Made by a program: the position numbers and the translations under genes
Assembly (NCBI RefSeq): GCF_000327485.1
Contig: NC_019943.1
Location: forward strand, 1,364,001-1,428,000
DNA: 64,000 nucleotides
Direction of reading: 5' to 3'
Source of the DNA: Methanoregula formicica SMSP
Lineage (GTDB): Archaea; Halobacteriota; Methanomicrobia; Methanomicrobiales; Methanospirillaceae
The notes under the pieces: generated by a model
Database searches by the model: none
What the model saw: only the letters and a program-made list of their open reading frames with translations
Told to the model about the DNA's origin: nothing
Shown: piece by piece, positions 1 through 64,000 of the stretch
Position numbering within the stretch: the stretch's first letter is position 1
How the letters are laid out: each line of letters opens with the position of its first letter

Positions 1-160
1 TTTTCGTATCCACTTATTATTCATACATCCATTCCGGATTTAAAAAGATTTTATTTTATCGGATCATTTTTTTTATCACCCAATCAGAAATCATTAGATT
101 TTATTTTCGAGCTAGTCGGGATAAATATTAAGAAAAAATGAAAATGGATAATATGTTAGA

Positions 161-1432
161 TTATACCAAAGGGGTATGCAAACATTTGTTAATTATCCTG
201 ATGAGAATCAAGAAAATGATAATAATTGTGGCACTTGTCGCCATTGCTGCTCCAACAATTCCAAAGATCGGGATTAATAATAAATTTATGATGATGTTTA
301 TCACGAGACCTACGACACCCACATAGAAACTGACCTGTACCTTTCCGATACTTGAGAGTGTGGTTCCAACCGCTGCAAATGATGCACCAATCGCATATCC
401 TGATAACAATATCAATAAAGGAATGTATGATGCCAAAAAAATGTCACCAAACAAGAGAATTATGACATATGGCCCAAAAACTGCAATAACTATTGCACTA
501 CCCGCAGTAAGAAGAAAACTTTTCTTGAGTGTAGAATAAAAGACACGGCGAACTCCTTCAATATCTCCCTTTCCGTATAATGATGCAATTACTGGGTTCG
601 TTACTGTCTGTATAGCCCCGGGAATTAATACTAATATTTGGGCAAGAATCGCAGCAACCGCATAAATACCAACATCTGATGGAGATAAGAAGTAACCCAT
701 AAGAATGATACTCATTTGTGTATTAAGAAACGAAACAGAATCGCCAAGCACTATATAAAATCCAAAAAACGTTGTATCTCGTAATGCTGAATAAATCCAA
801 AAAAAACTCGTTTGAAGATATTCTCGAATCAGAATCGGGCTTAAGATTCCTATCACAATGGTAGGTGCAACAAATCCTATCACGGCCCCTGTAATCCCTC
901 TGTCAAAGAACAGTACTAAGATTGTTGACGTTACGAGAATAGTAACATTCTGGATGACATTTAAAAATGCATAAAGATGCATTTTTCGAAAACCATTTAA
1001 TGTTCCAAGCACTGCTTTCTGAATCGCGATGAACGGGAGGCTAATCGCTATCAAATGGAGCAATCCCACTAATTCCGGAACCTTAAAAAAAGAAATAGCA
1101 ATAAATGGTGCAAAGATGAAGAGTATAATGCACATAAGGGTACCGGTTATAATCGAACTGGTCAGCCCGGATGATACGTAATTACGGACGGTTGTAGTAT
1201 TATCAATAAATTCAGCGACGTATTTTGTTAATGCAGATCCAATCCCAAATGCCGCGAACTGCATTCCGAAAAGATATATTGTGAATGCAAGAGTATAGAT
1301 CCCAAGTCCCTCTGGTCCGAGTTCCCTCCCAAATATAATTCTAAGAATGAAATGAGCTAATGATGCTGTAATTATACTAATGAAAGCCCATTGAACATCC
1401 ACCATTGCTTTACTTAGGGATATTTTTGGCAA
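161..1432 (-). CDS. Oligosaccharide flippase, Wzx/MOP-type membrane protein
   Basis: This 423-residue protein is almost entirely hydrophobic, with about 12 to 14 predicted membrane segments. Its N-terminus (FGRELGPEGLGIYTLAF) is typical of polysaccharide-biosynthesis flippases of the MATE/MOP superfamily. Such proteins move lipid-linked glycans across the cytoplasmic membrane. It is the last gene of the minus-strand glycan locus, about 20 bases downstream of the 2-epimerase gene, so co-transcription is likely. The gene is visibly more AT-rich than the genes beside it, which suggests separate acquisition. The family call is firm; the glycan substrate cannot be read from the sequence. Confidence 0.85.
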   Translation of the reverse strand: MPKISLSKAMVDVQWAFISIITASLAHFILRIIFGRELGPEGLGIYTLAFTIYLFGMQFAAFGIGSALTKYVAEFIDNTTTVRNYVSSGLTSSIITGTLMCIILFIFAPFIAISFFKVPELVGLLHLIAISLPFIAIQKAVLGTLNGFRKMHLYAFLNVIQNVTILVTSTILVLFFDRGITGAVIGFVAPTIVIGILSPILIREYLQTSFFWIYSALRDTTFFGFYIVLGDSVSFLNTQMSIILMGYFLSPSDVGIYAVAAILAQILVLIPGAIQTVTNPVIASLYGKGDIEGVRRVFYSTLKKSFLLTAGSAIVIAVFGPYVIILLFGDIFLASYIPLLILLSGYAIGASFAAVGTTLSSIGKVQVSFYVGVVGLVINIIINLLLIPIFGIVGAAMATSATIIIIFLILIRIINKCLHTPLV

Positions 1433-1453
1433 CTGCAGACAAACTCACCTTTT

Positions 1454-2515
1454 TTACTTAGAGAATTGAAGAATTTCGCAGATTTTTTCGCTCGCACCAA
1501 CAGGATACAACTCCGGCTGCGGTTTTAAGGGTAAAGGGGCTTTCAGCGCACCCAGGATCTTCCCCTCATCCGTCCCCACCAGCACATTCCACCCGTTCTG
1601 CAACGTCTCAACCCATTCAGTTTTTTCCCTTAGCGTGATGCAGGGTATCCCGAGAATGTATGCCTCTTTCTGGATCCCGCCCGAATCAGTGATAATCTTT
1701 ATTGCGTTACTCATCAATCGGATCATGTCAAGATATCCTAGCGGTTCGGTGATGCGAACATTCTTCGGCATTCGTTTAAACAGGCCGTATTCAACAAGAT
1801 ATTTCCGGGTGCGGGGATGAACCGGAAACACAATCGATATCTCTGCTTTCTCAAATGCTCGGATGATGGATGAAATCGCTTCACGGTCGTCCGTGTTTAC
1901 AGGTCGGTGAATTGTTGCGACAGCATAGTCGCCATGAGTAAGCCCCAATTTTTTGATCACGTGGAAATTTTTTTTGGCGAGTTCCTTGTTGAACCACAGC
2001 ACATCCGCCATCACATCCCCAACCAGATGCACCCCTTTACGAATTCCTTCATAAGCAAGGTTACTGACTGCGGTTTCCGTTGGGCAGAACAAAAGATCCG
2101 AAACGTGATCCGTGACAACCCGGTTGATCTCTTCCGGCATCGTGCGGTCGAACGATCGCAGGCCGGCCTCCACATGGGCAACCGGAATATGCAGTTTCAC
2201 CGCGGCAAGCGCACCGGCAAGCGTGGAGTTCGTATCGCCGTACACCATGACAAGTTCGGGTTTTTCTTTCAGCAGGACTTCCTCGATCTTCTCCAGGATC
2301 TGGCCGGTCTGCTTCCCGTGGGTACCCGATCCCACGCCAAGATAATAATCCGGCCGGGGAATCTGGAGTTCCTTAAAGAAAATATCCGACATCTCCGGGT
2401 CATAGTGCTGTCCGGTATGTACGAGGATCTCGGTATGGTCTTTCCGTATTTCCCTTGACACCGCAGCGCATTTGATAAACTGCGGCCGTGCCCCGACAAT
2501 GGTGACTATCTTCAT
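1454..2515 (-). CDS. wecB: UDP-N-acetylglucosamine 2-epimerase family protein (WecB/WbpI-like)
   Basis: The protein begins MKIVTIVGARPQFIK, the classic WecB start, and carries the family motifs HTGQHYD, YGDTNSTLAGA, HVEAGLRSFD, EEINR and TDSGGIQKEA. It inverts C2 of a UDP-HexNAc sugar, giving UDP-ManNAc or, in the WbpI branch, UDP-2,3-diacetamido-mannuronate. The neighbouring oxidoreductase, aminotransferase and acetyltransferase favour a WbpI-like role, but the substrate is an inference. I chose the ATG at 2515 because homology starts there; an in-frame GTG at 2545 would add ten unconserved residues. The HEPN gene ends 34 bases upstream. Confidence 0.9.
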   Translation of the reverse strand: MKIVTIVGARPQFIKCAAVSREIRKDHTEILVHTGQHYDPEMSDIFFKELQIPRPDYYLGVGSGTHGKQTGQILEKIEEVLLKEKPELVMVYGDTNSTLAGALAAVKLHIPVAHVEAGLRSFDRTMPEEINRVVTDHVSDLLFCPTETAVSNLAYEGIRKGVHLVGDVMADVLWFNKELAKKNFHVIKKLGLTHGDYAVATIHRPVNTDDREAISSIIRAFEKAEISIVFPVHPRTRKYLVEYGLFKRMPKNVRITEPLGYLDMIRLMSNAIKIITDSGGIQKEAYILGIPCITLREKTEWVETLQNGWNVLVGTDEGKILGALKAPLPLKPQPELYPVGASEKICEILQFSK

Positions 2516-2549
2516 GGTACCAGACTTCCATTCACGATATACCACAGAT

Positions 2550-2954
2550 TCAGGATCTCTTTTCCCGGATTATCGTCTCAGCCCAGCGGACGACATCTTT
2601 GGCAATTGAAAGGGATCTCTGGTATTCATCAAGACGAACCGGTGGATGAATGCGGGGATACCGGGTGGCAACGGCAAACCGCGTGAGTTTTGCAGATTCT
2701 TTTACCCTGTCCGGAACCGCAATGCCATGGTTCATAAGGATAGTGACAAGCGCTGCCAGGTCATGGACATAAGGATACGGGATATCGTAGGCAATGCAAA
2801 CTGCCTTGATTGCTTTCTCCGCTGCCTGTTGGGCATTGTAACAGAGATCTTCCAAGTAAAGTTCGTTACGCGGAACCGTACTGGCAAGTGTGAGGTTGGA
2901 ATGCGCACGGTTCAGCCATTCCCGGGGATCATCAGGAGGAAATCGTGCCGGCAC
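2550..2954 (-). CDS. HEPN-domain toxin (HepT-like), module A
   Basis: The product is a small alpha-helical HEPN protein of about 134 residues. The visible family features are the segment CYNAQQAAEKAIKAV and an R-x4-H motif (RYPRIH) near the C-terminus; this motif is the RNase or toxin centre in HEPN proteins. The GTG at 2954 is the likely start, because conserved sequence (PPDDPREWLNRA) begins just after it and this overlaps the upstream antitoxin gene by 23 bases, as is usual for these pairs. Longer forms starting at 3026 would lie wholly inside the antitoxin gene. Toxin activity is inferred from the family. Confidence 0.8.
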   Translation of the reverse strand: MPARFPPDDPREWLNRAHSNLTLASTVPRNELYLEDLCYNAQQAAEKAIKAVCIAYDIPYPYVHDLAALVTILMNHGIAVPDRVKESAKLTRFAVATRYPRIHPPVRLDEYQRSLSIAKDVVRWAETIIREKRS

Positions 2955-3276
2955 GATAGACCTCCCTGCCCTGAAGCAGTGCAGGCTGCACAACAAAAAA
3001 CGGTGAGTTGTGGAATCGTTCCACATCTGCAGCAGAAATCACGACAACATCGACTGCTTTACCAATACCAATCAGGCGCATATAGATCTCCTCTGTCAGC
3101 GAACCCTCGTCAAATGCACCATTCTTGATCACCAGGAGATCAATATCGCTGTCCGGCCCCATATCTTCCCGTGCAGCAGAACCAAATAAAATTATTTTTT
3201 CCGGTTTTGCGACATCCACAATACGCGTGAGGATCTCGTTCAACACATCGTTCCGGATTGTTCTTCCTTCCTGCAT
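2932..3276 (-). CDS. MNT nucleotidyltransferase antitoxin (MntA-like), module A
   Basis: This 114-residue minimal nucleotidyltransferase has the Pol-beta signature GS at residues 32-33, with the catalytic D-I-D at 44-46 in the context PDSDIDLLVI. MntA-type antitoxins add AMP to their HEPN partner and so silence it. It is translated with the HEPN gene through a 23-base overlap. The catalytic residues look intact, unlike those of the related copy at 11.3 kb. The pair sits between the nucleotide-sugar dehydrogenase and the 2-epimerase, interrupting an otherwise continuous glycan operon. Confidence 0.85.
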   Translation of the reverse strand: MQEGRTIRNDVLNEILTRIVDVAKPEKIILFGSAAREDMGPDSDIDLLVIKNGAFDEGSLTEEIYMRLIGIGKAVDVVVISAADVERFHNSPFFVVQPALLQGREVYRAGTISS

Positions 3277-3325
3277 AGATCCTCCGTGGGATAAATCCCC
3301 GTTCTACTCTGGATTGTTTTATTTT

Positions 3326-3345
3326 GATTCTTAAATGCATATCTG
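3326..3345 (-). promoter_or_regulatory. Candidate TATA promoter of MNT/HEPN module A
   Basis: Read on the minus strand, the sequence contains a TTTAAGAA box about 55 bases before the antitoxin ATG. A matching block (GCATATAAGATT) lies at the same relative place before the homologous copy at 11.7 kb. Conservation of the box between the two modules supports a promoter, but the start site is not known. Confidence 0.4.
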
Positions 3346-3374
3346 TCCGAAGAGACGGTCATGGTCATCCCCTG

Positions 3375-3422
3375 GTTTTTCACAAACTGCAGCCGTGCTC
3401 CAATAACCGTTACGATCTTTAC
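3375..3422 (-). pseudogene. Remnant of a WecB-type epimerase N-terminus
   Basis: Nine bases after the stop of the dehydrogenase gene, the minus strand reads VKIVTVIGARLQFVKN. This matches the first 16 residues of the intact epimerase at 2515 (MKIVTIVGARPQFIKC). The start codon has become GTA and the invariant Pro has become Leu. The similarity ends where the MNT/HEPN module begins. Synonymous positions differ widely from the intact gene, so this is not a recent copy of it. It more likely marks an older epimerase gene that once followed the dehydrogenase. Confidence 0.6.
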
Positions 3423-3431
3423 AATCCCATC

Positions 3432-4865
3432 TCACCAAATCCCGTGCCCGTTCTTGTCCCCTCTGCCGATCCCCTTGTACACGAACCCGGCGGAGATAAA
3501 CGCATCAGGATCAATGACATTGCGGCCGTCCACCATCACCGGGCGGCCGCTGCAGCAGACCCGCCTCAGCTCGCGGGGGTCCAGGTGCCGGTATTCGTTG
3601 TGGCCGGTGAAGATGACAACCGCATCCGCACCTTTCACGGCCCCCATCTGGTCCTTTGTCAGCGTGATCCCCGGGTAGGACTCAACCCAGGGGTCGTGGA
3701 TCGTGATCTTCGCACCGGCTTCCCGGGCAAGCTCATAGAACATTTCCGATGGCGGATCGCGAGCGTCATCTGAGTTCCCGAGGAACGCCCAGCCAAGAAG
3801 CGCAATCTTTGATCCCTTCAGCTCCTTGCCGGCCCGTTCCAGTCCCTGCCGGGTTAACGTGAGCATATGGCGGGGCATGAAGTCGTTGATGTGCCGAGCA
3901 AGGACATAGAGCGAGGGCTCACCAGCCGGGTAATCAAGTCTGTCCTTCCCGAGCACCTGCACGCCCCGTTCGAGATGGAACGTGTCCTTGGTGAGGCAGT
4001 GCCCCCCGACACCGGCACCCGGCCAGAGCATTGCCCGGGTGATCCCCTCGCCTTTCAGGCTGTCCACGCCGGTCCGGACATCGTAGAAGTTGATTCCCAT
4101 TGCCTCGCAATAGAGCGCCAGCTCGTTGACCGCGGCGATCTGGAGGTCGCGGAATGTGTTCTCGGTGGTCTTCGTGACTTCGGCAGCGGTCGCGCTCATC
4201 GGGATAACTTTGCCGATCGTCAGGATCGGGGAGTACAGCTCCGTTGCCCGCTTCGTGCTCACATCATCAATGCCGCCAACGATCCGGTCGTGCTCCCGGA
4301 TATTCCGGATCAGCCGGCCCACCATCACGCGTTCCGGTGCATGGGCAAGGGCAAAATCTTTGCCAGCAATAAGCCCGGACTCCTTCTCCAGGATCTCGCG
4401 GGCGATCCCAGCCGTTGTGCCCGGCGTGATCGTGGACTCGAGGACGACAAGCATCCCCGGCTTCAGGTAATGCCCGACGTTTTTCACGCCCTCGTACAGG
4501 GCCGAGAAGTCCGGCAGCAGGTCCTTCTTGTCCAGGAATGGTGTCTGGATGGCGAGCGTGACCGCATCGCATTCGCCGATTTTGGAAAAATCAGAAGTGC
4601 AGGAAAATTTCCCGGCAGTGACAACCTTCGCGAGCAGGTCCTCGAGGCCTGGCTCCTCGCCCTTCAACGGGCTCTCGCCCCGGTTCAGCATGGCGATCTT
4701 GTACCCGGAGGATGGTGAATCGCGCTGGAATCCGTATACGTGCCCGAACGCGGGGGAATCGGCAAAGAGTGCCGCGGCAGGAATGCCGACATAGCCCATA
4801 CCAATGACCCCGATCTTACGGATAGGACCCCTTTCCGCGATCACATGGGCAAGTGATGGTTTCAT
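3432..4865 (-). CDS. wecC: UDP-N-acetyl-hexosamine 6-dehydrogenase (WecC/WbpA family)
   Basis: The 477-residue enzyme has an N-terminal Rossmann motif (GVIGMGYVGIP, about residues 18-28). It also has the catalytic cysteine motif GVGGHCLTKD and a C-terminal UDP-binding domain. This family oxidises C6 of UDP-GlcNAc or UDP-ManNAc twice to the uronic acid with two NAD+. With WbpB/E/D-like genes upstream, oxidation of UDP-GlcNAc (WbpA role) is as likely as the WecC reaction. It is about 60 bases downstream of the aminotransferase gene and probably shares its transcript. Confidence 0.88.
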   Translation of the reverse strand: MKPSLAHVIAERGPIRKIGVIGMGYVGIPAAALFADSPAFGHVYGFQRDSPSSGYKIAMLNRGESPLKGEEPGLEDLLAKVVTAGKFSCTSDFSKIGECDAVTLAIQTPFLDKKDLLPDFSALYEGVKNVGHYLKPGMLVVLESTITPGTTAGIAREILEKESGLIAGKDFALAHAPERVMVGRLIRNIREHDRIVGGIDDVSTKRATELYSPILTIGKVIPMSATAAEVTKTTENTFRDLQIAAVNELALYCEAMGINFYDVRTGVDSLKGEGITRAMLWPGAGVGGHCLTKDTFHLERGVQVLGKDRLDYPAGEPSLYVLARHINDFMPRHMLTLTRQGLERAGKELKGSKIALLGWAFLGNSDDARDPPSEMFYELAREAGAKITIHDPWVESYPGITLTKDQMGAVKGADAVVIFTGHNEYRHLDPRELRRVCCSGRPVMVDGRNVIDPDAFISAGFVYKGIGRGDKNGHGIW

Positions 4866-4925
4866 GATCTTCTCTTTGTAATGGTGTCGGACAAATGATT
4901 ATTTTCTCTGATTGTTATTCTCGCT

Positions 4926-6020
4926 TCAGCTCACGCTGTTTATTGCATCGCAGATCTCATCAAGCATCGGCTCGGTAACATTCGGGTGAACCGGCAGCGA
5001 TACAACTTCCTGCGCGAGCCGTTCGGCAATCGGGCATGAAACCTCTGGATTTTGACTGAGGTATACCGGTTGCCGGTGGATCGGGATGGGATAATGGATC
5101 GCACTCCCGATTCCTTTTGCGGCAAGCATCGTGATCAGTTCGGATCTCGACAGGGGACACGAGGGAATGACACGAAGGACATACTGGTGGTACACATGTG
5201 TGGCAACTGGCATGCAGAACGGTGTTACAATCCCCGGGGCATGGATGTGAGCCGAGAGATATTCGGCATTTGCCCTCCGCCGGGCATTGAACTCAGGAAG
5301 TTTCTTCAGCTGTTCCCTCCCGATTGCCGCTCCGATGTCGGTCATGCGGTAATTATAGCCAATCATCGTATGGTAATATTTGTCGCTCTGCCCGTGGTTT
5401 GTGAACCTGCGAAGCACTGCCGCATACTCATCATCATTCGTAGTGATGATTCCACCTTCCCCGGTCGTCATGTTCTTGGTGGGGTAAAAGGAGAAGCAGC
5501 CGGCATGGCCCATACTGCCCACGGGCTTCTTCCGGTATAACGCCCCGTGCGCCTGGGCCGCATCCTCAATAAGCAGCAGGTTATGATCATCGCAAATATC
5601 CCTGACAGGCTGGACATCAAACGGCTGGCCGAACAGGTGGACACCGATCACGGCTTTTGTCTTTGCTGTGATGGCATTGTTCACGCAGGCAGGATCGATC
5701 CCGAACATGCGCTCGTCAACATCAACAAAGACCGGGCGGGCACCGCACATCGAGACGCAGCTGGCCGTTGCAAAGAACGAAAAAGTCGGAACGATTACTT
5801 CATCCCCGGGCCCGATGCCGGCGGATGCGAGCGCAGCATGAAGTGCTGCTGTGCCATTATTTACCGCAACTGCATGACGGGTCCCGCACAATGCTGCAAA
5901 CTCGTTCTCAAACTGTCTGACAACAGGCCCCTGGGCGAACATGCCGGATCTGAGCACATCAGAAACTGCGCGAATCTCCTCCTCGCCGGCTTCGGGTTTT
6001 GCTATAGGAATCCGGGTCAT
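4926..6020 (-). CDS. DegT/DnrJ/EryC1 sugar aminotransferase, paralogue 1 (WbpE-like)
   Basis: This PLP enzyme has the family motifs VNNGTAALHAAL, VPTFSFFATASCV, IEDAAQAHGA and SFYPTKNMTTGEGG; the last contains the Schiff-base lysine. It would transfer an amino group to a 3-keto nucleotide sugar made by the adjacent oxidoreductase. I chose the ATG at 6020 because the paralogue at 8732 starts at the equivalent residue (MTKIPIARP) and because this gives a four-base overlap with the acetyltransferase stop. The longer reading to 6128 is unlikely. A very similar gene lies 1.6 kb upstream. Confidence 0.88.
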   Translation of the reverse strand: MTRIPIAKPEAGEEEIRAVSDVLRSGMFAQGPVVRQFENEFAALCGTRHAVAVNNGTAALHAALASAGIGPGDEVIVPTFSFFATASCVSMCGARPVFVDVDERMFGIDPACVNNAITAKTKAVIGVHLFGQPFDVQPVRDICDDHNLLLIEDAAQAHGALYRKKPVGSMGHAGCFSFYPTKNMTTGEGGIITTNDDEYAAVLRRFTNHGQSDKYYHTMIGYNYRMTDIGAAIGREQLKKLPEFNARRRANAEYLSAHIHAPGIVTPFCMPVATHVYHQYVLRVIPSCPLSRSELITMLAAKGIGSAIHYPIPIHRQPVYLSQNPEVSCPIAERLAQEVVSLPVHPNVTEPMLDEICDAINSVS

Positions 6021-6610
6021 GATCGCATCATCTCCTTCGGCAGGGAGCGGAAACGGGCTGGCGAGCCGATCGCAAGCACACCGGGCGGAACATCCTTTGT
6101 CACGACTGATCCGGCTGCCACCCCGCATCCCCTGCCCAGACGGACTCCCGGAAGAATCGTTACATTTGCACCGATCGCCACGTTGTCTTCGATAACGGGC
6201 CCCATGAGTTCGGGTTTTCCGGTCGGCGGGTACCGGTCATTTGTCAGGACGGCATTCGGTCCGATAAAAACCCCGTTACCAATGGTTGTGCGGGTCGGGA
6301 TGAAGACCATACTCTGGATACTGATGTTACTGCCCAAGGTGCATGTCCCCTCAATTACACTTGCAGTCCCGATTGCCACTTTGTTGCCAATCGTCGTGTC
6401 TTCCCGGATCATGACGTTATGACCCGTGGAAAAATCATCCCCGATCGTGACATCGCAGTAAATGATCGTTCCTGACCGCAGGACAGCATTCCTTCCGATT
6501 GTCGTTCCTTTAAACTCCGTCTTTCCCATCTGTTTCCGTGAGGGAAATCCTAAGGTGACCGGTTCAAAAACCTGTGCACCCGAGCCAAGTGAATTCGTTC
6601 CATATTTCAT
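6017..6610 (-). CDS. Left-handed beta-helix N-acetyltransferase (WbpD/WlbB-like)
   Basis: The 197-residue protein is built of hexapeptide repeats (for example TIGRNAVLRSG, TIGDDF, TIGNKVAIG), with a conserved loop around NDRYPPTG. This pattern and length match WbpD/WlbB, which acetylate the 3-amino group of UDP-2-acetamido-3-amino-hexuronic acid using acetyl-CoA. It overlaps the aminotransferase start by four bases (ATGA), so the two are translationally coupled. The substrate is inferred from the neighbours. Confidence 0.85.
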   Translation of the reverse strand: MKYGTNSLGSGAQVFEPVTLGFPSRKQMGKTEFKGTTIGRNAVLRSGTIIYCDVTIGDDFSTGHNVMIREDTTIGNKVAIGTASVIEGTCTLGSNISIQSMVFIPTRTTIGNGVFIGPNAVLTNDRYPPTGKPELMGPVIEDNVAIGANVTILPGVRLGRGCGVAAGSVVTKDVPPGVLAIGSPARFRSLPKEMMRS

Positions 6611-6655
6611 AATAGTCTCCTGAATATAGTACCATGAGCGGGAGCCTTCCCGGTT

Positions 6656-7633
6656 CTATGTCCCCCCCCTGTCAGCTACGATCGGATTTCCGGAACTGGT
6701 AACCGGCACATGTCTTTCCCGGTTGGAGAGATCCTTGTGAATCCTCTCACATATCACCATATTCTCCAGTGCCTGTTGGGGTGTAACGGTAAACGGTTTC
6801 TTATCCCGTACTGCCCTTAGGAATGTCTTAAGTTCTTTCTTTAAAGGCTCGGATTTATTAACCTGCACCTTCTCGATCGTAGTCTCCTGCGAGTACCGCT
6901 CACCATCGATAGAGAACCGGCCGGGTTTCCGGTGAATATAGATCTCCTGGGCCATGTAGTCCCCTTCAACCGTGAAATGCTCCTCTTCAATGTAGATCCT
7001 TCGGATTTTCTTGGATGACTTCCGGCTGGCAGTAAGGATTGCCGGGCAGGAATCAAGAGTGAAGAGGGCCGTGGCGACATCGTCATTACCGGAACACGTC
7101 AGGCTCCACTCTTTTATCGGGAAGAGGTTGAAGAGAATGTCTATATCGTGGATCATGAGGTCCTCGATAATCGAAGTACCAACAATACGCGAAGAACCCG
7201 GGTTATGCCGGTTGATCTCGATATAGACCGGGTGCTTGATGATCTGGGCGAGTTCGGGGATGATCGCGTTGAACCGCTCGATATGCCCGACACCCACAGT
7301 GAGGTCATCGGGAATCATCTTCACGAGTTCACGAGCCTCTTGTACGGTCTGACAGATAGGTTTCTCGACAAGACAGGGGACATGCGATTCGATCAGCTGC
7401 TTTGCAACCCGGAAATGGTAGGGGGTTGGGACACAGATGCTGGTTGCATCGACCTTCTTGATCAGGTTCTCAATGGTCGGGCATACGGTCACAGACTCAC
7501 ACGTGGTCTTCAGGTGGCTGACCGATTTGGGATCGGGGTCGTAAACATAAATCTGGTCAACAAGTTTAAGTTCAGAATATACCCGGATATGGTTTTTTCC
7601 CATGATCCCGCAACCGATAACACCAACATCCAT
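6656..7633 (-). CDS. Gfo/Idh/MocA oxidoreductase (WbpB/WlbA-like)
   Basis: The 325-residue protein starts with a Rossmann fold (MDVGVIGCGIMGKNH). It has the EKP motif of the family (LVEKPICQT), whose lysine acts in catalysis, and a C-terminal alpha/beta domain. In the diacetamido-uronate pathway such an enzyme oxidises C3 of UDP-GlcNAcA to give the substrate for the aminotransferase. It lies between the two aminotransferase genes, with one base between its start and the stop of the upstream one. Confidence 0.85.
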   Translation of the reverse strand: MDVGVIGCGIMGKNHIRVYSELKLVDQIYVYDPDPKSVSHLKTTCESVTVCPTIENLIKKVDATSICVPTPYHFRVAKQLIESHVPCLVEKPICQTVQEARELVKMIPDDLTVGVGHIERFNAIIPELAQIIKHPVYIEINRHNPGSSRIVGTSIIEDLMIHDIDILFNLFPIKEWSLTCSGNDDVATALFTLDSCPAILTASRKSSKKIRRIYIEEEHFTVEGDYMAQEIYIHRKPGRFSIDGERYSQETTIEKVQVNKSEPLKKELKTFLRAVRDKKPFTVTPQQALENMVICERIHKDLSNRERHVPVTSSGNPIVADRGGT

Positions 7634-7634
7634 C

Positions 7635-8732
7635 TTACATCACCCCGTTGATGGTTGAACAGATCTCCTCAAGCATCGGCTTTGTCACGTTCGGGTGAAC
7701 CGGCAGCGAGAGGACTTCATCGCAGAGCTGTTCCGAGACAGGGCAGGAGACTTTCTTTTTGTTCTGTTCGAGATAGACCGGCTGGGAGTGAATGGGGATC
7801 GGGTAATGGACAGCCGTGCCGATCCCGCGCTCTGCAAGGTACGTCATGAGTTCCGCACGCTTCATGGGGAAATCGGGAGTAATCCGGACAACGTACTGGT
7901 GATAGACATGGACGGTCCCGTCCCGGCGCTGGGGTATAATGAGCCCTTTCTTCTGCAGGTGCTTGTCGAGATATGCGGCATTTGCAGCCCGTGTCTTATT
8001 GTAGGCTGGAAGTTTCTTCAGCTGCTCGGAACCGATCGCGCCTCCGATATCAGTGAGCCGGTAGTTGTACCCGATCATCGCGTGGCGGTACTTCTCGCTC
8101 TGCCCGTGGTTGATGAACATCCGCATCCGTGCAGCGTACTGGTCGTCATCCGTGGTTATTGCCCCGCCTTCACCCGTGGTCATGTTCTTTGTGGGATAGA
8201 ATGAGAAGCAGCCCGCCTTTCCAAACCCGCCGACAGGTTTTCCCTGGTACTGTGCCCCATGTGCCTGGGCGGCATCCTCAATCAGGGCAATCTTATGATC
8301 GCTGCAGATCTCCTGCACCGGTCGGATATCGAATGGCTGGCCAAAAAGATGTACGCCAATGACCGCCTTCGTCTTCCTTGTAATTGCTCTGGAGACCGCG
8401 TCCGGGTCGAGGTTGAAGGTCTTTTCGTCCACATCCACAAACACCGGCTTTGCCCCGCACATGGAAACGCAACTCGCAGTCGCAAAAAAAGAGAATGTAG
8501 GAACAATTACCTCGTCGCCCGTCGTTATGCCGGCACAAGCCACAGCGGTATGAAGTGCAGCGGTCCCGCTATTGACCGCAATTGCGTGTTTTACACTACA
8601 GTAATCAGCAAAAAGATTCTCGAACTGTGCAACGGCAGGCCCTTGGGCAAGCATCCCGGATTGGATGACAGCAGAGACTGCTCTGTCCTCCTCTTTTCCA
8701 GGGGATGGTCTGGCAATGGGAATTTTAGTCAT
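7635..8732 (-). CDS. DegT/DnrJ/EryC1 sugar aminotransferase, paralogue 2 (WbpE-like)
   Basis: This enzyme carries the same motif set as paralogue 1 (VNSGTAALHTAV, VPTFSFFATASCV, SFYPTKNMTTGEGG with the PLP lysine). The two proteins are alike along their whole length, so a tandem duplication is likely. The ATG at 8732 begins MTKIPIARP and matches paralogue 1; an earlier in-frame ATG at 8753 would add seven residues. Two nearly equivalent aminotransferases in one operon may serve two different keto-sugars, or be redundant. Confidence 0.88.
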   Translation of the reverse strand: MTKIPIARPSPGKEEDRAVSAVIQSGMLAQGPAVAQFENLFADYCSVKHAIAVNSGTAALHTAVACAGITTGDEVIVPTFSFFATASCVSMCGAKPVFVDVDEKTFNLDPDAVSRAITRKTKAVIGVHLFGQPFDIRPVQEICSDHKIALIEDAAQAHGAQYQGKPVGGFGKAGCFSFYPTKNMTTGEGGAITTDDDQYAARMRMFINHGQSEKYRHAMIGYNYRLTDIGGAIGSEQLKKLPAYNKTRAANAAYLDKHLQKKGLIIPQRRDGTVHVYHQYVVRITPDFPMKRAELMTYLAERGIGTAVHYPIPIHSQPVYLEQNKKKVSCPVSEQLCDEVLSLPVHPNVTKPMLEEICSTINGVM

Positions 8733-8856
8733 GAGTATCGAAAAATATTCCAAAAATAATTTTCAGCAATTCATCTTAAAGCATCTTATTTTGTTGTGAG
8801 AAAAGCGAATGTGATTATTTTTAAGGACGATTTTTGTGGGCAATGGATCCCTTTGT

Positions 8857-9798
8857 TTATGGAAAATATATAAAATCCCTGAACCACTGCACCGTCTCCC
8901 CCAGCCCCTCCCTCATCGAACACCCCGGCACATACCCCAGTATCTCCTGAGCAACAGCAATATCCGCAACCGAATGCCGTACATCCCCCGCAGCAGGTTG
9001 AACGAACTCCACCGGCACCCTGATCCCCGACACATTGGCAACAATCTCCAAAAGTTCCATCAAATCCAGCTGCGAACCACTGGCAACATTATACACACCA
9101 GACACCGGAGACTCCATTGCGAGGATATTCGCCCGGACCACATCTTTCACATACACAAAATCCCGCGTCTGCTTCCCATCGCCGAATATCGTGACAGGTT
9201 TGTGCGCAAGAGTATTGGTAATAAACTTGGTAATTACCCCGGAATACGGCGACCCCGGGTCCTGCCGTGGCCCGAACACATTGAAGTATCTCAATGAAAC
9301 ACACTGCATCCCATAGAGCCGGGAAAAGACCGAACAATAATTCTCTCCAGCTGATTTTGTGACCGCATAGGGCGAGAGGGGATCCGGCATCATCGATTCC
9401 CGCTTGGGGAGTTCCGGTTTGTCGCCGTACACCGCGGCAGATGAGGCAAAAACAACTTTTTTTACACCGCAGTCCCGGGCAGCCATCAGTACGTTAACGG
9501 TTCCGGACAGGTTGACCTCATGCGTTTCCCGGGGATCCGCTACCGATCGCGGGACCGATGCAATGGCAGCCTCATGGAAAATTCCATCAGCGCCTTCGAA
9601 CGCTTTCCGGAGTGTAGCGGAATCGAGGATCGTCCCTTCGATCAAGGAAGCATTCGGGCCGGCCAGAAGATCGTTCACGTTCTCTTTTTTCCCGGAAAAA
9701 AAGTTGTCAAAGATCACAACCTCGTGTCCGTTTGCGACAAGTCCTTCGGCAATATGCGATCCGATGAACCCTGCCCCGCCCGTTACAACATATTTCAT
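8857..9798 (-). CDS. NAD-dependent sugar epimerase/dehydratase, SDR family (GalE/WbpP-like)
   Basis: The 313-residue enzyme has the NAD-binding motif TGGAGFIGSHI at the start and the catalytic YxxxK (SPYAVTKSAGENY), with the serine-rich strand FASSAAVYGD before it. It most resembles UDP-hexose or UDP-HexNAc 4-epimerases. It starts the minus-strand glycan block and is separated from the next gene by about 125 bases, so it may have its own transcript. The exact substrate cannot be fixed. Confidence 0.85.
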   Translation of the reverse strand: MKYVVTGGAGFIGSHIAEGLVANGHEVVIFDNFFSGKKENVNDLLAGPNASLIEGTILDSATLRKAFEGADGIFHEAAIASVPRSVADPRETHEVNLSGTVNVLMAARDCGVKKVVFASSAAVYGDKPELPKRESMMPDPLSPYAVTKSAGENYCSVFSRLYGMQCVSLRYFNVFGPRQDPGSPYSGVITKFITNTLAHKPVTIFGDGKQTRDFVYVKDVVRANILAMESPVSGVYNVASGSQLDLMELLEIVANVSGIRVPVEFVQPAAGDVRHSVADIAVAQEILGYVPGCSMREGLGETVQWFRDFIYFP

Positions 9799-10183
9799 GA
9801 TGCGAATCCTCGAAAACCCGGAGATTTCTCACAGGATTGAACAATGATAATAGTATGTGAAAGAATATTATCCTGATTATCCGGTGCCATGATTCAGTAA
9901 AAATATCAGGAGAATAACGATTAATCCCGCCGACAGGTAACGTCTCCATAATGGGGATGCCGGGATAAGGAGGGGAATTACTAATCCTCTCGCAGGGCTT
10001 TTCAAGTCCAGTCACCTACCGCAATCTGGATGTTGACTCATCCTCAAAAAAGCATTGAGGGATTGTAAGCCGCCAATCCTCCGACATGATGATCCTGTCC
10101 AATGCGACACTTAGACAGATATTACGGCGGAACCACCAATATCATCAGAATAACAAGGAGTTTGTAGTAAGCAATTACCTGTA
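9799..10183. other. Intergenic region, no gene recognised
   Basis: This 385-base gap between the SDR gene and the second HEPN gene holds only short, overlapping open frames without family features. A small inverted repeat (CCTCAA, 7-base loop, TTGAGG) lies near 10045-10065. I see no RNA gene or intact coding sequence. Confidence 0.5.
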
Positions 10184-10591
10184 TTAATTCTCAAATCCCA
10201 TTTCATCGAATGCCCGATCGATTCTATCAAGAAAATCCCGTGCATCCGATACAATGATCCATGCTTCATCAGGCGACATCGCTGCATCAATATTATAATC
10301 AACGGTTTCCCTGCGTTCTTTGGCATGAGAGAGTGCACGACCATATGATTCTTCGATAAAACCCCTCTTGACAAACTCAAGGCCAAACTGGAGGATGAGT
10401 CCCTTATGGCCTTTCGGATGGAGATCCCGACTGGCAAGAAGCGCCCGGGCTGCATAGAACATTGCGTAATATGCCCGGCTGACCGCATCATTGTAATACC
10501 CGCCTTTCAGCAGATAGTCGGCAGCATCGAGGGTTTCCGCAGCAAGTTCAAGATCGCGATCAGGCAACCGTGATCCCCTCACTAATGACAT
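10184..10591 (-). CDS. HEPN-domain protein (COG1895 type), module B
   Basis: The 135-residue helical protein carries the typical segment DAVSRAYYAMFYAARALL and a C-terminal RRETVDYN stretch, both found in the COG1895 group of HEPN proteins. It belongs to a different subgroup from modules A and C. Its start overlaps the upstream nucleotidyltransferase gene by 32 bases. The likely role is the toxin or regulated partner of an MNT/HEPN pair; no clear R-x4-H motif is visible, so RNase activity is uncertain. Confidence 0.8.
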   Translation of the reverse strand: MSLVRGSRLPDRDLELAAETLDAADYLLKGGYYNDAVSRAYYAMFYAARALLASRDLHPKGHKGLILQFGLEFVKRGFIEESYGRALSHAKERRETVDYNIDAAMSPDEAWIIVSDARDFLDRIDRAFDEMGFEN

Positions 10592-10880
10592 TATGGCTGA
10601 ACGGGGATGCTTTACTGAATGATTTTGTACTCATCACCTTTACGGAAAGATATTCCCCGGAATCTACCATGATATCGAACGCAAGGCCAGTCATTGCCCG
10701 CCAGCCCTCGTGTTCATCCCCATTCCAGAGTACCAGGAGATCGATATCAGAATCCGGATTCGCCTCTCCTCTCGCAACCGAACCGTAGAGAATGATCCTG
10801 TCAATATGGGAAATATACCGCTCTTGTGCCTGCCGGACAAATTGCCGGATAACGGTTTCGTACCGTTTCTGGATGGACAT
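10560..10880 (-). CDS. MNT nucleotidyltransferase, module B
   Basis: The product is a minimal nucleotidyltransferase of about 106 residues, with GS at residues 33-34 and the catalytic D-I-D at 45-47 (NPDSDIDLLV). I chose the ATG at 10880 (MSIQKRYE) since the residues upstream to 11081 show no family similarity and run into the neighbouring HEPN remnant. It is coupled to the downstream HEPN gene by a 32-base overlap. By family it would be the antitoxin. Confidence 0.82.
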   Translation of the reverse strand: MSIQKRYETVIRQFVRQAQERYISHIDRIILYGSVARGEANPDSDIDLLVLWNGDEHEGWRAMTGLAFDIMVDSGEYLSVKVMSTKSFSKASPFSHNVISEGITVA

Positions 10881-10992
10881 TTCTCTATATGATCCTTCCC
10901 CGATTCCCAATAAATACTTGCCCGTGGTTCTCCCAGACAAACGTGACAGGTTCAGATTCTCTTTTCCTGAAGAACGAGGGTTGCCCGTTTTA

Positions 10993-11342
10993 TTACGGAT
11001 TCTGTAAGAACAAGTGCTTTTTGGCATATTCTTCCGGACTAACCAAGAATACAAAGCCCGGGTATCGTGTATGTGCCGCATAGGGTGTTAGGCGGGCTGC
11101 TGACGTAATGGGACCCGGAATGATACGCCCGCTTCTTTCGAGGCGAAGAAGGAGATCCGGGATATCATGGATGTAGGACAGGGGGAGCGCACGGGCAATA
11201 ATTACTGCCTTGATCGCCATTTCAGAAGCCCGATGTGCCTGGAAACACAGGTCTTACCGGTATTTATCCGGCTTGCAGCAACGGGCTATTGCATGACTGC
11301 TGCGTGCCCTTCTCATCCGTTCTTCGGATCATCCGGAGGCAA
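10993..11342 (-). pseudogene. Decayed HEPN toxin gene, module C
   Basis: On the minus strand this region reads as a homologue of the module A HEPN. PPDDP is followed by a one-base loss that shifts the frame, then ERMRRARSSHAIARCC, an in-frame TAA at 11254-11256, then DLCFQAHRASEMAIKAV and on to the end. The R-x4-H centre of module A (RYPRIH) reads RYPGFVF here, so the histidine is gone. A frameshift, a nonsense codon and loss of the motif together make it a clear pseudogene. It overlaps the antitoxin gene exactly as module A does. Confidence 0.8.
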
Positions 11343-11673
11343 CTGTGCTGACATCGTAGAGAACCCTGCCTTCGTGCAATGCGGGATAAAAGACCAGGTG
11401 CAGTGAATCCGCGTATTTTCTGACCCGATCCGGGGTTACAACGATCAGATCGATTGCCTGGCCTATCCCGAACAGGTTCAAATTAATATCTCCGGCAATG
11501 GTATGTGGATTGTAATCTCCGGATTTGATTACCAGCAGAACAATATCGCTGTCCTGACCCATCTCGTTACGTGCAGCGGAACCAAACAGAATTTTTTCCG
11601 GTTTCGCGACATCCACAATACACCTAAGGATCTCGTTCAGCGCTTCTTTTTGGATTTTTCCTCTTTTCTGCAT
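11329..11673 (-). CDS. MNT nucleotidyltransferase with lost catalytic Asp, module C
   Basis: This 114-residue open frame is homologous along its length to the module A antitoxin (both contain IVDVAKPEK, FGSAAR). The GS signature is at 31-32, but the metal-binding D-x-D reads D43-I-V45, so the second Asp is Val. One Ile before the GS motif is also missing. Since its partner toxin gene is broken, selection on this antitoxin has probably relaxed. The ATG at 11673 matches the module A start; an earlier ATG at 11709 is possible. Confidence 0.7.
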   Translation of the reverse strand: MQKRGKIQKEALNEILRCIVDVAKPEKILFGSAARNEMGQDSDIVLLVIKSGDYNPHTIAGDINLNLFGIGQAIDLIVVTPDRVRKYADSLHLVFYPALHEGRVLYDVSTVASG

Positions 11674-11717
11674 GAATACTCTGGGGGAAAATCCCTGGTT
11701 TATGTTCATCTTTTATC

Positions 11718-11740
11718 TGGAATCTTATATGCACATCTCT
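11718..11740 (-). promoter_or_regulatory. Candidate TATA promoter of MNT/HEPN module C
   Basis: Minus-strand sequence GTGCATATAAGATTCC gives a good archaeal TATA box about 50 bases before the antitoxin ATG. It aligns with the block before module A, so the duplication included the promoter region. Confidence 0.4.
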
Positions 11741-11925
11741 TGTTTGGGATCTGCCGGTGAATAAACCGACTTGTAGCAGGATTACAGTGAGTCCGCCGAA
11801 TGAATTGTCCTGGACAAGTATCAGGACACAGACGTCCGGGCCGGAAACCCGGCCGACGGGAAATGGTTGTTCGGGCACTCATTCTGTAAGATTACCTTGT
11901 TTAAAACAATAATTCAGGGTACACC

Positions 11926-12069
11926 ATGACCGTAAGGTATGCTCTTATCCAACAGAAACGGGAACTGTATCTCCGCTGTCAAGAACCATATATCGAGCGT
12001 ATGGCAGAGATCAGTAACGGGAAGCATTTAATCATAAATGATCTCCCTGCTGATTTGGACAGATTGTAA
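11926..12069 (+). pseudogene. 5' remnant of a DUF4143 ATPase gene
   Basis: The 47-codon frame starts MTVRYALIQQKRELYLR and continues with EPYIERMAEISNG. It aligns with the first 32 residues of the intact ATPase that starts at 12328 (MTVRDALLQQKRELELR). It then runs out of similarity before the P-loop and stops at 12067. The few bases before the two ATGs are also alike (an AATTATTCAG-type block). It is a truncated relic of a second copy. Confidence 0.75.
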
Positions 12070-12275
12070 ATCACTTTCTCAATTTGTCCACTATCTATAT
12101 GCTCGGCTAACTATAAAATGAATATCATCGACCAACCGAGTTTGAAAGAGGTAATTGATTATGGAATATTCTTGACAATTTCAGGATCACAAGGTGCGAA
12201 TAATCCGGAAACACTGCATACGGGAAATGGTTCCATGATCACACCATCAGTCCGTTTAGCATGCTGTAAAAAACC

Positions 12276-12309
12276 ATAATACAAAATTTTAACTACTTTT
12301 TTGTATTAT
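12276..12309 (+). promoter_or_regulatory. 11-bp inverted repeat before the ATPase gene
   Basis: ATAATACAAAA at 12276-12286 is repeated exactly in inverted form as TTTTGTATTAT at 12299-12309, with a 12-base spacer. It ends 18 bases before the ATPase ATG. It could be an operator for autoregulation or an RNA hairpin in the leader; its AT-rich arms also overlap where a TATA box would lie. Confidence 0.45.
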
Positions 12310-12327
12310 AATTATTCAGAACACACA

Positions 12328-13596
12328 ATGACCGTCAGGGATGCTCTTTTACAGCAGAAGCGGGAACTCGAGCTCCGGAAAGCAGAGCCGTACATCAAGC
12401 GCACGGCAGAGATCCGTAACGGGAACAGCCGGCTTATCCGGATTGTGAGTGGTCCCCGCAGGGCAGGGAAATCATTTTTTGTAACCCGGTACCTCATGGC
12501 ACAGGGCCCGTTCGGCTATGTAAATTTTGATGACGAAGAGCTCAATAGTGCAGAAAAAATCCCTGATATTCTCACTGAGATAGCCGATCTCTACAATGGA
12601 TCAAAAACGCTCCTGCTTGACGAGATCCAGAATATTCCGGGATGGGAACTCCTGGCAAACCGGCTGGCACGGCAGGGATATATGCTCTATATCACCGGAA
12701 GCAATGCACGCCTGCTCAGTAAAGAACTCGCAACGCACCTGACCGGCCGACATACCATTACCACCATTTTCCCCTTTTCATTTGCTGAATACCTGCGGAC
12801 AAAACCTGGGGAATATACCGAACGTGAATACCGTGCATACCTTGCGGAATATTCTGTCACCGGGGGATTTCCCGAACACCTGGTAACCTCTATTGACCGG
12901 AAAGAATACCTCCTGCGTCTTTTTGATGCCGTGATATACAAGGACATTATCCAGCGCTACCGGGTCCGCTCCCCACAGGGCCTGGGAAATCTCGCCCAGT
13001 ACCTCTGTTCCACTATTGCGGGGGAATATTCTGTGCACGGCCTCACAAGGGTAACCGGTTGCAGGAGTGACCGGACCGTACGGAAATACCTTGAGTACCT
13101 GGAAGAAGCATTTCTCTTTTTTTCGATCCCGAGATTCTCGTACAAGGTAAAGGAACAGGTTATGGCAAACCGGAAGATCTATTGTATCGATAACGGGTTT
13201 GTCATGGCCAAAGGATTCAGGTTTTCCCGCAATGATGGGAACCTGAATGAAAACCTTGTTGCAATTGCACTTCACCAGATGGAACTTTCCGGAATCCTGA
13301 ACCTTTACTACTGGAAGAACGCAAAGCATCAGGAAGTTGATTTTGTCCTCCACCAGGAAACGAAGGTGGTTGCACTTATCCAGGTCTGTATCGATCTGAC
13401 CGATGAAAAGACACGACGGCGGGAAGTTAATGCTCTCCTGATAGCAGGTCGGGATCTGTCGTGCGAAAACCGCATCATCCTAACCGGGGAAGAAGAACAC
13501 ATAACAACTGAGGAATGGTTCGGCATACGGGGAGAGATCCAGTATATCCCCCTCTGGAAATGGTTGCAGCGACCAGGAATTCCCGGATATATGTGA
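12328..13596 (+). CDS. AAA ATPase with C-terminal DUF4143 domain
   Basis: The 422-residue protein has a Walker A loop (GPRRAGKS, residues 42-49) and a Walker B strand (LLLDEIQNIPG, about 94-104). A DUF4143-type C-terminal region contains the nuclease-like motif HQEVDFVL near residue 335. Such ATPases are widespread in archaea, often several per genome and near mobile or defence genes; their substrate is not known. The ATG at 12328 (MTVRDALL) is chosen over a TTG at 12301, because the remnant upstream conserves exactly this start. The gene stands alone on the plus strand. Confidence 0.85.
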   Translation: MTVRDALLQQKRELELRKAEPYIKRTAEIRNGNSRLIRIVSGPRRAGKSFFVTRYLMAQGPFGYVNFDDEELNSAEKIPDILTEIADLYNGSKTLLLDEIQNIPGWELLANRLARQGYMLYITGSNARLLSKELATHLTGRHTITTIFPFSFAEYLRTKPGEYTEREYRAYLAEYSVTGGFPEHLVTSIDRKEYLLRLFDAVIYKDIIQRYRVRSPQGLGNLAQYLCSTIAGEYSVHGLTRVTGCRSDRTVRKYLEYLEEAFLFFSIPRFSYKVKEQVMANRKIYCIDNGFVMAKGFRFSRNDGNLNENLVAIALHQMELSGILNLYYWKNAKHQEVDFVLHQETKVVALIQVCIDLTDEKTRRREVNALLIAGRDLSCENRIILTGEEEHITTEEWFGIRGEIQYIPLWKWLQRPGIPGYM

Positions 13597-13602
13597 TTCG
13601 AT

Positions 13603-13626
13603 ACCCTTATGCATCATCATAAGGGT
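13603..13626 (+). terminator. Hairpin after the ATPase gene
   Basis: ACCCTTATG pairs perfectly with CATAAGGGT across a 6-base loop (CATCAT), starting 7 bases after the stop codon. No long T-run follows, so it may stabilise the 3' end or mark the end of transcription rather than act as a standard U-tract terminator. Confidence 0.45.
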
Positions 13627-14209
13627 TGCGCAACAGAACGGGTGATCAATCCGTAAATCTTTGTCGAATATGGAATAAAATAAACCAAGTTCTTTCAGAA
13701 TTTTTTTGGTAAAGAGCCCCCGTGCAAGAAAACCGAACCCTTGGCTTCACGGACAATTCTGAAATCTCCATATCCCTGCTTCAACCAATAATATACTGGA
13801 GTTACCCCGAATATATGACAGATTTTCTGCTGCCTGCCAATGCACAGCATGAGCCCTTGGCAATACATACTCCCCCCCATGGTCAAAAGGAGCCCGTAGC
13901 GGGCTCCGCTCACGTCTCCGGGAATGCGTGGACACTCAATGTGCTAACTCATGTCCACATCCCCCGGCCCCAACCGGTCATTTACGTCGGAGAATCCGGG
14001 CAATAGATCCCATACCTATGTCCACCGTTAAACGTGGCCGGAAAAACGCACCTTCTCTCCCCTGTGGGCACAAAAACACGTCGCCGGCCACAACGGCGTG
14101 ATCCTTTTTTTTGGATTCGGAACGGGAAAAATGGGGATTATTCTGGGGTAGCTGCACCCAATTGAGTTTTTTGTTAAATCCCTGGCAAACTTCACGCAAA
14201 AGGAAAGAA
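13627..14209. other. Gene-free stretch with several inverted repeats
   Basis: No convincing protein gene lies here; the short frames on both strands show no family features. The distal part (13885-14100) is rich in paired segments and is described as a candidate RNA. Near 14102-14114 an eight-T run is followed by GGAT. Confidence 0.5.
13885..14100 (-). ncRNA. Candidate structured RNA (low confidence)
   Basis: Read on the minus strand, three paired elements follow each other. The first is CCGTT-GTGGCCGG pairing with CCGGCCAC (14034-14041) and AACGG across a four-base bulge. The second is a long stem with CCGGG, GATG and TGGACA pairing with TGTCCA, CATT and CCCGG around 13920-13974. The third is a perfect eight-bp hairpin, GGAGCCCG-CTA-CGGGCTCC (13889-13907), followed by TTTT like a terminator. 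I recognise no known RNA family (no RNase P or SRP landmarks). It lies downstream of vapC on the same strand and could equally be a structured 3' untranslated region. Confidence 0.3.
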
Positions 14210-14623
14210 TTACTCAAGCACCCGTACTCTGCATACCTTCTTTACTATGGATGCAAGCTCCTTGTCCGCCGTGAACAGCGCCCCGTGTTCGCGCACTGCG
14301 GCGGCAACGAACAGCGCATCGTAGAGGGAAATATTGAGCTCACAGGCCAGGTCTAGGGCCGGATCGATCAATTCGGCTGAGGGGATGGGATCGCAGAGCT
14401 GAGTGATATAGTAGATGGCATCGTGGAGCATCTCCTTCACGTCAGCGGGGCTGTCTGCCCCCGATGCTATCCGTTTCGCGGCAACCTGTGCTGCGTCTGC
14501 CACGGCACTGTCCACCGTGACATAAAGTTCAAAACCAAGTTTCCTGATCGTCCTTGTTGTCATATCTTCCGGGAAAAAGACCGTGGCAATGACGCTTGAA
14601 TCGAGAACGGTCTTACCGATCAT
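14210..14623 (-). CDS. vapC: PIN-domain ribonuclease toxin (VapC-like)
   Basis: The 137-residue PIN protein has the acidic active-site residues expected of VapC: D8 in VLDSSV, D102 in LYDALF and D120 in LFTAD. Such proteins cleave specific RNAs, often tRNA or rRNA. The ATG at 14623 (MIGKTVLDSSV) is chosen because the PIN fold begins there; it overlaps the antitoxin gene by 11 bases. The longer frame to 14692 lies inside the antitoxin gene. Confidence 0.85.
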   Translation of the reverse strand: MIGKTVLDSSVIATVFFPEDMTTRTIRKLGFELYVTVDSAVADAAQVAAKRIASGADSPADVKEMLHDAIYYITQLCDPIPSAELIDPALDLACELNISLYDALFVAAAVREHGALFTADKELASIVKKVCRVRVLE

Positions 14624-14837
14624 CGCGGGCCTCACGGATAATCCGGGCTGCAGGCATGCCCGGGATTTTTGTTTCCTGTCTCTTTTGTGCATTATCCAGG
14701 AGCTGTTTTCTGCGTTTCATCCTGATCGTATTCTCGATGAGGGCCCGAATCTCCTCCTGGCACTCCTTTCCCGGCAGCTCGTCGATCATCTTCCGTACCC
14801 GTGAATCGATCCGGATACTGTAAACAGAGGTTGCCAT
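14613..14837 (-). CDS. vapB: VapB-type antitoxin, ribbon-helix-helix-like
   Basis: The 74-residue protein begins MATSVYSIRIDSRVRKMI, a ribbon-helix-helix DNA-binding pattern. A charged C-terminal half follows, which would wrap the PIN toxin. It precedes and overlaps vapC by 11 bases, the normal order. The ATG at 14837 is chosen since residues upstream do not fit the fold. A perfect 16-bp palindrome lies just before the start and is the likely autoregulatory operator. Confidence 0.8.
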   Translation of the reverse strand: MATSVYSIRIDSRVRKMIDELPGKECQEEIRALIENTIRMKRRKQLLDNAQKRQETKIPGMPAARIIREARDDR

Positions 14838-14841
14838 AAGT

Positions 14842-14857
14842 ATATTGTATACAATAT
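14842..14857 (-). promoter_or_regulatory. Palindromic operator of vapBC
   Basis: ATATTGTATACAATAT is a perfect 16-bp palindrome placed 5 bases before the vapB start codon. Ribbon-helix-helix antitoxins usually bind such sites to repress their own operon. Function is inferred. Confidence 0.6.
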
Positions 14858-15279
14858 TTGTATATGAAAATACCGTCATTTTTTGCGCAGCCAGGATCGC
14901 AAAATTCTCGCTCCGTTGCCTCTGAAACCTGCGCTGCGTCTCCGGTTTTGGAAATTTTTGGTTTATTCAGATAAGCATACCTTTTATTCGCTCCAACAGG
15001 TTTGTGCCACACGACCGGGCACCAGGAGCCGGGTGGAACGAGAAACCTTCTCATCGAAAACTCATTACGGATAGCGTATGCTCTCGCGTTCCATCTGCCC
15101 GGCCCGGTATGTGGCAGGACTAAAAAAATGCAGACAGAGAACAAAAAGAACGAGTTGAACCGGATAAACGATGATCGCAGGAATGATGGATCGCGGATCG
15201 CCGGTTTGGGACACGGTGCCGGATGCAAAGATGGTGCCGGAAGCATGTCCCCAGTATCGCAGGAAGATCAGAAAAAACC
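14858..15279. other. Intergenic region, nothing recognised
   Basis: About 420 bases between vapB and the hypothetical gene at 15280. Both strands carry overlapping short frames without family features. The last part could belong to the following gene if it starts at 15223 instead. Confidence 0.4.
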
Positions 15280-15813
15280 ATGGACCGGACGGGAAAACCG
15301 CAGGAGGACCAGAAAATAACACTGGAACTGATGGGAAAACCGCACGAAGAACAGACAACAACCAAGGGCCTGATCGGAACACTGCCGGAAGCGACAAGAA
15401 AGGATACCGGCCCGGGCCGGATCAAAAGGCCGTTTGTGGCCATCCGGGAAGCAAAACGGCGGGCTGCCATATGGGGGTTCGCCGTCGCCGATGTTGTATC
15501 AGATGGAGATCTCCCGTACGATTTCATCGCCATGAAGGACGGGATCACGAGTTTCGTTCGAATCCGCCGCATCCGCGATTCCTGGTTTGACAGCAAAAGA
15601 ATCCAGGATCGCTGCAGGAAAGAGATCGCAGCGTTCCGGGCAATGAAACAGCAGCCGGGACTCATCTTCGAGCTCTGGATCCGGGGATTTGCCCGGGCTT
15701 TCCACCGGTATCGGATCCTGCCGGATACGATCGGGAAGATCGGGATTGTCCTGGAGCCGGAGACCCGGGCAGGAAAGAAAGCCCTTGACGAAGAACGGCA
15801 GGCCGGCCAATGA
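15280..15813 (+). CDS. Hypothetical protein, possibly PD-(D/E)XK nuclease-like
   Basis: The protein of about 177 residues has two parts. The first 45 residues are hydrophilic and contain three imperfect 14-residue repeats (GKPQEDQ, GKPHEEQ, GTLPEAT). The rest is a globular basic domain with YDFIAMKDG followed by FVRIRRIRDSWF, which faintly resembles the D...(E/Q)xK core strands of Holliday-resolvase-like folds; the usual catalytic lysine pattern is not clear. I do not recognise the family with certainty. The start could also be 15223. It is isolated from other genes. Confidence 0.5.
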   Translation: MDRTGKPQEDQKITLELMGKPHEEQTTTKGLIGTLPEATRKDTGPGRIKRPFVAIREAKRRAAIWGFAVADVVSDGDLPYDFIAMKDGITSFVRIRRIRDSWFDSKRIQDRCRKEIAAFRAMKQQPGLIFELWIRGFARAFHRYRILPDTIGKIGIVLEPETRAGKKALDEERQAGQ

Positions 15814-15934
15814 TGTGCTGTGGATTAAACAATTAATCCATTTTTGCCGGATAAGAGCAGCAACTCCGAATGAATACCGGAAAAACAGGAATGTAATTCA
15901 ATCCGTATCACAAAAATCAAAAAACCGGAATACT

Positions 15935-16495
15935 TCACGGCCTTCCCGCACATTCCCGGTCAGCCGCCACATCCCGGGTAACAACCGCCCCGGCTTCCAC
16001 ATGGGCACCGGCACCGATAGACACACCCGGTGCGATTACAGCCTTCTCCCCAATCACGCAACCCTCGCCAAGGATGATCCCCCTCGAAGGTTTTTGTTGT
16101 ATGCGGGAGAAGACCGGTTCGCCAACGAGCCGGACACCCGGCCCAATCTGCACGTTGTTCTCAATCCGTGTAAACTGCGGGATCCAGACATCCTCACGGA
16201 CAGTCACATTGTTGCCGATAACAACATCCATGTCAATACAAGCGCCGTCACCCAGGGTGACGTTATCCCCAAGGGCAGTCTCGCTGCGGATCAGGACATC
16301 ATTCCCGCACCGGAACCGGTCGCCGATGAAGACATTGCCAAAGATGATGCAATGCCGGCCTATCGAGGGATCCGCACCCAGGTGTACGCCGGGAAAGATC
16401 TCGGACTTTAGTGCAGCGGGGGACGGAAAACCGATCAGGGTAGACTGCACCATGCGGAACGAGGCCTGGAACTGCTGCAGGTTACCGGGAATCAT
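15935..16495 (-). CDS. Hexapeptide-repeat (left-handed beta-helix) acyltransferase-like protein
   Basis: The 186-residue protein is made of hexapeptide turns (for example SIGRHCIIFGNV, IGDRFRCGNDV, VIGNNVTVRED). It ends with the common GAGAHVEAGAVVTRDV stretch. It resembles sugar O- or N-acetyltransferases but lacks other domains. Unlike the enzyme at 6.0-6.6 kb it stands alone, about 6 kb from the glycan genes. The acceptor substrate is unknown. Confidence 0.7.
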   Translation of the reverse strand: MIPGNLQQFQASFRMVQSTLIGFPSPAALKSEIFPGVHLGADPSIGRHCIIFGNVFIGDRFRCGNDVLIRSETALGDNVTLGDGACIDMDVVIGNNVTVREDVWIPQFTRIENNVQIGPGVRLVGEPVFSRIQQKPSRGIILGEGCVIGEKAVIAPGVSIGAGAHVEAGAVVTRDVAADRECAGRP

Positions 16496-16736
16496 CGAGA
16501 AAACTTCCTATCGGATTGTGTGAGATTTATTTTTTTGTGTTCTATCATAGTAACAACAATATGATAAAAATTTTCTTTTGCATTTTCATTGAAAGAAATC
16601 CTTTCGTTGTCTTCTGTTTACCATACCGGGCATGGAAAAAATCCCTTAAACTCCCCCTCTACGTGGGTTGCTGGAAGAGCAAAACCATAACCACCTTCTC
16701 CTTTTTATAGCATCCCTCACACAGATTGATCAACCG

Positions 16737-17435
16737 ATGTACTTCTTCTTCCACCTCTTCACCGGCATCGTGCTCGGTTTTCTCTGTTCCGAACTCTTCA
16801 ACGACCGACGGTGGCTCATTCCCTGCACGATTGGTGCCATCCTCCCGGACCTTATCGATAAGCCACTCGGGTACCTGATCCTCAATACGTCAATAGGGTT
16901 TGGGAGGATCTTCACCCACACCCTCGCGCTCGCGCTCCTGATTGTTGCAGTTGGTATTGTGTACTGGTTGTTTCGAAGAGATCCCGGTCTTGCTGCGCTT
17001 GGTATCGGCATTCTCTCGCACCAGGCGCTGGACCTGATGTGGCGCCAGCCGGTGAACTGGTACTATCCCTTCCTCGGGTCATTCTCCGGTACCCATACCG
17101 AGGATTTCTTCTGGGTGAAATTTCTCGAAGAACTTCACAATCCTTTCGAGCTCATCCTCGGGGCCATGGTTCTCATCCTGGTGCTCGCTGTCCTCTTCCG
17201 GTCCCGCATCTCCCCGGTTCTTAAAGAAAGACGGGCGGTCATCTCCCTTATCATGGCATTCAGTGCGCTCGTGTTCGGCAGCCTTGCCGGGATCCTTATC
17301 GGCTGGGGGATTGGAGGACACACGCTCCGGCAGGTTGGCTGGGGACGGCCGGAGGAATTGATCCTTGGCGGCCTTGTCATTGCCCTTGCATCGCTCCTCT
17401 TCTGGCGTTGGCAGAGTATTGTCAGCAGGTCATGA
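16737..17435 (+). CDS. YdjM-like membrane-bound metal-dependent hydrolase family protein
   Basis: The 232-residue integral membrane protein begins MYFFFHLFTGIVLG and has the conserved GAILPDLIDKPLG and histidine-containing segments (HTLALAL, LSHQALDLM). These are typical of the LexA-binding/YdjM-like putative hydrolases. I count about five to six membrane segments. The ATG at 16737 is chosen as the point where family similarity begins. The reaction catalysed by this family is not established. Confidence 0.7.
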   Translation: MYFFFHLFTGIVLGFLCSELFNDRRWLIPCTIGAILPDLIDKPLGYLILNTSIGFGRIFTHTLALALLIVAVGIVYWLFRRDPGLAALGIGILSHQALDLMWRQPVNWYYPFLGSFSGTHTEDFFWVKFLEELHNPFELILGAMVLILVLAVLFRSRISPVLKERRAVISLIMAFSALVFGSLAGILIGWGIGGHTLRQVGWGRPEELILGGLVIALASLLFWRWQSIVSRS

Positions 17436-17579
17436 AAATATCCGGTGTGCAGAGATCATAACCAGACATCGGTGAATTTCAATCAAGACAGGTATAGTAT
17501 TAAAACTAAAGTGCGGATTCTGTTTTTAGCAACTACATCCCTTATCCAAGATCGTTCATGCCGGAAAAAAAGAGGCGAT

Positions 17580-19448
17580 CTAAAGGCCCAATGTTGACTT
17601 AACCTGTGCCTTAGTCATACCCCAAGTAATTTTTTTCCCAAACATCAGCTGGACGGCCTTCCAGTCAATGGAATTCGGCTCTATTGCGGAGTTGGCATTT
17701 GTGTAGAAGATACTATCCGTATATTTGTAGGTCTCACCAAGGAAACCCATCTTCGTGAGAGCACTGCGCACCAGCCACTTCTTCCGTGCAGCCCCGCTGA
17801 GATCGGAATTGACATACACCTTCTCGGTTGTGGTGATGATGTAGTATTTCCCGGTATCGGTATCCCGGAATTCATCTGTCCGGGAATTTGTGTCTACCTG
17901 AAGAAGCCCCTCCTCCGGAATAAAAAAGATGGGGATGTCGCCTTGTCCCTGGAGGTTTAAGTTGGTGGAGAGTTTTGTGGTTGCTGAATTCACGTTGAAA
18001 TCGTCTATGAATTCCTTAAGGTGCTGGACATCGCTGTCGGAATAAGACCCGGAAATGGAGAGGGATATTAAAGTCTTGTTTGATTTCTCCAGTTTACTGT
18101 TGTCCGGACCGAAGGCAATATCGAGCAGGTGATTGCCGATATCACTCGCGCTATAGACTTTGGCTGTCGGGGTGGCAGTCGGTTTTGCAGTAGTAGCAGC
18201 AGGTTTTGCCGTTGTTGCAGCGGGTTTCGCGGTCGTTGCAGCCGGCTTTGCCGTGGTCTTCGCAACGGTCACGTTTTTCTGGCCGGTACTTGTCGCATTG
18301 GTTGTGTTGCCGAAAGGCACCCAGTCGCCGGAAAGGAACATTGTCCCGGCAATGAAGAGCACAATGATCGCAAAACCGATGATAAGGGGGACGTACGGCT
18401 TCACCGCGCCAAAATCCGGGGACTTCACCGGTTCATCGGCAAGGGGATAGGCTTTGATCGGGGACTCCACCTGGGTCGATCCGTCCGCCGTGACAGCAAT
18501 ATCGAATGTTTTCCCCCCGTGCAGGACGGGCTTTCCCAAGGGTGATGAGACGGCAGGGGTAGGCCGGTCATCCCCTCCGGATCCCAGCGCCATGAGCAGG
18601 GCAGGATCGGCAAGTGTCGATGCTTCACGGGCAAGCCGTTCGCGCTGCCGGATAACTTCAGCCGAGACCTTCCTGAGCGGTTCTGTAATCGCATCCCAGC
18701 CGATATCCGCCTCCTGGTCGTATTTCAGTGCCTCCGGGGTCCGGTTCAGGAGGGACTCGAACTCCTCAAGCTCGCATTCCTCATAGCAGGCAGAAAGCGC
18801 AGCAAAGATCTCTTTTACCGCAACATCCTTGTTGAAATGCGCTACTACGGATGGAGCCACCAGCTGGACGATCTCCGCATCAAAGGCCGGTTCCGGGAAT
18901 TTCTGGCAAAACCGGGTGGCAATGAACGAGAGTTCCTTGAGAACCGACTGCCACTGGCGGTTCGTGCCCAGCCGTTTCCGGATCATTCCGGCAAGGGGCG
19001 TTGCAAGGGCCTCGATTAGGGTGCGGTCGACATCATATAACCCGACAGCTGCCGCATCCCGCATCTCTTCAATCACGTTCGAGAACGTGGCAAGGAGCAT
19101 TACGTAGTTGGGAACAATACCCTGCTTTTTGATGAGACGGTATATCTTTTCCAGGTCGTCAAGGAACGCGAGCAGGTCAAAACAGAGCCGGGCACGCGTG
19201 GCAACGGCGGCATCGCCCCCGGCCGCGCGCTCCTTCTCCACCTTGAGTTCATTGCATTTTTCGGTAAGGAACCGCAGGGCCGGGCGGAGGTCCTGCTCTT
19301 CCACGATGAGAATGCCTTTTGTGTAAAGTTCCAGGAAGGCATGGATTGCCTGCCGCCTCCCGGTATCGCGGACCTGGTAATATTTCAGGCAATAATCATG
19401 GTAGGTAGTATAATCAGATTCATTAAATTGGATCTGAATTTTTTCCAT
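17580..19448 (-). CDS. Membrane-anchored protein of unknown function with TTAKPAA linker
   Basis: This 622-residue protein is not a recognised family. Residues 1-350 are soluble, charged and helical. A single membrane segment follows (PLIIGFAIIVLFIAGTMFL, about 353-372). Next is a low-complexity linker of four TTAKPAA-type repeats. A C-terminal domain of about 190 residues (from YSASDIGNHLLDIAFG) ends the protein. Without a signal peptide, the large N-terminal part should be cytoplasmic and the C-terminal domain outside. It stands alone between the YdjM-like gene and the frameshifted secreted gene. Confidence 0.7.
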   Translation of the reverse strand: MEKIQIQFNESDYTTYHDYCLKYYQVRDTGRRQAIHAFLELYTKGILIVEEQDLRPALRFLTEKCNELKVEKERAAGGDAAVATRARLCFDLLAFLDDLEKIYRLIKKQGIVPNYVMLLATFSNVIEEMRDAAAVGLYDVDRTLIEALATPLAGMIRKRLGTNRQWQSVLKELSFIATRFCQKFPEPAFDAEIVQLVAPSVVAHFNKDVAVKEIFAALSACYEECELEEFESLLNRTPEALKYDQEADIGWDAITEPLRKVSAEVIRQRERLAREASTLADPALLMALGSGGDDRPTPAVSSPLGKPVLHGGKTFDIAVTADGSTQVESPIKAYPLADEPVKSPDFGAVKPYVPLIIGFAIIVLFIAGTMFLSGDWVPFGNTTNATSTGQKNVTVAKTTAKPAATTAKPAATTAKPAATTAKPTATPTAKVYSASDIGNHLLDIAFGPDNSKLEKSNKTLISLSISGSYSDSDVQHLKEFIDDFNVNSATTKLSTNLNLQGQGDIPIFFIPEEGLLQVDTNSRTDEFRDTDTGKYYIITTTEKVYVNSDLSGAARKKWLVRSALTKMGFLGETYKYTDSIFYTNANSAIEPNSIDWKAVQLMFGKKITWGMTKAQVKSTLGL

Positions 19449-19601
19449 CAGATATAATCCGTAATTCTGGTATTCAACTGTTTTGGTATACTCGTGGAGA
19501 GGATCTCTGTCGTTAATTGGTCGTTCCCGGAATAAATTTTCCGCAAAAAAGCGTGAAGAGGTGTATGACCGGGTGATGGAAAAAATGGAAGGCGGGAATG
19601 C

Positions 19602-20116
19602 TCAGTGCCCGGAGCGGGCAGGGGTGTGCGTGATGGCGGGGAGCTTTGCCTGGCTGGTAAATGTCTCACCATACCCGTCCGGGAAGGTCACCCGGCTGAT
19701 ATGAGGGGAGAAGTCCGGGTTCATGAGCCGGGCAAACCAGTATTGGTTCAGGATTTTATCCGCATTCCGGAACAACAGGGCCGGTATCTTCATCGTGATA
19801 CCATCATCTCCCGCAGATCGCGATGCAAAGCCCGAAACGGTGAGCTGGACAAAAGTGGGAGAGACGGCATTGACCGTTGCCTCCCGGTTGTACTCCGAAC
19901 AGGCGGCTTCAGCCAGTCTGGCACCAGGGTCCATGATAGTGGTAAAGACAATCACTTTCTCCTAACCAGGAACGTTCATGCTCGAACGTGATGACGGTAT
20001 CGACATTGTCAGGGACCGTGATATCAAGGGTTTTGCCGGAATGCCTGCACCGGGCAGGCAAGTGCCAGGAGCACAAGGAAAATAACCCCGGCAAAGAGGA
20101 GTAATCTGTCTGGCAT
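19602..20116 (-). pseudogene. Secreted-protein gene disrupted by two frameshifts
   Basis: On the minus strand an ATG at 20116 opens a clear signal peptide (MPDRLLLFAGVIFLVLLALA, then CPVQA) but stops after about 30 codons. A second frame continues at once (GKTLDITVPDNVDTVITFEH) and ends near 19910. A third frame carries the rest (VIVFTTIMDPGARLAEA and on to 19602). Joined, they give one exported protein of about 170 residues. Two shifts make it a pseudogene unless the sequence has errors. I do not recognise the family. Confidence 0.6.
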
Positions 20117-20265
20117 ACCTGTCAGCAGGGGGGGTAATATCCGCTCTCCGTAAATACGGTCTCCCGGATAAGGGCAGGATTCGCCTTCCCGTCCCCATGG
20201 CAGACGTATCTTTCGCCAGGATTTTTATTCATGATATTCATGCCCTTGTACAGACAAGATCATAT

Positions 20266-20285
20266 TGAAACCTGCATATAAAAAG
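20266..20285 (+). promoter_or_regulatory. BRE/TATA promoter of the MoxR-DUF58 operon
   Basis: TGAAACCTGCATATAAAA combines a purine-rich BRE-like element with a strong archaeal TATA box. It is 45 to 65 bases before the first ATG of the operon (20330). This leaves room for a short leader. No start site has been mapped. Confidence 0.55.
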
Positions 20286-20329
20286 AAAATTACCTATATC
20301 CCAATATCCAAAAAGATGATCGGAAACCC

Positions 20330-20590
20330 ATGAAGAAAAAGGATCTCGCCATCATCGTCGTCACGGTCTGGCTTATCGTTATCACGGTATTCATGCTCCT
20401 TGCCGCACGGATTGACCTTGAGATCTTTTTTGTTCTCTGGCTGATCGGCCTCCTCGTGATTGTCGAACTGATGGATACACGGTTTACCCTGCCACCGTAC
20501 ATGCGGTACCTCAAGTACGTGGTTGCTGCAGGTATCCTTCTCTTCGGGGGCATTGTTGCAATAAAAGTCATGGAGATCCTTGCACGATGA
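20330..20590 (+). CDS. Small three-helix membrane protein, first gene of the MoxR operon
   Basis: The 86-residue protein has three membrane segments (near 6-25, 30-47 and 61-80) and few charged residues between them. I recognise no family. It overlaps the next gene by four bases (ATGA) and follows a good TATA box. The tight coupling suggests a role in the membrane complex encoded by the operon. Confidence 0.75.
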   Translation: MKKKDLAIIVVTVWLIVITVFMLLAARIDLEIFFVLWLIGLLVIVELMDTRFTLPPYMRYLKYVVAAGILLFGGIVAIKVMEILAR

Positions 20591-22398
20591 ATGTAAAGAT
20601 CCGGTACGCGGTTTTTTTCCTGCTCGTGATCGCGATACTCGCAGCCCTCGTCCTGACTATTCCCGCTCCCCTGCTGTACTCGCTTGAAGAGGACTCCTTC
20701 CCGTCCCCGTTCCATAAGAATACCGATGTCCTGAAACTGCAGGCAACCAACAGCACGGACGATATCGTACCGGAAATCCAGGAATTTGTCGATTTTACCG
20801 GGCCGCTATCGCTCTCCATCCGGGTCCACGACATCGAACAGGCGCGACGGGACTTCGAGCGGTTCCAGAACAGCCACGGTTCATTAAAGAACCTGATCGT
20901 GAAACTGGACATGAACGAGAGCGAGATCCAGGAACTGGAGAGAAACACGGCCATGCAGAAGGAGATCCTGGATTCCCTTCTCAATACAACCATCTCCTTA
21001 GACGAGCTCCAGGTGATGGAGATCCAGTACCACAGCGAGAACAACCAGGATATGCTCACCACGATCCGTCTCCGGGGAGAAGAACTGCGGAAGAAAGTCC
21101 GCGGCATGGGTGCACGGTACCGCAATGCAACGGAACGCGTGGCTGACAGCGGCCGGAAACTCGGTATCAACACGACGAAGAACCAGGAGAGCCAGGTTGT
21201 TGTCGACCAGATCATCGAGCAGATCGAGAACCCGGAGGCCGAGACGCTGCTCCGGGTCGATACCTCGCTCGTCCCGGGTGACGACCGCATCTCTCTCTTC
21301 CTCCGCCCGGAAACAGGAAAATACCGCGAAGTGATCGAGTACATGGGGATCTCGCTCTCGCTCCAGGGAAATGTCACGCGCCGTGAAGGAGGAAAACAGA
21401 TTATCCTGTACATGGATGACGTCCCGTTCTCCACCCTCACAACGGACAGTTTCGGGTATTACAACACAAAGATCCCGATTGAACGCACACTCTCGGGGAC
21501 CCATACTGTTTATTCCCGCTCTCCCACGTCGCGTTCCGTGAACCGGACACTGACGGTGGAGCAGGTAGCATCCGCGACAAACCTCTCGGTGAGCCGGACC
21601 AATAAGACCACGACCGTCAACTGTTCCGGCGCGGTCATGGCCAATTACCCGGTCCGTTCCGCCTCTGTCGAGCTGGTCTGGGACGAGACACACGTGCTGG
21701 TCACCAAGACTGACAGCCGGGGATGGTTCATGAAAGAGATCGATCTTCCTCCGGGAAGACACACGATCCTTGCACGGTTCAATGGAGCAGGATACCCCAT
21801 CGACCCGTCGGCAAGCGATCTACAGGTGATTGAGATCTCGCTCATCCCAAAGACCGGTGATGAGCTGGAACTCTGGGACATCCTCCTCGTCATCTTTGCC
21901 ATTGTAATCGTTGCGGGTTTTGTCAAAGCTGCCCTGTATTACATCCAGCGGATGACGCGTAAGATCGAGGCCCGTGCAGAAAAGACTGATGGGATTTTGG
22001 TAAATTCCGGTGTCAGCGCTTCAGCAGAGGATTTGGGAGGCGATTTGCCAGCCCAGCCTGCCGATACCAGCGAACTGATGGACCCCGACAATGAAACACT
22101 CATCTCGTATTACACCCGCCTCCTGCAGGAAAAAGGGCTGAAGGCTGCATCCTGGCGTGTGTACCAGCAGCTGGCTGCACGGGTAGCGCGTGACCAGGAG
22201 ATCCGCCGCCACCGCACGCTGACAGCACGCGAGATCTCCCGCGGCTGCAAAGGCAAACCGTACTGTCGCCCGTTCGCCCGGTTCATTGCCGTATATGAAC
22301 GTATCCGGTATGGCGGGATCGTTTCGGTCAGGGACCAGACCGTCTTCGAGACGGCCCTGCATACTACGGACGAACAGATGGAGGGTGATGGCCATTAG
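20587..22398 (+). CDS. Large two-span membrane protein with DUF4129-like cytoplasmic tail
   Basis: The 603-residue protein has an N-terminal membrane segment (7-28) and a long outer region. That region contains a coiled-coil-like stretch (about 90-210) and beta-rich Ig-like repeats (about 250-410). A second membrane segment follows (about 428-455). The cytoplasmic tail (SYYTRLLQEKGLKAASWRVYQ, in part, and LTAREISRGC) resembles DUF4129 tails that accompany DUF58 and MoxR genes. Its exact function is unknown. It overlaps the genes on both sides, by 4 and 11 bases. Confidence 0.7.
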   Translation: MNVKIRYAVFFLLVIAILAALVLTIPAPLLYSLEEDSFPSPFHKNTDVLKLQATNSTDDIVPEIQEFVDFTGPLSLSIRVHDIEQARRDFERFQNSHGSLKNLIVKLDMNESEIQELERNTAMQKEILDSLLNTTISLDELQVMEIQYHSENNQDMLTTIRLRGEELRKKVRGMGARYRNATERVADSGRKLGINTTKNQESQVVVDQIIEQIENPEAETLLRVDTSLVPGDDRISLFLRPETGKYREVIEYMGISLSLQGNVTRREGGKQIILYMDDVPFSTLTTDSFGYYNTKIPIERTLSGTHTVYSRSPTSRSVNRTLTVEQVASATNLSVSRTNKTTTVNCSGAVMANYPVRSASVELVWDETHVLVTKTDSRGWFMKEIDLPPGRHTILARFNGAGYPIDPSASDLQVIEISLIPKTGDELELWDILLVIFAIVIVAGFVKAALYYIQRMTRKIEARAEKTDGILVNSGVSASAEDLGGDLPAQPADTSELMDPDNETLISYYTRLLQEKGLKAASWRVYQQLAARVARDQEIRRHRTLTAREISRGCKGKPYCRPFARFIAVYERIRYGGIVSVRDQTVFETALHTTDEQMEGDGH

Positions 22399-23272
22399 GT
22401 ATGCTTCATGGATAGCCGGGGGCGTCTTTGTTGCGGCCCTTGTCCTCCTCTTCCTGCACCTCTCGGCCAATGACATGGAGTTCTCGCGGTACAATACCGG
22501 CTGGAACGGGACATCTGCATTCTTCTCCGACCTTGGCCGCGACAGGACAATTGAGGTCTTCGACCCGGGAGTCCTTGACAAGCAGCCGGGAAACGCGACA
22601 CTCCTGATCCTTGCGCCGCACCGCAGTCCAACCGAACGGGAGATTGCCGGGTACAAGGCATTCCTTGCCGGAGGGCACACCATCATCCTTGCCGATGACT
22701 TCGGTGCCGGCAATGAAATCCTGGCAGGGATCGGCAGCAGGGTAACGATCACTCCCGTGAACATCTCCAGCCTCGACCGCCAGTATGCTGACCCGTACCT
22801 GATCATCGCGTACCGTACGCAGGAAACGGGACCCTTTGTCATGCCATCGGAGATAACACTGAACGGTGCGGCGTTACTGGAGGGCGGATCGCCGCTCGTG
22901 CTTACATCGGTCATGAGCTGGGCTGACCGGAACGCAAACAACCGGCTCAATGCCGGTGAAGAGATGGGCACCCTGCCGGTGATGGTCCAGGAATCCATCG
23001 GGCCCGGCAGGCTCGTTGTCCTGTCCGATCCCAGCATTTTCGTCAACACGATGTATCTCCAGCCGGAGAACGCAAACAACCGTGCGCTTATTGACAACCT
23101 GACCACACAGGACAGCTTCCTTCTTATTGACCAGATGAATTCCCGCACCGCGGACGCGAAAGGATTAAGCGGGATTCTTCATGTAGTAAGAAATACAGTA
23201 ATTATAGAAATTCTCATATTCTGCCTGCTGATCCTGGGCATAGCGTGGGCCTGGAGAAAGAAGGCTGTTTAG
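22388..23272 (+). CDS. DUF4350-domain membrane protein
   Basis: This 294-residue protein has one membrane helix at each end and a glutamine-amidotransferase-like alpha/beta domain between them, with YNTGWNGTSAFF and LILAPHRSPTE as family landmarks of DUF4350. Such proteins travel with MoxR and DUF58 genes. The ATG at 22388 (MAIRYASW) lies inside the end of the previous gene, giving an 11-base overlap; the longer frame from 22286 has no family support. The sensing or structural role is not known. Confidence 0.75.
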   Translation: MAIRYASWIAGGVFVAALVLLFLHLSANDMEFSRYNTGWNGTSAFFSDLGRDRTIEVFDPGVLDKQPGNATLLILAPHRSPTEREIAGYKAFLAGGHTIILADDFGAGNEILAGIGSRVTITPVNISSLDRQYADPYLIIAYRTQETGPFVMPSEITLNGAALLEGGSPLVLTSVMSWADRNANNRLNAGEEMGTLPVMVQESIGPGRLVVLSDPSIFVNTMYLQPENANNRALIDNLTTQDSFLLIDQMNSRTADAKGLSGILHVVRNTVIIEILIFCLLILGIAWAWRKKAV

Positions 23273-23280
23273 GTGAAAGG

Positions 23281-24390
23281 ATGGACCACAGTAATCTTGA
23301 GAAAAAAATTGTCGATATGTCCCGGAAAACCGGGCGGGAAGGCACCAGCAGACACGCCGGGATCGCACCGGCCGGCAACGATTCAGAAAGCGTGGGAAAA
23401 GAAACATCCGGGCGGCTTCCCCTTCCGGAACTGAAAAAAGAAGTCGAGGAGATCTCCGGTCTTGCCGCCCTCATCAACGAGCGGCTGAACGAGTTCGTTG
23501 TCGGGAACCATGAGGTCATCGACCTGATCCTTCTTGCCCTCTTAAACGAAGGGCATATCCTGGTAGAGGGGGTGCCGGGAACCGCCAAGACCACGATTGC
23601 AAAATCCATCGCCCTCCTGACCGGCTGCAGCTTCAACCGTATCCAGGGGGCCATCGATCTCCAGCCCGCGGATATGCTTGGTGTGAGGATCTACGACCAG
23701 TACAAGAAGGAGTTTGTCCTCCGGAAGGGACCGGTCTTCACCAACATCCTCCTTGCCGATGAGATCAACCGTATCAACCCGAAATCGCAGAGCGCATTTA
23801 TCGAGGCAATGAGCGAGCGCCAGGTCACGCTGGACGGGATCACCATGCCGATGCAGTCGCCGTTCTGTGTCATTGCAACGCAGAACCCCCATGAATTCGA
23901 GGGGACATTTCCGCTCATCGAAGTCCAGCGCGACCGGTTCATGTTCTCCATACGTTCCGATTACTTAAACCCGGATGAAGAACTCAGCATCATCCGGCGC
24001 GCCAATGAGGGCATGCTCCAGTGGGAGACCTATTCCCAGTCTCTTTCACCCATCCTCACCCCCGGCGCCCTCAAACATTACATCCAGGTAATCCGCCAGG
24101 TCTCTATCGAAGAACCAGTCCTCCAGTACATCCGCGACCTTGTGATCGCAACGCGGACGCATCCCGACATCGAACTCGGTGGATCGTCCCGTGCCTCTCT
24201 TGCCCTGGTCAGTGGCGGCAAAGCGCTCGCTGCCCTGAACAACCGCACCTATGTCATCCCCGACGATATCAAGCAGGTGTCACGGGCGGCACTCACGCAC
24301 CGGATCATCTTGTCGCGCGACGCGGAAGTGGAAGGGGTCACACGGGGACAGGTGCTTGAAGAAATCCTCTCCAAAGTCGAGGTGCTCTGA
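23281..24390 (+). CDS. MoxR-family AAA+ ATPase
   Basis: The 369-residue protein has the MoxR order of motifs: Walker A GVPGTAKTT (about 98-106), Walker B LLADEINRINPK, sensor region FCVIATQNP and the arginine-finger and lid segments. MoxR ATPases act as chaperones that remodel or activate partner proteins, usually encoded beside a DUF58 protein as here. The ATG at 23281 follows a GGTGAAAGG ribosome-binding site. The first 60 residues before the AAA core are charged and variable. Confidence 0.9.
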   Translation: MDHSNLEKKIVDMSRKTGREGTSRHAGIAPAGNDSESVGKETSGRLPLPELKKEVEEISGLAALINERLNEFVVGNHEVIDLILLALLNEGHILVEGVPGTAKTTIAKSIALLTGCSFNRIQGAIDLQPADMLGVRIYDQYKKEFVLRKGPVFTNILLADEINRINPKSQSAFIEAMSERQVTLDGITMPMQSPFCVIATQNPHEFEGTFPLIEVQRDRFMFSIRSDYLNPDEELSIIRRANEGMLQWETYSQSLSPILTPGALKHYIQVIRQVSIEEPVLQYIRDLVIATRTHPDIELGGSSRASLALVSGGKALAALNNRTYVIPDDIKQVSRAALTHRIILSRDAEVEGVTRGQVLEEILSKVEVL

Positions 24391-24393
24391 GTT

Positions 24394-25707
24394 TTGCAGC
24401 TGAGACGGTGCACACAGGGGATCTGTCTTGTCAACCTCCTCTTAATTTCCGGAGCACTGGCACTCGATGACCCCGTGCTCCTCCTCGCCGGGAGTACGCT
24501 TGCCATTGCGGTTCTCGGGCAGTATCTCGTTTTCGACAGCGAAGTCCGGAAGATTGCGTCCTCCGTCCAGTGCCGGCGGACACTGGGCCGGAATATGGTC
24601 CGCCGGGGCACCTCGCTTATGGTAACAACCCGGATCACGCTCCGCGGCATGCCGCGTGTCCATGTCATCATCGAAGAACTCCCTCCTCATAAGACACTCC
24701 TCATGGATGGTGAGACAATAATCGATACCGTGTCTGGCAGTCCCGAGCAGACATACCTGTGCCGCTACCGGATCATTCCCCTTATCCACGGGGATCTCCG
24801 GTTTTCCGGAATTTCCCTCACGTTCAGGAATCTCTTTTTTTCTGAAACGCTGCGATTATCCCGGCAGACGGAGACGGGCCCGGTCCTCTCGGTCCTGCCG
24901 GCAGGGCTTTTTCAGGCACCCTCATCGGATTCCCTGGAAGGGACACGGGACAACCGGAAGGCAAGCATCCTCTCAACCGTTGACGTCCACTCGCTCCGGG
25001 AATACCAGCCCGGCGATGACCTGCGCCACGTGGACTGGAAGATCTCGGCCAAGTACAACAAAATGTTTATCCGGAAATACAGCACCCCGACAAGCTTTCC
25101 CCCGCTTCTCATTGTCGACCTCCCCTGGTGCGGGGCGCCCTACTCAGAAAAGGCATTCGCAAAGATGATCTCCGAGGTTACCGGGATGGTGACCGATACC
25201 CTGCAGTCCTTCCAGCATATCTCCATCCTCTTCATCTCCGGCCCAAATATCATTCACCTCATCCGCGAGGAGAAGAACCCGGCACACTGCCTTGCAGAAC
25301 TCAAAGAGTGGATGCACCCGGCCGAACGCTCCGTCCACTTCTACCGCATGCCGGATCGGAACGATCTCAGGAGCATGATCCGGCACTGCGAGAATGCCGG
25401 GGCACAGGCACGGGATCCGCGGATCCGGACGGCTCTTGAAACCCTGAAGGAGCGGTATACCGGAATCCTGTATTGCCAGCGGAACCCGGCCTTTGCCGGG
25501 CAGGTCACCCGGACACTCTCGCAGCTGCTCCTGAATAACGCATATCTCTTCACGCTCGGCTGCGGGGACACAAGCCATATCCGGCATGTGGTCAGGCCCC
25601 TCCGGACCTGCCAGATCCAAGTGACGGTCCGGGTCGTTGAGGAAGTACGGGAAGGAAGACCTGTCCGGCGGGATACCTTTTCAGCAGCCCGCGGGGTGGG
25701 TGCATGA
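24394..25707 (+). CDS. DUF58-domain protein, MoxR partner
   Basis: The 437-residue protein has a membrane-embedded N-terminus (about residues 10-45). It also has the DUF58 signature SLREYQPGDDLRHVDWK around residues 200-220, followed by a von Willebrand A-like fold. DUF58 proteins work with MoxR ATPases, probably in assembly of surface or periplasmic proteins. The likely start is TTG at 24394, three bases after the moxR stop. It overlaps the next gene by four bases. Confidence 0.85.
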   Translation: MQLRRCTQGICLVNLLLISGALALDDPVLLLAGSTLAIAVLGQYLVFDSEVRKIASSVQCRRTLGRNMVRRGTSLMVTTRITLRGMPRVHVIIEELPPHKTLLMDGETIIDTVSGSPEQTYLCRYRIIPLIHGDLRFSGISLTFRNLFFSETLRLSRQTETGPVLSVLPAGLFQAPSSDSLEGTRDNRKASILSTVDVHSLREYQPGDDLRHVDWKISAKYNKMFIRKYSTPTSFPPLLIVDLPWCGAPYSEKAFAKMISEVTGMVTDTLQSFQHISILFISGPNIIHLIREEKNPAHCLAELKEWMHPAERSVHFYRMPDRNDLRSMIRHCENAGAQARDPRIRTALETLKERYTGILYCQRNPAFAGQVTRTLSQLLLNNAYLFTLGCGDTSHIRHVVRPLRTCQIQVTVRVVEEVREGRPVRRDTFSAARGVGA

Positions 25708-26177
25708 ACACATTCCTGCCGGAATTCCGGTTCCTTGTGCCCCTTGCAGCAGGGATTATCGCAATAACCGCATACGTACGACCAGAGATCTGGTACCCTG
25801 CCCCGGCCCTTCTCCTAGCATTCCTTGGCATCTACGCAGTTTCCCGCAGCTGGCCGGACCGGGGATTCTATCTTGTCTGCTCCGGCGTGCTCCTCATCAC
25901 AGCAGCGGGCGCCATGAACCTCTGGGCCGGGCTCTTTACCGTATGGATGGTAGCCGGTACTGTCTGTTCCTCGCATGGCATTCTCAAGAATACACCGGAC
26001 TTCCACTCCTTCCTCTGTTTCTGCGGAATCACCACCGCCGTTGCGCTGCTTGTTAAATTCTCGAACCATGTAGTACTTCCGTTATCTGTCCTTACGGCTG
26101 GTTTTCTCATCGTTCTCCTTGTCCAGTCCGTGCGCATATACCAGTTCAAAAAACAGTATTCCGGTGGTGTATCATGA
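25704..26177 (+). CDS. Small integral membrane protein of the MoxR operon
   Basis: The 157-residue protein has about five membrane segments and no other recognised feature. It overlaps both neighbours by four bases (ATGA on each side), so it is translated with DUF58 and the next gene. It may be the membrane platform of the MoxR/DUF58 machinery; this is inferred from position only. Confidence 0.7.
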   Translation: MNTFLPEFRFLVPLAAGIIAITAYVRPEIWYPAPALLLAFLGIYAVSRSWPDRGFYLVCSGVLLITAAGAMNLWAGLFTVWMVAGTVCSSHGILKNTPDFHSFLCFCGITTAVALLVKFSNHVVLPLSVLTAGFLIVLLVQSVRIYQFKKQYSGGVS

Positions 26178-26953
26178 TCACGTTCGCAACGATCAATCCA
26201 CGCTACAAGGCAGCCCTTGCACTCGTAATCCTGGCCGCTGTCCTTGTGGCAACGGCCATCCTGACCAACCGTGGCGACTTCACGAGCGCAGCCCTTGTCA
26301 TTGCAGCCCTGGCCTGCATCCTGACAGGAATCTTCTTTGTCACGCTCTCCGCAAGCGACCCTCTTGATCTCCGCTATCTCAGTCTCCTGCCGGTCCAGGG
26401 CAGCATCAGCATGGCCCGCATCTGTGCAGATCTCGGGGCCCAGGGAAACGCCCATCTTATTCCCGGGGGCAGGGATGGCAGGGACCATCCCATGCTGCTG
26501 GTCCCGGCAGCGGAATACACCGGTATGCCGCTCCTCACCGAACCGTTCGTGGCAGGGCAGGACATGGCAGGAATCCTCGTGGAGCCTGCCAGTGCCCCCC
26601 TTCTCCGGCTGCTCAGGACACAACAGCACCTTGCGATTCCCCGTGACCCGGCCGGCCTGAACAACCTGGTCAGGGAACTTGGCGTAGACGTTCTTGAGGT
26701 GGCTGTGCAGATCAGTTCATCGGAAGAATCCGGGGTTATCACCATTGTCATGGAGGATTACCGGCTCATTGACGGGTGCCGTGCCATGGTTGCAGAATCT
26801 CCCAAGTGCTGTATCACGAGCCCCTGCCCGGTCTGCAGTCTCTTTGCATCGGTCTGTGCCGAAAGCACCGGAAAGGTTGTGCGTGTTGAACGGTGTTCTC
26901 CCGATATGAAAAAACCGGATGTGACGGCAATCTTCACGGTGCTGAACGAATAA
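26174..26953 (+). CDS. Two-helix membrane protein with C-terminal Cys cluster
   Basis: The 259-residue protein starts with two membrane helices (about 13-29 and 36-57). A globular domain with a cysteine cluster near its end follows (CCITSPCPVCSLFASVC). Five closely spaced cysteines could bind a metal or form disulfides. I do not recognise the family. It is the last gene of the seven-gene operon; the next gene is convergent. Confidence 0.65.
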   Translation: MITFATINPRYKAALALVILAAVLVATAILTNRGDFTSAALVIAALACILTGIFFVTLSASDPLDLRYLSLLPVQGSISMARICADLGAQGNAHLIPGGRDGRDHPMLLVPAAEYTGMPLLTEPFVAGQDMAGILVEPASAPLLRLLRTQQHLAIPRDPAGLNNLVRELGVDVLEVAVQISSSEESGVITIVMEDYRLIDGCRAMVAESPKCCITSPCPVCSLFASVCAESTGKVVRVERCSPDMKKPDVTAIFTVLNE

Positions 26954-26999
26954 CCAGAAATCACCGGTTTTCCGGTAGTTCCGGTCGGGCCGGCACAGG

Positions 27000-27989
27000 T
27001 TACAGCGACCTTACTGATACCCAGAGATGGAGATCGCGATAGCTCCGGTTGATACGTTCTGTCCCGGTGATCCCGTCATCAGGCACGGTCTCGTTGAAGA
27101 GGAGGAACTCGAGCCGGTTATAGTCCCCGGCAGCAACCGGCACGATGGTGTAGGGCATGACCGTGGTCTGGTTATGGGCGACCTGTACCGGGAAGCGGTC
27201 GATACGGTCCATGGCATGCAGGGTGCTGGTGTTTGTTCTCTCGTCGAATGTCATCTTCATAAAATATGTCTCGACCGTGTAGTTCACCGGCCGGTACTCG
27301 TGGTTGCCGATACCAATATAGAGGGAGCTGTTCGTCCCGGCGACGAGGCGGGTGGGATAATCGGCAGCCTTCTGGTTCTCCCCGAGGATAAAGAACTCCG
27401 TGAACTTCTCGCCTTCCTTGGGGACAACGATGACAAAGACCGTTGTGGCAATGGCCCCGACAATTGCAACAAGGAGGATGATGGAAAGGATCCGGTCGGT
27501 GCGTGAACGTTCAGATTGGGGAAAGAATTCAGTTACGAGGGTACTCCGGATCTCCTGGAACGGGACAACGAACCGTTCTTCCTCCGGAACCTGCGCCCTG
27601 CGGTACTGGGCAAGGAGGCACAGGGAGACGGTGATCAGTGACAGGGAGACAATAATCGGATCGAGCCGGATCCCCCAGGGCGTATAGTTCAGGACAAGCC
27701 CTGTGAGAGGAACAACCGCAATGGAAAGCCCGAACGAGAGTGCAATCCTCTCGATGCCATCGAGATCGCGGGCAGCGGGAAAGAGGGCCGCTATCAGCGC
27801 ATAGCCGGGGATGAACACGACCAGCGGGATACCGAACAGGATGCGGAGGAAAGACTCGTTCAGGACGGGAACGTAGATGCAGAGAAGCGCAAAAAGAAGC
27901 CAGAGTTCGCAGGCCAAAAGGTCACGGGGCACCCGTGTTGTCGCAAACGCGGCAACAACCGTATCATATGGGTGCCGCGGCTGATCCAT
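27000..27989 (-). CDS. DUF1616 membrane protein
   Basis: This protein of about 329 residues has the DUF1616 layout. It has four membrane helices in the first half, including the marked ILFGIPLVVFIPGYALIAALF region, and a fifth near residue 180 followed by a beta-rich outer domain. The outer part contains the conserved GIGNHEYRPVNYTVE segment. The family occurs in archaeal surface-protein loci, and its role is unknown. The start could be ATG 27989 or GTG 28004. It is convergent with the MoxR operon and might belong to the same surface function. Confidence 0.75.
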   Translation of the reverse strand: MDQPRHPYDTVVAAFATTRVPRDLLACELWLLFALLCIYVPVLNESFLRILFGIPLVVFIPGYALIAALFPAARDLDGIERIALSFGLSIAVVPLTGLVLNYTPWGIRLDPIIVSLSLITVSLCLLAQYRRAQVPEEERFVVPFQEIRSTLVTEFFPQSERSRTDRILSIILLVAIVGAIATTVFVIVVPKEGEKFTEFFILGENQKAADYPTRLVAGTNSSLYIGIGNHEYRPVNYTVETYFMKMTFDERTNTSTLHAMDRIDRFPVQVAHNQTTVMPYTIVPVAAGDYNRLEFLLFNETVPDDGITGTERINRSYRDLHLWVSVRSL

Positions 27990-28004
27990 GACAGGAATAT
28001 TCAC

Positions 28005-28369
28005 TGTTCAGGATATTATGCATGTCGGGATTATTGCCGTCTGCAATGGCAGGTACGCGTCACTTATAGGGAAAAAAGGGCTCTTTTGAAATTCTATGAA
28101 GTAGTGATGGGGGTTGATGCCCCCATACCGCCGTTTGCGATGAACGGCCGCCGAAGTCGAAGAACGCTTCGCGCTCTTCTTATTATTCTGGTTTTTCAAA
28201 CCAGTCGGAGGCGCAAGGGGGGGCAACTATCCGGAAGGAGGTTTTTTACAGAGTGCGCTATGCCGCCCCGCGGTACAGGAATCTGATGAAAATCCCTTGG
28301 ATTATTCATACCGGCAAAAACGTGTATCCGGCCGTGACAGGAATTCCCGGAAGTGAGCGGCCCTCAGAC
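28005..28369. other. Intergenic region containing a dispersed repeat copy
   Basis: The 365-base gap between the DUF1616 and receiver genes has no convincing coding sequence. Its middle (28100-28182) is an inverted copy of the hairpin-bearing repeat at 47300-47380. The rest is unremarkable. Confidence 0.6.
28100..28182 (-). repeat. Dispersed hairpin repeat, copy 1
   Basis: On the minus strand this copy reads GCGTTCTTCGACT, then GGCGGCCGTTCATCGCAAA, then GGTATGGGGGCATCA and CCCCCAT. It matches the plus-strand copy at 47300-47380 with few changes. It contains two foldable parts: GAAGAACGC with GCGCTCTTC (one mismatch, 28159-28179), and ATGGGGG with CCCCCAT (28107-28126). Two copies in opposite orientation, both intergenic, suggest a small non-coding mobile or regulatory element. 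Confidence 0.65.
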
Positions 28370-29713
28370 TTACCAGGTGATCTCCGGAACGCCCTTGGAC
28401 CGGAAAACGGTATTAATCTCCTTCTTCAGCTGCTCGGCACGCTTTTCGTTGACCCGGGTTATCATGGTGATCTGCTCGATGACCTCTTTGTTCTCCGGTG
28501 TCATCTCATCCGGTCCCCAGGCCGGTGTTCCGGCAGGTGCCTGCAGGATATCGATGATCTTCTTGTTGACCGAGATCCGCCGTGATAACTTTGCCAGCTC
28601 GCAGAACTTCTCCCGGTCAACGCCGACCTTCTTTGCCAGCTCAAGACCGTCCTTAAAGCGCTGTTTCCTCTGGAGGATATTGTCGATCGCACTGAAGATC
28701 TCTTCATGTCGGAAGGGCTTCGTGATATAGTCATCGATGCAGATGTTGTACTGTTTTGCTTCGGCAGAGGTGAGACGTTTGCCGGTCAGCATCAGGACCG
28801 GGATCGGTTTTGTTAAGGGATCCTTCTTGATCTGCTCGAGTGTCTCCCACCCGTTCATTGGCTGCATCAGGACATCGAGAAGGATCAGGTCGGGGAGTTG
28901 CTTTTTCAGGATGTCGAGGCATCCTTTCCCGCTGAAAGCCCGGATGGTCGCGTACCCTTCATCCGTGAGGAACTGGTCGATGATCTCTACCATCCCGGGA
29001 TCATCATCTACGATAAGTACTGTCTGTTTCACCGGTTTCTCTCCGGCAACTGCCCCCACCGGGATCCCTGTTGCCGCTGTCCTTCTTCTTACTGTCATGA
29101 TGGCAAGACCGGCCGCGAGGAAGACCGATACGGAAAATACTGCCATGAAGACAACCGGCAGGGATGTTGTTTCCGGCACCGGTTCCATTGTAGCCAGATG
29201 GGATGGCGTCCCGCGCGCCTGGCAATCCGGATCGCCGGGGTAATCAGCGCAGAAAAGCGTTGCGGCCGGCGTGAGGTCTGCGGATACTAACAATGCCCCG
29301 TTCCGCGAGTCCGTGAGGGTGAAGGCTGCCATGTCCTGCACCCAGGGGACCGTTATACTCATGTCGCTTGAGTCCCCGTCTTCCGTGTAGCCGATCAGGG
29401 TGCGCCCTTCCGGGTCGCCGAGGATGTCACCCTGGGCCCGCCAGGGTTCCCTTGTGGAGAACGAGAGCCGTTCCTTTCCGGCGGTGTCAAGGATGCTGCC
29501 TTTCAGTTCGCCGGACTGGAGTGCCAGGTTCGGGGCCCTGCCGTACTGGACCTCGGCAGATGAAAGCGTATAAGCTCCATCCAGGTAATTGAGTTGGATA
29601 CGGACAACTTTATCGAAATCGGGAACCACCTGTTCAGCGGCTGTACCGAACGGACAGATACCGCAGCACAGGATAATAATGACAAGGAGACCGGTTAGCT
29701 TGTGGAAGTTCAT
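28370..29713 (-). CDS. Membrane-anchored response-regulator receiver protein
   Basis: The 447-residue protein has an N-terminal signal peptide (1-25), an exported beta-rich domain (about 26-185) and a membrane helix (186-208). A full CheY-like receiver domain (231-350) follows. Receiver residues are intact: acidic pocket D236-D238, phospho-acceptor D280 in LILLDV, T310 and K332. A helical tail of about 95 residues follows, with no DNA-binding domain seen. Receivers are normally soluble, so a receiver fixed to the membrane behind an exported domain is unusual. It overlaps the upstream metallopeptidase gene by four bases. Confidence 0.8.
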   Translation of the reverse strand: MNFHKLTGLLVIIILCCGICPFGTAAEQVVPDFDKVVRIQLNYLDGAYTLSSAEVQYGRAPNLALQSGELKGSILDTAGKERLSFSTREPWRAQGDILGDPEGRTLIGYTEDGDSSDMSITVPWVQDMAAFTLTDSRNGALLVSADLTPAATLFCADYPGDPDCQARGTPSHLATMEPVPETTSLPVVFMAVFSVSVFLAAGLAIMTVRRRTAATGIPVGAVAGEKPVKQTVLIVDDDPGMVEIIDQFLTDEGYATIRAFSGKGCLDILKKQLPDLILLDVLMQPMNGWETLEQIKKDPLTKPIPVLMLTGKRLTSAEAKQYNICIDDYITKPFRHEEIFSAIDNILQRKQRFKDGLELAKKVGVDREKFCELAKLSRRISVNKKIIDILQAPAGTPAWGPDEMTPENKEVIEQITMITRVNEKRAEQLKKEINTVFRSKGVPEITW

Positions 29714-30828
29714 GATACAACCACCTTTCCGAGAACGTAGTTGATCCGCTGTGTTGCCGCTTCACCAAATTTTCCCCGGTACCCGCTAGCCATGATATCG
29801 GGCATGGGGTCCCAGCGCCAGTAGGGCTGGCTGCAGCTCGCTGACGAGACGGTTGCAGCCTGCTGGATCTGCCGGCATTGTGCAGGATCCCGGCCATCGG
29901 AACGTGCATCCGACTCGCAGTTCTCGCGCGAACTCCAGACATTTGCATGCGGGTCGTTCTGGTAATAATAGGTGTTGCCACAGTACGTATCGACAAGATC
30001 ATACATTGCATGCCCGGTCTCGTGCTGGATCAGGGTCAGCTGGTCGGCCGGGGCCTTCATCAGGTTGCGGCCGGGCCCATAGTCCTGGCTGCACCCGGTC
30101 GGCATGCATGCTGCGTCCGAATAAGCACCGTAGTATTTCGGGTACAGGATGACGGTTATATCGGCAAACGTCACGTCATTCCAGTAATTGCCGGGAATTG
30201 TACCGGCACAGCCGTCAAATGCATCCGCAGGTGCTGACGGGTCATAGTAGTAATAGAAATTAAACCGGTCACGGTAATCAGCAGGAAGGGGTTTTGATGA
30301 CGGGGTAATCTTGTCAAGGTCCAGATACGTCGAATGGATCACCTTCATCACGTCCTCCCTCAAGCGGGTCTCGTTGTTGATATAGACCGGTGTTGAGACC
30401 TTTGCATGGTCAGTACAACTGTAGGAGGTTGATGAAGGATAAAAAACTACGTTAATTGCACCCTTTTTCTCACTCTCTTCGTTTAAGAGTACGAGCGCAC
30501 CCCGTGCAATCTCCAAGGAGACTGTTGTCTGATCAGGATAGACAATTTTGGTTGTAACTTCCCGGAAATCCGGTTTTGTTACCCGCACGGTATGGGTCCC
30601 GTCTTTAAGGCCGTCGAGAGTAATCACCCCGGACGAGTCCGCGGTTGTCCCTTTATATGCGCCGTCAAGGTATACGAGCGCGCTCCCGACAACGGCTTTG
30701 GTACGGGCATCCTTGACAACCACCGTGAGAGATCCAGGTTCAGCGGCAGTGACAGTCCATGCCAGAGCGAGAAGGAAGACTATCATGAAGATCCTGCCTG
30801 TTCTTCCGGGATATGAAAGAAATGACAT
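29710..30828 (-). CDS. Secreted zinc metallopeptidase with PEGA-like N-terminal domain
   Basis: The 372-residue protein has a signal peptide (about 1-28) and a PEGA or carboxypeptidase-regulatory-like beta domain (31-110). A catalytic domain follows, with the zinc motif HETGH at 269-273 and a later DIMASGY that could be a Met-turn. Ten or so cysteines in the catalytic domain suggest disulfides, in line with export. The third zinc ligand is not obvious. It is co-translated with the membrane-anchored receiver protein (ATGA overlap), hinting at a joint sensing function. Confidence 0.75.
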   Translation of the reverse strand: MSFLSYPGRTGRIFMIVFLLALAWTVTAAEPGSLTVVVKDARTKAVVGSALVYLDGAYKGTTADSSGVITLDGLKDGTHTVRVTKPDFREVTTKIVYPDQTTVSLEIARGALVLLNEESEKKGAINVVFYPSSTSYSCTDHAKVSTPVYINNETRLREDVMKVIHSTYLDLDKITPSSKPLPADYRDRFNFYYYYDPSAPADAFDGCAGTIPGNYWNDVTFADITVILYPKYYGAYSDAACMPTGCSQDYGPGRNLMKAPADQLTLIQHETGHAMYDLVDTYCGNTYYYQNDPHANVWSSRENCESDARSDGRDPAQCRQIQQAATVSSASCSQPYWRWDPMPDIMASGYRGKFGEAATQRINYVLGKVVVS

Positions 30829-31216
30829 ACGGGTGTGGTAATCCCTCGCAGACAGCTGCGATCGGAAATCAGATAGTTATTATTTATTGCAGGGGGTTTA
30901 CAATACTTTCCGATCAAATATCTGTGTGATTAGGCCCATTCACAGCATTATTCCTCTATTGTACCGCATTCTCACCAGATTTACCGCTCCCTGGCAATTC
31001 ACATACTCTGGTACATGCCCCCCGCTCCGTGACAAAATACCTGTCAGGGCCGCCAGACTATCACCGGGTCTCCGTGAGCTTTAATACAGAATGAGGTGTT
31101 GTTATTATGGAACCGTGAACGGGTGCGGAGCACGCTCCGGCCTCCGTCGCAGACACCCATGATTTCCGGAACGGGTGTATGCGTGGGGGGTTTTGCACCG
31201 TGCATGGCCGAACAAT
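30829..31216. other. Intergenic region before tRNA-Arg
   Basis: This 388-base stretch holds no recognisable gene. It should contain the promoters of the minus-strand peptidase operon and of the tRNA. A short GC-rich inverted repeat (GGAGCACGCTCC) lies near 31127-31138. Confidence 0.45.
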
Positions 31217-31288
31217 GCCTCGGTAGGGTAGTGGACATCCTAGAAGCCTCCGGAGCTTTTGACCCGGGTTCAAGTCCCGGCCGGGGCG
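31217..31288 (+). tRNA. tRNA-Arg (anticodon CCG)
   Basis: The 72 bases fold as a complete cloverleaf. The acceptor stem is GCCTCGG with CCGGGGC and discriminator G. The D arm has GG-TC pairing and the loop AGTGGACA. The anticodon stem is GAAGC/GCTTT with loop CTCCGGA, so the anticodon is CCG. The T arm is CCGGG-TTCAAGT-CCCGG. The 3' CCA is not encoded, as in many archaeal tRNA genes. No intron is seen. Confidence 0.88.
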
Positions 31289-31585
31289 TTTGGTTTTCAC
31301 GTCAAAATCTCTTCTCAAAAATGAGTTATTTCATGTTAATAATTCATTAATCAACAAATAACGTGAATCCATCTGATTCTCTATAACTCAAAATTGTGAT
31401 TCCACCCACCCCATGCGGGGATCGCTCGGGCGAGTCTAAATCTGATGGTTTTGAAATTTTTTGTCTTCTCATGCTCCAAGTCTGATGACGTGTCGCTTTC
31501 TCCAATCAAACCTCGCTGAATATGACGCTCGATTTCTGCCGACCCCTCGTTAGGCAGGGACAAAAAAACTTTTGAAAATAAAGTT

Positions 31586-32623
31586 TTATAGCACCGGCTT
31601 CTTCTTCAGCGCAGCGACCAGCAGCTTTACGCTGTTCTCGAGATCCGAGAGATCAATTACCTCAACCGGTGAATGGATGTAGCGCGAGGGGACGCTGATC
31701 GTCGTGCTCGGGATGCCGCCCTTTGTCAGGTGGATCGCTGTTGCATCGGTCGTGCCCCCGCTGCCCACTTCAAGCTGCACCGGGATATTCTCTGCGTCGG
31801 CCGCTGCCTTGAGCCAGCTCACGACTTTCCGGTTTGCAATGAGTCCGCGGCCGCTGGAGTCGACAATGGTGACGACCGGGCCTTTTCCCATCTCAACTGG
31901 TGCGTCTTTCATGTCAATGCCCGGGTGGTCGCCGGGGATCGTGACATCGGTTGCAATGGCGCAGTCGGGATCAAGCGAGTACGCGCTCGTCCGCGCCCCT
32001 TTCAGGCCCACCTCTTCCTGCACAGTGAAAACCGCATAAATTGTATGCGGGGACTTCACTTCCTGCATGGCCTTGATCAGCATCGCGACACCGGCCCGGT
32101 TATCAAAGGCCTTGCCGGTTACGCGGTTGTTTGCGAGTTCCGCGAACTGCCTGTCGATGGTAACGGGAGTGCCGACATCGATACCCAGGAGTTCCACTTC
32201 CTGCCGGTTCGATGCCCCGACATCGATGAACATGTCGTCGATCTTGACACCTTTCTTGCGCTCCTCGTCATTCATCATGTGCACGGGCTTGCCGCCGACA
32301 ACGCCGTACACCGGCCCTTTTGTCGAGTGCAGGACAACCCGCTGGGTGTAGAGCACGGGATCGTACCAGCCGCCAAGCGCGACAAAGCGGATGAAGCCCT
32401 TCTCGTCGACATATTTCACCATCAGGCCGATCTCGTCCATGTGGGCGGCCAGCATCACTGAAAACTTCCCGCCTTTCTTTGTTGCGATCAGGTTGCCCAT
32501 CGCGTCCTCGCGGATATCGTCCACGTGGCCTTTGAGCTCCTTTTTTACAATCGCAAATACGCTGCCTTCACTGCCCGACACACCGTGGGCATTGGATAAT
32601 TTTGCTAACAGTTCCCTGACCAT
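31586..32623 (-). CDS. M42-family aminopeptidase (TET-like)
   Basis: The 345-residue enzyme has the M42 zinc residues in order: AAHMDEIG, a central FDNRAG, the catalytic pair VQEEVGLKGA and the late SRYIHSPVEV. M42 peptidases form large dodecameric shells in archaea and trim short peptides left by the proteasome. It lies 4 bases downstream of the aminotransferase gene, so co-transcription with it and with hxlB is likely. Confidence 0.9.
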   Translation of the reverse strand: MVRELLAKLSNAHGVSGSEGSVFAIVKKELKGHVDDIREDAMGNLIATKKGGKFSVMLAAHMDEIGLMVKYVDEKGFIRFVALGGWYDPVLYTQRVVLHSTKGPVYGVVGGKPVHMMNDEERKKGVKIDDMFIDVGASNRQEVELLGIDVGTPVTIDRQFAELANNRVTGKAFDNRAGVAMLIKAMQEVKSPHTIYAVFTVQEEVGLKGARTSAYSLDPDCAIATDVTIPGDHPGIDMKDAPVEMGKGPVVTIVDSSGRGLIANRKVVSWLKAAADAENIPVQLEVGSGGTTDATAIHLTKGGIPSTTISVPSRYIHSPVEVIDLSDLENSVKLLVAALKKKPVL

Positions 32624-32627
32624 GGTA

Positions 32628-33731
32628 TCACTTCACAAGGTTTCCAATCCGCTCAAGTGCTGTCATAATATTCTGCCGCGATGTGGCATAACTGAACCGG
32701 GTGTATTCCGGGGCATTGGCACCGAACGCCGTGCCGGGTACCACAATAACACCGGCTTCGATAATCTTCTCTGTGAGGGCGGGTTTCATCGGGACGAACG
32801 TGTAGAACGCCCCCTCGGGCTTCGGGAAATCAAAACCAAGACTTTTCAGTCCGCCCCAGATGAGGTCGCGCCGTGCCTCATACTCGTCCCGCATGACTTT
32901 CACTGCGCTCTGGTCTCCTTCATACGCAGCCACTGCCGCGTACTGGGCGATTGAGGTGGCGCAGGCCTGGCAGTACTGGTGGACCTTCAGGCATTGCCCG
33001 ATGATCTCGGGAGATGCCGCAAGATACCCGATACGCCATCCGGTCATCGCGTAGGTCTTGCTCGTGGCATTGATGGTGATCACATTATCACCGAACTGCG
33101 CTGCGCTCACGTGCTTCTTGCCATAGATGAAATGCTCGTACACTTCATCGGAGATGATGGTGACTCCCTTGTCTGCTGCGCACTCGACAAGGGCCCGGAT
33201 CGACTCCTCGCTCTCAACCGCGCCGGTCGGGTTGCCGGGTGAGTTGATGACCATGAGCTTTGCCCCGGCCATCAGCTTCTTTGCCGCCTCGACATCGATA
33301 TGGAGCGTTTTTGTCAGCGGCACGCTGACCGGTTTTCCGCCGGCAATGGTGGCAAGCGAGGAGTACGACACAAAACCCGGGTCAGGGCAGAGGACGCGAT
33401 CACCGGGGTTCAGCATGGCCTGCATGACAATGTGGAGTGCCTCGCTCGCACCGGCCGTGACAATCAGCTGGTCAGGATGGTACTTGATCCCGTTCTCGTT
33501 TTTGAACTTTTTACTGATAGCGGTACGGAGTTCCGGCAGGCCGTTGTTCGTAGTATAGCCGGTTTTTCCATCCTGGATTGCTTTGATTGCAGCATCCTTG
33601 ATATGCTGCGGGGTGTCGAAGTCCGGCTGGCCGAGGCCTAAGTTGATCGATCCCGGGCCTGCAGCTTCGAAGATCTTTCGGATGCCGGAGATCTCGATTC
33701 CGGCAACCCGTTCTGAAAATTTCATGGTCAT
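32628..33731 (-). CDS. Class I PLP aminotransferase (aspartate aminotransferase family)
   Basis: The protein of 367 residues has the class I motifs GLGQPDFDTP near the start, INSPGNPTGAV, ISDEVYEHF and the lysine motif SKTYAMTGWRIGYLA. It transfers amino groups between amino acids and 2-oxo acids; the precise amino acid cannot be told. I chose the ATG at 33731 because GAGG lies six bases before it; 33725 is an alternative two codons later. It sits between hxlB and the M42 peptidase with very short gaps. Confidence 0.87.
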   Translation of the reverse strand: MTMKFSERVAGIEISGIRKIFEAAGPGSINLGLGQPDFDTPQHIKDAAIKAIQDGKTGYTTNNGLPELRTAISKKFKNENGIKYHPDQLIVTAGASEALHIVMQAMLNPGDRVLCPDPGFVSYSSLATIAGGKPVSVPLTKTLHIDVEAAKKLMAGAKLMVINSPGNPTGAVESEESIRALVECAADKGVTIISDEVYEHFIYGKKHVSAAQFGDNVITINATSKTYAMTGWRIGYLAASPEIIGQCLKVHQYCQACATSIAQYAAVAAYEGDQSAVKVMRDEYEARRDLIWGGLKSLGFDFPKPEGAFYTFVPMKPALTEKIIEAGVIVVPGTAFGANAPEYTRFSYATSRQNIMTALERIGNLVK

Positions 33732-33739
33732 GGTTTTCC

Positions 33740-34339
33740 TCATTCGATGTTCGTGTGGCGGTTCTTGAGCGAAGACTCGTCGGTCTTTGTAATCTCCATG
33801 AGCCGGGAAATGACGGCATCGGCAAAGATCATGGACGCAGTCTCAAAGAGTGTGCCAAGCGGGGCAAACGACTTGTGCTCTCCCATCATCTGGCGGATCT
33901 CAAATTCCACGGCATCGTCAGTCACTGCATCGCGCTGGTGTTCGATGACGACATTGCAGTCGGAGATCCTGCCAATCCGTGAATCCGCATTGGAGGTGAT
34001 GAGACAGATGTGCGCCCCAATCTCCTTTGCCGTCTCCGCGATATCCGCCACGGTCTTGGTCCTGCCGGATCCGGAGAAGATCACGATCAGGTCTCCCCCG
34101 GAGAGCGCCGGGGTGATGGTCTCTCCGACCACGTAGGCCTGCATACCGAGGTGCATCAGCCGCATGGCAAATGCCTTCGCTACAAGTCCCGAGCGCCCGG
34201 CGCCGATCACGTATACCCGCTTTGCCTTGAGGATCTCTTCGAGGAATTTTTCGACATCGTCATCGGAGATGGTGTTGGTAATCTTCCGGATCTTCGATGC
34301 CATCAAGAGCATCATCTCCTGAACCCTGTGGCGCTCCAT
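33740..34339 (-). CDS. hxlB: 6-phospho-3-hexuloisomerase, SIS domain
   Basis: The 199-residue SIS-domain protein has the phosphosugar site GAGRSGLVAKAFAMRLMHLG and the downstream IVIFSGSGRT loop, both typical of HxlB. It interconverts hexulose-6-phosphate and fructose-6-phosphate; in archaea it is used mainly to make pentose phosphates and fix formaldehyde. No HxlA partner is seen here. It ends nine bases before the aminotransferase start and probably heads that operon. Confidence 0.87.
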   Translation of the reverse strand: MERHRVQEMMLLMASKIRKITNTISDDDVEKFLEEILKAKRVYVIGAGRSGLVAKAFAMRLMHLGMQAYVVGETITPALSGGDLIVIFSGSGRTKTVADIAETAKEIGAHICLITSNADSRIGRISDCNVVIEHQRDAVTDDAVEFEIRQMMGEHKSFAPLGTLFETASMIFADAVISRLMEITKTDESSLKNRHTNIE

Positions 34340-34451
34340 GGTTTTCTCCAGAAATGATGCATCTACAAAGCAGATGAGGATTTCTACAGAGCGAGCCCGT
34401 TGCGTAACATAGGTCCACGGGGATAGATCTATATGGGATGTTCATACAATC

Positions 34452-35318
34452 TTGACTGTGATATCCCCGCTCGTCAAATGCTCGCCATTCATCAAGTGGG
34501 CCGGTGGCAAGCGGCAGCTGCTTGTAGAGCTGGACTGCCGCCTCCCGGAATTTTGGGATACCTATTACGAACCGTTTGTCGGGGGCGGTGCACTGCTCGT
34601 CCACCTTGAGAACAAGGGGCTCTTAAAAAAAGCGGTCATCTCCGACCTCAACAGCGAACTCATCAACCTGTACCGGGTTGTTCAGGACACCCCGGGAGCT
34701 CTCATCACGGCGCTCGCAAACGAGGATTTCCAGAATAATGAGGCCTCATATAAGAAGCACAAAGAGCGGTTCAATGCACTGATCGGCAGCAGGAACCATT
34801 CTCTCGAAAGGGCTGCCTTGCTCATCTTCCTCAACAAGCACGGGTTCAACGGGCTCTGGCGGGTGAACCGGAAGGGTAAGTTCAACGTCCCGTTTGGCAG
34901 TTACACGAAGCGTTCCATCCCCTCGGACACGAGCATCCTCAAGTTCTCTGCCATGCTTGAGAAGGTGAAGGTTGAGAACCGCGACTTTGCATTGGCCGTG
35001 AAGACCGCAAAGAAGGGAGACTTCATCTATTTCGATCCCCCCTACCAGCCGCTCTCGAAGACGGCAAACTTCACGGACTATAACTCCCACGGGTTTCCGT
35101 TCACTGAGCAGGAGCGCCTCGCCCGGTTATTCCGCCGGCTCACAAAGAAGGGGGTCTGCATCATGCTCAGCAACTCCAAGGTGCCGGAGATCGAGGAACT
35201 GTATGCTGATTTCCATATTGAGTCGGTGAATGCCAAGCGTTTCATCAACTGCAATGGCGAACGGAGACGGGGGATCCAGGAGATCATTGTCACGAACTAT
35301 GCCTTTGATAAGAAATGA
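34452..35318 (+). CDS. dam: DNA adenine methylase (Dam family, GATC-type)
   Basis: The 288-residue methyltransferase has the class alpha order: motif I FIKWAGGKRQLL near the start, then YYEPFVGGGALLVHL, and catalytic motif IV FDPPYQPL near residue 195. Enzymes of this family methylate adenine, usually in GATC. No restriction gene is adjacent, so it may be an orphan methylase. The start is TTG at 34452 or GTG at 34458. It is divergent from hxlB. Confidence 0.85.
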   Translation: MTVISPLVKCSPFIKWAGGKRQLLVELDCRLPEFWDTYYEPFVGGGALLVHLENKGLLKKAVISDLNSELINLYRVVQDTPGALITALANEDFQNNEASYKKHKERFNALIGSRNHSLERAALLIFLNKHGFNGLWRVNRKGKFNVPFGSYTKRSIPSDTSILKFSAMLEKVKVENRDFALAVKTAKKGDFIYFDPPYQPLSKTANFTDYNSHGFPFTEQERLARLFRRLTKKGVCIMLSNSKVPEIEELYADFHIESVNAKRFINCNGERRRGIQEIIVTNYAFDKK

Positions 35319-35869
35319 CTGAACTCTATGCCGTAAAATTGAGATCCACAATTTCTTTTTTATGCTATGCAGAAATGCCATGCAAATAATGAGGGTTATT
35401 AGCAGGTTCTGTCACAACATGGTCGTTGTGCAAACCGGTCCCTGACCGGCAACAGCACGGTGCAGACAACGCTGGTAAGAAAACGGGAAGATACCGGAAA
35501 TTGCCCCAAAAGATATCCCGGGTTGTGTTCCTCGTGATCCGGCTGATTCCTGGAGAAGAAGATCTTCCGGGCCCGGATCACCCTCATGCGCGACAACCCG
35601 TCCGCAGCATACCCGTCAGTAAGTACCAGTGTGAATACGAAAGATATGGAGGTGACGCCTGAGAAACCGGTCAAACGTGGTTGAGCAGAGACAAAGGAGA
35701 TAAGATTGGTGTCTCCCGCTTCCAATGCACAATGCCCCCACTCCCCATTAACCTTACAATACCGTTTTTCGCCTCAGGCAATCCGGCCCGTCTGCGGGGG
35801 CGGGCTGGAAATGCCCTTTATTAGTTGTCTGGTACACCGGCTCTTTCCGGATAGTATCCAGATCAACAA
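35319..35869. other. Intergenic region, no gene recognised
   Basis: The 550-base gap between the Dam and ACT-MBL genes carries only short frames without family features. One small perfect hairpin, CCGGTC-CCT-GACCGG, lies near 35438-35452. The minus-strand frame 35399-35725 has one hydrophobic patch but no other coding sign. Confidence 0.45.
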
Positions 35870-37381
35870 TCAGTCGGTTTTTCCCGCGTGATATTCTTCT
35901 ATCTGGCCAAAAGCAGTCAGCTTCCCGTTCTCGATAACCGAGACGGCCCCGTGTCCGCCGCAGATGAGGCAGCGCTGGCCGGATGATGCCAGGGCCTTGT
36001 CAGTCTCTTCTGCAAGGGCCATCAGCGCAACACGCTCCTGTTTAGCCCGGTCGCTGTCCACGTTGACCGAGGTGACCAGGAATGCGGCAAGGGAACTGTA
36101 ATCCGCCCGGGCCTTGGTCAGGCTTCCGAAATTGATGACACTGTCCGCTGCGAAGATCAAACCATGATCCCGGGAATAGAGGAATACCTGCCCGAAGGTG
36201 TGTCCCCCTAAACCGTCAAGCACGTCCAGATGCAGCGGGCCGATGGATACCGTCCCGATGACAGGAAAGATACCCTGCTTCTCTCGTTCGGGCTCGCCGA
36301 AACAGTGGATATCTTCTGGCACCTGGAACCGCGAAAAGAGGTTGATCATCCTGGTATAAAACGCTTCAAGCACGGACTCCTGGCTCCGCGATCCCCAGCC
36401 CCGGTTGTTCGTGCGGATGATCGCAAGCGTTCCGTTGTGCATGTGAACCGGGACGGTGAAATGCCCCGATGCCCCGCAGTGGTCAGCGTCAGCATGCGTC
36501 ACGATGATGCGGGAGAGTTTCCGCATGTCAATGCCATACCGGGAGAAGAGAGCCATGAAGTCATGGTGATAGATACCGTACCCGGTATCAATCATCAGGA
36601 GGTCATCCGGTGAACTGATGAGAAAGACCGATCCGCCGCAGGGTGGCTGGAAGCAGTACAGGGTTATCCCGGGTGCCACCGCAAACTGCTGCACCGATGC
36701 ATAAAAGCCCGGGCCTGATGTCTCCATCATGGTCCGGCCGGTGGCAAGGACACTGTCAAAGACCTGGTGGGGGTTGCACCCGCGGTCCATGAGTTCCTGC
36801 GCAATGTGGTTGCTGTCGGCAAGGAAGGAGAGGAGGAACGCGTCCTCCGATTCTCCGATCAAATCGCGGACAGCCTGCGCGTACCGGACATAAAAGACCG
36901 TATCGTCAAGGTGGCGACCGGTACGGTCATACTCGAGGATCTCGAGCCGGTACCGGGACTTGAGCTCGTCAAGCAGCCAGTCGATCTCCTTGCTCTGCTC
37001 GAGGTTCAGGCTGATGGTCAGCCGGTCCGGGTGGCGACCCTTATCGTCGAAATCAATCAACGCGATATTTGCCCCGGCTGCAGTGATGTACGAGAGGAAT
37101 TCATAGAGTGCCCCGGGACGGTGCGGGAGATAGACACAGAATTTCAAAAAATCCAGCGTGACAAGCGAGGTCTGGAGATACCCGATCCGGGCAAGGTCAT
37201 CCATGATCTTCCGGTACGACTCTTCCGTGGCGGTCACCTCGTAGAAAACCGTTCCGGGATCGATCCTCCGGTCGAACTGGATGCGGTTGATATTGCCATC
37301 ATAGTGCTTGATGATCTCGGCTGCCCGGTGCAGGGAGCCGGGTTCATCCGGCATGTGGGCGACGAAAGAATACTTCTGCAT
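35870..37381 (-). CDS. ACT-domain protein fused to a metallo-beta-lactamase fold
   Basis: The 503-residue protein has two ACT-like ligand-binding domains in its first 150 residues (FVAHMPDEPGSLHRAAEII and VYLPHRPGALYEFLSYI). A linker and an MBL-fold hydrolase follow, with the metal motif THADADHCG, GGHTFGQ and a late GGHG. ACT domains usually bind amino acids, so the hydrolase may be ligand-controlled; the substrate is unknown. The ATG at 37381 (MQKYSFVAHMPDEPG) is chosen because the ACT domain begins there; 37450 is a longer alternative. Confidence 0.8.
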   Translation of the reverse strand: MQKYSFVAHMPDEPGSLHRAAEIIKHYDGNINRIQFDRRIDPGTVFYEVTATEESYRKIMDDLARIGYLQTSLVTLDFLKFCVYLPHRPGALYEFLSYITAAGANIALIDFDDKGRHPDRLTISLNLEQSKEIDWLLDELKSRYRLEILEYDRTGRHLDDTVFYVRYAQAVRDLIGESEDAFLLSFLADSNHIAQELMDRGCNPHQVFDSVLATGRTMMETSGPGFYASVQQFAVAPGITLYCFQPPCGGSVFLISSPDDLLMIDTGYGIYHHDFMALFSRYGIDMRKLSRIIVTHADADHCGASGHFTVPVHMHNGTLAIIRTNNRGWGSRSQESVLEAFYTRMINLFSRFQVPEDIHCFGEPEREKQGIFPVIGTVSIGPLHLDVLDGLGGHTFGQVFLYSRDHGLIFAADSVINFGSLTKARADYSSLAAFLVTSVNVDSDRAKQERVALMALAEETDKALASSGQRCLICGGHGAVSVIENGKLTAFGQIEEYHAGKTD

Positions 37382-37462
37382 GATATTCCGATTGAGGTAG
37401 TACGTTTGCGTCCCTGCGTCGATATAGATTATGGTCTCAAAAGGGAGCAAAAAAGAACGTGG

Positions 37463-38524
37463 TTATTCTGTCTTCCGTGCCGCACAACCGATAAGGAAAA
37501 CAGCACCAGCGATGATCAGGCCGGCAAGTGTGGTAACGGGAGAGAGGGGGAGGGAGAGCGGGCTTTTCACCAGTGCCGGGGAGAGGGAGGTGGTTTCACC
37601 GGCATTTACCGTCACCTGGAGAGAGAAGGTGAGATACCCGGGCGACCGGATTTCCACGGTATGCGTTCCTGATGCGATATTTGCCAGGGTGATCGGCGTG
37701 ACACCCATATTAACCGAGTCCACATAGATGGCAGCGCCGGCCGGGTTGGAGGATATGGAGAGCGTCCCGGTATCGGCTGCCATGCCCGCAGGCGTCGTTG
37801 GTGCGACAGTAACGTTTGCTGCCGGAGCAGCGGGCGGGACAACCGTGATCGTGGTCCGGTACGTGTTCTTCACGGACGGGCTTGAGACGGTCACATAGTA
37901 TGTGCCCGGCATCATATCCACACGGAACGCATAGGTGAAATATCCTGACCGGCTTGCAGCGGTGTCATACGTGCGATACACTTTCCCGATCTCATCGCTG
38001 ATAACGATATGGATATCGGATGTTCCCTGTTCTGCTGTTCCCAGGAGCTGGAGGTAATCCCCGGTTTCAAGAGTATCAGGATTTGCCGTGACAAAAAAGT
38101 CCGGCTTCTTCATCATGACCGATGTTTTTGCGGATACTTCAGGATTGTTCACATCAAAAACCGTGATGTAGTAACGGGCGGTCTGCATCTTGTCAACGCC
38201 CTTTATCGACCCGGTATACCAGACGAGGCGCCATTTCCCGTCTTCTTTGACGATAACCGGGTTTCCGGTTCCCTCGGCCCCATCAAGATCGTAAATGGGG
38301 ACACCATTTGCCGGCAGGCCCGGCCCGGTCAGCTTGATTGCGGTGGAATTCCCTGCCGGGGATACGCCGTCAAAGATGATCGTGTCGCCAATATAGTACC
38401 CGCCATTGCCCCAGTAGGCGATCGACATCGTCCCGGTTTCAGCCAGTGCCGGCGGTATGCAGAATATGACGGCGAGAAGGAAAACCAGCCGTGGAATCAT
38501 ACTCTTCAGGATAATCTCTCCCAT
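37463..38524 (-). CDS. DUF3821 surface protein with PEGA domain and C-terminal anchor
   Basis: The 353-residue protein has a signal peptide (ending near PPALAETG). A DUF3821-type beta domain follows (WGNGGYYIGDTIIFDG), then an Ig-like region and a PEGA domain (SISSNPAGAAIYVDS). A C-terminal hydrophobic helix ends in charged residues. This build is common among Methanomicrobiales cell-surface proteins. A GAGG site seven bases before the ATG at 38524 supports the start. It is divergent from the acetyl-CoA synthase operon. Confidence 0.8.
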   Translation of the reverse strand: MGEIILKSMIPRLVFLLAVIFCIPPALAETGTMSIAYWGNGGYYIGDTIIFDGVSPAGNSTAIKLTGPGLPANGVPIYDLDGAEGTGNPVIVKEDGKWRLVWYTGSIKGVDKMQTARYYITVFDVNNPEVSAKTSVMMKKPDFFVTANPDTLETGDYLQLLGTAEQGTSDIHIVISDEIGKVYRTYDTAASRSGYFTYAFRVDMMPGTYYVTVSSPSVKNTYRTTITVVPPAAPAANVTVAPTTPAGMAADTGTLSISSNPAGAAIYVDSVNMGVTPITLANIASGTHTVEIRSPGYLTFSLQVTVNAGETTSLSPALVKSPLSLPLSPVTTLAGLIIAGAVFLIGCAARKTE

Positions 38525-38632
38525 AACGGTTCCTCAATTTATAAAGAATATCATTTTGTGACGGTATATCTCCTTTACGGTCATTGTTTGCCGGAGCAGG
38601 CCAAATCCGACGGATTCCGGGTTATCATATAA

Positions 38633-38650
38633 CGAAACTATATCTATATT
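38633..38650 (+). promoter_or_regulatory. BRE/TATA promoter of the acetyl-CoA synthase operon
   Basis: CGAAACTATATCTATATT joins a BRE-like purine block to a TATA box, about 40 bases before the acsB ATG at 38684. With usual archaeal spacing transcription would start near 38670, after the alternative TTG codon at 38663, which argues for the later start. Confidence 0.55.
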
Positions 38651-38683
38651 ACCGGGTAACTGTTGGTACGAGGCAAAGAGGTA

Positions 38684-40714
38684 ATGACCGACGTAGAATC
38701 AGCCAAAAAACATGGCGAAGAGGCATTGAAAACGAGGATCGCATCGATCCAGAAACCGTTCTCTTATGAGGAAACGGCCTACCACCTCCCGATATCGTAC
38801 GCGCTGACCGGTGTCGCAGTCCACGATCGTGCAGCAGCGGAAGACGTTCTCAAAAAGACCGCGAATAACCCCATCGTTGCATCTGAATGCCTGCTGGCTG
38901 AACAGACCGCAGTTCAGGGAAAGGAACCCGCTCCCTATACCGGTTTCATCAGCGACACGGTAATCCGGAAGCTCGGTTATTCGCTCGTGGACGGAAGCAT
39001 TCTTGGGCTTGCACTCATTGTCGGCACTCCTAAAGGAGAAGGAAGCGCCGCGGCCATCTGCCGCGAGCTGCAGGAAAAATACATGCTCACGTTCCTTGCC
39101 GGAAACGTTGTCCCGTCGCTGTCAGGAGCCGGCGTGAAGGTCGGTCTCGACTATCGCCTCATCCCCTTGGGCTCATCCCCGTTTTACGGCATTCACTTTG
39201 TGGACATCGTAGCCCGCGTTGCCATGATGTTTGGCGGGGTCACGCCCGGTGACATGCACCGCCTGCTGGCATACGCAGCCGAGCGTGCCAAGGCCATTGT
39301 CATTGTCTTCCCCGGCCTGACGGATGAAGAGATCGCCCTTGTCGACGGCATGCGGGTGCTGGGATTTCCCATCCTTTCCCTTGGCGGGTACGAGAATGCA
39401 ACCTGGGTTCCGGCAACCCCGGGGGATGTGGTGCGCCAGGGAATGGAACTCAAGGGTATCAAGGTCAATGTCACGGCAATTCCCATCCCCATGAGCTGTT
39501 CACCGGCATTTGAGGGAAAGAGCATACGGAAAGAAGAGATGTACGTGGAGTTTGGCGGTGGCCGGTCGACCGCGTTTGAGCTTCTCCGAATGCGCGAGCC
39601 TTCCGAGATCGAAGATGGCAAGGTCACAGTCATCGGTCCGGAGATCGATGCTATGAAGGAGGGCTCAGCGAACCCGCTGGGGATCATCATCGAAGTCGCC
39701 GGAAAGGCGATGAAGAAGGACTACGAGCCGGTCCTCGAACGCCGCATCCATAATTTTGTCAATTACGGCGAAGGCTCCTGGCACGTTGCCCAGCGTGACC
39801 TCATCTGGGTGAGGATCTCGAAAGAAGCCGTGGCAAAAGGGGTGAAGATCGAGCACATCGGCAAGCTGCTTGCAAGTAAGTTCCGGATGGACTTCCCCCA
39901 GCTGCTCGATGCGGTAGCCGTGACACTGATCACGGACCCGGCAAAGGTTGTTGAGGCAAAAAAAGAGGCGGAGCGGGTGTACGATGAGCGCGATGCCCGG
40001 ATCAAGGGCATGCGCGATTCAGATGTGAATACGTATTATTCCTGCACGCTCTGCCAGACGTTCGCCCCAAACCATGTCTGTGTCATCACTCCCGAACGGC
40101 TCGCCCTCTGCGGCGCCATCAGCTGGCTTGACGGAAAGATTGCGTACGAGATGTCTCCGTCGGGGGCCAACCAGCCCATCGAGAAAGGGGCCGTTATCAA
40201 CGAGCTGACCGGAGAATTCGAGGGCGTGAACCGGTTTGTCAAGAAGGCAAGCCATGGGGAGATCGAGCGGTGCTCGCTGTACAGCGTGATGGAATACCCG
40301 ATGACCTGCTGCGGCTGTTTCGAGGCAATTGCCCTGATGCTGCCGGAAGTGAACGGGATCATGGTTGTGAACCGGGAATACAAGGGCATGACTCCCTCTG
40401 GGATGACGTTCTCCACGCTTGCAGGCACTATCGGCGGGGGAGCACAGACACCGGGGTTTGCCGGCATCTCCAAGAACTATGTCCTCTCGGACCGTTTCCT
40501 CCAGGGCGAGGGAGGGATCGAGCGGCTTGTCTGGATGCCGGCAGCATTAAAGGAAGAACTCAAAGAGCGGCTGGAAAAGAAACTTGCAGAACGGGGCCTT
40601 ACCGGGTTCCTTGACAAGGTTGCGGATGAGACCACTGCTGAAACTATCGAAGCGCTCATGGAATTTTTAGAGCGTGTCGGGCATCCTGCACTGACCATGA
40701 AGCCCCTGGTGTGA
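38684..40714 (+). CDS. acsB: Acetyl-CoA synthase, long bacterial-type AcsB
   Basis: The 676-residue enzyme joins CO, a methyl group and CoA at the Ni-Fe-S A-cluster. All A-cluster ligands are present: C454, C457, C466 and C476 for the cubane, and C543-G544-C545 for the nickel pair. Their spacing equals that of Moorella ACS (506/509/518/528 and 595-597). Archaeal CdhC is about 470 residues and lacks the N-terminal domain. This protein keeps most of that domain, which docks CO dehydrogenase in bacteria, and is about 50 residues shorter at its N-terminus than Moorella ACS. The first gene of a tight operon, it overlaps acsD by four bases (GTGA). No CO dehydrogenase gene is adjacent. Confidence 0.92.
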   Translation: MTDVESAKKHGEEALKTRIASIQKPFSYEETAYHLPISYALTGVAVHDRAAAEDVLKKTANNPIVASECLLAEQTAVQGKEPAPYTGFISDTVIRKLGYSLVDGSILGLALIVGTPKGEGSAAAICRELQEKYMLTFLAGNVVPSLSGAGVKVGLDYRLIPLGSSPFYGIHFVDIVARVAMMFGGVTPGDMHRLLAYAAERAKAIVIVFPGLTDEEIALVDGMRVLGFPILSLGGYENATWVPATPGDVVRQGMELKGIKVNVTAIPIPMSCSPAFEGKSIRKEEMYVEFGGGRSTAFELLRMREPSEIEDGKVTVIGPEIDAMKEGSANPLGIIIEVAGKAMKKDYEPVLERRIHNFVNYGEGSWHVAQRDLIWVRISKEAVAKGVKIEHIGKLLASKFRMDFPQLLDAVAVTLITDPAKVVEAKKEAERVYDERDARIKGMRDSDVNTYYSCTLCQTFAPNHVCVITPERLALCGAISWLDGKIAYEMSPSGANQPIEKGAVINELTGEFEGVNRFVKKASHGEIERCSLYSVMEYPMTCCGCFEAIALMLPEVNGIMVVNREYKGMTPSGMTFSTLAGTIGGGAQTPGFAGISKNYVLSDRFLQGEGGIERLVWMPAALKEELKERLEKKLAERGLTGFLDKVADETTAETIEALMEFLERVGHPALTMKPLV

Positions 40715-41676
40715 GTGCCATGCCGCCCGAGCTGAATTTCGGCTGGACCACCCCCATTGGCGAAGTGGTCCTCGGTGCAACGAATGCTGATGGCGGGACG
40801 CGGAGGGTCTCGTACCGTATCGGCGGGGGAACAACCCTCCCGTTCCTTGAAGGCCAGCCCTCCACACCCGCCCCGCTCATTGCTTTTGAGATCTGCGACA
40901 ACCCCTCCTTCTGGTCGCCCATTGTGAAAGAGTATTGCGGTGACGTGACGAGCAACGTGAACGAATGGGCAAAGAAAGCGGATGCAGACTATGGCGCCGA
41001 CCTTGTCCGCCTCCACCTGACCAGCACGAAGCAGAGGAACTTCTCAGACGTTGCGTCTCTTGGCCCTGTTGTCGAAGGTGTCCTGTTGGCAACCAGTCTC
41101 CCGGTCATCATCGAGGGGAGCAACGAGCCGAAGATCGACAGCGAAGTGTACCAGAAATGCGGAGAGGCCGGGCAGGGGGAGCGTCTCCTCCTCGGGACCG
41201 CAGAAGCGGGGAAGTACCGCAGCATCGCAGCAGCTGCCCTTGCTTATAACCATTCCATCATCGCCCAGTCTCCCATCGATATCAACCTGGCAAAGCAGCT
41301 CAACATTCTCCTCAAGGAGATCGGGGTGCAGCGCGACCACATTGTCATTGATCCGTATACGGGAGCGCTCGGGTATGGCTTCGAGTACTCATACTCTGCC
41401 ATGGAACGGATACGCTTCTCTGCCCTCAAGGGAGACAGCGACCTTGCCATGCCAATGATCTGCTCCGCGGCCGATACCCTTACCATCAAGGAGGTGCGGG
41501 AGGCTGGCGCCGGATTGCAGGACGAGACCGCAATCCAGTGGGAGCTCTTCACCTGCCTTGCGGCCGCAACTGCCGGGGCAGAGATCCTCTGCGTCCGTCA
41601 CCCCGGAACCATCGCGCCCTTACGGAAGGCACTTGCCGGCATGAAACAACCGGCACACTCCGCGGGGGTGCCGTGA
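40711..41676 (+). CDS. acsD: Corrinoid iron-sulfur protein, small subunit (AcsD/CdhD-like)
   Basis: The TIM-barrel protein of about 321 residues has the CFeSP small-subunit motifs IAFEICD, LPVIIEGSNEPKID, LGTAEAGKYR and VIDPYTGALGYGFEYSYS. With AcsC it carries the corrinoid that accepts the methyl group and passes it to acetyl-CoA synthase. The GTG at 40711 overlaps the acsB stop, and an ATG at 40720 is an alternative. Only one base separates it from acsC. The length fits the bacterial AcsD; the archaeal CdhD is normally longer. Confidence 0.9.
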   Translation: MSAMPPELNFGWTTPIGEVVLGATNADGGTRRVSYRIGGGTTLPFLEGQPSTPAPLIAFEICDNPSFWSPIVKEYCGDVTSNVNEWAKKADADYGADLVRLHLTSTKQRNFSDVASLGPVVEGVLLATSLPVIIEGSNEPKIDSEVYQKCGEAGQGERLLLGTAEAGKYRSIAAAALAYNHSIIAQSPIDINLAKQLNILLKEIGVQRDHIVIDPYTGALGYGFEYSYSAMERIRFSALKGDSDLAMPMICSAADTLTIKEVREAGAGLQDETAIQWELFTCLAAATAGAEILCVRHPGTIAPLRKALAGMKQPAHSAGVP

Positions 41677-41677
41677 G

Positions 41678-43015
41678 ATGGCCCTCAAGGCACTCGATAT
41701 CTACAAGCTCCTTCCCAAGAAGAACTGCAAGGAGTGTGGGGATCCGACCTGTCTCACGTTCGCCATGAAACTTGCCGGCGGGAAAGCAGACCTCGACCTC
41801 TGCCCGTACCTGAGTGACGAGGCAAAGTCCGTGCTTGGCGCAACAACCCGCCCGCCGATCCGTCTCGTCAAGATCGGTGTCGGTACAAGGAACTTCAAGG
41901 TCGGGGAAGAGACCGTCCTGTACCGCCACGAGAAGACCTTCTACCACCCCCCGGGCATTGTCTTCCGTGTCACCGATACGATGCAGGCTGACGAGATCGT
42001 TGCCGTTACGCGGAGGGTGCGGGACGAGACGCTCACCCGCGTGGGTGCTGACCTCCGGTTCAATGGTATCGCTATTGAGAATGTGAGTGGTTCGGCAGAG
42101 ACATTTGCCCGGGCCGTGGAAACGGTGGAAAAGGTCGAAGCCCACCTGCCGCCCGTCCTCATCTCGAAAGACACAGCAGCCCTGAAAGCAGCGCTGGTCT
42201 ATTGTGGCACCTACCGCCCCCTCCTCCATGCAGCAACGCAGGAAAATGTAAAGGAGATGTGCGCCCTTGCTAAACAGCACGGCTGCCCGCTTGTCGTGAG
42301 ATCCGGCAGCCTCGATGGCCTTGTAAACCTGGTGAAGACCTGCACAGCCGATGGCGTGCCTGACCTTGTCCTTGACCTTGCGCCCGGAACTTTCGGTGAC
42401 TTTATCCGGCGTTCCACGGCTGTCCGCCAGCTCGCCATCACCCGTGCAGTCCCGGATCTCGGGTATCCGGTGTACCTCAATGCAGCAGAGACCGGCCAGC
42501 AGGATGCAGCCGTTGCATTAGGAATTGTCAAATACGGGTCCGTCATCGTTACCGATCCCCTCCCGGTCGGGTCCGCAAAAGCTGCCCTTACCCTCCGGCA
42601 GAACATCTATACCGATCCCCAGAAACCCATCCAGATGAACCCGGGAATCTACCGCGTAGGCTCGCCGGATAAGGACTCACCCGTCCTGATGACCGTGAAC
42701 TTCTCACTCACGTTCTTCACGCTCCAGGGATACCTCGAATCTGCCCGCGTCCCCTGCTTCATGCTGATCGTGGATACGGAGGGGCTCTCGGTCCTGACTG
42801 CCGTAGCAGCAGGAAAACTCTCGGAGATGCTTGTCCGCGACTCAATCAAAAAGTTCGGGCTTGAGAACGAGGTCTCCCACCGGAAGCTGATCATCCCCGG
42901 GTATGCATCGCCTCTTTCCGGAAGAATAGAAGATGCAACCGGCTGGAAGGTCCTTGTCGGTCCCCGTGATGCAGCGGAGATCGGGGAGTACCTGCACGAG
43001 GAGTGGAAAAAATAG
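41678..43015 (+). CDS. acsC: Corrinoid iron-sulfur protein, large subunit (AcsC/CdhE-like)
   Basis: The 445-residue protein begins with the [4Fe-4S] domain of the family: Cys17, Cys20, Cys25 and Cys42, with the exact spacing known for CFeSP. A TIM-barrel domain and a C-terminal corrinoid-binding domain follow. The iron-sulfur cluster feeds electrons to reactivate the cobalt. It lies between acsD (one base gap) and acsV (no gap), so all three are made together. Confidence 0.92.
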   Translation: MALKALDIYKLLPKKNCKECGDPTCLTFAMKLAGGKADLDLCPYLSDEAKSVLGATTRPPIRLVKIGVGTRNFKVGEETVLYRHEKTFYHPPGIVFRVTDTMQADEIVAVTRRVRDETLTRVGADLRFNGIAIENVSGSAETFARAVETVEKVEAHLPPVLISKDTAALKAALVYCGTYRPLLHAATQENVKEMCALAKQHGCPLVVRSGSLDGLVNLVKTCTADGVPDLVLDLAPGTFGDFIRRSTAVRQLAITRAVPDLGYPVYLNAAETGQQDAAVALGIVKYGSVIVTDPLPVGSAKAALTLRQNIYTDPQKPIQMNPGIYRVGSPDKDSPVLMTVNFSLTFFTLQGYLESARVPCFMLIVDTEGLSVLTAVAAGKLSEMLVRDSIKKFGLENEVSHRKLIIPGYASPLSGRIEDATGWKVLVGPRDAAEIGEYLHEEWKK

Positions 43016-44917
43016 ATGCGGACCGTTACCTTCCTCCCCAGTTACCGCAAGATCGATGTCCCCCGGGGGACGACCGTACTGGATGCCGCGCAGCGGGCCG
43101 GCCTCTCCATGAACGTTGTCTGCGGCGGCCAGGGCAAGTGCGGCAAATGCATCGTATACATTCAGTCGGGACGCGCAGAGTTCGACCGGCAGAAATTCGG
43201 CAGGTTCTTTTCTGACGCCGAGCTGCAGAAAGGCGCCTGCCTTGCCTGCGAGACGATTGTCCAGGGTGACCTCCATGTCCTCGTTCCCGAGAGCACCCTC
43301 ATCCAGGAGCAGAAGATCCTTGTCGAGGGGCTTGACCACGAGATCGAGTTCCGCCCGTCGGTCAGGAAATATTATGTCGAGCTCCAGCCGCCGAGTCTTG
43401 CCGACCCGTCGCCTGACCTATCCCGCCTTCTCTGGGGCATCCAGAAGAGCGGCGGGCCGGTGGCGGAGAAGATGTACGCTCCGCTTGAGGTGCTCCGCGA
43501 GATCCCCTCCATCCTGCGTCACAGTGACTGGAAGGTGACGGCAACCATCGGCCTCGTTCCCGGGGGGTACCGGGTCATTGATCTCCAGGAGAACGATACC
43601 TCGAAGAGGGCCTATGGCGCTGCCGTGGACCTGGGCTCGACAACCGTTGTCGTTTATCTCTGGGACCTGGTAACCGGGAAAGTCGTCGGGGTGGCCTCGA
43701 ATTACAACAAGCAGATCAGCTGTGGTGAGGACATTCTGGCCCGGGTCAACTTTGCCCGGAAGAACGGCCTTACCAAGCTCCAGGCACTTGCAGCCGAGAG
43801 TATCAACCAGGCCCTCACCACCGCATCGAACTCTGCCGGGATCGACCGCGAGGACATCTATGATGTAGTTGTTGCCGGAAACACCGTCATGACTCACATG
43901 CTCCTCGAGATCGACCCGGCCTACATGATCGCCGAGCCGTATGTCCCGGTTGTCCGGAGGGCGCTCTCGATCGCTGCCCACCGTCTCGGCATCAACTGCA
44001 ACCCGAACGGCGGCGTCTTTGCATTTCCGGCGGTCAGCGATTTCATCGGGGGCGACATCATTGCCGACATCCTTGCCTGCGGCATGGGAGAGCGCGATGA
44101 GATCTCGCTCCTCGTGGACATTGGCACGAATTTCGAAGTTGTGCTCGGGAACAGGGAGTGGATGTTCTCCTGTGCCGGCGCGGCCGGCCCGGCCCTGGAA
44201 GGGGGCGAGGTGCTCTTTGGCATGCGGGCCAACCCCGGGGCAATTGAGAAGATCACCATTGACCCGGTCACGCTCGACCCGGAGTACTCGACCATCAACG
44301 GGATCAAACCCCGGGGGGTCTGCGGCTCGGGGCTCATTGACCTGCTTGCCGAGCTGCTGGTTGTCTGTGTCATCGACCGGACCGGACGGATTAACACCGA
44401 GATCGAACATCCCCGCATCCGGAAAGGAACGCACTTCCCCGAATTTGTCATTGCCTGGGCAAAGGAGACGGATATCGGAAAGGACATCGTGATCACCGAG
44501 AACGATATCAAGAACCTGATCATGAGCAAGGCATCAGTCCACGCTGCCTGCGTTACCCTGATGAAGGAAGCGGGGGTGACCCACAAGGACATTTCGACCA
44601 TCTACTTTGCCGGTGCATTCGGCAACTACCTGGACAAGAAGAACGCTACGATCATCGGCCTGATCCCGGAGATTGACTTAAACGACATCAAAAATATCGG
44701 CAACGGGGCGGTCACCGGTGCAAACATTGCACTCATCAACCGCCGGGCCCGAAAGACCCTTGATGATATCGCATACAGGATTGCCTACATCGAGCTGAAT
44801 GCCGAGAGCTCCTTTATGGACGAGTACACCGGCAGCACCTTCCTCCCGCACACGGACTTCTCGCTCTTCCCGGGAGTCCAGAAACTCCTCGATTCCTGCC
44901 GGATCAGGAAGGAGTGA
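43016..44917 (+). CDS. acsV: Reductive activator of the corrinoid protein (AcsV/RACo-like, DUF4445)
   Basis: The 633-residue protein has an N-terminal [2Fe-2S] ferredoxin domain (CGGQGKCGKC, then CLACE). A linker follows, and a large ASKHA-type ATPase domain (from AVDLGSTTVVVYLWDL) with the DUF4445 landmarks DIGTNFEVVLG and GVCGSGLIDLLAELL. RACo uses ATP to lift electrons to the inactive Co(II) corrinoid protein. Its place after acsC matches acetogen gene clusters. The methanogen RamA activator differs by having C-terminal 4Fe-4S clusters, which are absent here. Confidence 0.88.
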   Translation: MRTVTFLPSYRKIDVPRGTTVLDAAQRAGLSMNVVCGGQGKCGKCIVYIQSGRAEFDRQKFGRFFSDAELQKGACLACETIVQGDLHVLVPESTLIQEQKILVEGLDHEIEFRPSVRKYYVELQPPSLADPSPDLSRLLWGIQKSGGPVAEKMYAPLEVLREIPSILRHSDWKVTATIGLVPGGYRVIDLQENDTSKRAYGAAVDLGSTTVVVYLWDLVTGKVVGVASNYNKQISCGEDILARVNFARKNGLTKLQALAAESINQALTTASNSAGIDREDIYDVVVAGNTVMTHMLLEIDPAYMIAEPYVPVVRRALSIAAHRLGINCNPNGGVFAFPAVSDFIGGDIIADILACGMGERDEISLLVDIGTNFEVVLGNREWMFSCAGAAGPALEGGEVLFGMRANPGAIEKITIDPVTLDPEYSTINGIKPRGVCGSGLIDLLAELLVVCVIDRTGRINTEIEHPRIRKGTHFPEFVIAWAKETDIGKDIVITENDIKNLIMSKASVHAACVTLMKEAGVTHKDISTIYFAGAFGNYLDKKNATIIGLIPEIDLNDIKNIGNGAVTGANIALINRRARKTLDDIAYRIAYIELNAESSFMDEYTGSTFLPHTDFSLFPGVQKLLDSCRIRKE

Positions 44918-44922
44918 TCAGC

Positions 44923-45969
44923 ATGGCAATAATGATACCACCACCCTACTCTCTCGCAACCGGCGTCGGGGGGCTCCCCCACACCGACCCGAAACAGGCC
45001 TGCGACGACGTGCTCTCCATCTTTCCGGGTTTCCCCTATATCCCGACGCTGCCAAACCGCGCCCTGCTGGAGGGCATTGTCTTCAATGACTCAGAACAGC
45101 TCCCGGGCCGCATCATCCGCGAGGACCGGCTCCTGTTTGACAGCACAAAAGACCAGACCGCGGCAATGGAGAAGGTGTACATGGACTTTGTCGAAGGGAA
45201 CTTCTCCGGCTACGGGCTCAACAGGGAGTATGCTTCGGCATTCATGGAGATGCTGTCACGGACAGTCCCCTCTGCCTGCGTGCTCAAGTGCCAGGTGACC
45301 GGTCCGGTCACGTTCGGCATGCAGGTCGTGGATGCAGACAAACGTCCGATCTATTACGACACCCAGCTTGCCGATGTCCTCTCCAAGATGATCGCGCTCA
45401 AGGCCCGCTGGTGCGAGAATGCTATGAGGGAGCAGTGCGGTGCAAAGGAGACGCTCGTTGTTTTGAACGAGCCCTACCTTGCATCGCTCGGCTCTTCGGT
45501 TGTCCCGGTTGACAAGGATACCGTGAAAGCAGGATGGGAGGATATCGCCTCGCTCGTCCAGGGCGGGCTCGGTGTCCACTGCTGCTCCAATACGGACTGG
45601 GAGTTTGTCATGGAACTCAGCCCCGCAGTCATCTCCCTCGATGCCTATGCAACGGCAAAAGAGTTCCTCCTGTATGCCGACTCGGTTATCACCTTTATGG
45701 AGCGGGGCGGAGTCGTAGCATGGGGGATTGTTCCGGCCGAATACAAGATCTTCACTACGGAAACGGTTGACACACTGTATGAGAAGTATCTCGCGATACG
45801 TACCCATCTCTGCCAGAGAATGCCGGAAAAGCTCTTTGATGCACAGTCGCTCGTCACCCCCAGCTGCGGGATCCGTTTTGCCGACAGGGACGGTTCGCTT
45901 GGCATCATGGGGGCAGCAGCAGAGATCTCCCTCCGGATCCGTGCCGACAAAAACTACCCGCCCTGCTGA
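44923..45969 (+). CDS. MetE/UroD-superfamily zinc methyltransferase-like protein
   Basis: The protein of about 348 residues resembles the C-terminal half of cobalamin-independent methionine synthase. It has a probable zinc site HCC (in GVHCCSNTDWEF) and a late cysteine in VTPSCGIRF, plus LNEPYLASLG. It probably moves a methyl group to or from a thiol or corrinoid, but the substrate is unknown. The ATG at 44923 has a strong AGGAGTGAT site before it and is preferred over the GTG at 44914. It is coupled to acsV and the CooC-like gene. Confidence 0.72.
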   Translation: MAIMIPPPYSLATGVGGLPHTDPKQACDDVLSIFPGFPYIPTLPNRALLEGIVFNDSEQLPGRIIREDRLLFDSTKDQTAAMEKVYMDFVEGNFSGYGLNREYASAFMEMLSRTVPSACVLKCQVTGPVTFGMQVVDADKRPIYYDTQLADVLSKMIALKARWCENAMREQCGAKETLVVLNEPYLASLGSSVVPVDKDTVKAGWEDIASLVQGGLGVHCCSNTDWEFVMELSPAVISLDAYATAKEFLLYADSVITFMERGGVVAWGIVPAEYKIFTTETVDTLYEKYLAIRTHLCQRMPEKLFDAQSLVTPSCGIRFADRDGSLGIMGAAAEISLRIRADKNYPPC

Positions 45970-45986
45970 CATACGGAGAAAGCAGA

Positions 45987-46754
45987 ATGTCGCCACACCC
46001 TTTTACGATTGCACTCTCCGGCAAGGGAGGGACCGGCAAGACAACGGTCAGTTCTCTCCTTGTCCGGTTGTTCATCGCCCTGGGCGAGACGCCGGTCCTT
46101 GCCGTTGACGCAGACCCGAATGCCAACCTGCATGAAGCACTGGGCGTCTCCGTGAAAGAGACGCTCGGGAGCATGCGGGAGGAGGCGTTCTCACGGAATA
46201 TCCCGCCCGGCATGAACAGGCACGACTATGTCCGGCTCCGCTTCCGGCAGGCTCTTGTCGAGAGCGAGGGATTCGACCTTGTCGCCATGGGCCGGCCCGA
46301 AGGAACCGGCTGCTACTGTTTTGCCAACGACCTCCTGTCGGAATGCATGCAGTCACTTGAACGCGATTACCCGTTCATTGTCATCGACTCTGAGGCAGGC
46401 ATGGAACACATCAGCCGGGGCACTATCGGAAAACCGGACCTCCTCCTCATTGTCAGCGATCCCGGCGCCCGGGGCCTCCGGACTATCGCCCGCATAAGGG
46501 AGATTGCCACCCAGCTCGGCCTTGAGCAGGAGAAGATCCGCGTTGTGTTCAACCAGTACAAAACCGGGGCGGCTTCAATCGATATTGGATCTGAATCGCC
46601 CATTGCTATTATTCCGGAAGATCCTGCTGTGGAGAAAGCGGACCTGGCAGCGGAGCCGGTTTCGCTTATTCCGAACAATTCACCGGCGCGGGTTGCTGTG
46701 CGGGAACTGGCGGAGAGGATCCGGGAGATGAAGAGGGCGCGGGGTGAGAAATAG
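45987..46754 (+). CDS. CooC/AcsF-type nickel-insertion ATPase
   Basis: The 255-residue MinD-like ATPase has the deviant P-loop GKGGTGKTT (residues 12-20). It also carries the CooC hallmark C-x-C at Cys109 and Cys111 (GTGCYCFAND), which binds metal between two subunits. These proteins load nickel into CO dehydrogenase (CooC) or acetyl-CoA synthase (AcsF). As the operon has ACS but no CO dehydrogenase, an AcsF role is the better reading. It closes the operon, 17 bases after the MetE-like gene. Confidence 0.85.
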   Translation: MSPHPFTIALSGKGGTGKTTVSSLLVRLFIALGETPVLAVDADPNANLHEALGVSVKETLGSMREEAFSRNIPPGMNRHDYVRLRFRQALVESEGFDLVAMGRPEGTGCYCFANDLLSECMQSLERDYPFIVIDSEAGMEHISRGTIGKPDLLLIVSDPGARGLRTIARIREIATQLGLEQEKIRVVFNQYKTGAASIDIGSESPIAIIPEDPAVEKADLAAEPVSLIPNNSPARVAVRELAERIREMKRARGEK

Positions 46755-46964
46755 CCTCTTGGTTCTGATAGTCTGATACTCCACCGCCATGCTATTTATC
46801 AAGATGGTCAAACCGCACTATCAATCCTCTTTTGATATTCAGATGCAAAATTTTTACTCTGAATAATCCCCCTATTCTTGTCGTGATCGCCCCCCTTGTG
46901 CCATCCCTGACTCGAAGAATCTTTCAGGTTCTTTTCGTGTCTCACTTCTGAAGAGGTTCGACAA

Positions 46965-47324
46965 GAGGGATTTTTCAAATCCCTCTGCTTCATTCCTTTG
47001 GAATAAAGCACCCCCAAGGGGATGCTAAGGGTTATAAGACCCGAAGCAGAAGAAGAACGCGTTAGCGTTCTTCGACTTGGGGGCGCAGGCGATGTCTCTG
47101 GATTACCATTAGAAGAATAATTACAATGATTCGAACAGGTATTTGATGCCGCCGCGGGGCGAGTTGAAAAATCCTCGGGATTTTTCTCCAGACCGCCCTG
47201 ACTTTGGTCACGGCGGTCTCCCTTCGGGGTGCTTCATTCTGCAAGAATGAAGCAGAGTTTTTAAAAAAATCCTCTCATCGAATCCCGCGGGGATGAGATG
47301 GGAGAAGAATGCAAAGCGTTCTTC
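46965..47324 (+). repeat. Array of consecutive short-loop hairpins
   Basis: Eight or more near-perfect inverted repeats lie in 360 bases. GAGGGATTT/AAATCCCTC is at 46965-46985. An imperfect GCTT-ATTCC stem is at 46987-47009. GAAGAACGC/GCGTTCTTC is at 47052-47073 and GAAAAATCC/GGATTTTTC at 47166-47186. GACCGCC-TGAC with GTCA-GGCGGTC is at 47191-47218 and GCTTCATTCT/AGAATGAAGC at 47231-47253. CTCATC/GATGAG is at 47274-47297, and GAAGAATGC with GCGTTCTTC at 47304-47324. Most loops are only 3 or 4 bases. Either a structured RNA or decayed palindromic elements could explain it. Confidence 0.7.
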
Positions 47325-47380
47325 GACTGTGGCGGCCATTTATCACAAAAGGGGGTATGGGGGCATCAGCCCCCATCATT
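47300..47380 (+). repeat. Dispersed hairpin repeat, copy 2
   Basis: This stretch matches the minus-strand sequence at 28100-28182: the GCGTTCTTCGACT block, GGCGGCC, then GGTATGGGGGCATCA and CCCCCATCA. It contains the GAAGAATGC hairpin (47304-47324) and ATGGGGGC-ATCA-GCCCCCAT (47357-47376). A third partial copy of the first hairpin (GAAGAACGC...GCGTTCTTCGACT) lies at 47052-47077. Confidence 0.65.
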
Positions 47381-47415
47381 CAAATAATGTTTTCAACGGA
47401 GAAAAAATACAAAAA

Positions 47416-47976
47416 TCAAAGAAACACCGCGACCGCGATCGTCGTTGTCCACAACCCGTTCTTGTCCCCTTCTGCGGACTGGCAGATGTGCTTGGTCTTG
47501 ATGATCTTGCCACTGGCCTTGTAGGTCTGCTCGCGTTCCGACCACGCGGCATTGACGTCGAACTCGATGCCGAGCGTTGTAGCGAGCATGGTTGCCGCAA
47601 GGTCCTCGGCATATTCCCCGGTCTTCTTCTCGGTCTCGCCATAGGCATGATGTTCCGACAGGTACCCGTATTCGGCAGTATCGCTCGGGAGGGCGAGCCC
47701 GATGGCGGAGGAGACGAGCCGGTTGGGCTCATTGGTGTCGTTCCGGGCCATGACGCAGAAGGTCATTGCGCCAGGCTCGAGTTTTTTGAGCCCGGCCGAG
47801 CGCGAGACCTGCCTGCACTTCGGGGGGAAGATGCTCGACACATAGACAAGATTGCATTTTTCAATGCCGGCCTTCCGCAGTGCAAGCTCGAACGAGGCAA
47901 GACGATCTTTATGGACACCTACGCCTTTGGTGAAAAAGATCTCTTTCGGAACATACATAGCTTTTATTGGGGTCAT
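47416..47976 (-). CDS. pdaD: Pyruvoyl-dependent arginine decarboxylase
   Basis: The 186-residue proenzyme has the self-cleavage region VYVSSIFPP; the chain is expected to split before Ser48, which becomes the pyruvoyl group. The rest aligns with archaeal PvlArgDC ([33 protein letters not shown]). It makes agmatine from arginine, needed for polyamines and for modification of tRNA-Ile in archaea. The start may instead be the ATG at 47958. It stands alone, convergent with the acetyl-CoA synthase operon. Confidence 0.88.
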
Positions 47977-48094
47977 CCGTTTTTTTAAGTTATTGGTGGT
48001 GACAGGGAAAAAGGCGGAAATTCAAAGAATGGATCTCCAGAAATGGTTTTTCTCGCATGAAAAACTGCAGACTTGAGAAATATTTTTCAAAAAA

Positions 48095-48778
48095 TCAGGC
48101 CTGGTTAATCCTCTTGAGAATTTCCGGGAGTTCGCTCATGGAATCGATCACATAATCCGCGCCATGCTCCTGCCGGTCCGCGGAGAACCGGTCACCGTAC
48201 CGTGCATAGACCGTCCGGATCCCCAGCCGGGTGCAGGGCTCGATATCGCGGCGGATGCTGTCGCCAATGAGGAGCACATCCGACGGGGAAGCCTGCATCA
48301 TCTCAAGCGCAGTAAGGAACGGGCCGGGACCCGGTTTTTTCTCCTGTACAAGATCGAACGAGACAAGGCTCGTGAAGTAGCGGAGCATGCCGGCCTTCTC
48401 CAGCCGCAGGGTCGCATCGCGGGAATGCGCATCCGTCACGATACACATCGGGTATCCCTCATCCGAGAGGTTCTCCAGGGTTTCCACAACACCGGGATAC
48501 GGGTGGATGGCCTTCAGTTTCACTGATTCGTACACCCGGCAGGCCGCATCAAACGTCCCGTCCAGCGGGATCCGGCGGTCCTCCATGTACTGCCGGATAT
48601 TGCCATGCGATTCAAAGCCATGCACCGGCTGGAGGAAGTACGAGAAGAGCTCGTCCCCGTCATCATGCCCGAGGAACCGTACCACGGCGTGGCAGGAAGC
48701 GACCTGTGCCTCCACGAGGTCAAAGAGCGTATTGTCCATGTCAAACAGGAGTTTCGAGACCATACCGGGCATGCTCAT
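48095..48778 (-). CDS. HAD-superfamily phosphatase (pyrimidine 5'-nucleotidase-like)
   Basis: The protein of about 227 residues has the HAD motifs in order: LLFDMDNTLFD (nucleophile and acid), the threonine motif IVTDAHS, the lysine in QEKKPGPGPF and LLIGDSIRRDI. A helical cap domain lies between motifs one and two. Such enzymes hydrolyse small phosphate esters; the substrate is not clear. Starts at 48778, 48772 or 48763 are all possible; longer frames to 48877 overlap the divergent promoter region. Confidence 0.82.
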   Translation of the reverse strand: MSMPGMVSKLLFDMDNTLFDLVEAQVASCHAVVRFLGHDDGDELFSYFLQPVHGFESHGNIRQYMEDRRIPLDGTFDAACRVYESVKLKAIHPYPGVVETLENLSDEGYPMCIVTDAHSRDATLRLEKAGMLRYFTSLVSFDLVQEKKPGPGPFLTALEMMQASPSDVLLIGDSIRRDIEPCTRLGIRTVYARYGDRFSADRQEHGADYVIDSMSELPEILKRINQA

Positions 48779-48889
48779 TGTTTCCAGCTTATTGACCGGA
48801 TTACGTAAAGATGCTATTGATGGTCCCCCGTACCCGTATTGCGCCAGGAGATTATGGGAGTAATCTGTAAATACCACCGGGGATTACTT

Positions 48890-49105
48890 ATGAGATACCT
48901 TGAGGAGGGAGCGCATATCGCAGAACCGGTGATGAAACCTGTTGTGACCATCCTGATCGGAGGTGTCCTGATAGCATCCGGCACCGTGTTTGCCTCCACC
49001 CTGGCACCGGGAATCGCGATCGTGCTCGGTGTTGGGGGCGTGGCAACCGTTCTTGTCGGAATTGCCATGCTCTTTGGCCTGGCACACCAGAAGACCCGGC
49101 CCTGA
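48890..49105 (+). CDS. Small two-helix membrane protein
   Basis: The 71-residue protein has a short charged start (MRYLEEGAHIAEPVMK) and two glycine-rich membrane helices (VVTILIGGVLIASG and IAIVLGVGGVATVLVGIAMLFG). I recognise no family. The ATG at 48890 is chosen because it precedes the hydrophobic part directly; an earlier ATG at 48839 is possible. It is followed 84 bases later by the 2H-phosphatase fusion gene. Confidence 0.55.
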   Translation: MRYLEEGAHIAEPVMKPVVTILIGGVLIASGTVFASTLAPGIAIVLGVGGVATVLVGIAMLFGLAHQKTRP

Positions 49106-49189
49106 TCTCCTTTTTGCACTGGTTGCCGGGATGCACCTTTAATCCCAAAGACCGCCCATACAGTACTATTTCAGCAGAACCGCCTGCCT

Positions 49190-50500
49190 ATGGATGACAT
49201 CTATCTTGTGGAGATCCGGCTTGGGAAAACAAAACAACGGATCCGAAAAACAGCATCAGCAATTGCCGGAACTGCCAGGATCACACGGTCTCTTGAACGC
49301 CATCCCCACCTCACGCTGTTCGGGCCCATGGAACTGCTTCCGGGCGTTTCCCGCGATCAGATCCTCGACTGCATCGGGTCCATTGCAGCGGGCTTCGATC
49401 CCATCCCGTTCACCCTTGACCGGTTCGAGAAACGGGTTGGCATGCACGGCAGTGTCATCGCATTATCTGTCCGGCCATCGGATTCCCTGAAACAACTCAC
49501 CGCACAGATTGCCCGGGCCCTTACACCCCTGACAAGAAGCCACAATGCCTGGGACGGCCACCCGGAACAGAAATGGTATCACGTCACTGTGGCAAACCAC
49601 CTGCGGGAACAGACCGCTGAAAAGATCTTCTCTGCGCTGCTCGAATCAGAGGCCGCAGCTCCGCCACACAACAGGCAGTGGGGATTGTTCTTGTGGATCC
49701 GGTCGCTGCTGGAATATTATATCCATGCACGGTTCCGTCCCCCCCACAAACCAGTACTCCTTGATGAGACCGGCCTCCGGATCACGGTCATGAACGGAGA
49801 CCGGATCCTTGCAGAATATGATCTTCTGGAAAAGTGCTGGATCACCGGTGACCTCCGGCACAACAGTTCCCGCTGGGAGCAGACGCTTGAGCGCTACCGG
49901 AGAAATGCCGGTTTTGAACTCACAACCCCCTGCCCGGCCGATCCCGGTGACATCCTCCTGATTGCCGATCTCCACCTCGGCCACGCAAACATCATCCCCT
50001 ACTGCTCCCGCCCCTTCCGCGCTGGTGATACCGTAACCATGGACCGTGTCCTCATCGGCAACTGGAACGCCCGGTGCACGGAACACACGAAAATCTTCCA
50101 TATCGGTGATCTCTGCTATGGTCCCCATGCCCGCCCGCCGCAGGAGTACTACACCCTGCTTCGCGGGGACGCTGTCTTCATTTCCGGGAACCATGACAGA
50201 CCGGACCCGGGTCTGGCCCCGTTCATCTTCATAGAACACGAGGGGATGCAGTTCTGCCTTGTCCATGATCCGGCGGATGCCCCGGAGGACTTCGAAGGAT
50301 GGGTCATCCATGGCCACCACCACAACAACGATCTCCGGAACTATCCGTTCATCGACGTTGAGCACAAACGGATTAATGTCAGTGCCGAAGTGATCGGGTA
50401 TGTCCCGGCAAGTCTCTCTGATATCTGCGAGACAATCCGTGATCGCGCAAAGACCGGCATGAACGATCCCGTACTCGTGAATTATCCTTACGTCTCCTGA
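49190..50500 (+). CDS. Fusion of a 2H phosphoesterase with a calcineurin-like metallophosphatase
   Basis: The 436-residue protein joins two phosphoesterase folds. The N-terminal 2H (LigT-like) domain has its two H-x-T motifs at 40-42 (PHLTLFGP) and 131-133 (YHVTVANH). The C-terminal metallophosphatase (about 250-410) has D260-L-H262, GD 306-307, GNHDRP 333-338, H359 and GHHHNN 375-380. 2H enzymes open cyclic or 2'-5' phosphates, and metallophosphatases remove phosphates, so stepwise RNA-end processing is a natural guess. All catalytic residues of both halves appear intact. The combination of two is unusual. Confidence 0.82.
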   Translation: MDDIYLVEIRLGKTKQRIRKTASAIAGTARITRSLERHPHLTLFGPMELLPGVSRDQILDCIGSIAAGFDPIPFTLDRFEKRVGMHGSVIALSVRPSDSLKQLTAQIARALTPLTRSHNAWDGHPEQKWYHVTVANHLREQTAEKIFSALLESEAAAPPHNRQWGLFLWIRSLLEYYIHARFRPPHKPVLLDETGLRITVMNGDRILAEYDLLEKCWITGDLRHNSSRWEQTLERYRRNAGFELTTPCPADPGDILLIADLHLGHANIIPYCSRPFRAGDTVTMDRVLIGNWNARCTEHTKIFHIGDLCYGPHARPPQEYYTLLRGDAVFISGNHDRPDPGLAPFIFIEHEGMQFCLVHDPADAPEDFEGWVIHGHHHNNDLRNYPFIDVEHKRINVSAEVIGYVPASLSDICETIRDRAKTGMNDPVLVNYPYVS

Positions 50501-50568
50501 ACCGGGAATGCCCGGTCCGCAATCCTTTTTGCATATCGGCACGGAGTCACCATACAGGGGAAGCCGGT

Positions 50569-51936
50569 ATGCTGTTCCGCCAGGTTGTTTCCGAAGGTCT
50601 TGCCCACTATTCGTATCTTATCGCATCCGGCACCGGGGCTGCCGTGATCGATCCACGCCGCGACTGCGACATCTATCTTGAGATAGCACGCAACAACGGC
50701 CTCTCCATCCGCCACATTTTCGAGACGCACCGGAACGAAGATTATGTGACCGGGTCAACCGCCCTCAAAGAAGCCTGCGGTGCGGAGATATGGCATGGCA
50801 GGCAGATGGATTTTGCCTTCGGCAACCCCGTGCAGGAAGGGGACCGGTTCACGCTCGGGACCCTTGAGATCCTGGTGCTGGAGACGCCCGGCCACACGGA
50901 AGAGAGCATCTCGCTTGTTGTCCGGGACCTTGCGGTCTCGCCCGACCCGTTCATGGTCTTTTGCGGCGACACGCTCTTTGCCGGCGAGATAGGCCGTACC
51001 GATTTCTATGGCCTGTCACGAAATGCGGAGATGGCACAAAAGATCTTTGATTCCATTACCACAAAGATCCTGACACTCGGCGATGGTGTCATCATCTGCC
51101 CGGCCCATGGCCCCGGCTCCATCTGCGGAGGCGCTATTGCTGAACACCCGTTAACGACCGCAGGGTATGAACGGTTGTCCAATCCACGGCTGAAGATGGG
51201 CCGCGATGCGTTCATTGCACATCGTGTTACCGAATCGCCGTACACCCCCCGATACTTCCGGCGCATGGAGGCCTGGAACCGCAACGGGCCGCCCCGCGCC
51301 CCTGCCGATTATTACCCGCGCCCGCTCTCTGTCGGTGCCCTCGAAACCGCACTACGGGATGGCTGCCAGGTTGTCGACATACGGTCCCCGACCTCATTTG
51401 CCGGCGGCCATATCAGAGGAAGCATCTCGCTCTGGCGGCGCGGAATATCGGGTTTTGCCGGTTTTGTCCTCGAATACGAGAATCCAATTGCCCTTGTCGA
51501 TGATTTTAATACCGGCCTTGAAGAAGTTTCACGCCAGTTCATCCGCATGGGATATGACACCATCGCGGGGACCCTCTCCGGGGGTTTTGGTTCCTGGGCA
51601 TCTGCCGGAAAAGAGATCGCCATGCTCCCGTCATGCACCGCCCCGCACCTTGCGGAACGACTGAACCGCGAGCCGGCATTCCTGCTGGATGTCCGTCACG
51701 GGGATACGTGGCGTTCCTCCATGCATATTCCGGGGGCGCATCATATCTATGTCGGCGAGATTTTGCAGCACCTTGACGAGATCCCAAAGGACAGGCCGGT
51801 CATCACGTATTGCGATGCGGGATTCAAAGGGAGCCTTGCAGCCAGCCTCCTCTCCCGTAACGGGTATAACAATGTCACCAACCTGCTGGGTGGCATGGCT
51901 GCATGGACCCGGGCAGGGTTTGAGACCGTCCCCTGA
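50569..51936 (+). CDS. MBL-fold hydrolase with two rhodanese domains
   Basis: The 455-residue protein has an N-terminal metallo-beta-lactamase domain like persulfide dioxygenases (ETHE1 group), an inactive rhodanese domain without cysteine (about 258-350) and an active-type one (about 370-455) with the loop YCDAGFKG. The metal motif of the MBL part reads THRNEDY instead of THxHxDH, so two histidines are replaced; later ligands (PGHTEES, FCGDTLF, PAHGPGS) remain. A related subgroup with the RNED form is known in bacteria. A role in sulfane-sulfur handling is likely. Confidence 0.83.
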   Translation: MLFRQVVSEGLAHYSYLIASGTGAAVIDPRRDCDIYLEIARNNGLSIRHIFETHRNEDYVTGSTALKEACGAEIWHGRQMDFAFGNPVQEGDRFTLGTLEILVLETPGHTEESISLVVRDLAVSPDPFMVFCGDTLFAGEIGRTDFYGLSRNAEMAQKIFDSITTKILTLGDGVIICPAHGPGSICGGAIAEHPLTTAGYERLSNPRLKMGRDAFIAHRVTESPYTPRYFRRMEAWNRNGPPRAPADYYPRPLSVGALETALRDGCQVVDIRSPTSFAGGHIRGSISLWRRGISGFAGFVLEYENPIALVDDFNTGLEEVSRQFIRMGYDTIAGTLSGGFGSWASAGKEIAMLPSCTAPHLAERLNREPAFLLDVRHGDTWRSSMHIPGAHHIYVGEILQHLDEIPKDRPVITYCDAGFKGSLAASLLSRNGYNNVTNLLGGMAAWTRAGFETVP

Positions 51937-52007
51937 TCCCGTTTCTTTTCCCTGACGCCATTTGAAAAGGTTTATCGTCTCCTGTTAGGAATGAGGTTTG
52001 GGAACCT

Positions 52008-52484
52008 ATGGAAATCATAAAAATCCCCCGGATGGACAAGGCAGAATATGACCGGTTGATCGAGAAGGGGTATGTCTGCCGCATCGCATTCTTGGGAGAG
52101 AAATACCCGTACATTGCACCGTTCCTCTATGTCTTCGATGGATCGTTCCTCTACTTCCTCTCGACTAAATACGGCAAAAAACTCGATTATTTCCGCAAAA
52201 GCCCATATGTCTCGGTCGAGATCGAGAAATACACAAAAGACCTCTCCATGTACACGTTCGTCACGCTCCAGGGATACCTGGAAGAGGTGGATGACTCTAT
52301 CGAGAAGAAACTGATCCGGGAGAAGTTCGTTGACCTGATCGTGGACCGCAACCTCTCGTGCAATATCCTTGCCGCCCTCGGCCATTCCCCGATGGATGCC
52401 CCGGTTGCGATTGCCGAGGAAGAGCGTTCTCTTGTCTGGAAACTCGCCGGCGTTAAAGATATCGTCTCGCTGAAGAATCTCTGA
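52008..52484 (+). CDS. Pyridoxamine 5'-phosphate oxidase-like flavin-binding protein
   Basis: The 158-residue split-barrel protein has the NimA/PNPOx-like features YVCRIAFLGEKYPYIAPF near the start and the flavin-binding SVEIEKY strand. Members bind FMN or F420, and their substrates vary. It is convergent with the YyaL-like gene, whose stop lies next to its own. The substrate is unknown. Confidence 0.75.
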   Translation: MEIIKIPRMDKAEYDRLIEKGYVCRIAFLGEKYPYIAPFLYVFDGSFLYFLSTKYGKKLDYFRKSPYVSVEIEKYTKDLSMYTFVTLQGYLEEVDDSIEKKLIREKFVDLIVDRNLSCNILAALGHSPMDAPVAIAEEERSLVWKLAGVKDIVSLKNL

Positions 52485-54611
52485 TTACCTGTTTTTTGCC
52501 CCGCGCTCCAGTTCCGCTGCCAGCAGGCCGGGATCCGTAATGGGAAGGGAGCATGTTGACCCCGAACAGAGATATGCCGCCGGCGTGTTCCGGTCAGCGA
52601 GGATATTCCGGGTGAAGGGAGTTAAGGCTTCAAGAGCCGCAATGGTGTCCGGGTCAGAGGCCGGCTTGTGGATCACCGTGCAGTGGGGGAGATACCGGGA
52701 ACGGACGGCAGCGAGAAATTCCTGGACAGCCGGAGATCCGCTGTCACCGGCAATCACGATATCCTGCGATGGCCCGACAGCCCGTTCGATGGCGCAGAGG
52801 AACCAGCAGAATGCAGACGGCGATTCACGCACGCGCCCGGCAAAGGACCGGGCAAGCGCTGCGGCAAGATCCTCGTGTTCCGTGGTTCCGGTAAGCCGCG
52901 AGAGCCGGAGGAGGACTTCGCAGGCAACAGAGTTTGCCGATGGCACAGCCCCGTCATAGATTACCTTGTCCCGGACAAGAAGCGCCTCTGCGTCACCGGC
53001 TGTGAAAAAGAATCCCCCGTTCTCCCGGTCAAGGAAATGATCCCGGAATGTTTTCATGATTGCAAGCGCTTCGGCAAGGTAGCGGGGATCGAACGTGCAT
53101 TCGTACAGTTCGATCAGCGCAAGGCCCAGAAACGCATAATCGTCAGCAAACCCCGGGATTGCACGCTCGCCGTCACGGTACCGGTGATACAGCCTGCCGT
53201 CACCCGTGCGCATCCGCGACAGGATACACTCCATCGCGCGTTCCGCTGCCGTTCGGCATTCCCCATTGCCGAAGGCCCGGGCAGCCTTTGCCAGCGCGGC
53301 GATCATCAGCCCGTTCCAGTCGAGAAGCACCTTGTCATCACGCCGGGGACGCTCGCGTTTCTCCCGCGCTGCAAAGAGCCGTTCCCGGATGGATGCGATG
53401 CGCTCGTCAAGTTCCTCCTGATGAATGCCCGTAACTGACACAAGGGCTTCATCAGTACGGGTGCGGAAAAGGATATTTTCCGCCCCGGTACTTTCAGGCG
53501 AGAGAAAATTACCCTCATCCCGAACATTGAACACCCGGCCTGCAATAGCGGCATCGTCCTTCTCCAGGACAGCCTCCAGCTCCCCCATTGTCCAGAGGTA
53601 GAAGGCCCCCTCACCCCCACGACTGTCCGCGTCCTCAGCAGAGAAAAACGCCCCTTCCGGATCGGTAAGATCGCGCAGGACATACCGTACCGTTGACATC
53701 GCTGTCTCGCGGTAGCGATAGTTCCTTGTTGCCTGGAACGCTTCAGTGTATGCTATCACGAGAAGCGCCTGGTCGTACAGCATCTTCTCAAAGTGCGGGA
53801 CCCGCCATTGTGCATCGGTCGAGTACCGGTGGAAACCGCCGCCGATGTGATCGTGGATCCCGCCGTCCCGGAATGCGTCCAGTGTTTTTACCACCATGTC
53901 GAGGGCGCGTTTCTTCCCCGTCCTCTTCCAGTACCGGAGCAGGAAGAGCAGGGTATGCGGGGTCGGGAACTTCGGGGCACCGGAAAATCCCCCGTATCCG
54001 GGATCGAACCGGAGCAGGAGATCCTCGTACCCCTCGTCCAGCAGCGCTGCATCCGGTTCCGGCCCGGCGGGTGCCGCATCCCGCGTCTCAAGGGCCTGGG
54101 TGATGGATTCTGCAGACTGGAGGAGTTCTCCCCGCTGTTCCCGCCATGCCTTTGCAATGCGCGGGAGCAGGTCAAGAAGCCCCGGAACGGCAAACCGCCG
54201 CTCCTTCGGGAGATAGGTGGCGGCAAAGAACGGCTTTTTTTCCGGTGTCATGACGATCGTCAGCGGCCATCCCCCCTGCCCGGAGAGCATCTGGCAGACC
54301 TGCATGTAGGTGCTGTCGATGTCGGGGCGCTCCTCGCGGTCCACCTTGACGGCAATAAAGTCGCGGTTGAGCAGCTCTGCGACCTCCAAATCCTCAAACG
54401 ACTCGTGCGCCATCACGTGGCACCAGTGACAGGTAGCATACCCGATCGAGAGAAAGACCGGCTTGTCCTCGCGTGCCGCACGGAGGAACGCCTCCTCTCC
54501 CCACGGAAACCAGTCCACGGGGTTCTCCGCATGCTGGAGGAGGTACGGGCTCTTCTCGCGCGAGAGGCGGTTGCCCTTTTCGCCCGCCCCGCCCGGTTCC
54601 TGGTTCTGCAT
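52485..54611 (-). CDS. YyaL/DUF255 protein with thioredoxin-like and six-hairpin domains
   Basis: The 708-residue protein starts with the conserved block [14 protein letters not shown] thioredoxin-like domain follows with the redox motif C61-H-W-C64 ([18 protein letters not shown]). The large remaining part is an alpha/alpha barrel with [24 protein letters not shown]-type sequence in two pieces ([10 protein letters not shown] and [11 protein letters not shown]). It is a full-length member of the SSP411/YyaL family, whose function is not settled. No operon partner is seen. Confidence 0.85.
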
Positions 54612-54720
54612 ACGCTGACTGGGACATTCCGGGATATCAGCCTTTCAGAAGAGACAAACGCTTCGTGCCGGTATGCTTATCACTCCTTTCACGAGAACTA
54701 TTCATAAGGTTCCGGTCACC

Positions 54721-55458
54721 ATGGATCCCCTCCCGTTCCTCATTGTCATTGCTTCCGGCATTGCGATCATGTGCATCTCGGTCATGCTCGACAACCTCTG
54801 GGCCCAGGTCCTGCCGCTCCGGTTCCTCTACCTTGCCATGCGGGCACCGGGCGTTATTGTCCATGAATGCTGCCACGTGCTCGGCTGCATCCTGACCGGT
54901 GCAAAAATCACAAAAGTTGTCCTTCTTTCGCGGGATGGTGGCTCCGTCACGTACACGCGCCCGAAGATCCCGGTGCTTGGCGATGTCATCATCAGCTCTG
55001 CGCCACTCTTCGGCATCCCGCTGGTGCTGTCCGGGCTCACCATGCTCTTTTCTGAATACCTTGGCTGCGTCTTCCCGTCATTTCCGTCAGCCATCGATTC
55101 CGCCGGCACGCTGCATGCCCTCGCGGTCTCCGTGATCAGTGTCTTTGACGCCAACCTCGTCTCCGCGTTCCACCCGTGGTTCCTGCTCTACCTGTACCTG
55201 ACAACGAGTCTTGTCCTCTCCATGGCCCCGAGTTCGCAGGATCTCCGGAACGCAGCTTTCGGGATCGCGCTGGTTGCGGTACTGGGCATCGTCATCATCC
55301 ACTCCGGGATCCCATGGGCAGTCGACATCCTCTGGAAGGTGACGAGCGTCGCCGGCATGGGCTTTACGCTCGGGCTTGCCTTCGGGCTCATCGCGCTTGT
55401 GCTCTCGCTTCCCCTGTTCCTCTGGTACGTATATATCAGCCGGCCGCTGGTCCGCTGA
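54721..55458 (+). CDS. Integral membrane protein with HExxH motif (M50-like peptidase candidate)
   Basis: The 245-residue protein has about six membrane segments. Within a hydrophobic stretch near residue 42 lies HECCHVLGCILTGA, an HExxH zinc motif placed as in site-2-type (M50) proteases. A second candidate motif may involve DANLVSAFHPWF. It resembles small archaeal membrane metalloproteases, but the usual NPDG-like ligand is not clear. The ATG at 54721 is chosen over 54673. It is divergent from the YyaL gene and precedes mutS. Confidence 0.6.
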   Translation: MDPLPFLIVIASGIAIMCISVMLDNLWAQVLPLRFLYLAMRAPGVIVHECCHVLGCILTGAKITKVVLLSRDGGSVTYTRPKIPVLGDVIISSAPLFGIPLVLSGLTMLFSEYLGCVFPSFPSAIDSAGTLHALAVSVISVFDANLVSAFHPWFLLYLYLTTSLVLSMAPSSQDLRNAAFGIALVAVLGIVIIHSGIPWAVDILWKVTSVAGMGFTLGLAFGLIALVLSLPLFLWYVYISRPLVR

Positions 55459-55509
55459 AGATCGATCAGATCGGTATTAATTGATCCGGAGGGGTACCTA
55501 TCTGCACTC

Positions 55510-58185
55510 ATGGTGCGCGAGCCCGGACCCGAGAACAAGGCCGAGAATGGCAATGGTGCGCGGCTGACCCCGGTCATGCAGCAGTACCACGAGATGAAGG
55601 AGCAGCATCCCGATACCATCCTGTTTTTCCGGATCGGGGATTTCTACGAGACCTTCAACGATGATGCAAAACTGGTTTCGCGCGAACTGGATATTGTCCT
55701 GACCTCCCGGTCAAAGAGCGGGGATAACCCGATCCCGCTCGCGGGTGTCCCGTACCATGCAGCGGAAGGATATATTGCAAAACTGATCGCCAAAGGGTAC
55801 CGCGTAGCAGTCTGCGAACAGGTCGGTGATCCGAAAACCACAAAGGGGGTCGTGAAACGCGAGATCGCCCGCGTCATCACACCGGGCACCGTGATAGACC
55901 CGGCCCTTGTCCCGTCAACCGCTGCCACGTACCTGATGGCCGCCCTCCCGGATGCAAAACAAAAAGAGTGGGGCATCTCGCTCCTCGACATTTCGACAGG
56001 AGAGTTCTTCGCTGCCATTGTCCCCCATGATCCCATCCTTGAATCCCTGGGATCGGAGATCGCCCGGTACCGGCCCGCGGAGTGCATCGTCCCGGCAAAC
56101 CTTCCAGACACGTTCCGCGATCGTATCCGCGATGCGGGCGTCATCGTGAATGCCTGCCGGGACGAGCTCTTCACCTGCGACCGGGCGGAAAAACTTCTCT
56201 GCGGGCACTTCGGTACCGCATCCCTTGGAGGATTCGGGTTCGAGAGCCGGTCCTGTGCCACCGGCGCGGCCGGTGCTGCCCTTGCCTATGCGCTGGAGAC
56301 ACAGCATGCCCCGCTGACCCACATCCGTGCCCTCTCGCTCCGGAACTCCTCCGAATCGCTGGTGCTGGACGCCGTCACGCTCCGGAACCTCGAGGTGCGG
56401 GAGAGTATCCGGGGAGGAAAAGGCGCAACGCTCCTCTCCTCGCTCGATTTGACAAAGACTCCGATGGGAAGCCGGCTCCTGGACCGGTACCTCTCCCGCC
56501 CGCTTACGGACATTGCCGAGATCAACCGGCGCCTGGACGCAGTGGAGTTCCTGGCCGGCAGGACTGCAGCACGGATCGCGTTCCGCGACAGCCTGAAGGC
56601 CTGTGCCGATATCGAGCGCATTGCAGCCCGGATCGCGTACGGGAACGCCGGGCCCCGCGATCTGGTTGCGCTGGCAGACACTCTTGAAACCCTGCCGGCG
56701 CTGAAACAGTGCTTTTCCACCCCCAAAGAAAATGTACCGGCTCTCGCAGCAGAAGCGATCAACGCCATTCACAACCTCCCTGAGATAATCGCGCTCATCC
56801 GGAACGCCATTGCCGACGATCCGCCCGCAGTTGCCCGGAATGGCGGGATCATCCGGCCCGGATACAGCGGGGAGCTCGACAGCATCCGCGGCGTGCTGCA
56901 CTCCGGGAAGGACTGGATCGTTAAACTCCAGGAGAAGGAGCGCGAGGCCACCGGCATCAGATCCCTCAAAGTGGGGTACAACCGGATCTTCGGGTATTAC
57001 ATTGACGTGACAAAACCCAACCTTTCGCTTGTCCCGCCCCGGTACGAGCGCAAGCAGACCACAGCCACGGGCGAGCGGTATACAATCCCCGAGCTGCGCG
57101 AGAAAGAGACCCTCATCACCAACGCCGACGAGCGCGTACTCTCCCTGGAACGCGAACTCTACGTGCAGCTCCTCGGGATCCTCAAAAAGGATATCCCGGC
57201 CATCCAGGAAACCGCGAACGCCATCGCAGTCCTCGATGTTGCCGCCGCCCTTGCCGAATCAGCGCAGGTACGGAACTACGTGCGCCCGCAGCTGGACGAG
57301 AGCGACGATGTCGTCATCCGCGACGGCAGGCACCCGGTGGTGGAGCAGGGAGTATCCGGCGGCTTTGTCCCGAACGATACCGAACTCTCCGGCAGCGGGA
57401 CGCAGATCATGATCATCACCGGCGCCAACATGGCCGGTAAGTCTACCTACATGCGGGCTGCCGCGCTCATCTGCATCATGGCGCAGGCCGGCAGTTTTGT
57501 CCCGGCCCGGCACGCCCGGATCGGCATCCTCGACCGGATCTTCACGAGAGTGGGTGCATTCGATGACCTTGCAAGCGGCCAGAGCACCTTCTTTGTCGAG
57601 ATGCTGGAGCTGGCAAACATCCTCAATAACGTCACCCCAAAGAGCCTCGTGATCCTGGACGAGATCGGCAGGGGCACGAGCACGGCGGACGGCTCCTCGA
57701 TTGCCCGGGCCGTACTCGAGTTCCTGCACGGGAAAGGCAGTGCAGGGCCAAAGACCCTCTTTGCCACGCACTTCCACGAGCTCATCGGCATGGAAGAGAA
57801 GCTCAAACGTGTAAAGAACTATCACTTCGCCGTCAGGGAGACAAAAGACGAGGTGGTCTTCCTCCGGAAGATCATCCCCGGCGCAACCGACAAAAGCTAC
57901 GGTATCCATGTTGCACGGCTGGCCGGTATCCCGAAAAAAGTCACCGAGCGTGCCGAGGCACTCCTTGACGAGGACCTGAACGCACCGGTGAAAAACGGGT
58001 CACGCCCGCAGCGGTACACCCAGATCCTCCTTGTCGATGACAAAGCAGAAACCCCGGCCCCTGCAAAGAACCCGGTGCTGGATGAACTTGAGGCCATCAA
58101 CCCGGATGAGATGACCCCCCTCCAGGCACTCGCAACGATTGCGGAACTGAAGCGGAAACTAAAAAGGGATGGCGGGAACCCATGA
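55510..58185 (+). CDS. mutS: DNA mismatch repair protein MutS
   Basis: The 891-residue protein has the mismatch-contacting F-x-E motif (GDFYETF, residues 43-49), the connector, lever and clamp domains. Its C-terminal ATPase has Walker A TGANMAGKST (about 636-645) and Walker B ILDEIGRGTSTADG (about 715-728). It recognises base mismatches and recruits MutL. It overlaps mutL by four bases. Bacterial-type MutS-MutL pairs are patchy in archaea and are generally explained by transfer from bacteria. Confidence 0.95.
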   Translation: MVREPGPENKAENGNGARLTPVMQQYHEMKEQHPDTILFFRIGDFYETFNDDAKLVSRELDIVLTSRSKSGDNPIPLAGVPYHAAEGYIAKLIAKGYRVAVCEQVGDPKTTKGVVKREIARVITPGTVIDPALVPSTAATYLMAALPDAKQKEWGISLLDISTGEFFAAIVPHDPILESLGSEIARYRPAECIVPANLPDTFRDRIRDAGVIVNACRDELFTCDRAEKLLCGHFGTASLGGFGFESRSCATGAAGAALAYALETQHAPLTHIRALSLRNSSESLVLDAVTLRNLEVRESIRGGKGATLLSSLDLTKTPMGSRLLDRYLSRPLTDIAEINRRLDAVEFLAGRTAARIAFRDSLKACADIERIAARIAYGNAGPRDLVALADTLETLPALKQCFSTPKENVPALAAEAINAIHNLPEIIALIRNAIADDPPAVARNGGIIRPGYSGELDSIRGVLHSGKDWIVKLQEKEREATGIRSLKVGYNRIFGYYIDVTKPNLSLVPPRYERKQTTATGERYTIPELREKETLITNADERVLSLERELYVQLLGILKKDIPAIQETANAIAVLDVAAALAESAQVRNYVRPQLDESDDVVIRDGRHPVVEQGVSGGFVPNDTELSGSGTQIMIITGANMAGKSTYMRAAALICIMAQAGSFVPARHARIGILDRIFTRVGAFDDLASGQSTFFVEMLELANILNNVTPKSLVILDEIGRGTSTADGSSIARAVLEFLHGKGSAGPKTLFATHFHELIGMEEKLKRVKNYHFAVRETKDEVVFLRKIIPGATDKSYGIHVARLAGIPKKVTERAEALLDEDLNAPVKNGSRPQRYTQILLVDDKAETPAPAKNPVLDELEAINPDEMTPLQALATIAELKRKLKRDGGNP

Positions 58186-59990
58186 AGCAAGGCAGCAGCC
58201 CCACGATTATCCGCGTGCTCGACCAGGCAACGGTCAACAAGATTGCCGCGGGCGAAGTCGTGGAGCGCCCGGCCTCGCTTGTCAAGGAACTGGTCGAGAA
58301 CTCCATTGATGCCGGTGCAGATTCAGTCAGGATCGAGATCATTGCATCAAAGAACGAGATCACATCCATCAGGATAACCGATGATGGTTGCGGCATGGTC
58401 CCTGAGGACGCCCTGCTCGCGTTCACACCCCATGCAACAAGCAAGATCACGGAAATCCGCGACCTTGACACGATCCGCACGCTCGGTTTCCGCGGGGAGG
58501 CACTCGCAAGCATCGCGGCGGTTGCCCGGGTAACGCTCATCACGAGGCCGCGTGACGATGAACTCGCTGCCGGGACACGGATCGTCATTGCCGGCGGTGA
58601 AATCCTGGAGAACAGTGCCATTGGCGCACCGGGCGGTACGACAGTCCTGGTCGAGGATCTCTTCTACAATACGCCGGCCCGGAAAAAATTCCAGAAGAGC
58701 AGGGCAACCGAGCTTGCGCACATCATCGGGATGCTCGAAGGGATCATCCTCGCCCACCCGACCATCGCGTTCCGGCTCACCTACAATGGAACGGAGCAGG
58801 TCGTCACCGGCCGGAACGCAACCCGTCTCGACACCATCGCCCGGATCTATGGGGCAGCCACAGCCCGCGATCTTGTGCCAGTCTCCACGACAGCACCGCT
58901 TGTTGCCATTGCAGGACACATCTCCCGTCCCTCTCTTTCAAGGAAAGACCGGGACCGGATTATCCTCTCCATCAACGGCAGGTATGTCTCCTCCCCTGCC
59001 ATCACCAATGCCATCAAGGAAGGGTATGGAACTCTCCTTCCCAAAGACCGGTTCCCGGTCGCGTTCCTCTCGCTTGATATCGACACGGCCCTGGTGGATG
59101 TCAATGTCCACCCGACCAAGAAACTCGTCCGCATCTCGCGGGAACCGGAGATTGCAGGCGCTGTCCGCGATGCAATAAAAAAGACCCTTGCGGGCCATGA
59201 CCTTATTCCGGATATCCGGCCTACTACAGCGCCACAACCCATTGTTGCTGATGCTCCTGCTGCAATGGCTGCACTGTCCCGTTCGTTCCCCTACCAGTTT
59301 CCCGAGACAAAACCTCCGGTTGTCAGCGAACCGACTCATTCCGGGGTCACTGACTCCGACCGACGGCTCCGCCACACCGAGCTCGCACCTGCTGGGCCTG
59401 CACCCGCAGCAACCCTCCCGCCCCTCCGGGTCATCGGGGAGTTCGGCGGCATCTATATCCTTGCAACAAACGCATCGGGGGAACTCCTGATCATCGACCA
59501 GCACGCAGCGCATGAACGGATCCTGTACGAGCTGGCAGGACAACAGGACGGCAGTGGAAAACGCGTGCAGGAACTGATCGCGCCGGTCATCCTCCACCGC
59601 ACCCCGCGCGAGAGTGCCGTACTCGCTGAACTCCTGCCTGCACTCCGGAACGAAGGATTCCAGATCGAGGAGTTCGGCAAAGACACCTTCCTTGTCCGCA
59701 CCGTCCCCATCGTCCTCGGAAAACTGGAGGACACGTCCCTGCTTGAAGATATCATCAGCGATCTTGTCAGCACCGATCGCGGAGAGCGGGTCGACAACCG
59801 CGAAAGGATTACCCGCATTGTCGCATGCCGCGGGGCCATCAAGGCCGGCACCGTCTGCACTCCCGAACAATGCCAGCGTGTCGCTGACCAGCTCCGGTTC
59901 ACGAAGAACCCATTCACCTGCCCGCATGGCCGGCCCACGATTATCCGGTTCACGCGGGAGCAGCTGGACGGGATGTTTAAGCGATCATGA
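58182..59990 (+). CDS. mutL: DNA mismatch repair protein MutL with endonuclease motif
   Basis: The 602-residue protein has the GHKL ATPase motifs (AAGEVVERPASLVKELVENS, then DDGCGM and GFRGEAL). A proline-rich linker follows (about 340-420) and a C-terminal domain. That domain holds DQHAAHERILYE near residue 439, the DQHA-x2-E-x4-E endonuclease site, as well as CPHGRP at the end. MutL of this type nicks the strand itself, which fits an organism without MutH. It is translationally coupled to mutS. Confidence 0.95.
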   Translation: MKQGSSPTIIRVLDQATVNKIAAGEVVERPASLVKELVENSIDAGADSVRIEIIASKNEITSIRITDDGCGMVPEDALLAFTPHATSKITEIRDLDTIRTLGFRGEALASIAAVARVTLITRPRDDELAAGTRIVIAGGEILENSAIGAPGGTTVLVEDLFYNTPARKKFQKSRATELAHIIGMLEGIILAHPTIAFRLTYNGTEQVVTGRNATRLDTIARIYGAATARDLVPVSTTAPLVAIAGHISRPSLSRKDRDRIILSINGRYVSSPAITNAIKEGYGTLLPKDRFPVAFLSLDIDTALVDVNVHPTKKLVRISREPEIAGAVRDAIKKTLAGHDLIPDIRPTTAPQPIVADAPAAMAALSRSFPYQFPETKPPVVSEPTHSGVTDSDRRLRHTELAPAGPAPAATLPPLRVIGEFGGIYILATNASGELLIIDQHAAHERILYELAGQQDGSGKRVQELIAPVILHRTPRESAVLAELLPALRNEGFQIEEFGKDTFLVRTVPIVLGKLEDTSLLEDIISDLVSTDRGERVDNRERITRIVACRGAIKAGTVCTPEQCQRVADQLRFTKNPFTCPHGRPTIIRFTREQLDGMFKRS

Positions 59991-60042
59991 AGGTGAGGGA
60001 TAAGTTGCTTCATGTTAATTAGCAGAGCTGAATATTTTGTAA

Positions 60043-60063
60043 AAATTTTCAACCTGAAAATTT
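60043..60063 (+). terminator. Candidate terminator after mutSL
   Basis: AAATTTTC pairs with GAAAATTT across a 5-base loop, followed by CTTTTTC. It lies about 50 bases after the mutL stop and could end the mutS-mutL transcript. The stem is AT-rich and the T-run short, so the call is tentative. Confidence 0.35.
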
Positions 60064-60165
60064 CTTTTTCAGATCGCCCCTCCCTCTTGTGCCACATTTC
60101 CGGATTAAATCTGCGAAGGTTTTCTTTTCAGATTGCATCCACGATCCGGATATCATCAACGGAAC

Positions 60166-60218
60166 CCCCCGCCCATTTTTCTGCCTGCCTGTGGCGGCAT
60201 AAAAATGGGAAGGGGGGA
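60166..60218 (+). other. Long intergenic hairpin
   Basis: CCCCCC (60166-60171) and CCCATTTTT (60173-60181) pair with AAAAATGGG (60202-60210) and GGGGGG (60213-60218), with a small internal bulge. The 20-base loop also carries TGCC and GGCA. This gives 15 strong pairs. Its role is unknown; it could be a processed small RNA or a leader element of the glycosylase gene 110 bases on. Confidence 0.5.
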
Positions 60219-60328
60219 CTGGGGGGCAATCACTCGCAATTGATTTCAAAAATGATTACTCTGAATTTGCCCGCACCTCAACGATTATCAGCACATTCGA
60301 TCCACAAAACAGAGAGACCGTTTCAGCC

Positions 60329-61195
60329 ATGCCCTCGACCCAGCAGCGCCTCACCGGCCCCGGCCCTCTTTTCACACAGGAGGATATTCCCGCGTTCCAG
60401 GATCTCGTCCTCTCGCGGTACCGTTCCTCCGGCCGGAAATTCCCCTGGCGCGAGACAACCGACCCCTACGCAATCTTCGTCTCCGAGATCATGCTCCAGC
60501 AGACGCAGGTTGGCAGGGTTGCCGAGAAATTCCCGCAGTTCATGGCAGCGTTCCCGGACTTTTCCGCTCTTGCGACAGCCCCGCTCGCTGATCTCCTTTC
60601 TCAGTGGCAGGGAATGGGATATAACCGCAGGGCCATCGCGCTCCAGAAATGTGCCCGCAGGGTTATGGAAGAATTCCATGGGGTGTTGCCAAATGACCCG
60701 GAAATCCTGGCAACGTTTCCGGGTATCGGCAAAGCCACCGCATCCTCCATCTGCGCCTTTGCCTTCAACCGGCCCGTCGTTTTTATCGAAACGAACATCC
60801 GGCGCATCTTCATCCACTGTTTCTTCCCGGACAATGACATTATTGACGACAGCACAATCCGGCCACTGGTGGAAGCTGCCCTGTACCGCGAGAATCCCCG
60901 CGAATGGTACAATGCACTCATGGACTATGGTACGGAACTCAAAAAGGCTGTCCCGAATCCTAACCGGCGGAGCGTTCACTACTCCCGCCAGCCTGCCTTC
61001 GAAGGCTCCGACCGGAAGATCCGCGGGGAGATCGTAAGGCAGCTCCTGTCGGGAAAGAAACTGACAGAAAAGGCGCTTGTCAGCCAGGTTGGCGGGGACC
61101 CGGACCGGGTGGGGCGGATCCTCGGGGCACTTGAAGCTGAGGGTTTCATCAAAAGATACGGAAGATCTTTTTCCATTGCGGACAAGACTGCGTGA
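60329..61195 (+). CDS. MutY-like HhH-GPD DNA glycosylase without Fe-S cluster
   Basis: The 288-residue protein has the MutY core: FPWRETTDPY, the catalytic Glu in SEIMLQQTQV, and the helix-hairpin-helix LATFPGIGKATASSI. Two features differ from E. coli MutY. The Asp of LDGN is replaced (FIETNIRRI), and none of the four Fe-S cysteines after the core is present. The C-terminal NUDIX-like domain for 8-oxoG is also missing; a winged-helix segment (EKALVSQVGGDPDRVGRIL) stands there instead. It may act on adenine mispairs or on another damaged base. Confidence 0.8.
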   Translation: MPSTQQRLTGPGPLFTQEDIPAFQDLVLSRYRSSGRKFPWRETTDPYAIFVSEIMLQQTQVGRVAEKFPQFMAAFPDFSALATAPLADLLSQWQGMGYNRRAIALQKCARRVMEEFHGVLPNDPEILATFPGIGKATASSICAFAFNRPVVFIETNIRRIFIHCFFPDNDIIDDSTIRPLVEAALYRENPREWYNALMDYGTELKKAVPNPNRRSVHYSRQPAFEGSDRKIRGEIVRQLLSGKKLTEKALVSQVGGDPDRVGRILGALEAEGFIKRYGRSFSIADKTA

Positions 61196-61295
61196 CGGTT
61201 TTACTGGAGACCTTTCGTAAACCGGGTGATTGTCACCAGCAAATAGTTGATAATGCGCAGGTTCCCATACACCGGTACGATACGAGGAATCTGCC

Positions 61296-61820
61296 ATGCC
61301 CGACCCAAATCCCATTCCCGATGATGTGAAATGGCGGCTTGCCGCGGAATTCTCGGCAAAGCTGCCCTTCCTGTACGACCGTGCCTTCCGTGCAGAACTG
61401 GGCGACCGGTACGACGAGATCGAGCAGGAGGTCTGGATGGAAGCGGCCGCATCTGCGTTCGAGATCGCAAAGATCCTGTCCCTCCCGGTGGGAACAGCAA
61501 AGGATGTCGCAGAGACCATGCGCACCGTCATGGTCATTCTCTTTGGCCCGGAGTTCAAAAGCGAGACGCTGGAAGTCTCAAAAGACGGCGCTGTCATTGT
61601 TATCCGGCGGTGTCCGTTCCTCTCCGGGAAAATCGATGCCGACAGCACCGGGGGGCATGCGTTCCGCAAGTGCATGGCCTTCACCCTGACAGCGGTCCCC
61701 CGGCTCAACAACGGCTTCTCGGCACGGTTCGTCCGGACCATGTGCACCGGAGACCGGCAGTGCGAGATCAAGGTGGGAAAAAGCGAGCCGGCCGCTACCG
61801 GCAGAGCGGCAAAAAAGTGA
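61296..61820 (+). CDS. Cysteine-containing hypothetical protein
   Basis: The 174-residue soluble protein is not a family I recognise with confidence. Its C-terminal half has spaced cysteines (IRRCPFLSGK, FRKCMAF, TMCTGDRQCEIKV). The general pattern recalls archaeal proteins annotated as L-2-amino-thiazoline-4-carboxylate hydrolase-like, but the match is weak. A GAGGA site precedes the ATG. It is convergent with the small membrane-protein gene. Confidence 0.6.
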   Translation: MPDPNPIPDDVKWRLAAEFSAKLPFLYDRAFRAELGDRYDEIEQEVWMEAAASAFEIAKILSLPVGTAKDVAETMRTVMVILFGPEFKSETLEVSKDGAVIVIRRCPFLSGKIDADSTGGHAFRKCMAFTLTAVPRLNNGFSARFVRTMCTGDRQCEIKVGKSEPAATGRAAKK

Positions 61821-61826
61821 GCCGGA

Positions 61827-62003
61827 TTATTTCAGGTAATAGCCGACGGCCATGAAGATCAGGCCGCAGTAGAACATGATCGCGTACGGCCATGTGAAGC
61901 CGAGGTCGATCGTGTCGAGCCGCTTTAAGTCCTGGATCGCGATCAGCACAAAACCGGTTACGAAGAATGCGATACTGATCTGGGTCCTTGTTGCCTTGTC
62001 CAT
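61827..62003 (-). CDS. 58-residue two-helix membrane protein
   Basis: The ATG at 62003 opens a 58-codon frame reading MDKATRTQISIAFFVTGFVL, a polar hairpin (QDLKRLDTIDLG) and a second helix (WPYAIMFYCGLIFMAVGYYL). Two well-formed membrane helices, a clean stop and the fit between two genes support it as real. The function is unknown. It lies 52 bases downstream of cbiE's 5' neighbour group on the same strand and may be co-transcribed with the cobalamin genes. Confidence 0.6.
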   Translation of the reverse strand: MDKATRTQISIAFFVTGFVLIAIQDLKRLDTIDLGFTWPYAIMFYCGLIFMAVGYYLK

Positions 62004-62055
62004 GGTTATTCTTCCCTGAAGTACGTGGATCGGGCCACAAAAAAAGGTTTGCCGT

Positions 62056-62637
62056 TTAGAAATTCCCGATCACGAGCGAGTACAGGTCCGCGGTTGTCAC
62101 GGGCGGTTCTGCGATCGGCCCGACTGTGATCTTCTCGTCCGGGTACCCGAGGTTTTCGCAGACTGCGACCTGCAGGGGCAGCCCGAGCCGCTGGAGCCGG
62201 GCATAGAGTTCCTCATCATCGAACTTCGGGTCGGCAAGGAGAAACACTATCTTTCCTCGTTTCACCTCTTCGAGCGTATCGGCCATGCCCTTCTCGTGCC
62301 CGCGCCCGTGGGCAACGACTACCGCGACACGGGATTGAGGAATGTGCAAGCGGGCGGTGGCGATCTGGAGCGAGGAGATCCCGGGAATTACTTCTCCCTG
62401 CAGGTACCCGAGACCGGCGAGCATCGGGTCACCGGTTGAGAGGATCACCGAGTCCTGCGGAAGGCGGGAGAGGGCCTTGAAATCATCGATGGACTTGACG
62501 CGGCACGAGGCAGAGAGGAACGGCCGGGCAAGCTCGATGGCCCGGTCCGAGCCGTACACGTTCCGTGCAGCACGGAGTTCCTTGATTGCCAGTTCCGTAA
62601 GCAGCCCCGGGCCGCAGCCAACGCCGATGATCTTCAT
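62056..62637 (-). CDS. cbiE: Cobalt-precorrin-7 (C5)-methyltransferase
   Basis: The 193-residue tetrapyrrole methylase has the SAM-binding start IIGVGCGPGLLTELAI, the motif VILSTGDPMLAGLGYL and the EVIPGISSLQIATARL segment, all typical of CbiE. It methylates C5 during anaerobic corrin synthesis, before decarboxylation by CbiT. Its start overlaps the cbiD stop by four bases. Cobalamin is central here for methyl transfer to methane and for the corrinoid protein at 40.7-43.0 kb. Confidence 0.9.
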   Translation of the reverse strand: MKIIGVGCGPGLLTELAIKELRAARNVYGSDRAIELARPFLSASCRVKSIDDFKALSRLPQDSVILSTGDPMLAGLGYLQGEVIPGISSLQIATARLHIPQSRVAVVVAHGRGHEKGMADTLEEVKRGKIVFLLADPKFDDEELYARLQRLGLPLQVAVCENLGYPDEKITVGPIAEPPVTTADLYSLVIGNF

Positions 62638-63641
62638 GCACTCTCTCCGATAATCTCACCTTCGCGGTTCACGAGCACCACGCGGATCTGCGGAAACCGT
62701 TTTTTGAATGCGGCAAGGTTCTTCTGAACGATCGCGGGGAATGCCGGGGTGACCGAGAGTTCCTCGACCGTTGCCGACCCGGTGCCTTCCAGTACCTGCG
62801 GGTTGATGTACCGGAGGATGAGTGCGGGGAGGCCAAAAAGGATCGCCTTATTTCTCACTGCGGCAACCGACCGGTCGATCTTCCCGCCAATCAGGATCAC
62901 CTCATGTGCCGGGAACATCAGCCGGGCGAACCGGAGTCCGACCCGGCCGGTGGTGAGGACCGGCTCGTCCGCTGCGGCGATCCGCTCGAGCGTGGACTCG
63001 GTCAGGTGGTCGTCCCACGGCTCGACCAGGCCCGTTGTACCAAGAATAGAGATCCCGTCCATGACGCCGATGCGGGGATTGAGGGTGATCTTCCCGATCT
63101 CCCTGCCTTGCGGGATCGTGAGCCGGATCTCGATACCGAAAAACCCGGCCTCCTTCATTGCTTCCTCGACCGCGATATGAATACAGGCAAGGGCCGGGGG
63201 GCTGACTGCAGGCGTGCCGGCCTTGTACCGGGGAGTATCCCGGGCGAACCGGCCGACACCTTCACCGAAGGAGATTATTATCCCCTTGTTCTTCGGCACT
63301 GCCTCGGCAACAAAGAGGAGCCCGGCCGTTACATCGCCCGGGTAATCCCCGGGCACTTTCCGGGCAGAACCCTGCCCGCCGGATCCTTCGGCCGGAACGT
63401 TGACGGTCAGGCAGCACGGGAGGGCGATGGGGACGGAAGTGAACGGTCTGCCGGCCCGCGAGAGGACCGCTGCCTTGCATGCCGCTGCCGCCGTTGTTCC
63501 GGTGGTAAATCCCCGGGTAAGGACCGTGCCCGATGATGTCAGGACTGCAAGGCCGCGTTCAACGAGCGGGAGCTGGCCGGGCCGCTGGCACTTCTCCACC
63601 CAGGCTTCAGGATAAACAAAACCGGTAACCGGATCACGCAT
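62634..63641 (-). CDS. cbiD: Cobalt-precorrin-5B (C1)-methyltransferase
   Basis: The 335-residue enzyme has the CbiD signature LTRGFTTGTTAAAACKAAVL and GVMDGISILGTTGLVEPWD. It methylates C1 in the anaerobic pathway using SAM. I chose the ATG at 63641 (MRDPVTGFVYPEAW) because the earlier frame lies inside cbiC. It overlaps cbiC by eight bases and cbiE by four, giving the order cbiC-cbiD-cbiE. Confidence 0.92.
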   Translation of the reverse strand: MRDPVTGFVYPEAWVEKCQRPGQLPLVERGLAVLTSSGTVLTRGFTTGTTAAAACKAAVLSRAGRPFTSVPIALPCCLTVNVPAEGSGGQGSARKVPGDYPGDVTAGLLFVAEAVPKNKGIIISFGEGVGRFARDTPRYKAGTPAVSPPALACIHIAVEEAMKEAGFFGIEIRLTIPQGREIGKITLNPRIGVMDGISILGTTGLVEPWDDHLTESTLERIAAADEPVLTTGRVGLRFARLMFPAHEVILIGGKIDRSVAAVRNKAILFGLPALILRYINPQVLEGTGSATVEELSVTPAFPAIVQKNLAAFKKRFPQIRVVLVNREGEIIGESA

Positions 63642-64000
63642 CCGTTTCCTCGATGAACATCGTGATGCATTCGTTTGCTGCGGCAACCGCGACCGGCGTG
63701 CCGCCCCGCGTGCCTTCGGAAGAGATGGACGGGATGTCAATCGTCCGGAGCAGCGCTTTGCTCTCTGCGGCATTGACAAACCCAACCGGGGCTCCGATGA
63801 TGGCCGCGGGCCGGACGCCTTTCTTCACCATTGCGCAGAGCGAGAGAAGTGCCGAGGGTGCGTTTCCGATCACGACAATGGAGTCCGGCAGCCGGTCCTT
63901 CAGCGCGATGAACCCGGCCGAGCTCCTCGTGATCCCCCGCTCCTTTACGATATCGGCACCGAAATCGAGTGCGCAGAGCACCTCGCTCTTGTGTCCCTTC
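63634..64000 (-). CDS. cbiC: Cobalt-precorrin-8 methylmutase, partial
   Basis: About 121 residues of the C-terminal part are present; the start lies beyond the window. The visible motifs (VIGNAPSALLSLCAMV, AIIGAPVGFVNAAESK, SEGTRGGTPVAVAA) are those of CbiC/CobH. The enzyme moves a methyl group from C11 to C12 to give cobyrinate. The frame is open to base 64000. Confidence 0.9.
   Translation of the reverse strand, partial: KGHKSEVLCALDFGADIVKERGITRSSAGFIALKDRLPDSIVVIGNAPSALLSLCAMVKKGVRPAAIIGAPVGFVNAAESKALLRTIDIPSISSEGTRGGTPVAVAAANECITMFIEETDA

Follow-up and report, generated by a model that had tools for sequence, protein, structure and literature searches.

The closed genome of Methanoregula formicica SMSP carries, beside a complete archaeal Cdh system, an operon of six tightly coupled genes for a bacterial-type acetyl-CoA synthase (ACS) module, which recurs across the order Methanomicrobiales and persists in genomes in which no CO dehydrogenase (CODH) was found. 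We tentatively favor, at somewhat less than an even chance, its interpretation as a CODH-independent ACS module resembling that of Dehalococcoides, in which the methyl group of acetyl-CoA would be passed to a corrinoid protein and then to a thiol. The Methanomicrobiales are prominent hydrogenotrophic methanogens of peat, lakes, and digesters, and this order-wide module survives where no CODH was found, which suggests that these archaea can use ACS for methyl transfer instead of carbon fixation; autotrophic acetyl-CoA synthesis thus cannot be deduced from the presence of acsBCD-like genes in a methanogen. A related paradox has been stated in the literature for another member of the order, M. 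hungatei, which requires acetate despite the presence of an acetyl-CoA synthase in its Cdh complex, whose role was called undefined (PMC4704411).

The operon occupies positions 38684-46754 of the window, that is, the whole stretch of 64,000 nucleotides analysed, and all of its genes lie on the + strand, separated by no more than about 20 nt or overlapping by 4 bases. It opens with acsB (38684..40714), encoding a long, bacterial-type ACS of 676 aa (NF040764), followed by acsD (40711..41676), the corrinoid iron-sulfur protein small subunit, which starts at a GTG overlapping acsB by 4 bases and scores 356 bits against the NF003376 cut-off of 280. The large subunit is encoded by acsC (41678..43015; 556 bits against the NF003195 cut-off of 306), whose product presents the Fe-S motif C17-C20-C25-C42. 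The next gene, acsV (43016..44917), codes for a RACo-type protein for the ATP-dependent reductive activation of the corrinoid protein; it shows the complete set of four RACo Pfam domains (2Fe-2S, linker, middle, and ASKHA) and a score of 563 that falls under the NF040756 cut-off of 800. It precedes orf5 (about 44923..45969, with an alternative GTG start possible at 44914), encoding a MetE-like protein of 348 aa, which we assign on its predicted fold and zinc site to MesB-type core-MetE-like thiol methyltransferases, and a cooC/acsF-like ATPase gene (45987..46754) with a CbiA domain, whose product is probably the nickel insertion factor for AcsB. All six coupled genes reported by the first-pass annotation were therefore recovered, and so was the lack of CODH and AcsE genes within the operon, which consequently does not amount to a complete Wood-Ljungdahl carbonyl branch. 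AcsE was not found in the whole genome either, where the sole PF00809 protein was a dihydropteroate synthase.

A complete archaeal cooC-cdhA-B-C-D-E operon was located in the same genome, approximately 0.28 Mb from the acs operon, and the latter is therefore a second system beside Cdh and not a replacement. This leaves unsupported the earlier suggestion that the six genes serve the cell for its acetyl-CoA synthesis instead of Cdh, while the distant CODH suggested at the same time as a CO source does exist in the form of CdhA. The notion that the genome contains no CODH anywhere was rejected on the same finding. CooS was not detected in this genome, in which the PF03063 matches comprised only CdhA and one protein of hydroxylamine-reductase size. 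Since the archaeal Cdh operon also contains a RACo/AcsV-like gene, AcsV alone does not mark an operon as bacterial, contrary to its initial reading as a trait of acetogenic bacteria.

The bacterial type of AcsB is supported by its full-length match to NF040764 (946 bits against a cut-off of 800; positions 4-705 of 705), which includes the N-terminal domain, and by its separation from CdhC. Profile searches and trees agreed that it is not a short CdhC and that AcsB, AcsC, and AcsD lie outside the CdhC, CdhE, and CdhD clades. In the AcsB tree, which holds three bacterial AcsB sequences only, the split from archaeal CdhC was clear, with 100/100 support and the methanogen proteins on the bacterial side; AcsC and AcsD were likewise placed apart from CdhE and CdhD, in trees whose only bacterial sequence formed a very long branch. 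The rest of the phylum yielded short CdhC alone, except for one family with a CooS-AcsB fusion, and the restriction of long AcsB to this family and the Methanomicrobiales suggests its lateral entry. The first-pass annotation had inferred acquisition from bacteria, a view to be abandoned should a complete Cdh operon be found together with old archaeal placements in trees; the Cdh operon was indeed found, but in the trees obtained the genes lie outside the archaeal clades. The proposal therefore stands in part, as recent uptake by a single species was rejected given the order-wide spread of the operon.

AcsB also retains its catalytic equipment, since the six A-cluster cysteines (the four Fe-S cysteines C454, C457, C466, and C476, and C543 and C545 of the C543-G544-C545 motif) are present and invariant across ten aligned sequences. 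However, the description of the protein as long requires some qualification, as its 676 aa compare with 708-730 aa in bacterial AcsB. The difference includes the extreme N-terminus and approximately 16 aa of a helical segment in the N-terminal part, both of which were kept in all CODH-partnered or CODH-fused AcsB compared.

Among 135 Methanomicrobiales genomes, each at least 90% complete, the AcsB operon was present in 63, belonging to several families, and missing from more than half. The gene order was identical in every complete copy examined, which excludes a chance assembly. CdhC accompanied the operon in 31 of the 63 genomes and was not found in the other 32, closed ones included. Most AcsB-bearing genomes have some CODH, either CdhA or CooS, the latter confirmed in nine of them; in two (G322 and G202) the CooS gene follows the operon on the same strand at a distance of about 2 kb. 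Nevertheless, at least 10 operon-bearing genomes apparently have no CODH of any type. Seven of them (G015, G154, G399, G428, G429, G440, and G441) yielded no prismane-family proteins, and three (G039, G368, and G393) only those of the hydroxylamine-reductase type, assigned by length in G368 and G393; G039 is a closed genome, 99% complete. As the operon is kept where no CODH was found, its general role cannot be one that relies on a partner CODH to reduce CO2. The matches listed in a scan of genome contigs were mainly from Methanomicrobiales, no relatives were found in a scan of viral contigs, and a collection of plasmids yielded a single AcsB record and a single, distant MesB-like protein.

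The product of orf5 had no Pfam or NCBIfam match, and its sequence found no usable match among solved structures. Its predicted structure (pLDDT 92) corresponds to the fold of the MetE catalytic domain, with no folate-binding half, and is closest to MesD/MetE catalytic domains (Z 26.2 to 3rpd and about 25 to the MetE C-terminal half). An MtaA/UroD-type coenzyme M methyltransferase was rejected as the nearest fold, at Z values of at most about 20. The zinc ligands H-C-D-C, which conform to the H-C-E/D-C pattern of MesB, are present in 71/71 orf5 proteins of the order. In methionine synthesis, a Ser and an Asp bind the carboxyl and amino groups of homocysteine; both are retained in just 4 of the 71 proteins, in which Ala/Gly and Asn prevail, and the window protein has Gly and Asn at these positions. 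According to Price et al. 2021 (PMC7857596), these residues are mostly conserved in MesB, and the zinc-site spacing of orf5 agrees with that published there for D. mccartyi MesB. Judging from its sequence and modelled fold, orf5 would be a MesB-like protein and not a proven methionine synthase, and the replacement of Ser/Asp implies that its acceptor may be other than homocysteine. A core methionine synthase of the MesA type (PF01717) was identified in 56 of 60 relatives, including the genome under study, and could supply methionine without orf5. The MetE-like protein was initially regarded as a possible methyl donor; it is more likely a methyl-accepting partner of the MesB type.

In the favored CODH-independent module, CooC would insert nickel into AcsB, which with AcsCD would exchange methyl, CO, and CoA (acetyl-CoA <-> CH3-corrinoid + CO + CoA), AcsV would re-reduce oxidised cobalt of AcsCD, and the orf5 zinc enzyme would carry the methyl group from AcsCD to a thiol or back. 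We infer that these parts are in physical contact and that the net direction is most likely cleavage, as proposed for Dehalococcoides mccartyi, with acetyl-CoA derived from acetate taken up by the methanogens and homocysteine, giving methionine, as the default acceptor. The CO would be set free or, in hosts with CdhA or CooS, oxidised by these enzymes. The identical gene order, persistence without CODH, trimmed AcsB, lack of AcsE, and orf5 fold and zinc site argue for this module, as do the published prediction and labelling for D. mccartyi (PMC7857596) and the acetate requirement of M. hungatei (PMC4704411). Against it stand the MesA-type synthases, the rarity of the homocysteine Ser/Asp pair, the many relatives with CdhA or CooS, including the two with CooS nearby, and the abundance of methyl-H4MPT in methanogens, owing to which the need for an acetate-derived methyl group is not obvious. 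A more specific version, in which this archaeal ACS would run in reverse in acetate-dependent methanogens, in parallel to a complete and separate Cdh, cutting acetyl-CoA, freeing CO, and passing the methyl group through a repurposed MesB to a non-homocysteine thiol such as coenzyme M, appears unlikely.

The altered homocysteine residues of orf5 bear on a rather unlikely alternative, in which orf5 would exchange methyl groups between methyl-S-CoM and AcsCD, tying the ACS module to methanogenesis. An invariant zinc site with a mostly altered Ser/Asp pair might be expected if the thiol has neither an amino nor a carboxyl group, methionine is already covered by MesA, and coenzyme M is plentiful in methanogens; however, the fold is nearer MetE/MesD than the CoM methyltransferase/UroD family, methyl transfer from coenzyme M to cobalt is energetically uphill, and the Ser/Asp pair occurs in several scattered lineages, so that the site may be only permissive. 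Synthesis of acetyl-CoA, with AcsCD receiving its methyl group directly from methyl-H4MPT, as archaeal CdhDE does, and CO supplied by CdhA, CooS, or an outside source, is possible but doubtful. The intact metal-binding cysteines of AcsB and AcsC, the CODH found in most AcsB-bearing genomes, the neighboring CooS genes, and the co-occurring CdhC agree with it, but it must contend with the genomes in which no CODH was found, the missing AcsE, the trimmed AcsB, and the complete Cdh complex of Methanoregula, and it leaves orf5 unexplained. That the operon would be a largely redundant spare for Cdh, with no distinct role, is improbable: its patchy occurrence and the 31 genomes with CdhC would suit a spare, but not the 32 genomes without it or the strict conservation of catalytic cysteines and gene order across the order.

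Compared with known systems, the operon shares with archaeal ACDS/Cdh (cdhA-E) the overall chemistry and homologous components (AcsB/CdhC core, AcsC/CdhE, and AcsD/CdhD), but differs in the bacterial N-terminal domain of AcsB, the lack of CdhA/CdhB, and the separate clades of all three proteins. It resembles the CODH/ACS of acetogens (Clostridium autoethanogenum, Carboxydothermus) in its long AcsB (42-46% identity), AcsV, and CooC/AcsF, whereas it has no CODH partner or AcsE, a shorter AcsB N-terminal domain, and the additional orf5. Price et al. 2021 (PMC7857596) reported that mesB and acsCD form an apparent operon in certain methanogens and that some Methanomicrobiales have both MesA and MesB, and predicted that MesB accepts methyl groups from AcsCD. 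These mesB-acsC-acsD operons are probably of the same type, although the accessible portions of that paper do not describe long AcsB, AcsV, and CooC as members, nor do they mention that such operons coexist with a complete Cdh operon, persist where no CODH is found, or encode a MesB with changed homocysteine residues; beyond it, no description of the whole operon was encountered in the open-access literature. For D. mccartyi, whose incomplete Wood-Ljungdahl pathway includes AcsB, AcsCD, and core-MetE/MesB but neither MetF nor AcsE, acetyl-CoA cleavage was proposed (PMC7005905, PMC7857596), and labelling cited by Price et al. traced the methionine methyl group to acetate (PMC7857596). The operon described here is archaeal, unites these genes with AcsV and CooC, and occurs in hosts that also have MesA and methyl-H4MPT and, in Methanoregula, a full Cdh complex, while the homocysteine residues of its MesB-like protein are mostly altered; what it has in common with D. 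mccartyi is an ACS and a corrinoid protein without AcsE, joined by a MesB-type enzyme as the proposed methyl acceptor.

The six coupled genes reported by the first-pass annotation, acsB, acsD, acsC, acsV, orf5 and a cooC/acsF-like gene (window 38684-46754, (+)), were all confirmed at their positions, on one strand and tightly coupled. In profile searches, AcsB (676 aa) matched the bacterial-AcsB equivalog model above cut-off and along the full length, and solved bacterial acetyl-CoA synthases aligned with it. AcsD and AcsC, subunits of the corrinoid iron-sulfur protein, each passed a curated model, AcsV carried all four RACo domains, and the final gene encodes a CooC/AcsF-type ATPase. The metal-site cysteines of the A-cluster in AcsB and of the Fe-S site in AcsC were kept.

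A scan of named genomes matched at least 80 loci, nearly all titled Methanomicrobiales; among the matches listed, the titles were Methanoregula (the closest relatives), Methanolinea, Methanospirillum, Methanoculleus, other Methanomicrobiales and, in two cases, only Euryarchaeota. Among the 393 genomes surveyed across the phylum, only Methanomicrobiales and one other family, f7, had AcsB with the N-terminal domain. Long AcsB was found in 63 and CdhC in 41 of 135 genomes of the order, each at least 90% complete, with both present in 31, AcsB alone in 32 and CdhC alone in 10. The gene order AcsB-AcsD-AcsC-AcsV-orf5-CooC was identical in all complete copies examined. The arrangement is real, conserved and largely undescribed; its component parts are already known.

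The orf5 product had no match in Pfam or NCBIfam. Its AlphaFold2 model was confident (pLDDT 92), and the top structural matches were to MesD and to MetE, the latter in its catalytic half. The zinc ligands H-C-D-C were present in 71/71 orf5 proteins of the order, and the homocysteine-binding positions held Ser in 10, Asp in 5 and both in 4 of the 71. The spacing of the site residues agrees with the published residues of D. mccartyi MesB (15, 177, 214, 216, 235 and 311; PMC7857596). Price et al. (2021) had already placed mesB and acsCD in one operon in some methanogens and predicted AcsCD to be the methyl donor of MesB; that operon is very probably the type described here. Desulfosarcina ovata plasmid NZ_AP021877.1 also encodes a MesB-like protein, distantly related and with the zinc ligands kept (L171:7992-9020); it adjoins hcp and FprA, and the inspected stretch has no acs genes.

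In a maximum-likelihood tree, AcsB of Methanomicrobiales formed a single clade (100/99). A split with 100/100 support places this clade, the f7 fusions and the bacterial AcsB opposite archaeal CdhC; with three bacterial sequences and flagged long branches, this tree does not settle branching relative to bacterial AcsB. AcsC and AcsD likewise formed clades separate from CdhE and CdhD, respectively; acsB, acsC and acsD are therefore not recent duplicates of the resident cdh genes. AcsB is likely of bacterial origin, although the tree singles out no particular donor. The idea of the first-pass annotation that the operon replaces Cdh is wrong for Methanoregula formicica, whose closed genome (2.82 Mb) encodes a complete archaeal Cdh operon ~0.28 Mb away, with two cooC, cdhA (791 aa), cdhB, cdhC (467 aa), cdhD, cdhE and, directly downstream of cdhE, a RACo/AcsV-like reductive activator (L004:4104-5945, (-)); CdhC is, however, missing from about half of the operon-bearing relatives. 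CdhA is the sole CO dehydrogenase (CODH) of this genome, without CooS, since the one other prismane-family protein is only hydroxylamine-reductase-sized. AcsE was not found in a genome-wide Pterin_bind search, the single such protein being dihydropteroate synthase. At L189:668-3200 (near C1:521,500), the latter is flanked by genes that by eye are FolD-like and CofE-resembling, and these neighbours suggest some folate metabolism. A MesA-type methionine synthase candidate is also encoded.

In f7, CooS and AcsB are joined in one reading frame of ~1,380 aa (L163:5167-9297, (-); TIGR01702, 719 bits; NF040764, 939 bits; both parts complete), adjoined by AcsD, AcsC, AcsV and CooC. Three f7 genomes (loci L163, L178 and L179) showed frames about as long. 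Compared with the CODH-partnered or CODH-fused AcsB of C. autoethanogenum, C. hydrogenoformans, Acetoanaerobium and f7, the order's AcsB lacks the extreme N-terminus as well as ~16 residues from a helical part of the N-terminal domain, a loss that may take away CODH contacts. An Acetoanaerobium record (L153, NZ_CP154629.1; 2.6 Mb), filed as a plasmid, looks chromosome-like and contains a full Wood-Ljungdahl gene cluster.

CooS was present in many of the 32 AcsB-only genomes, and TIGR01702 confirmed it in nine operon-bearing genomes, eight of them AcsB-only and the ninth (G030) also encoding CdhA. In two Methanoregulaceae genomes it lay on the operon's strand, ~2 kb downstream (L157:16859-18970 and L158:1803-3755), followed in L158 by an additional CooC-like gene. 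Beside the acsB end, on the opposite strand, two small genes were observed in three genomes (L157:5619-6537, L158:14371-15316 and L169:10067-10997), one weakly FtrB-like (ferredoxin-thioredoxin reductase) with a rubrerythrin-like tail and the other unassigned, with a CSPFPC motif.

The main rival explanation is that the operon synthesises acetyl-CoA, with CO supplied by CdhA, CooS or the surroundings. Against it, the operon is kept in genomes without detectable CODH: seven AcsB-only genomes had no prismane-family protein, G368 and G393 had only hydroxylamine-reductase-sized ones, the closed genome G039 had hydroxylamine reductase alone, and G044, despite one further fragment at the end of a contig, is probably an eleventh case. 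Several of these genomes are drafts, so that any single absence is weak evidence; the closed G039 and the number of cases, taken together, are not. In G039's genus, a second prismane match of unlisted identity in G423, G425, G426 and G430 could be CooS.

The operon's parts suffice for methyl exchange between acetyl-CoA and a thiol, and it holds nothing for CO production or for AcsE-type methyl uptake from pterin. With the orf5 acceptor site altered and MesA present, the accepting thiol may be homocysteine or another one. The simplest reading, by analogy, is a Dehalococcoides-like use of acetyl-CoA synthase: AcsB would cleave acetyl-CoA, and the methyl group would be passed through AcsCD to orf5 and on to that thiol.
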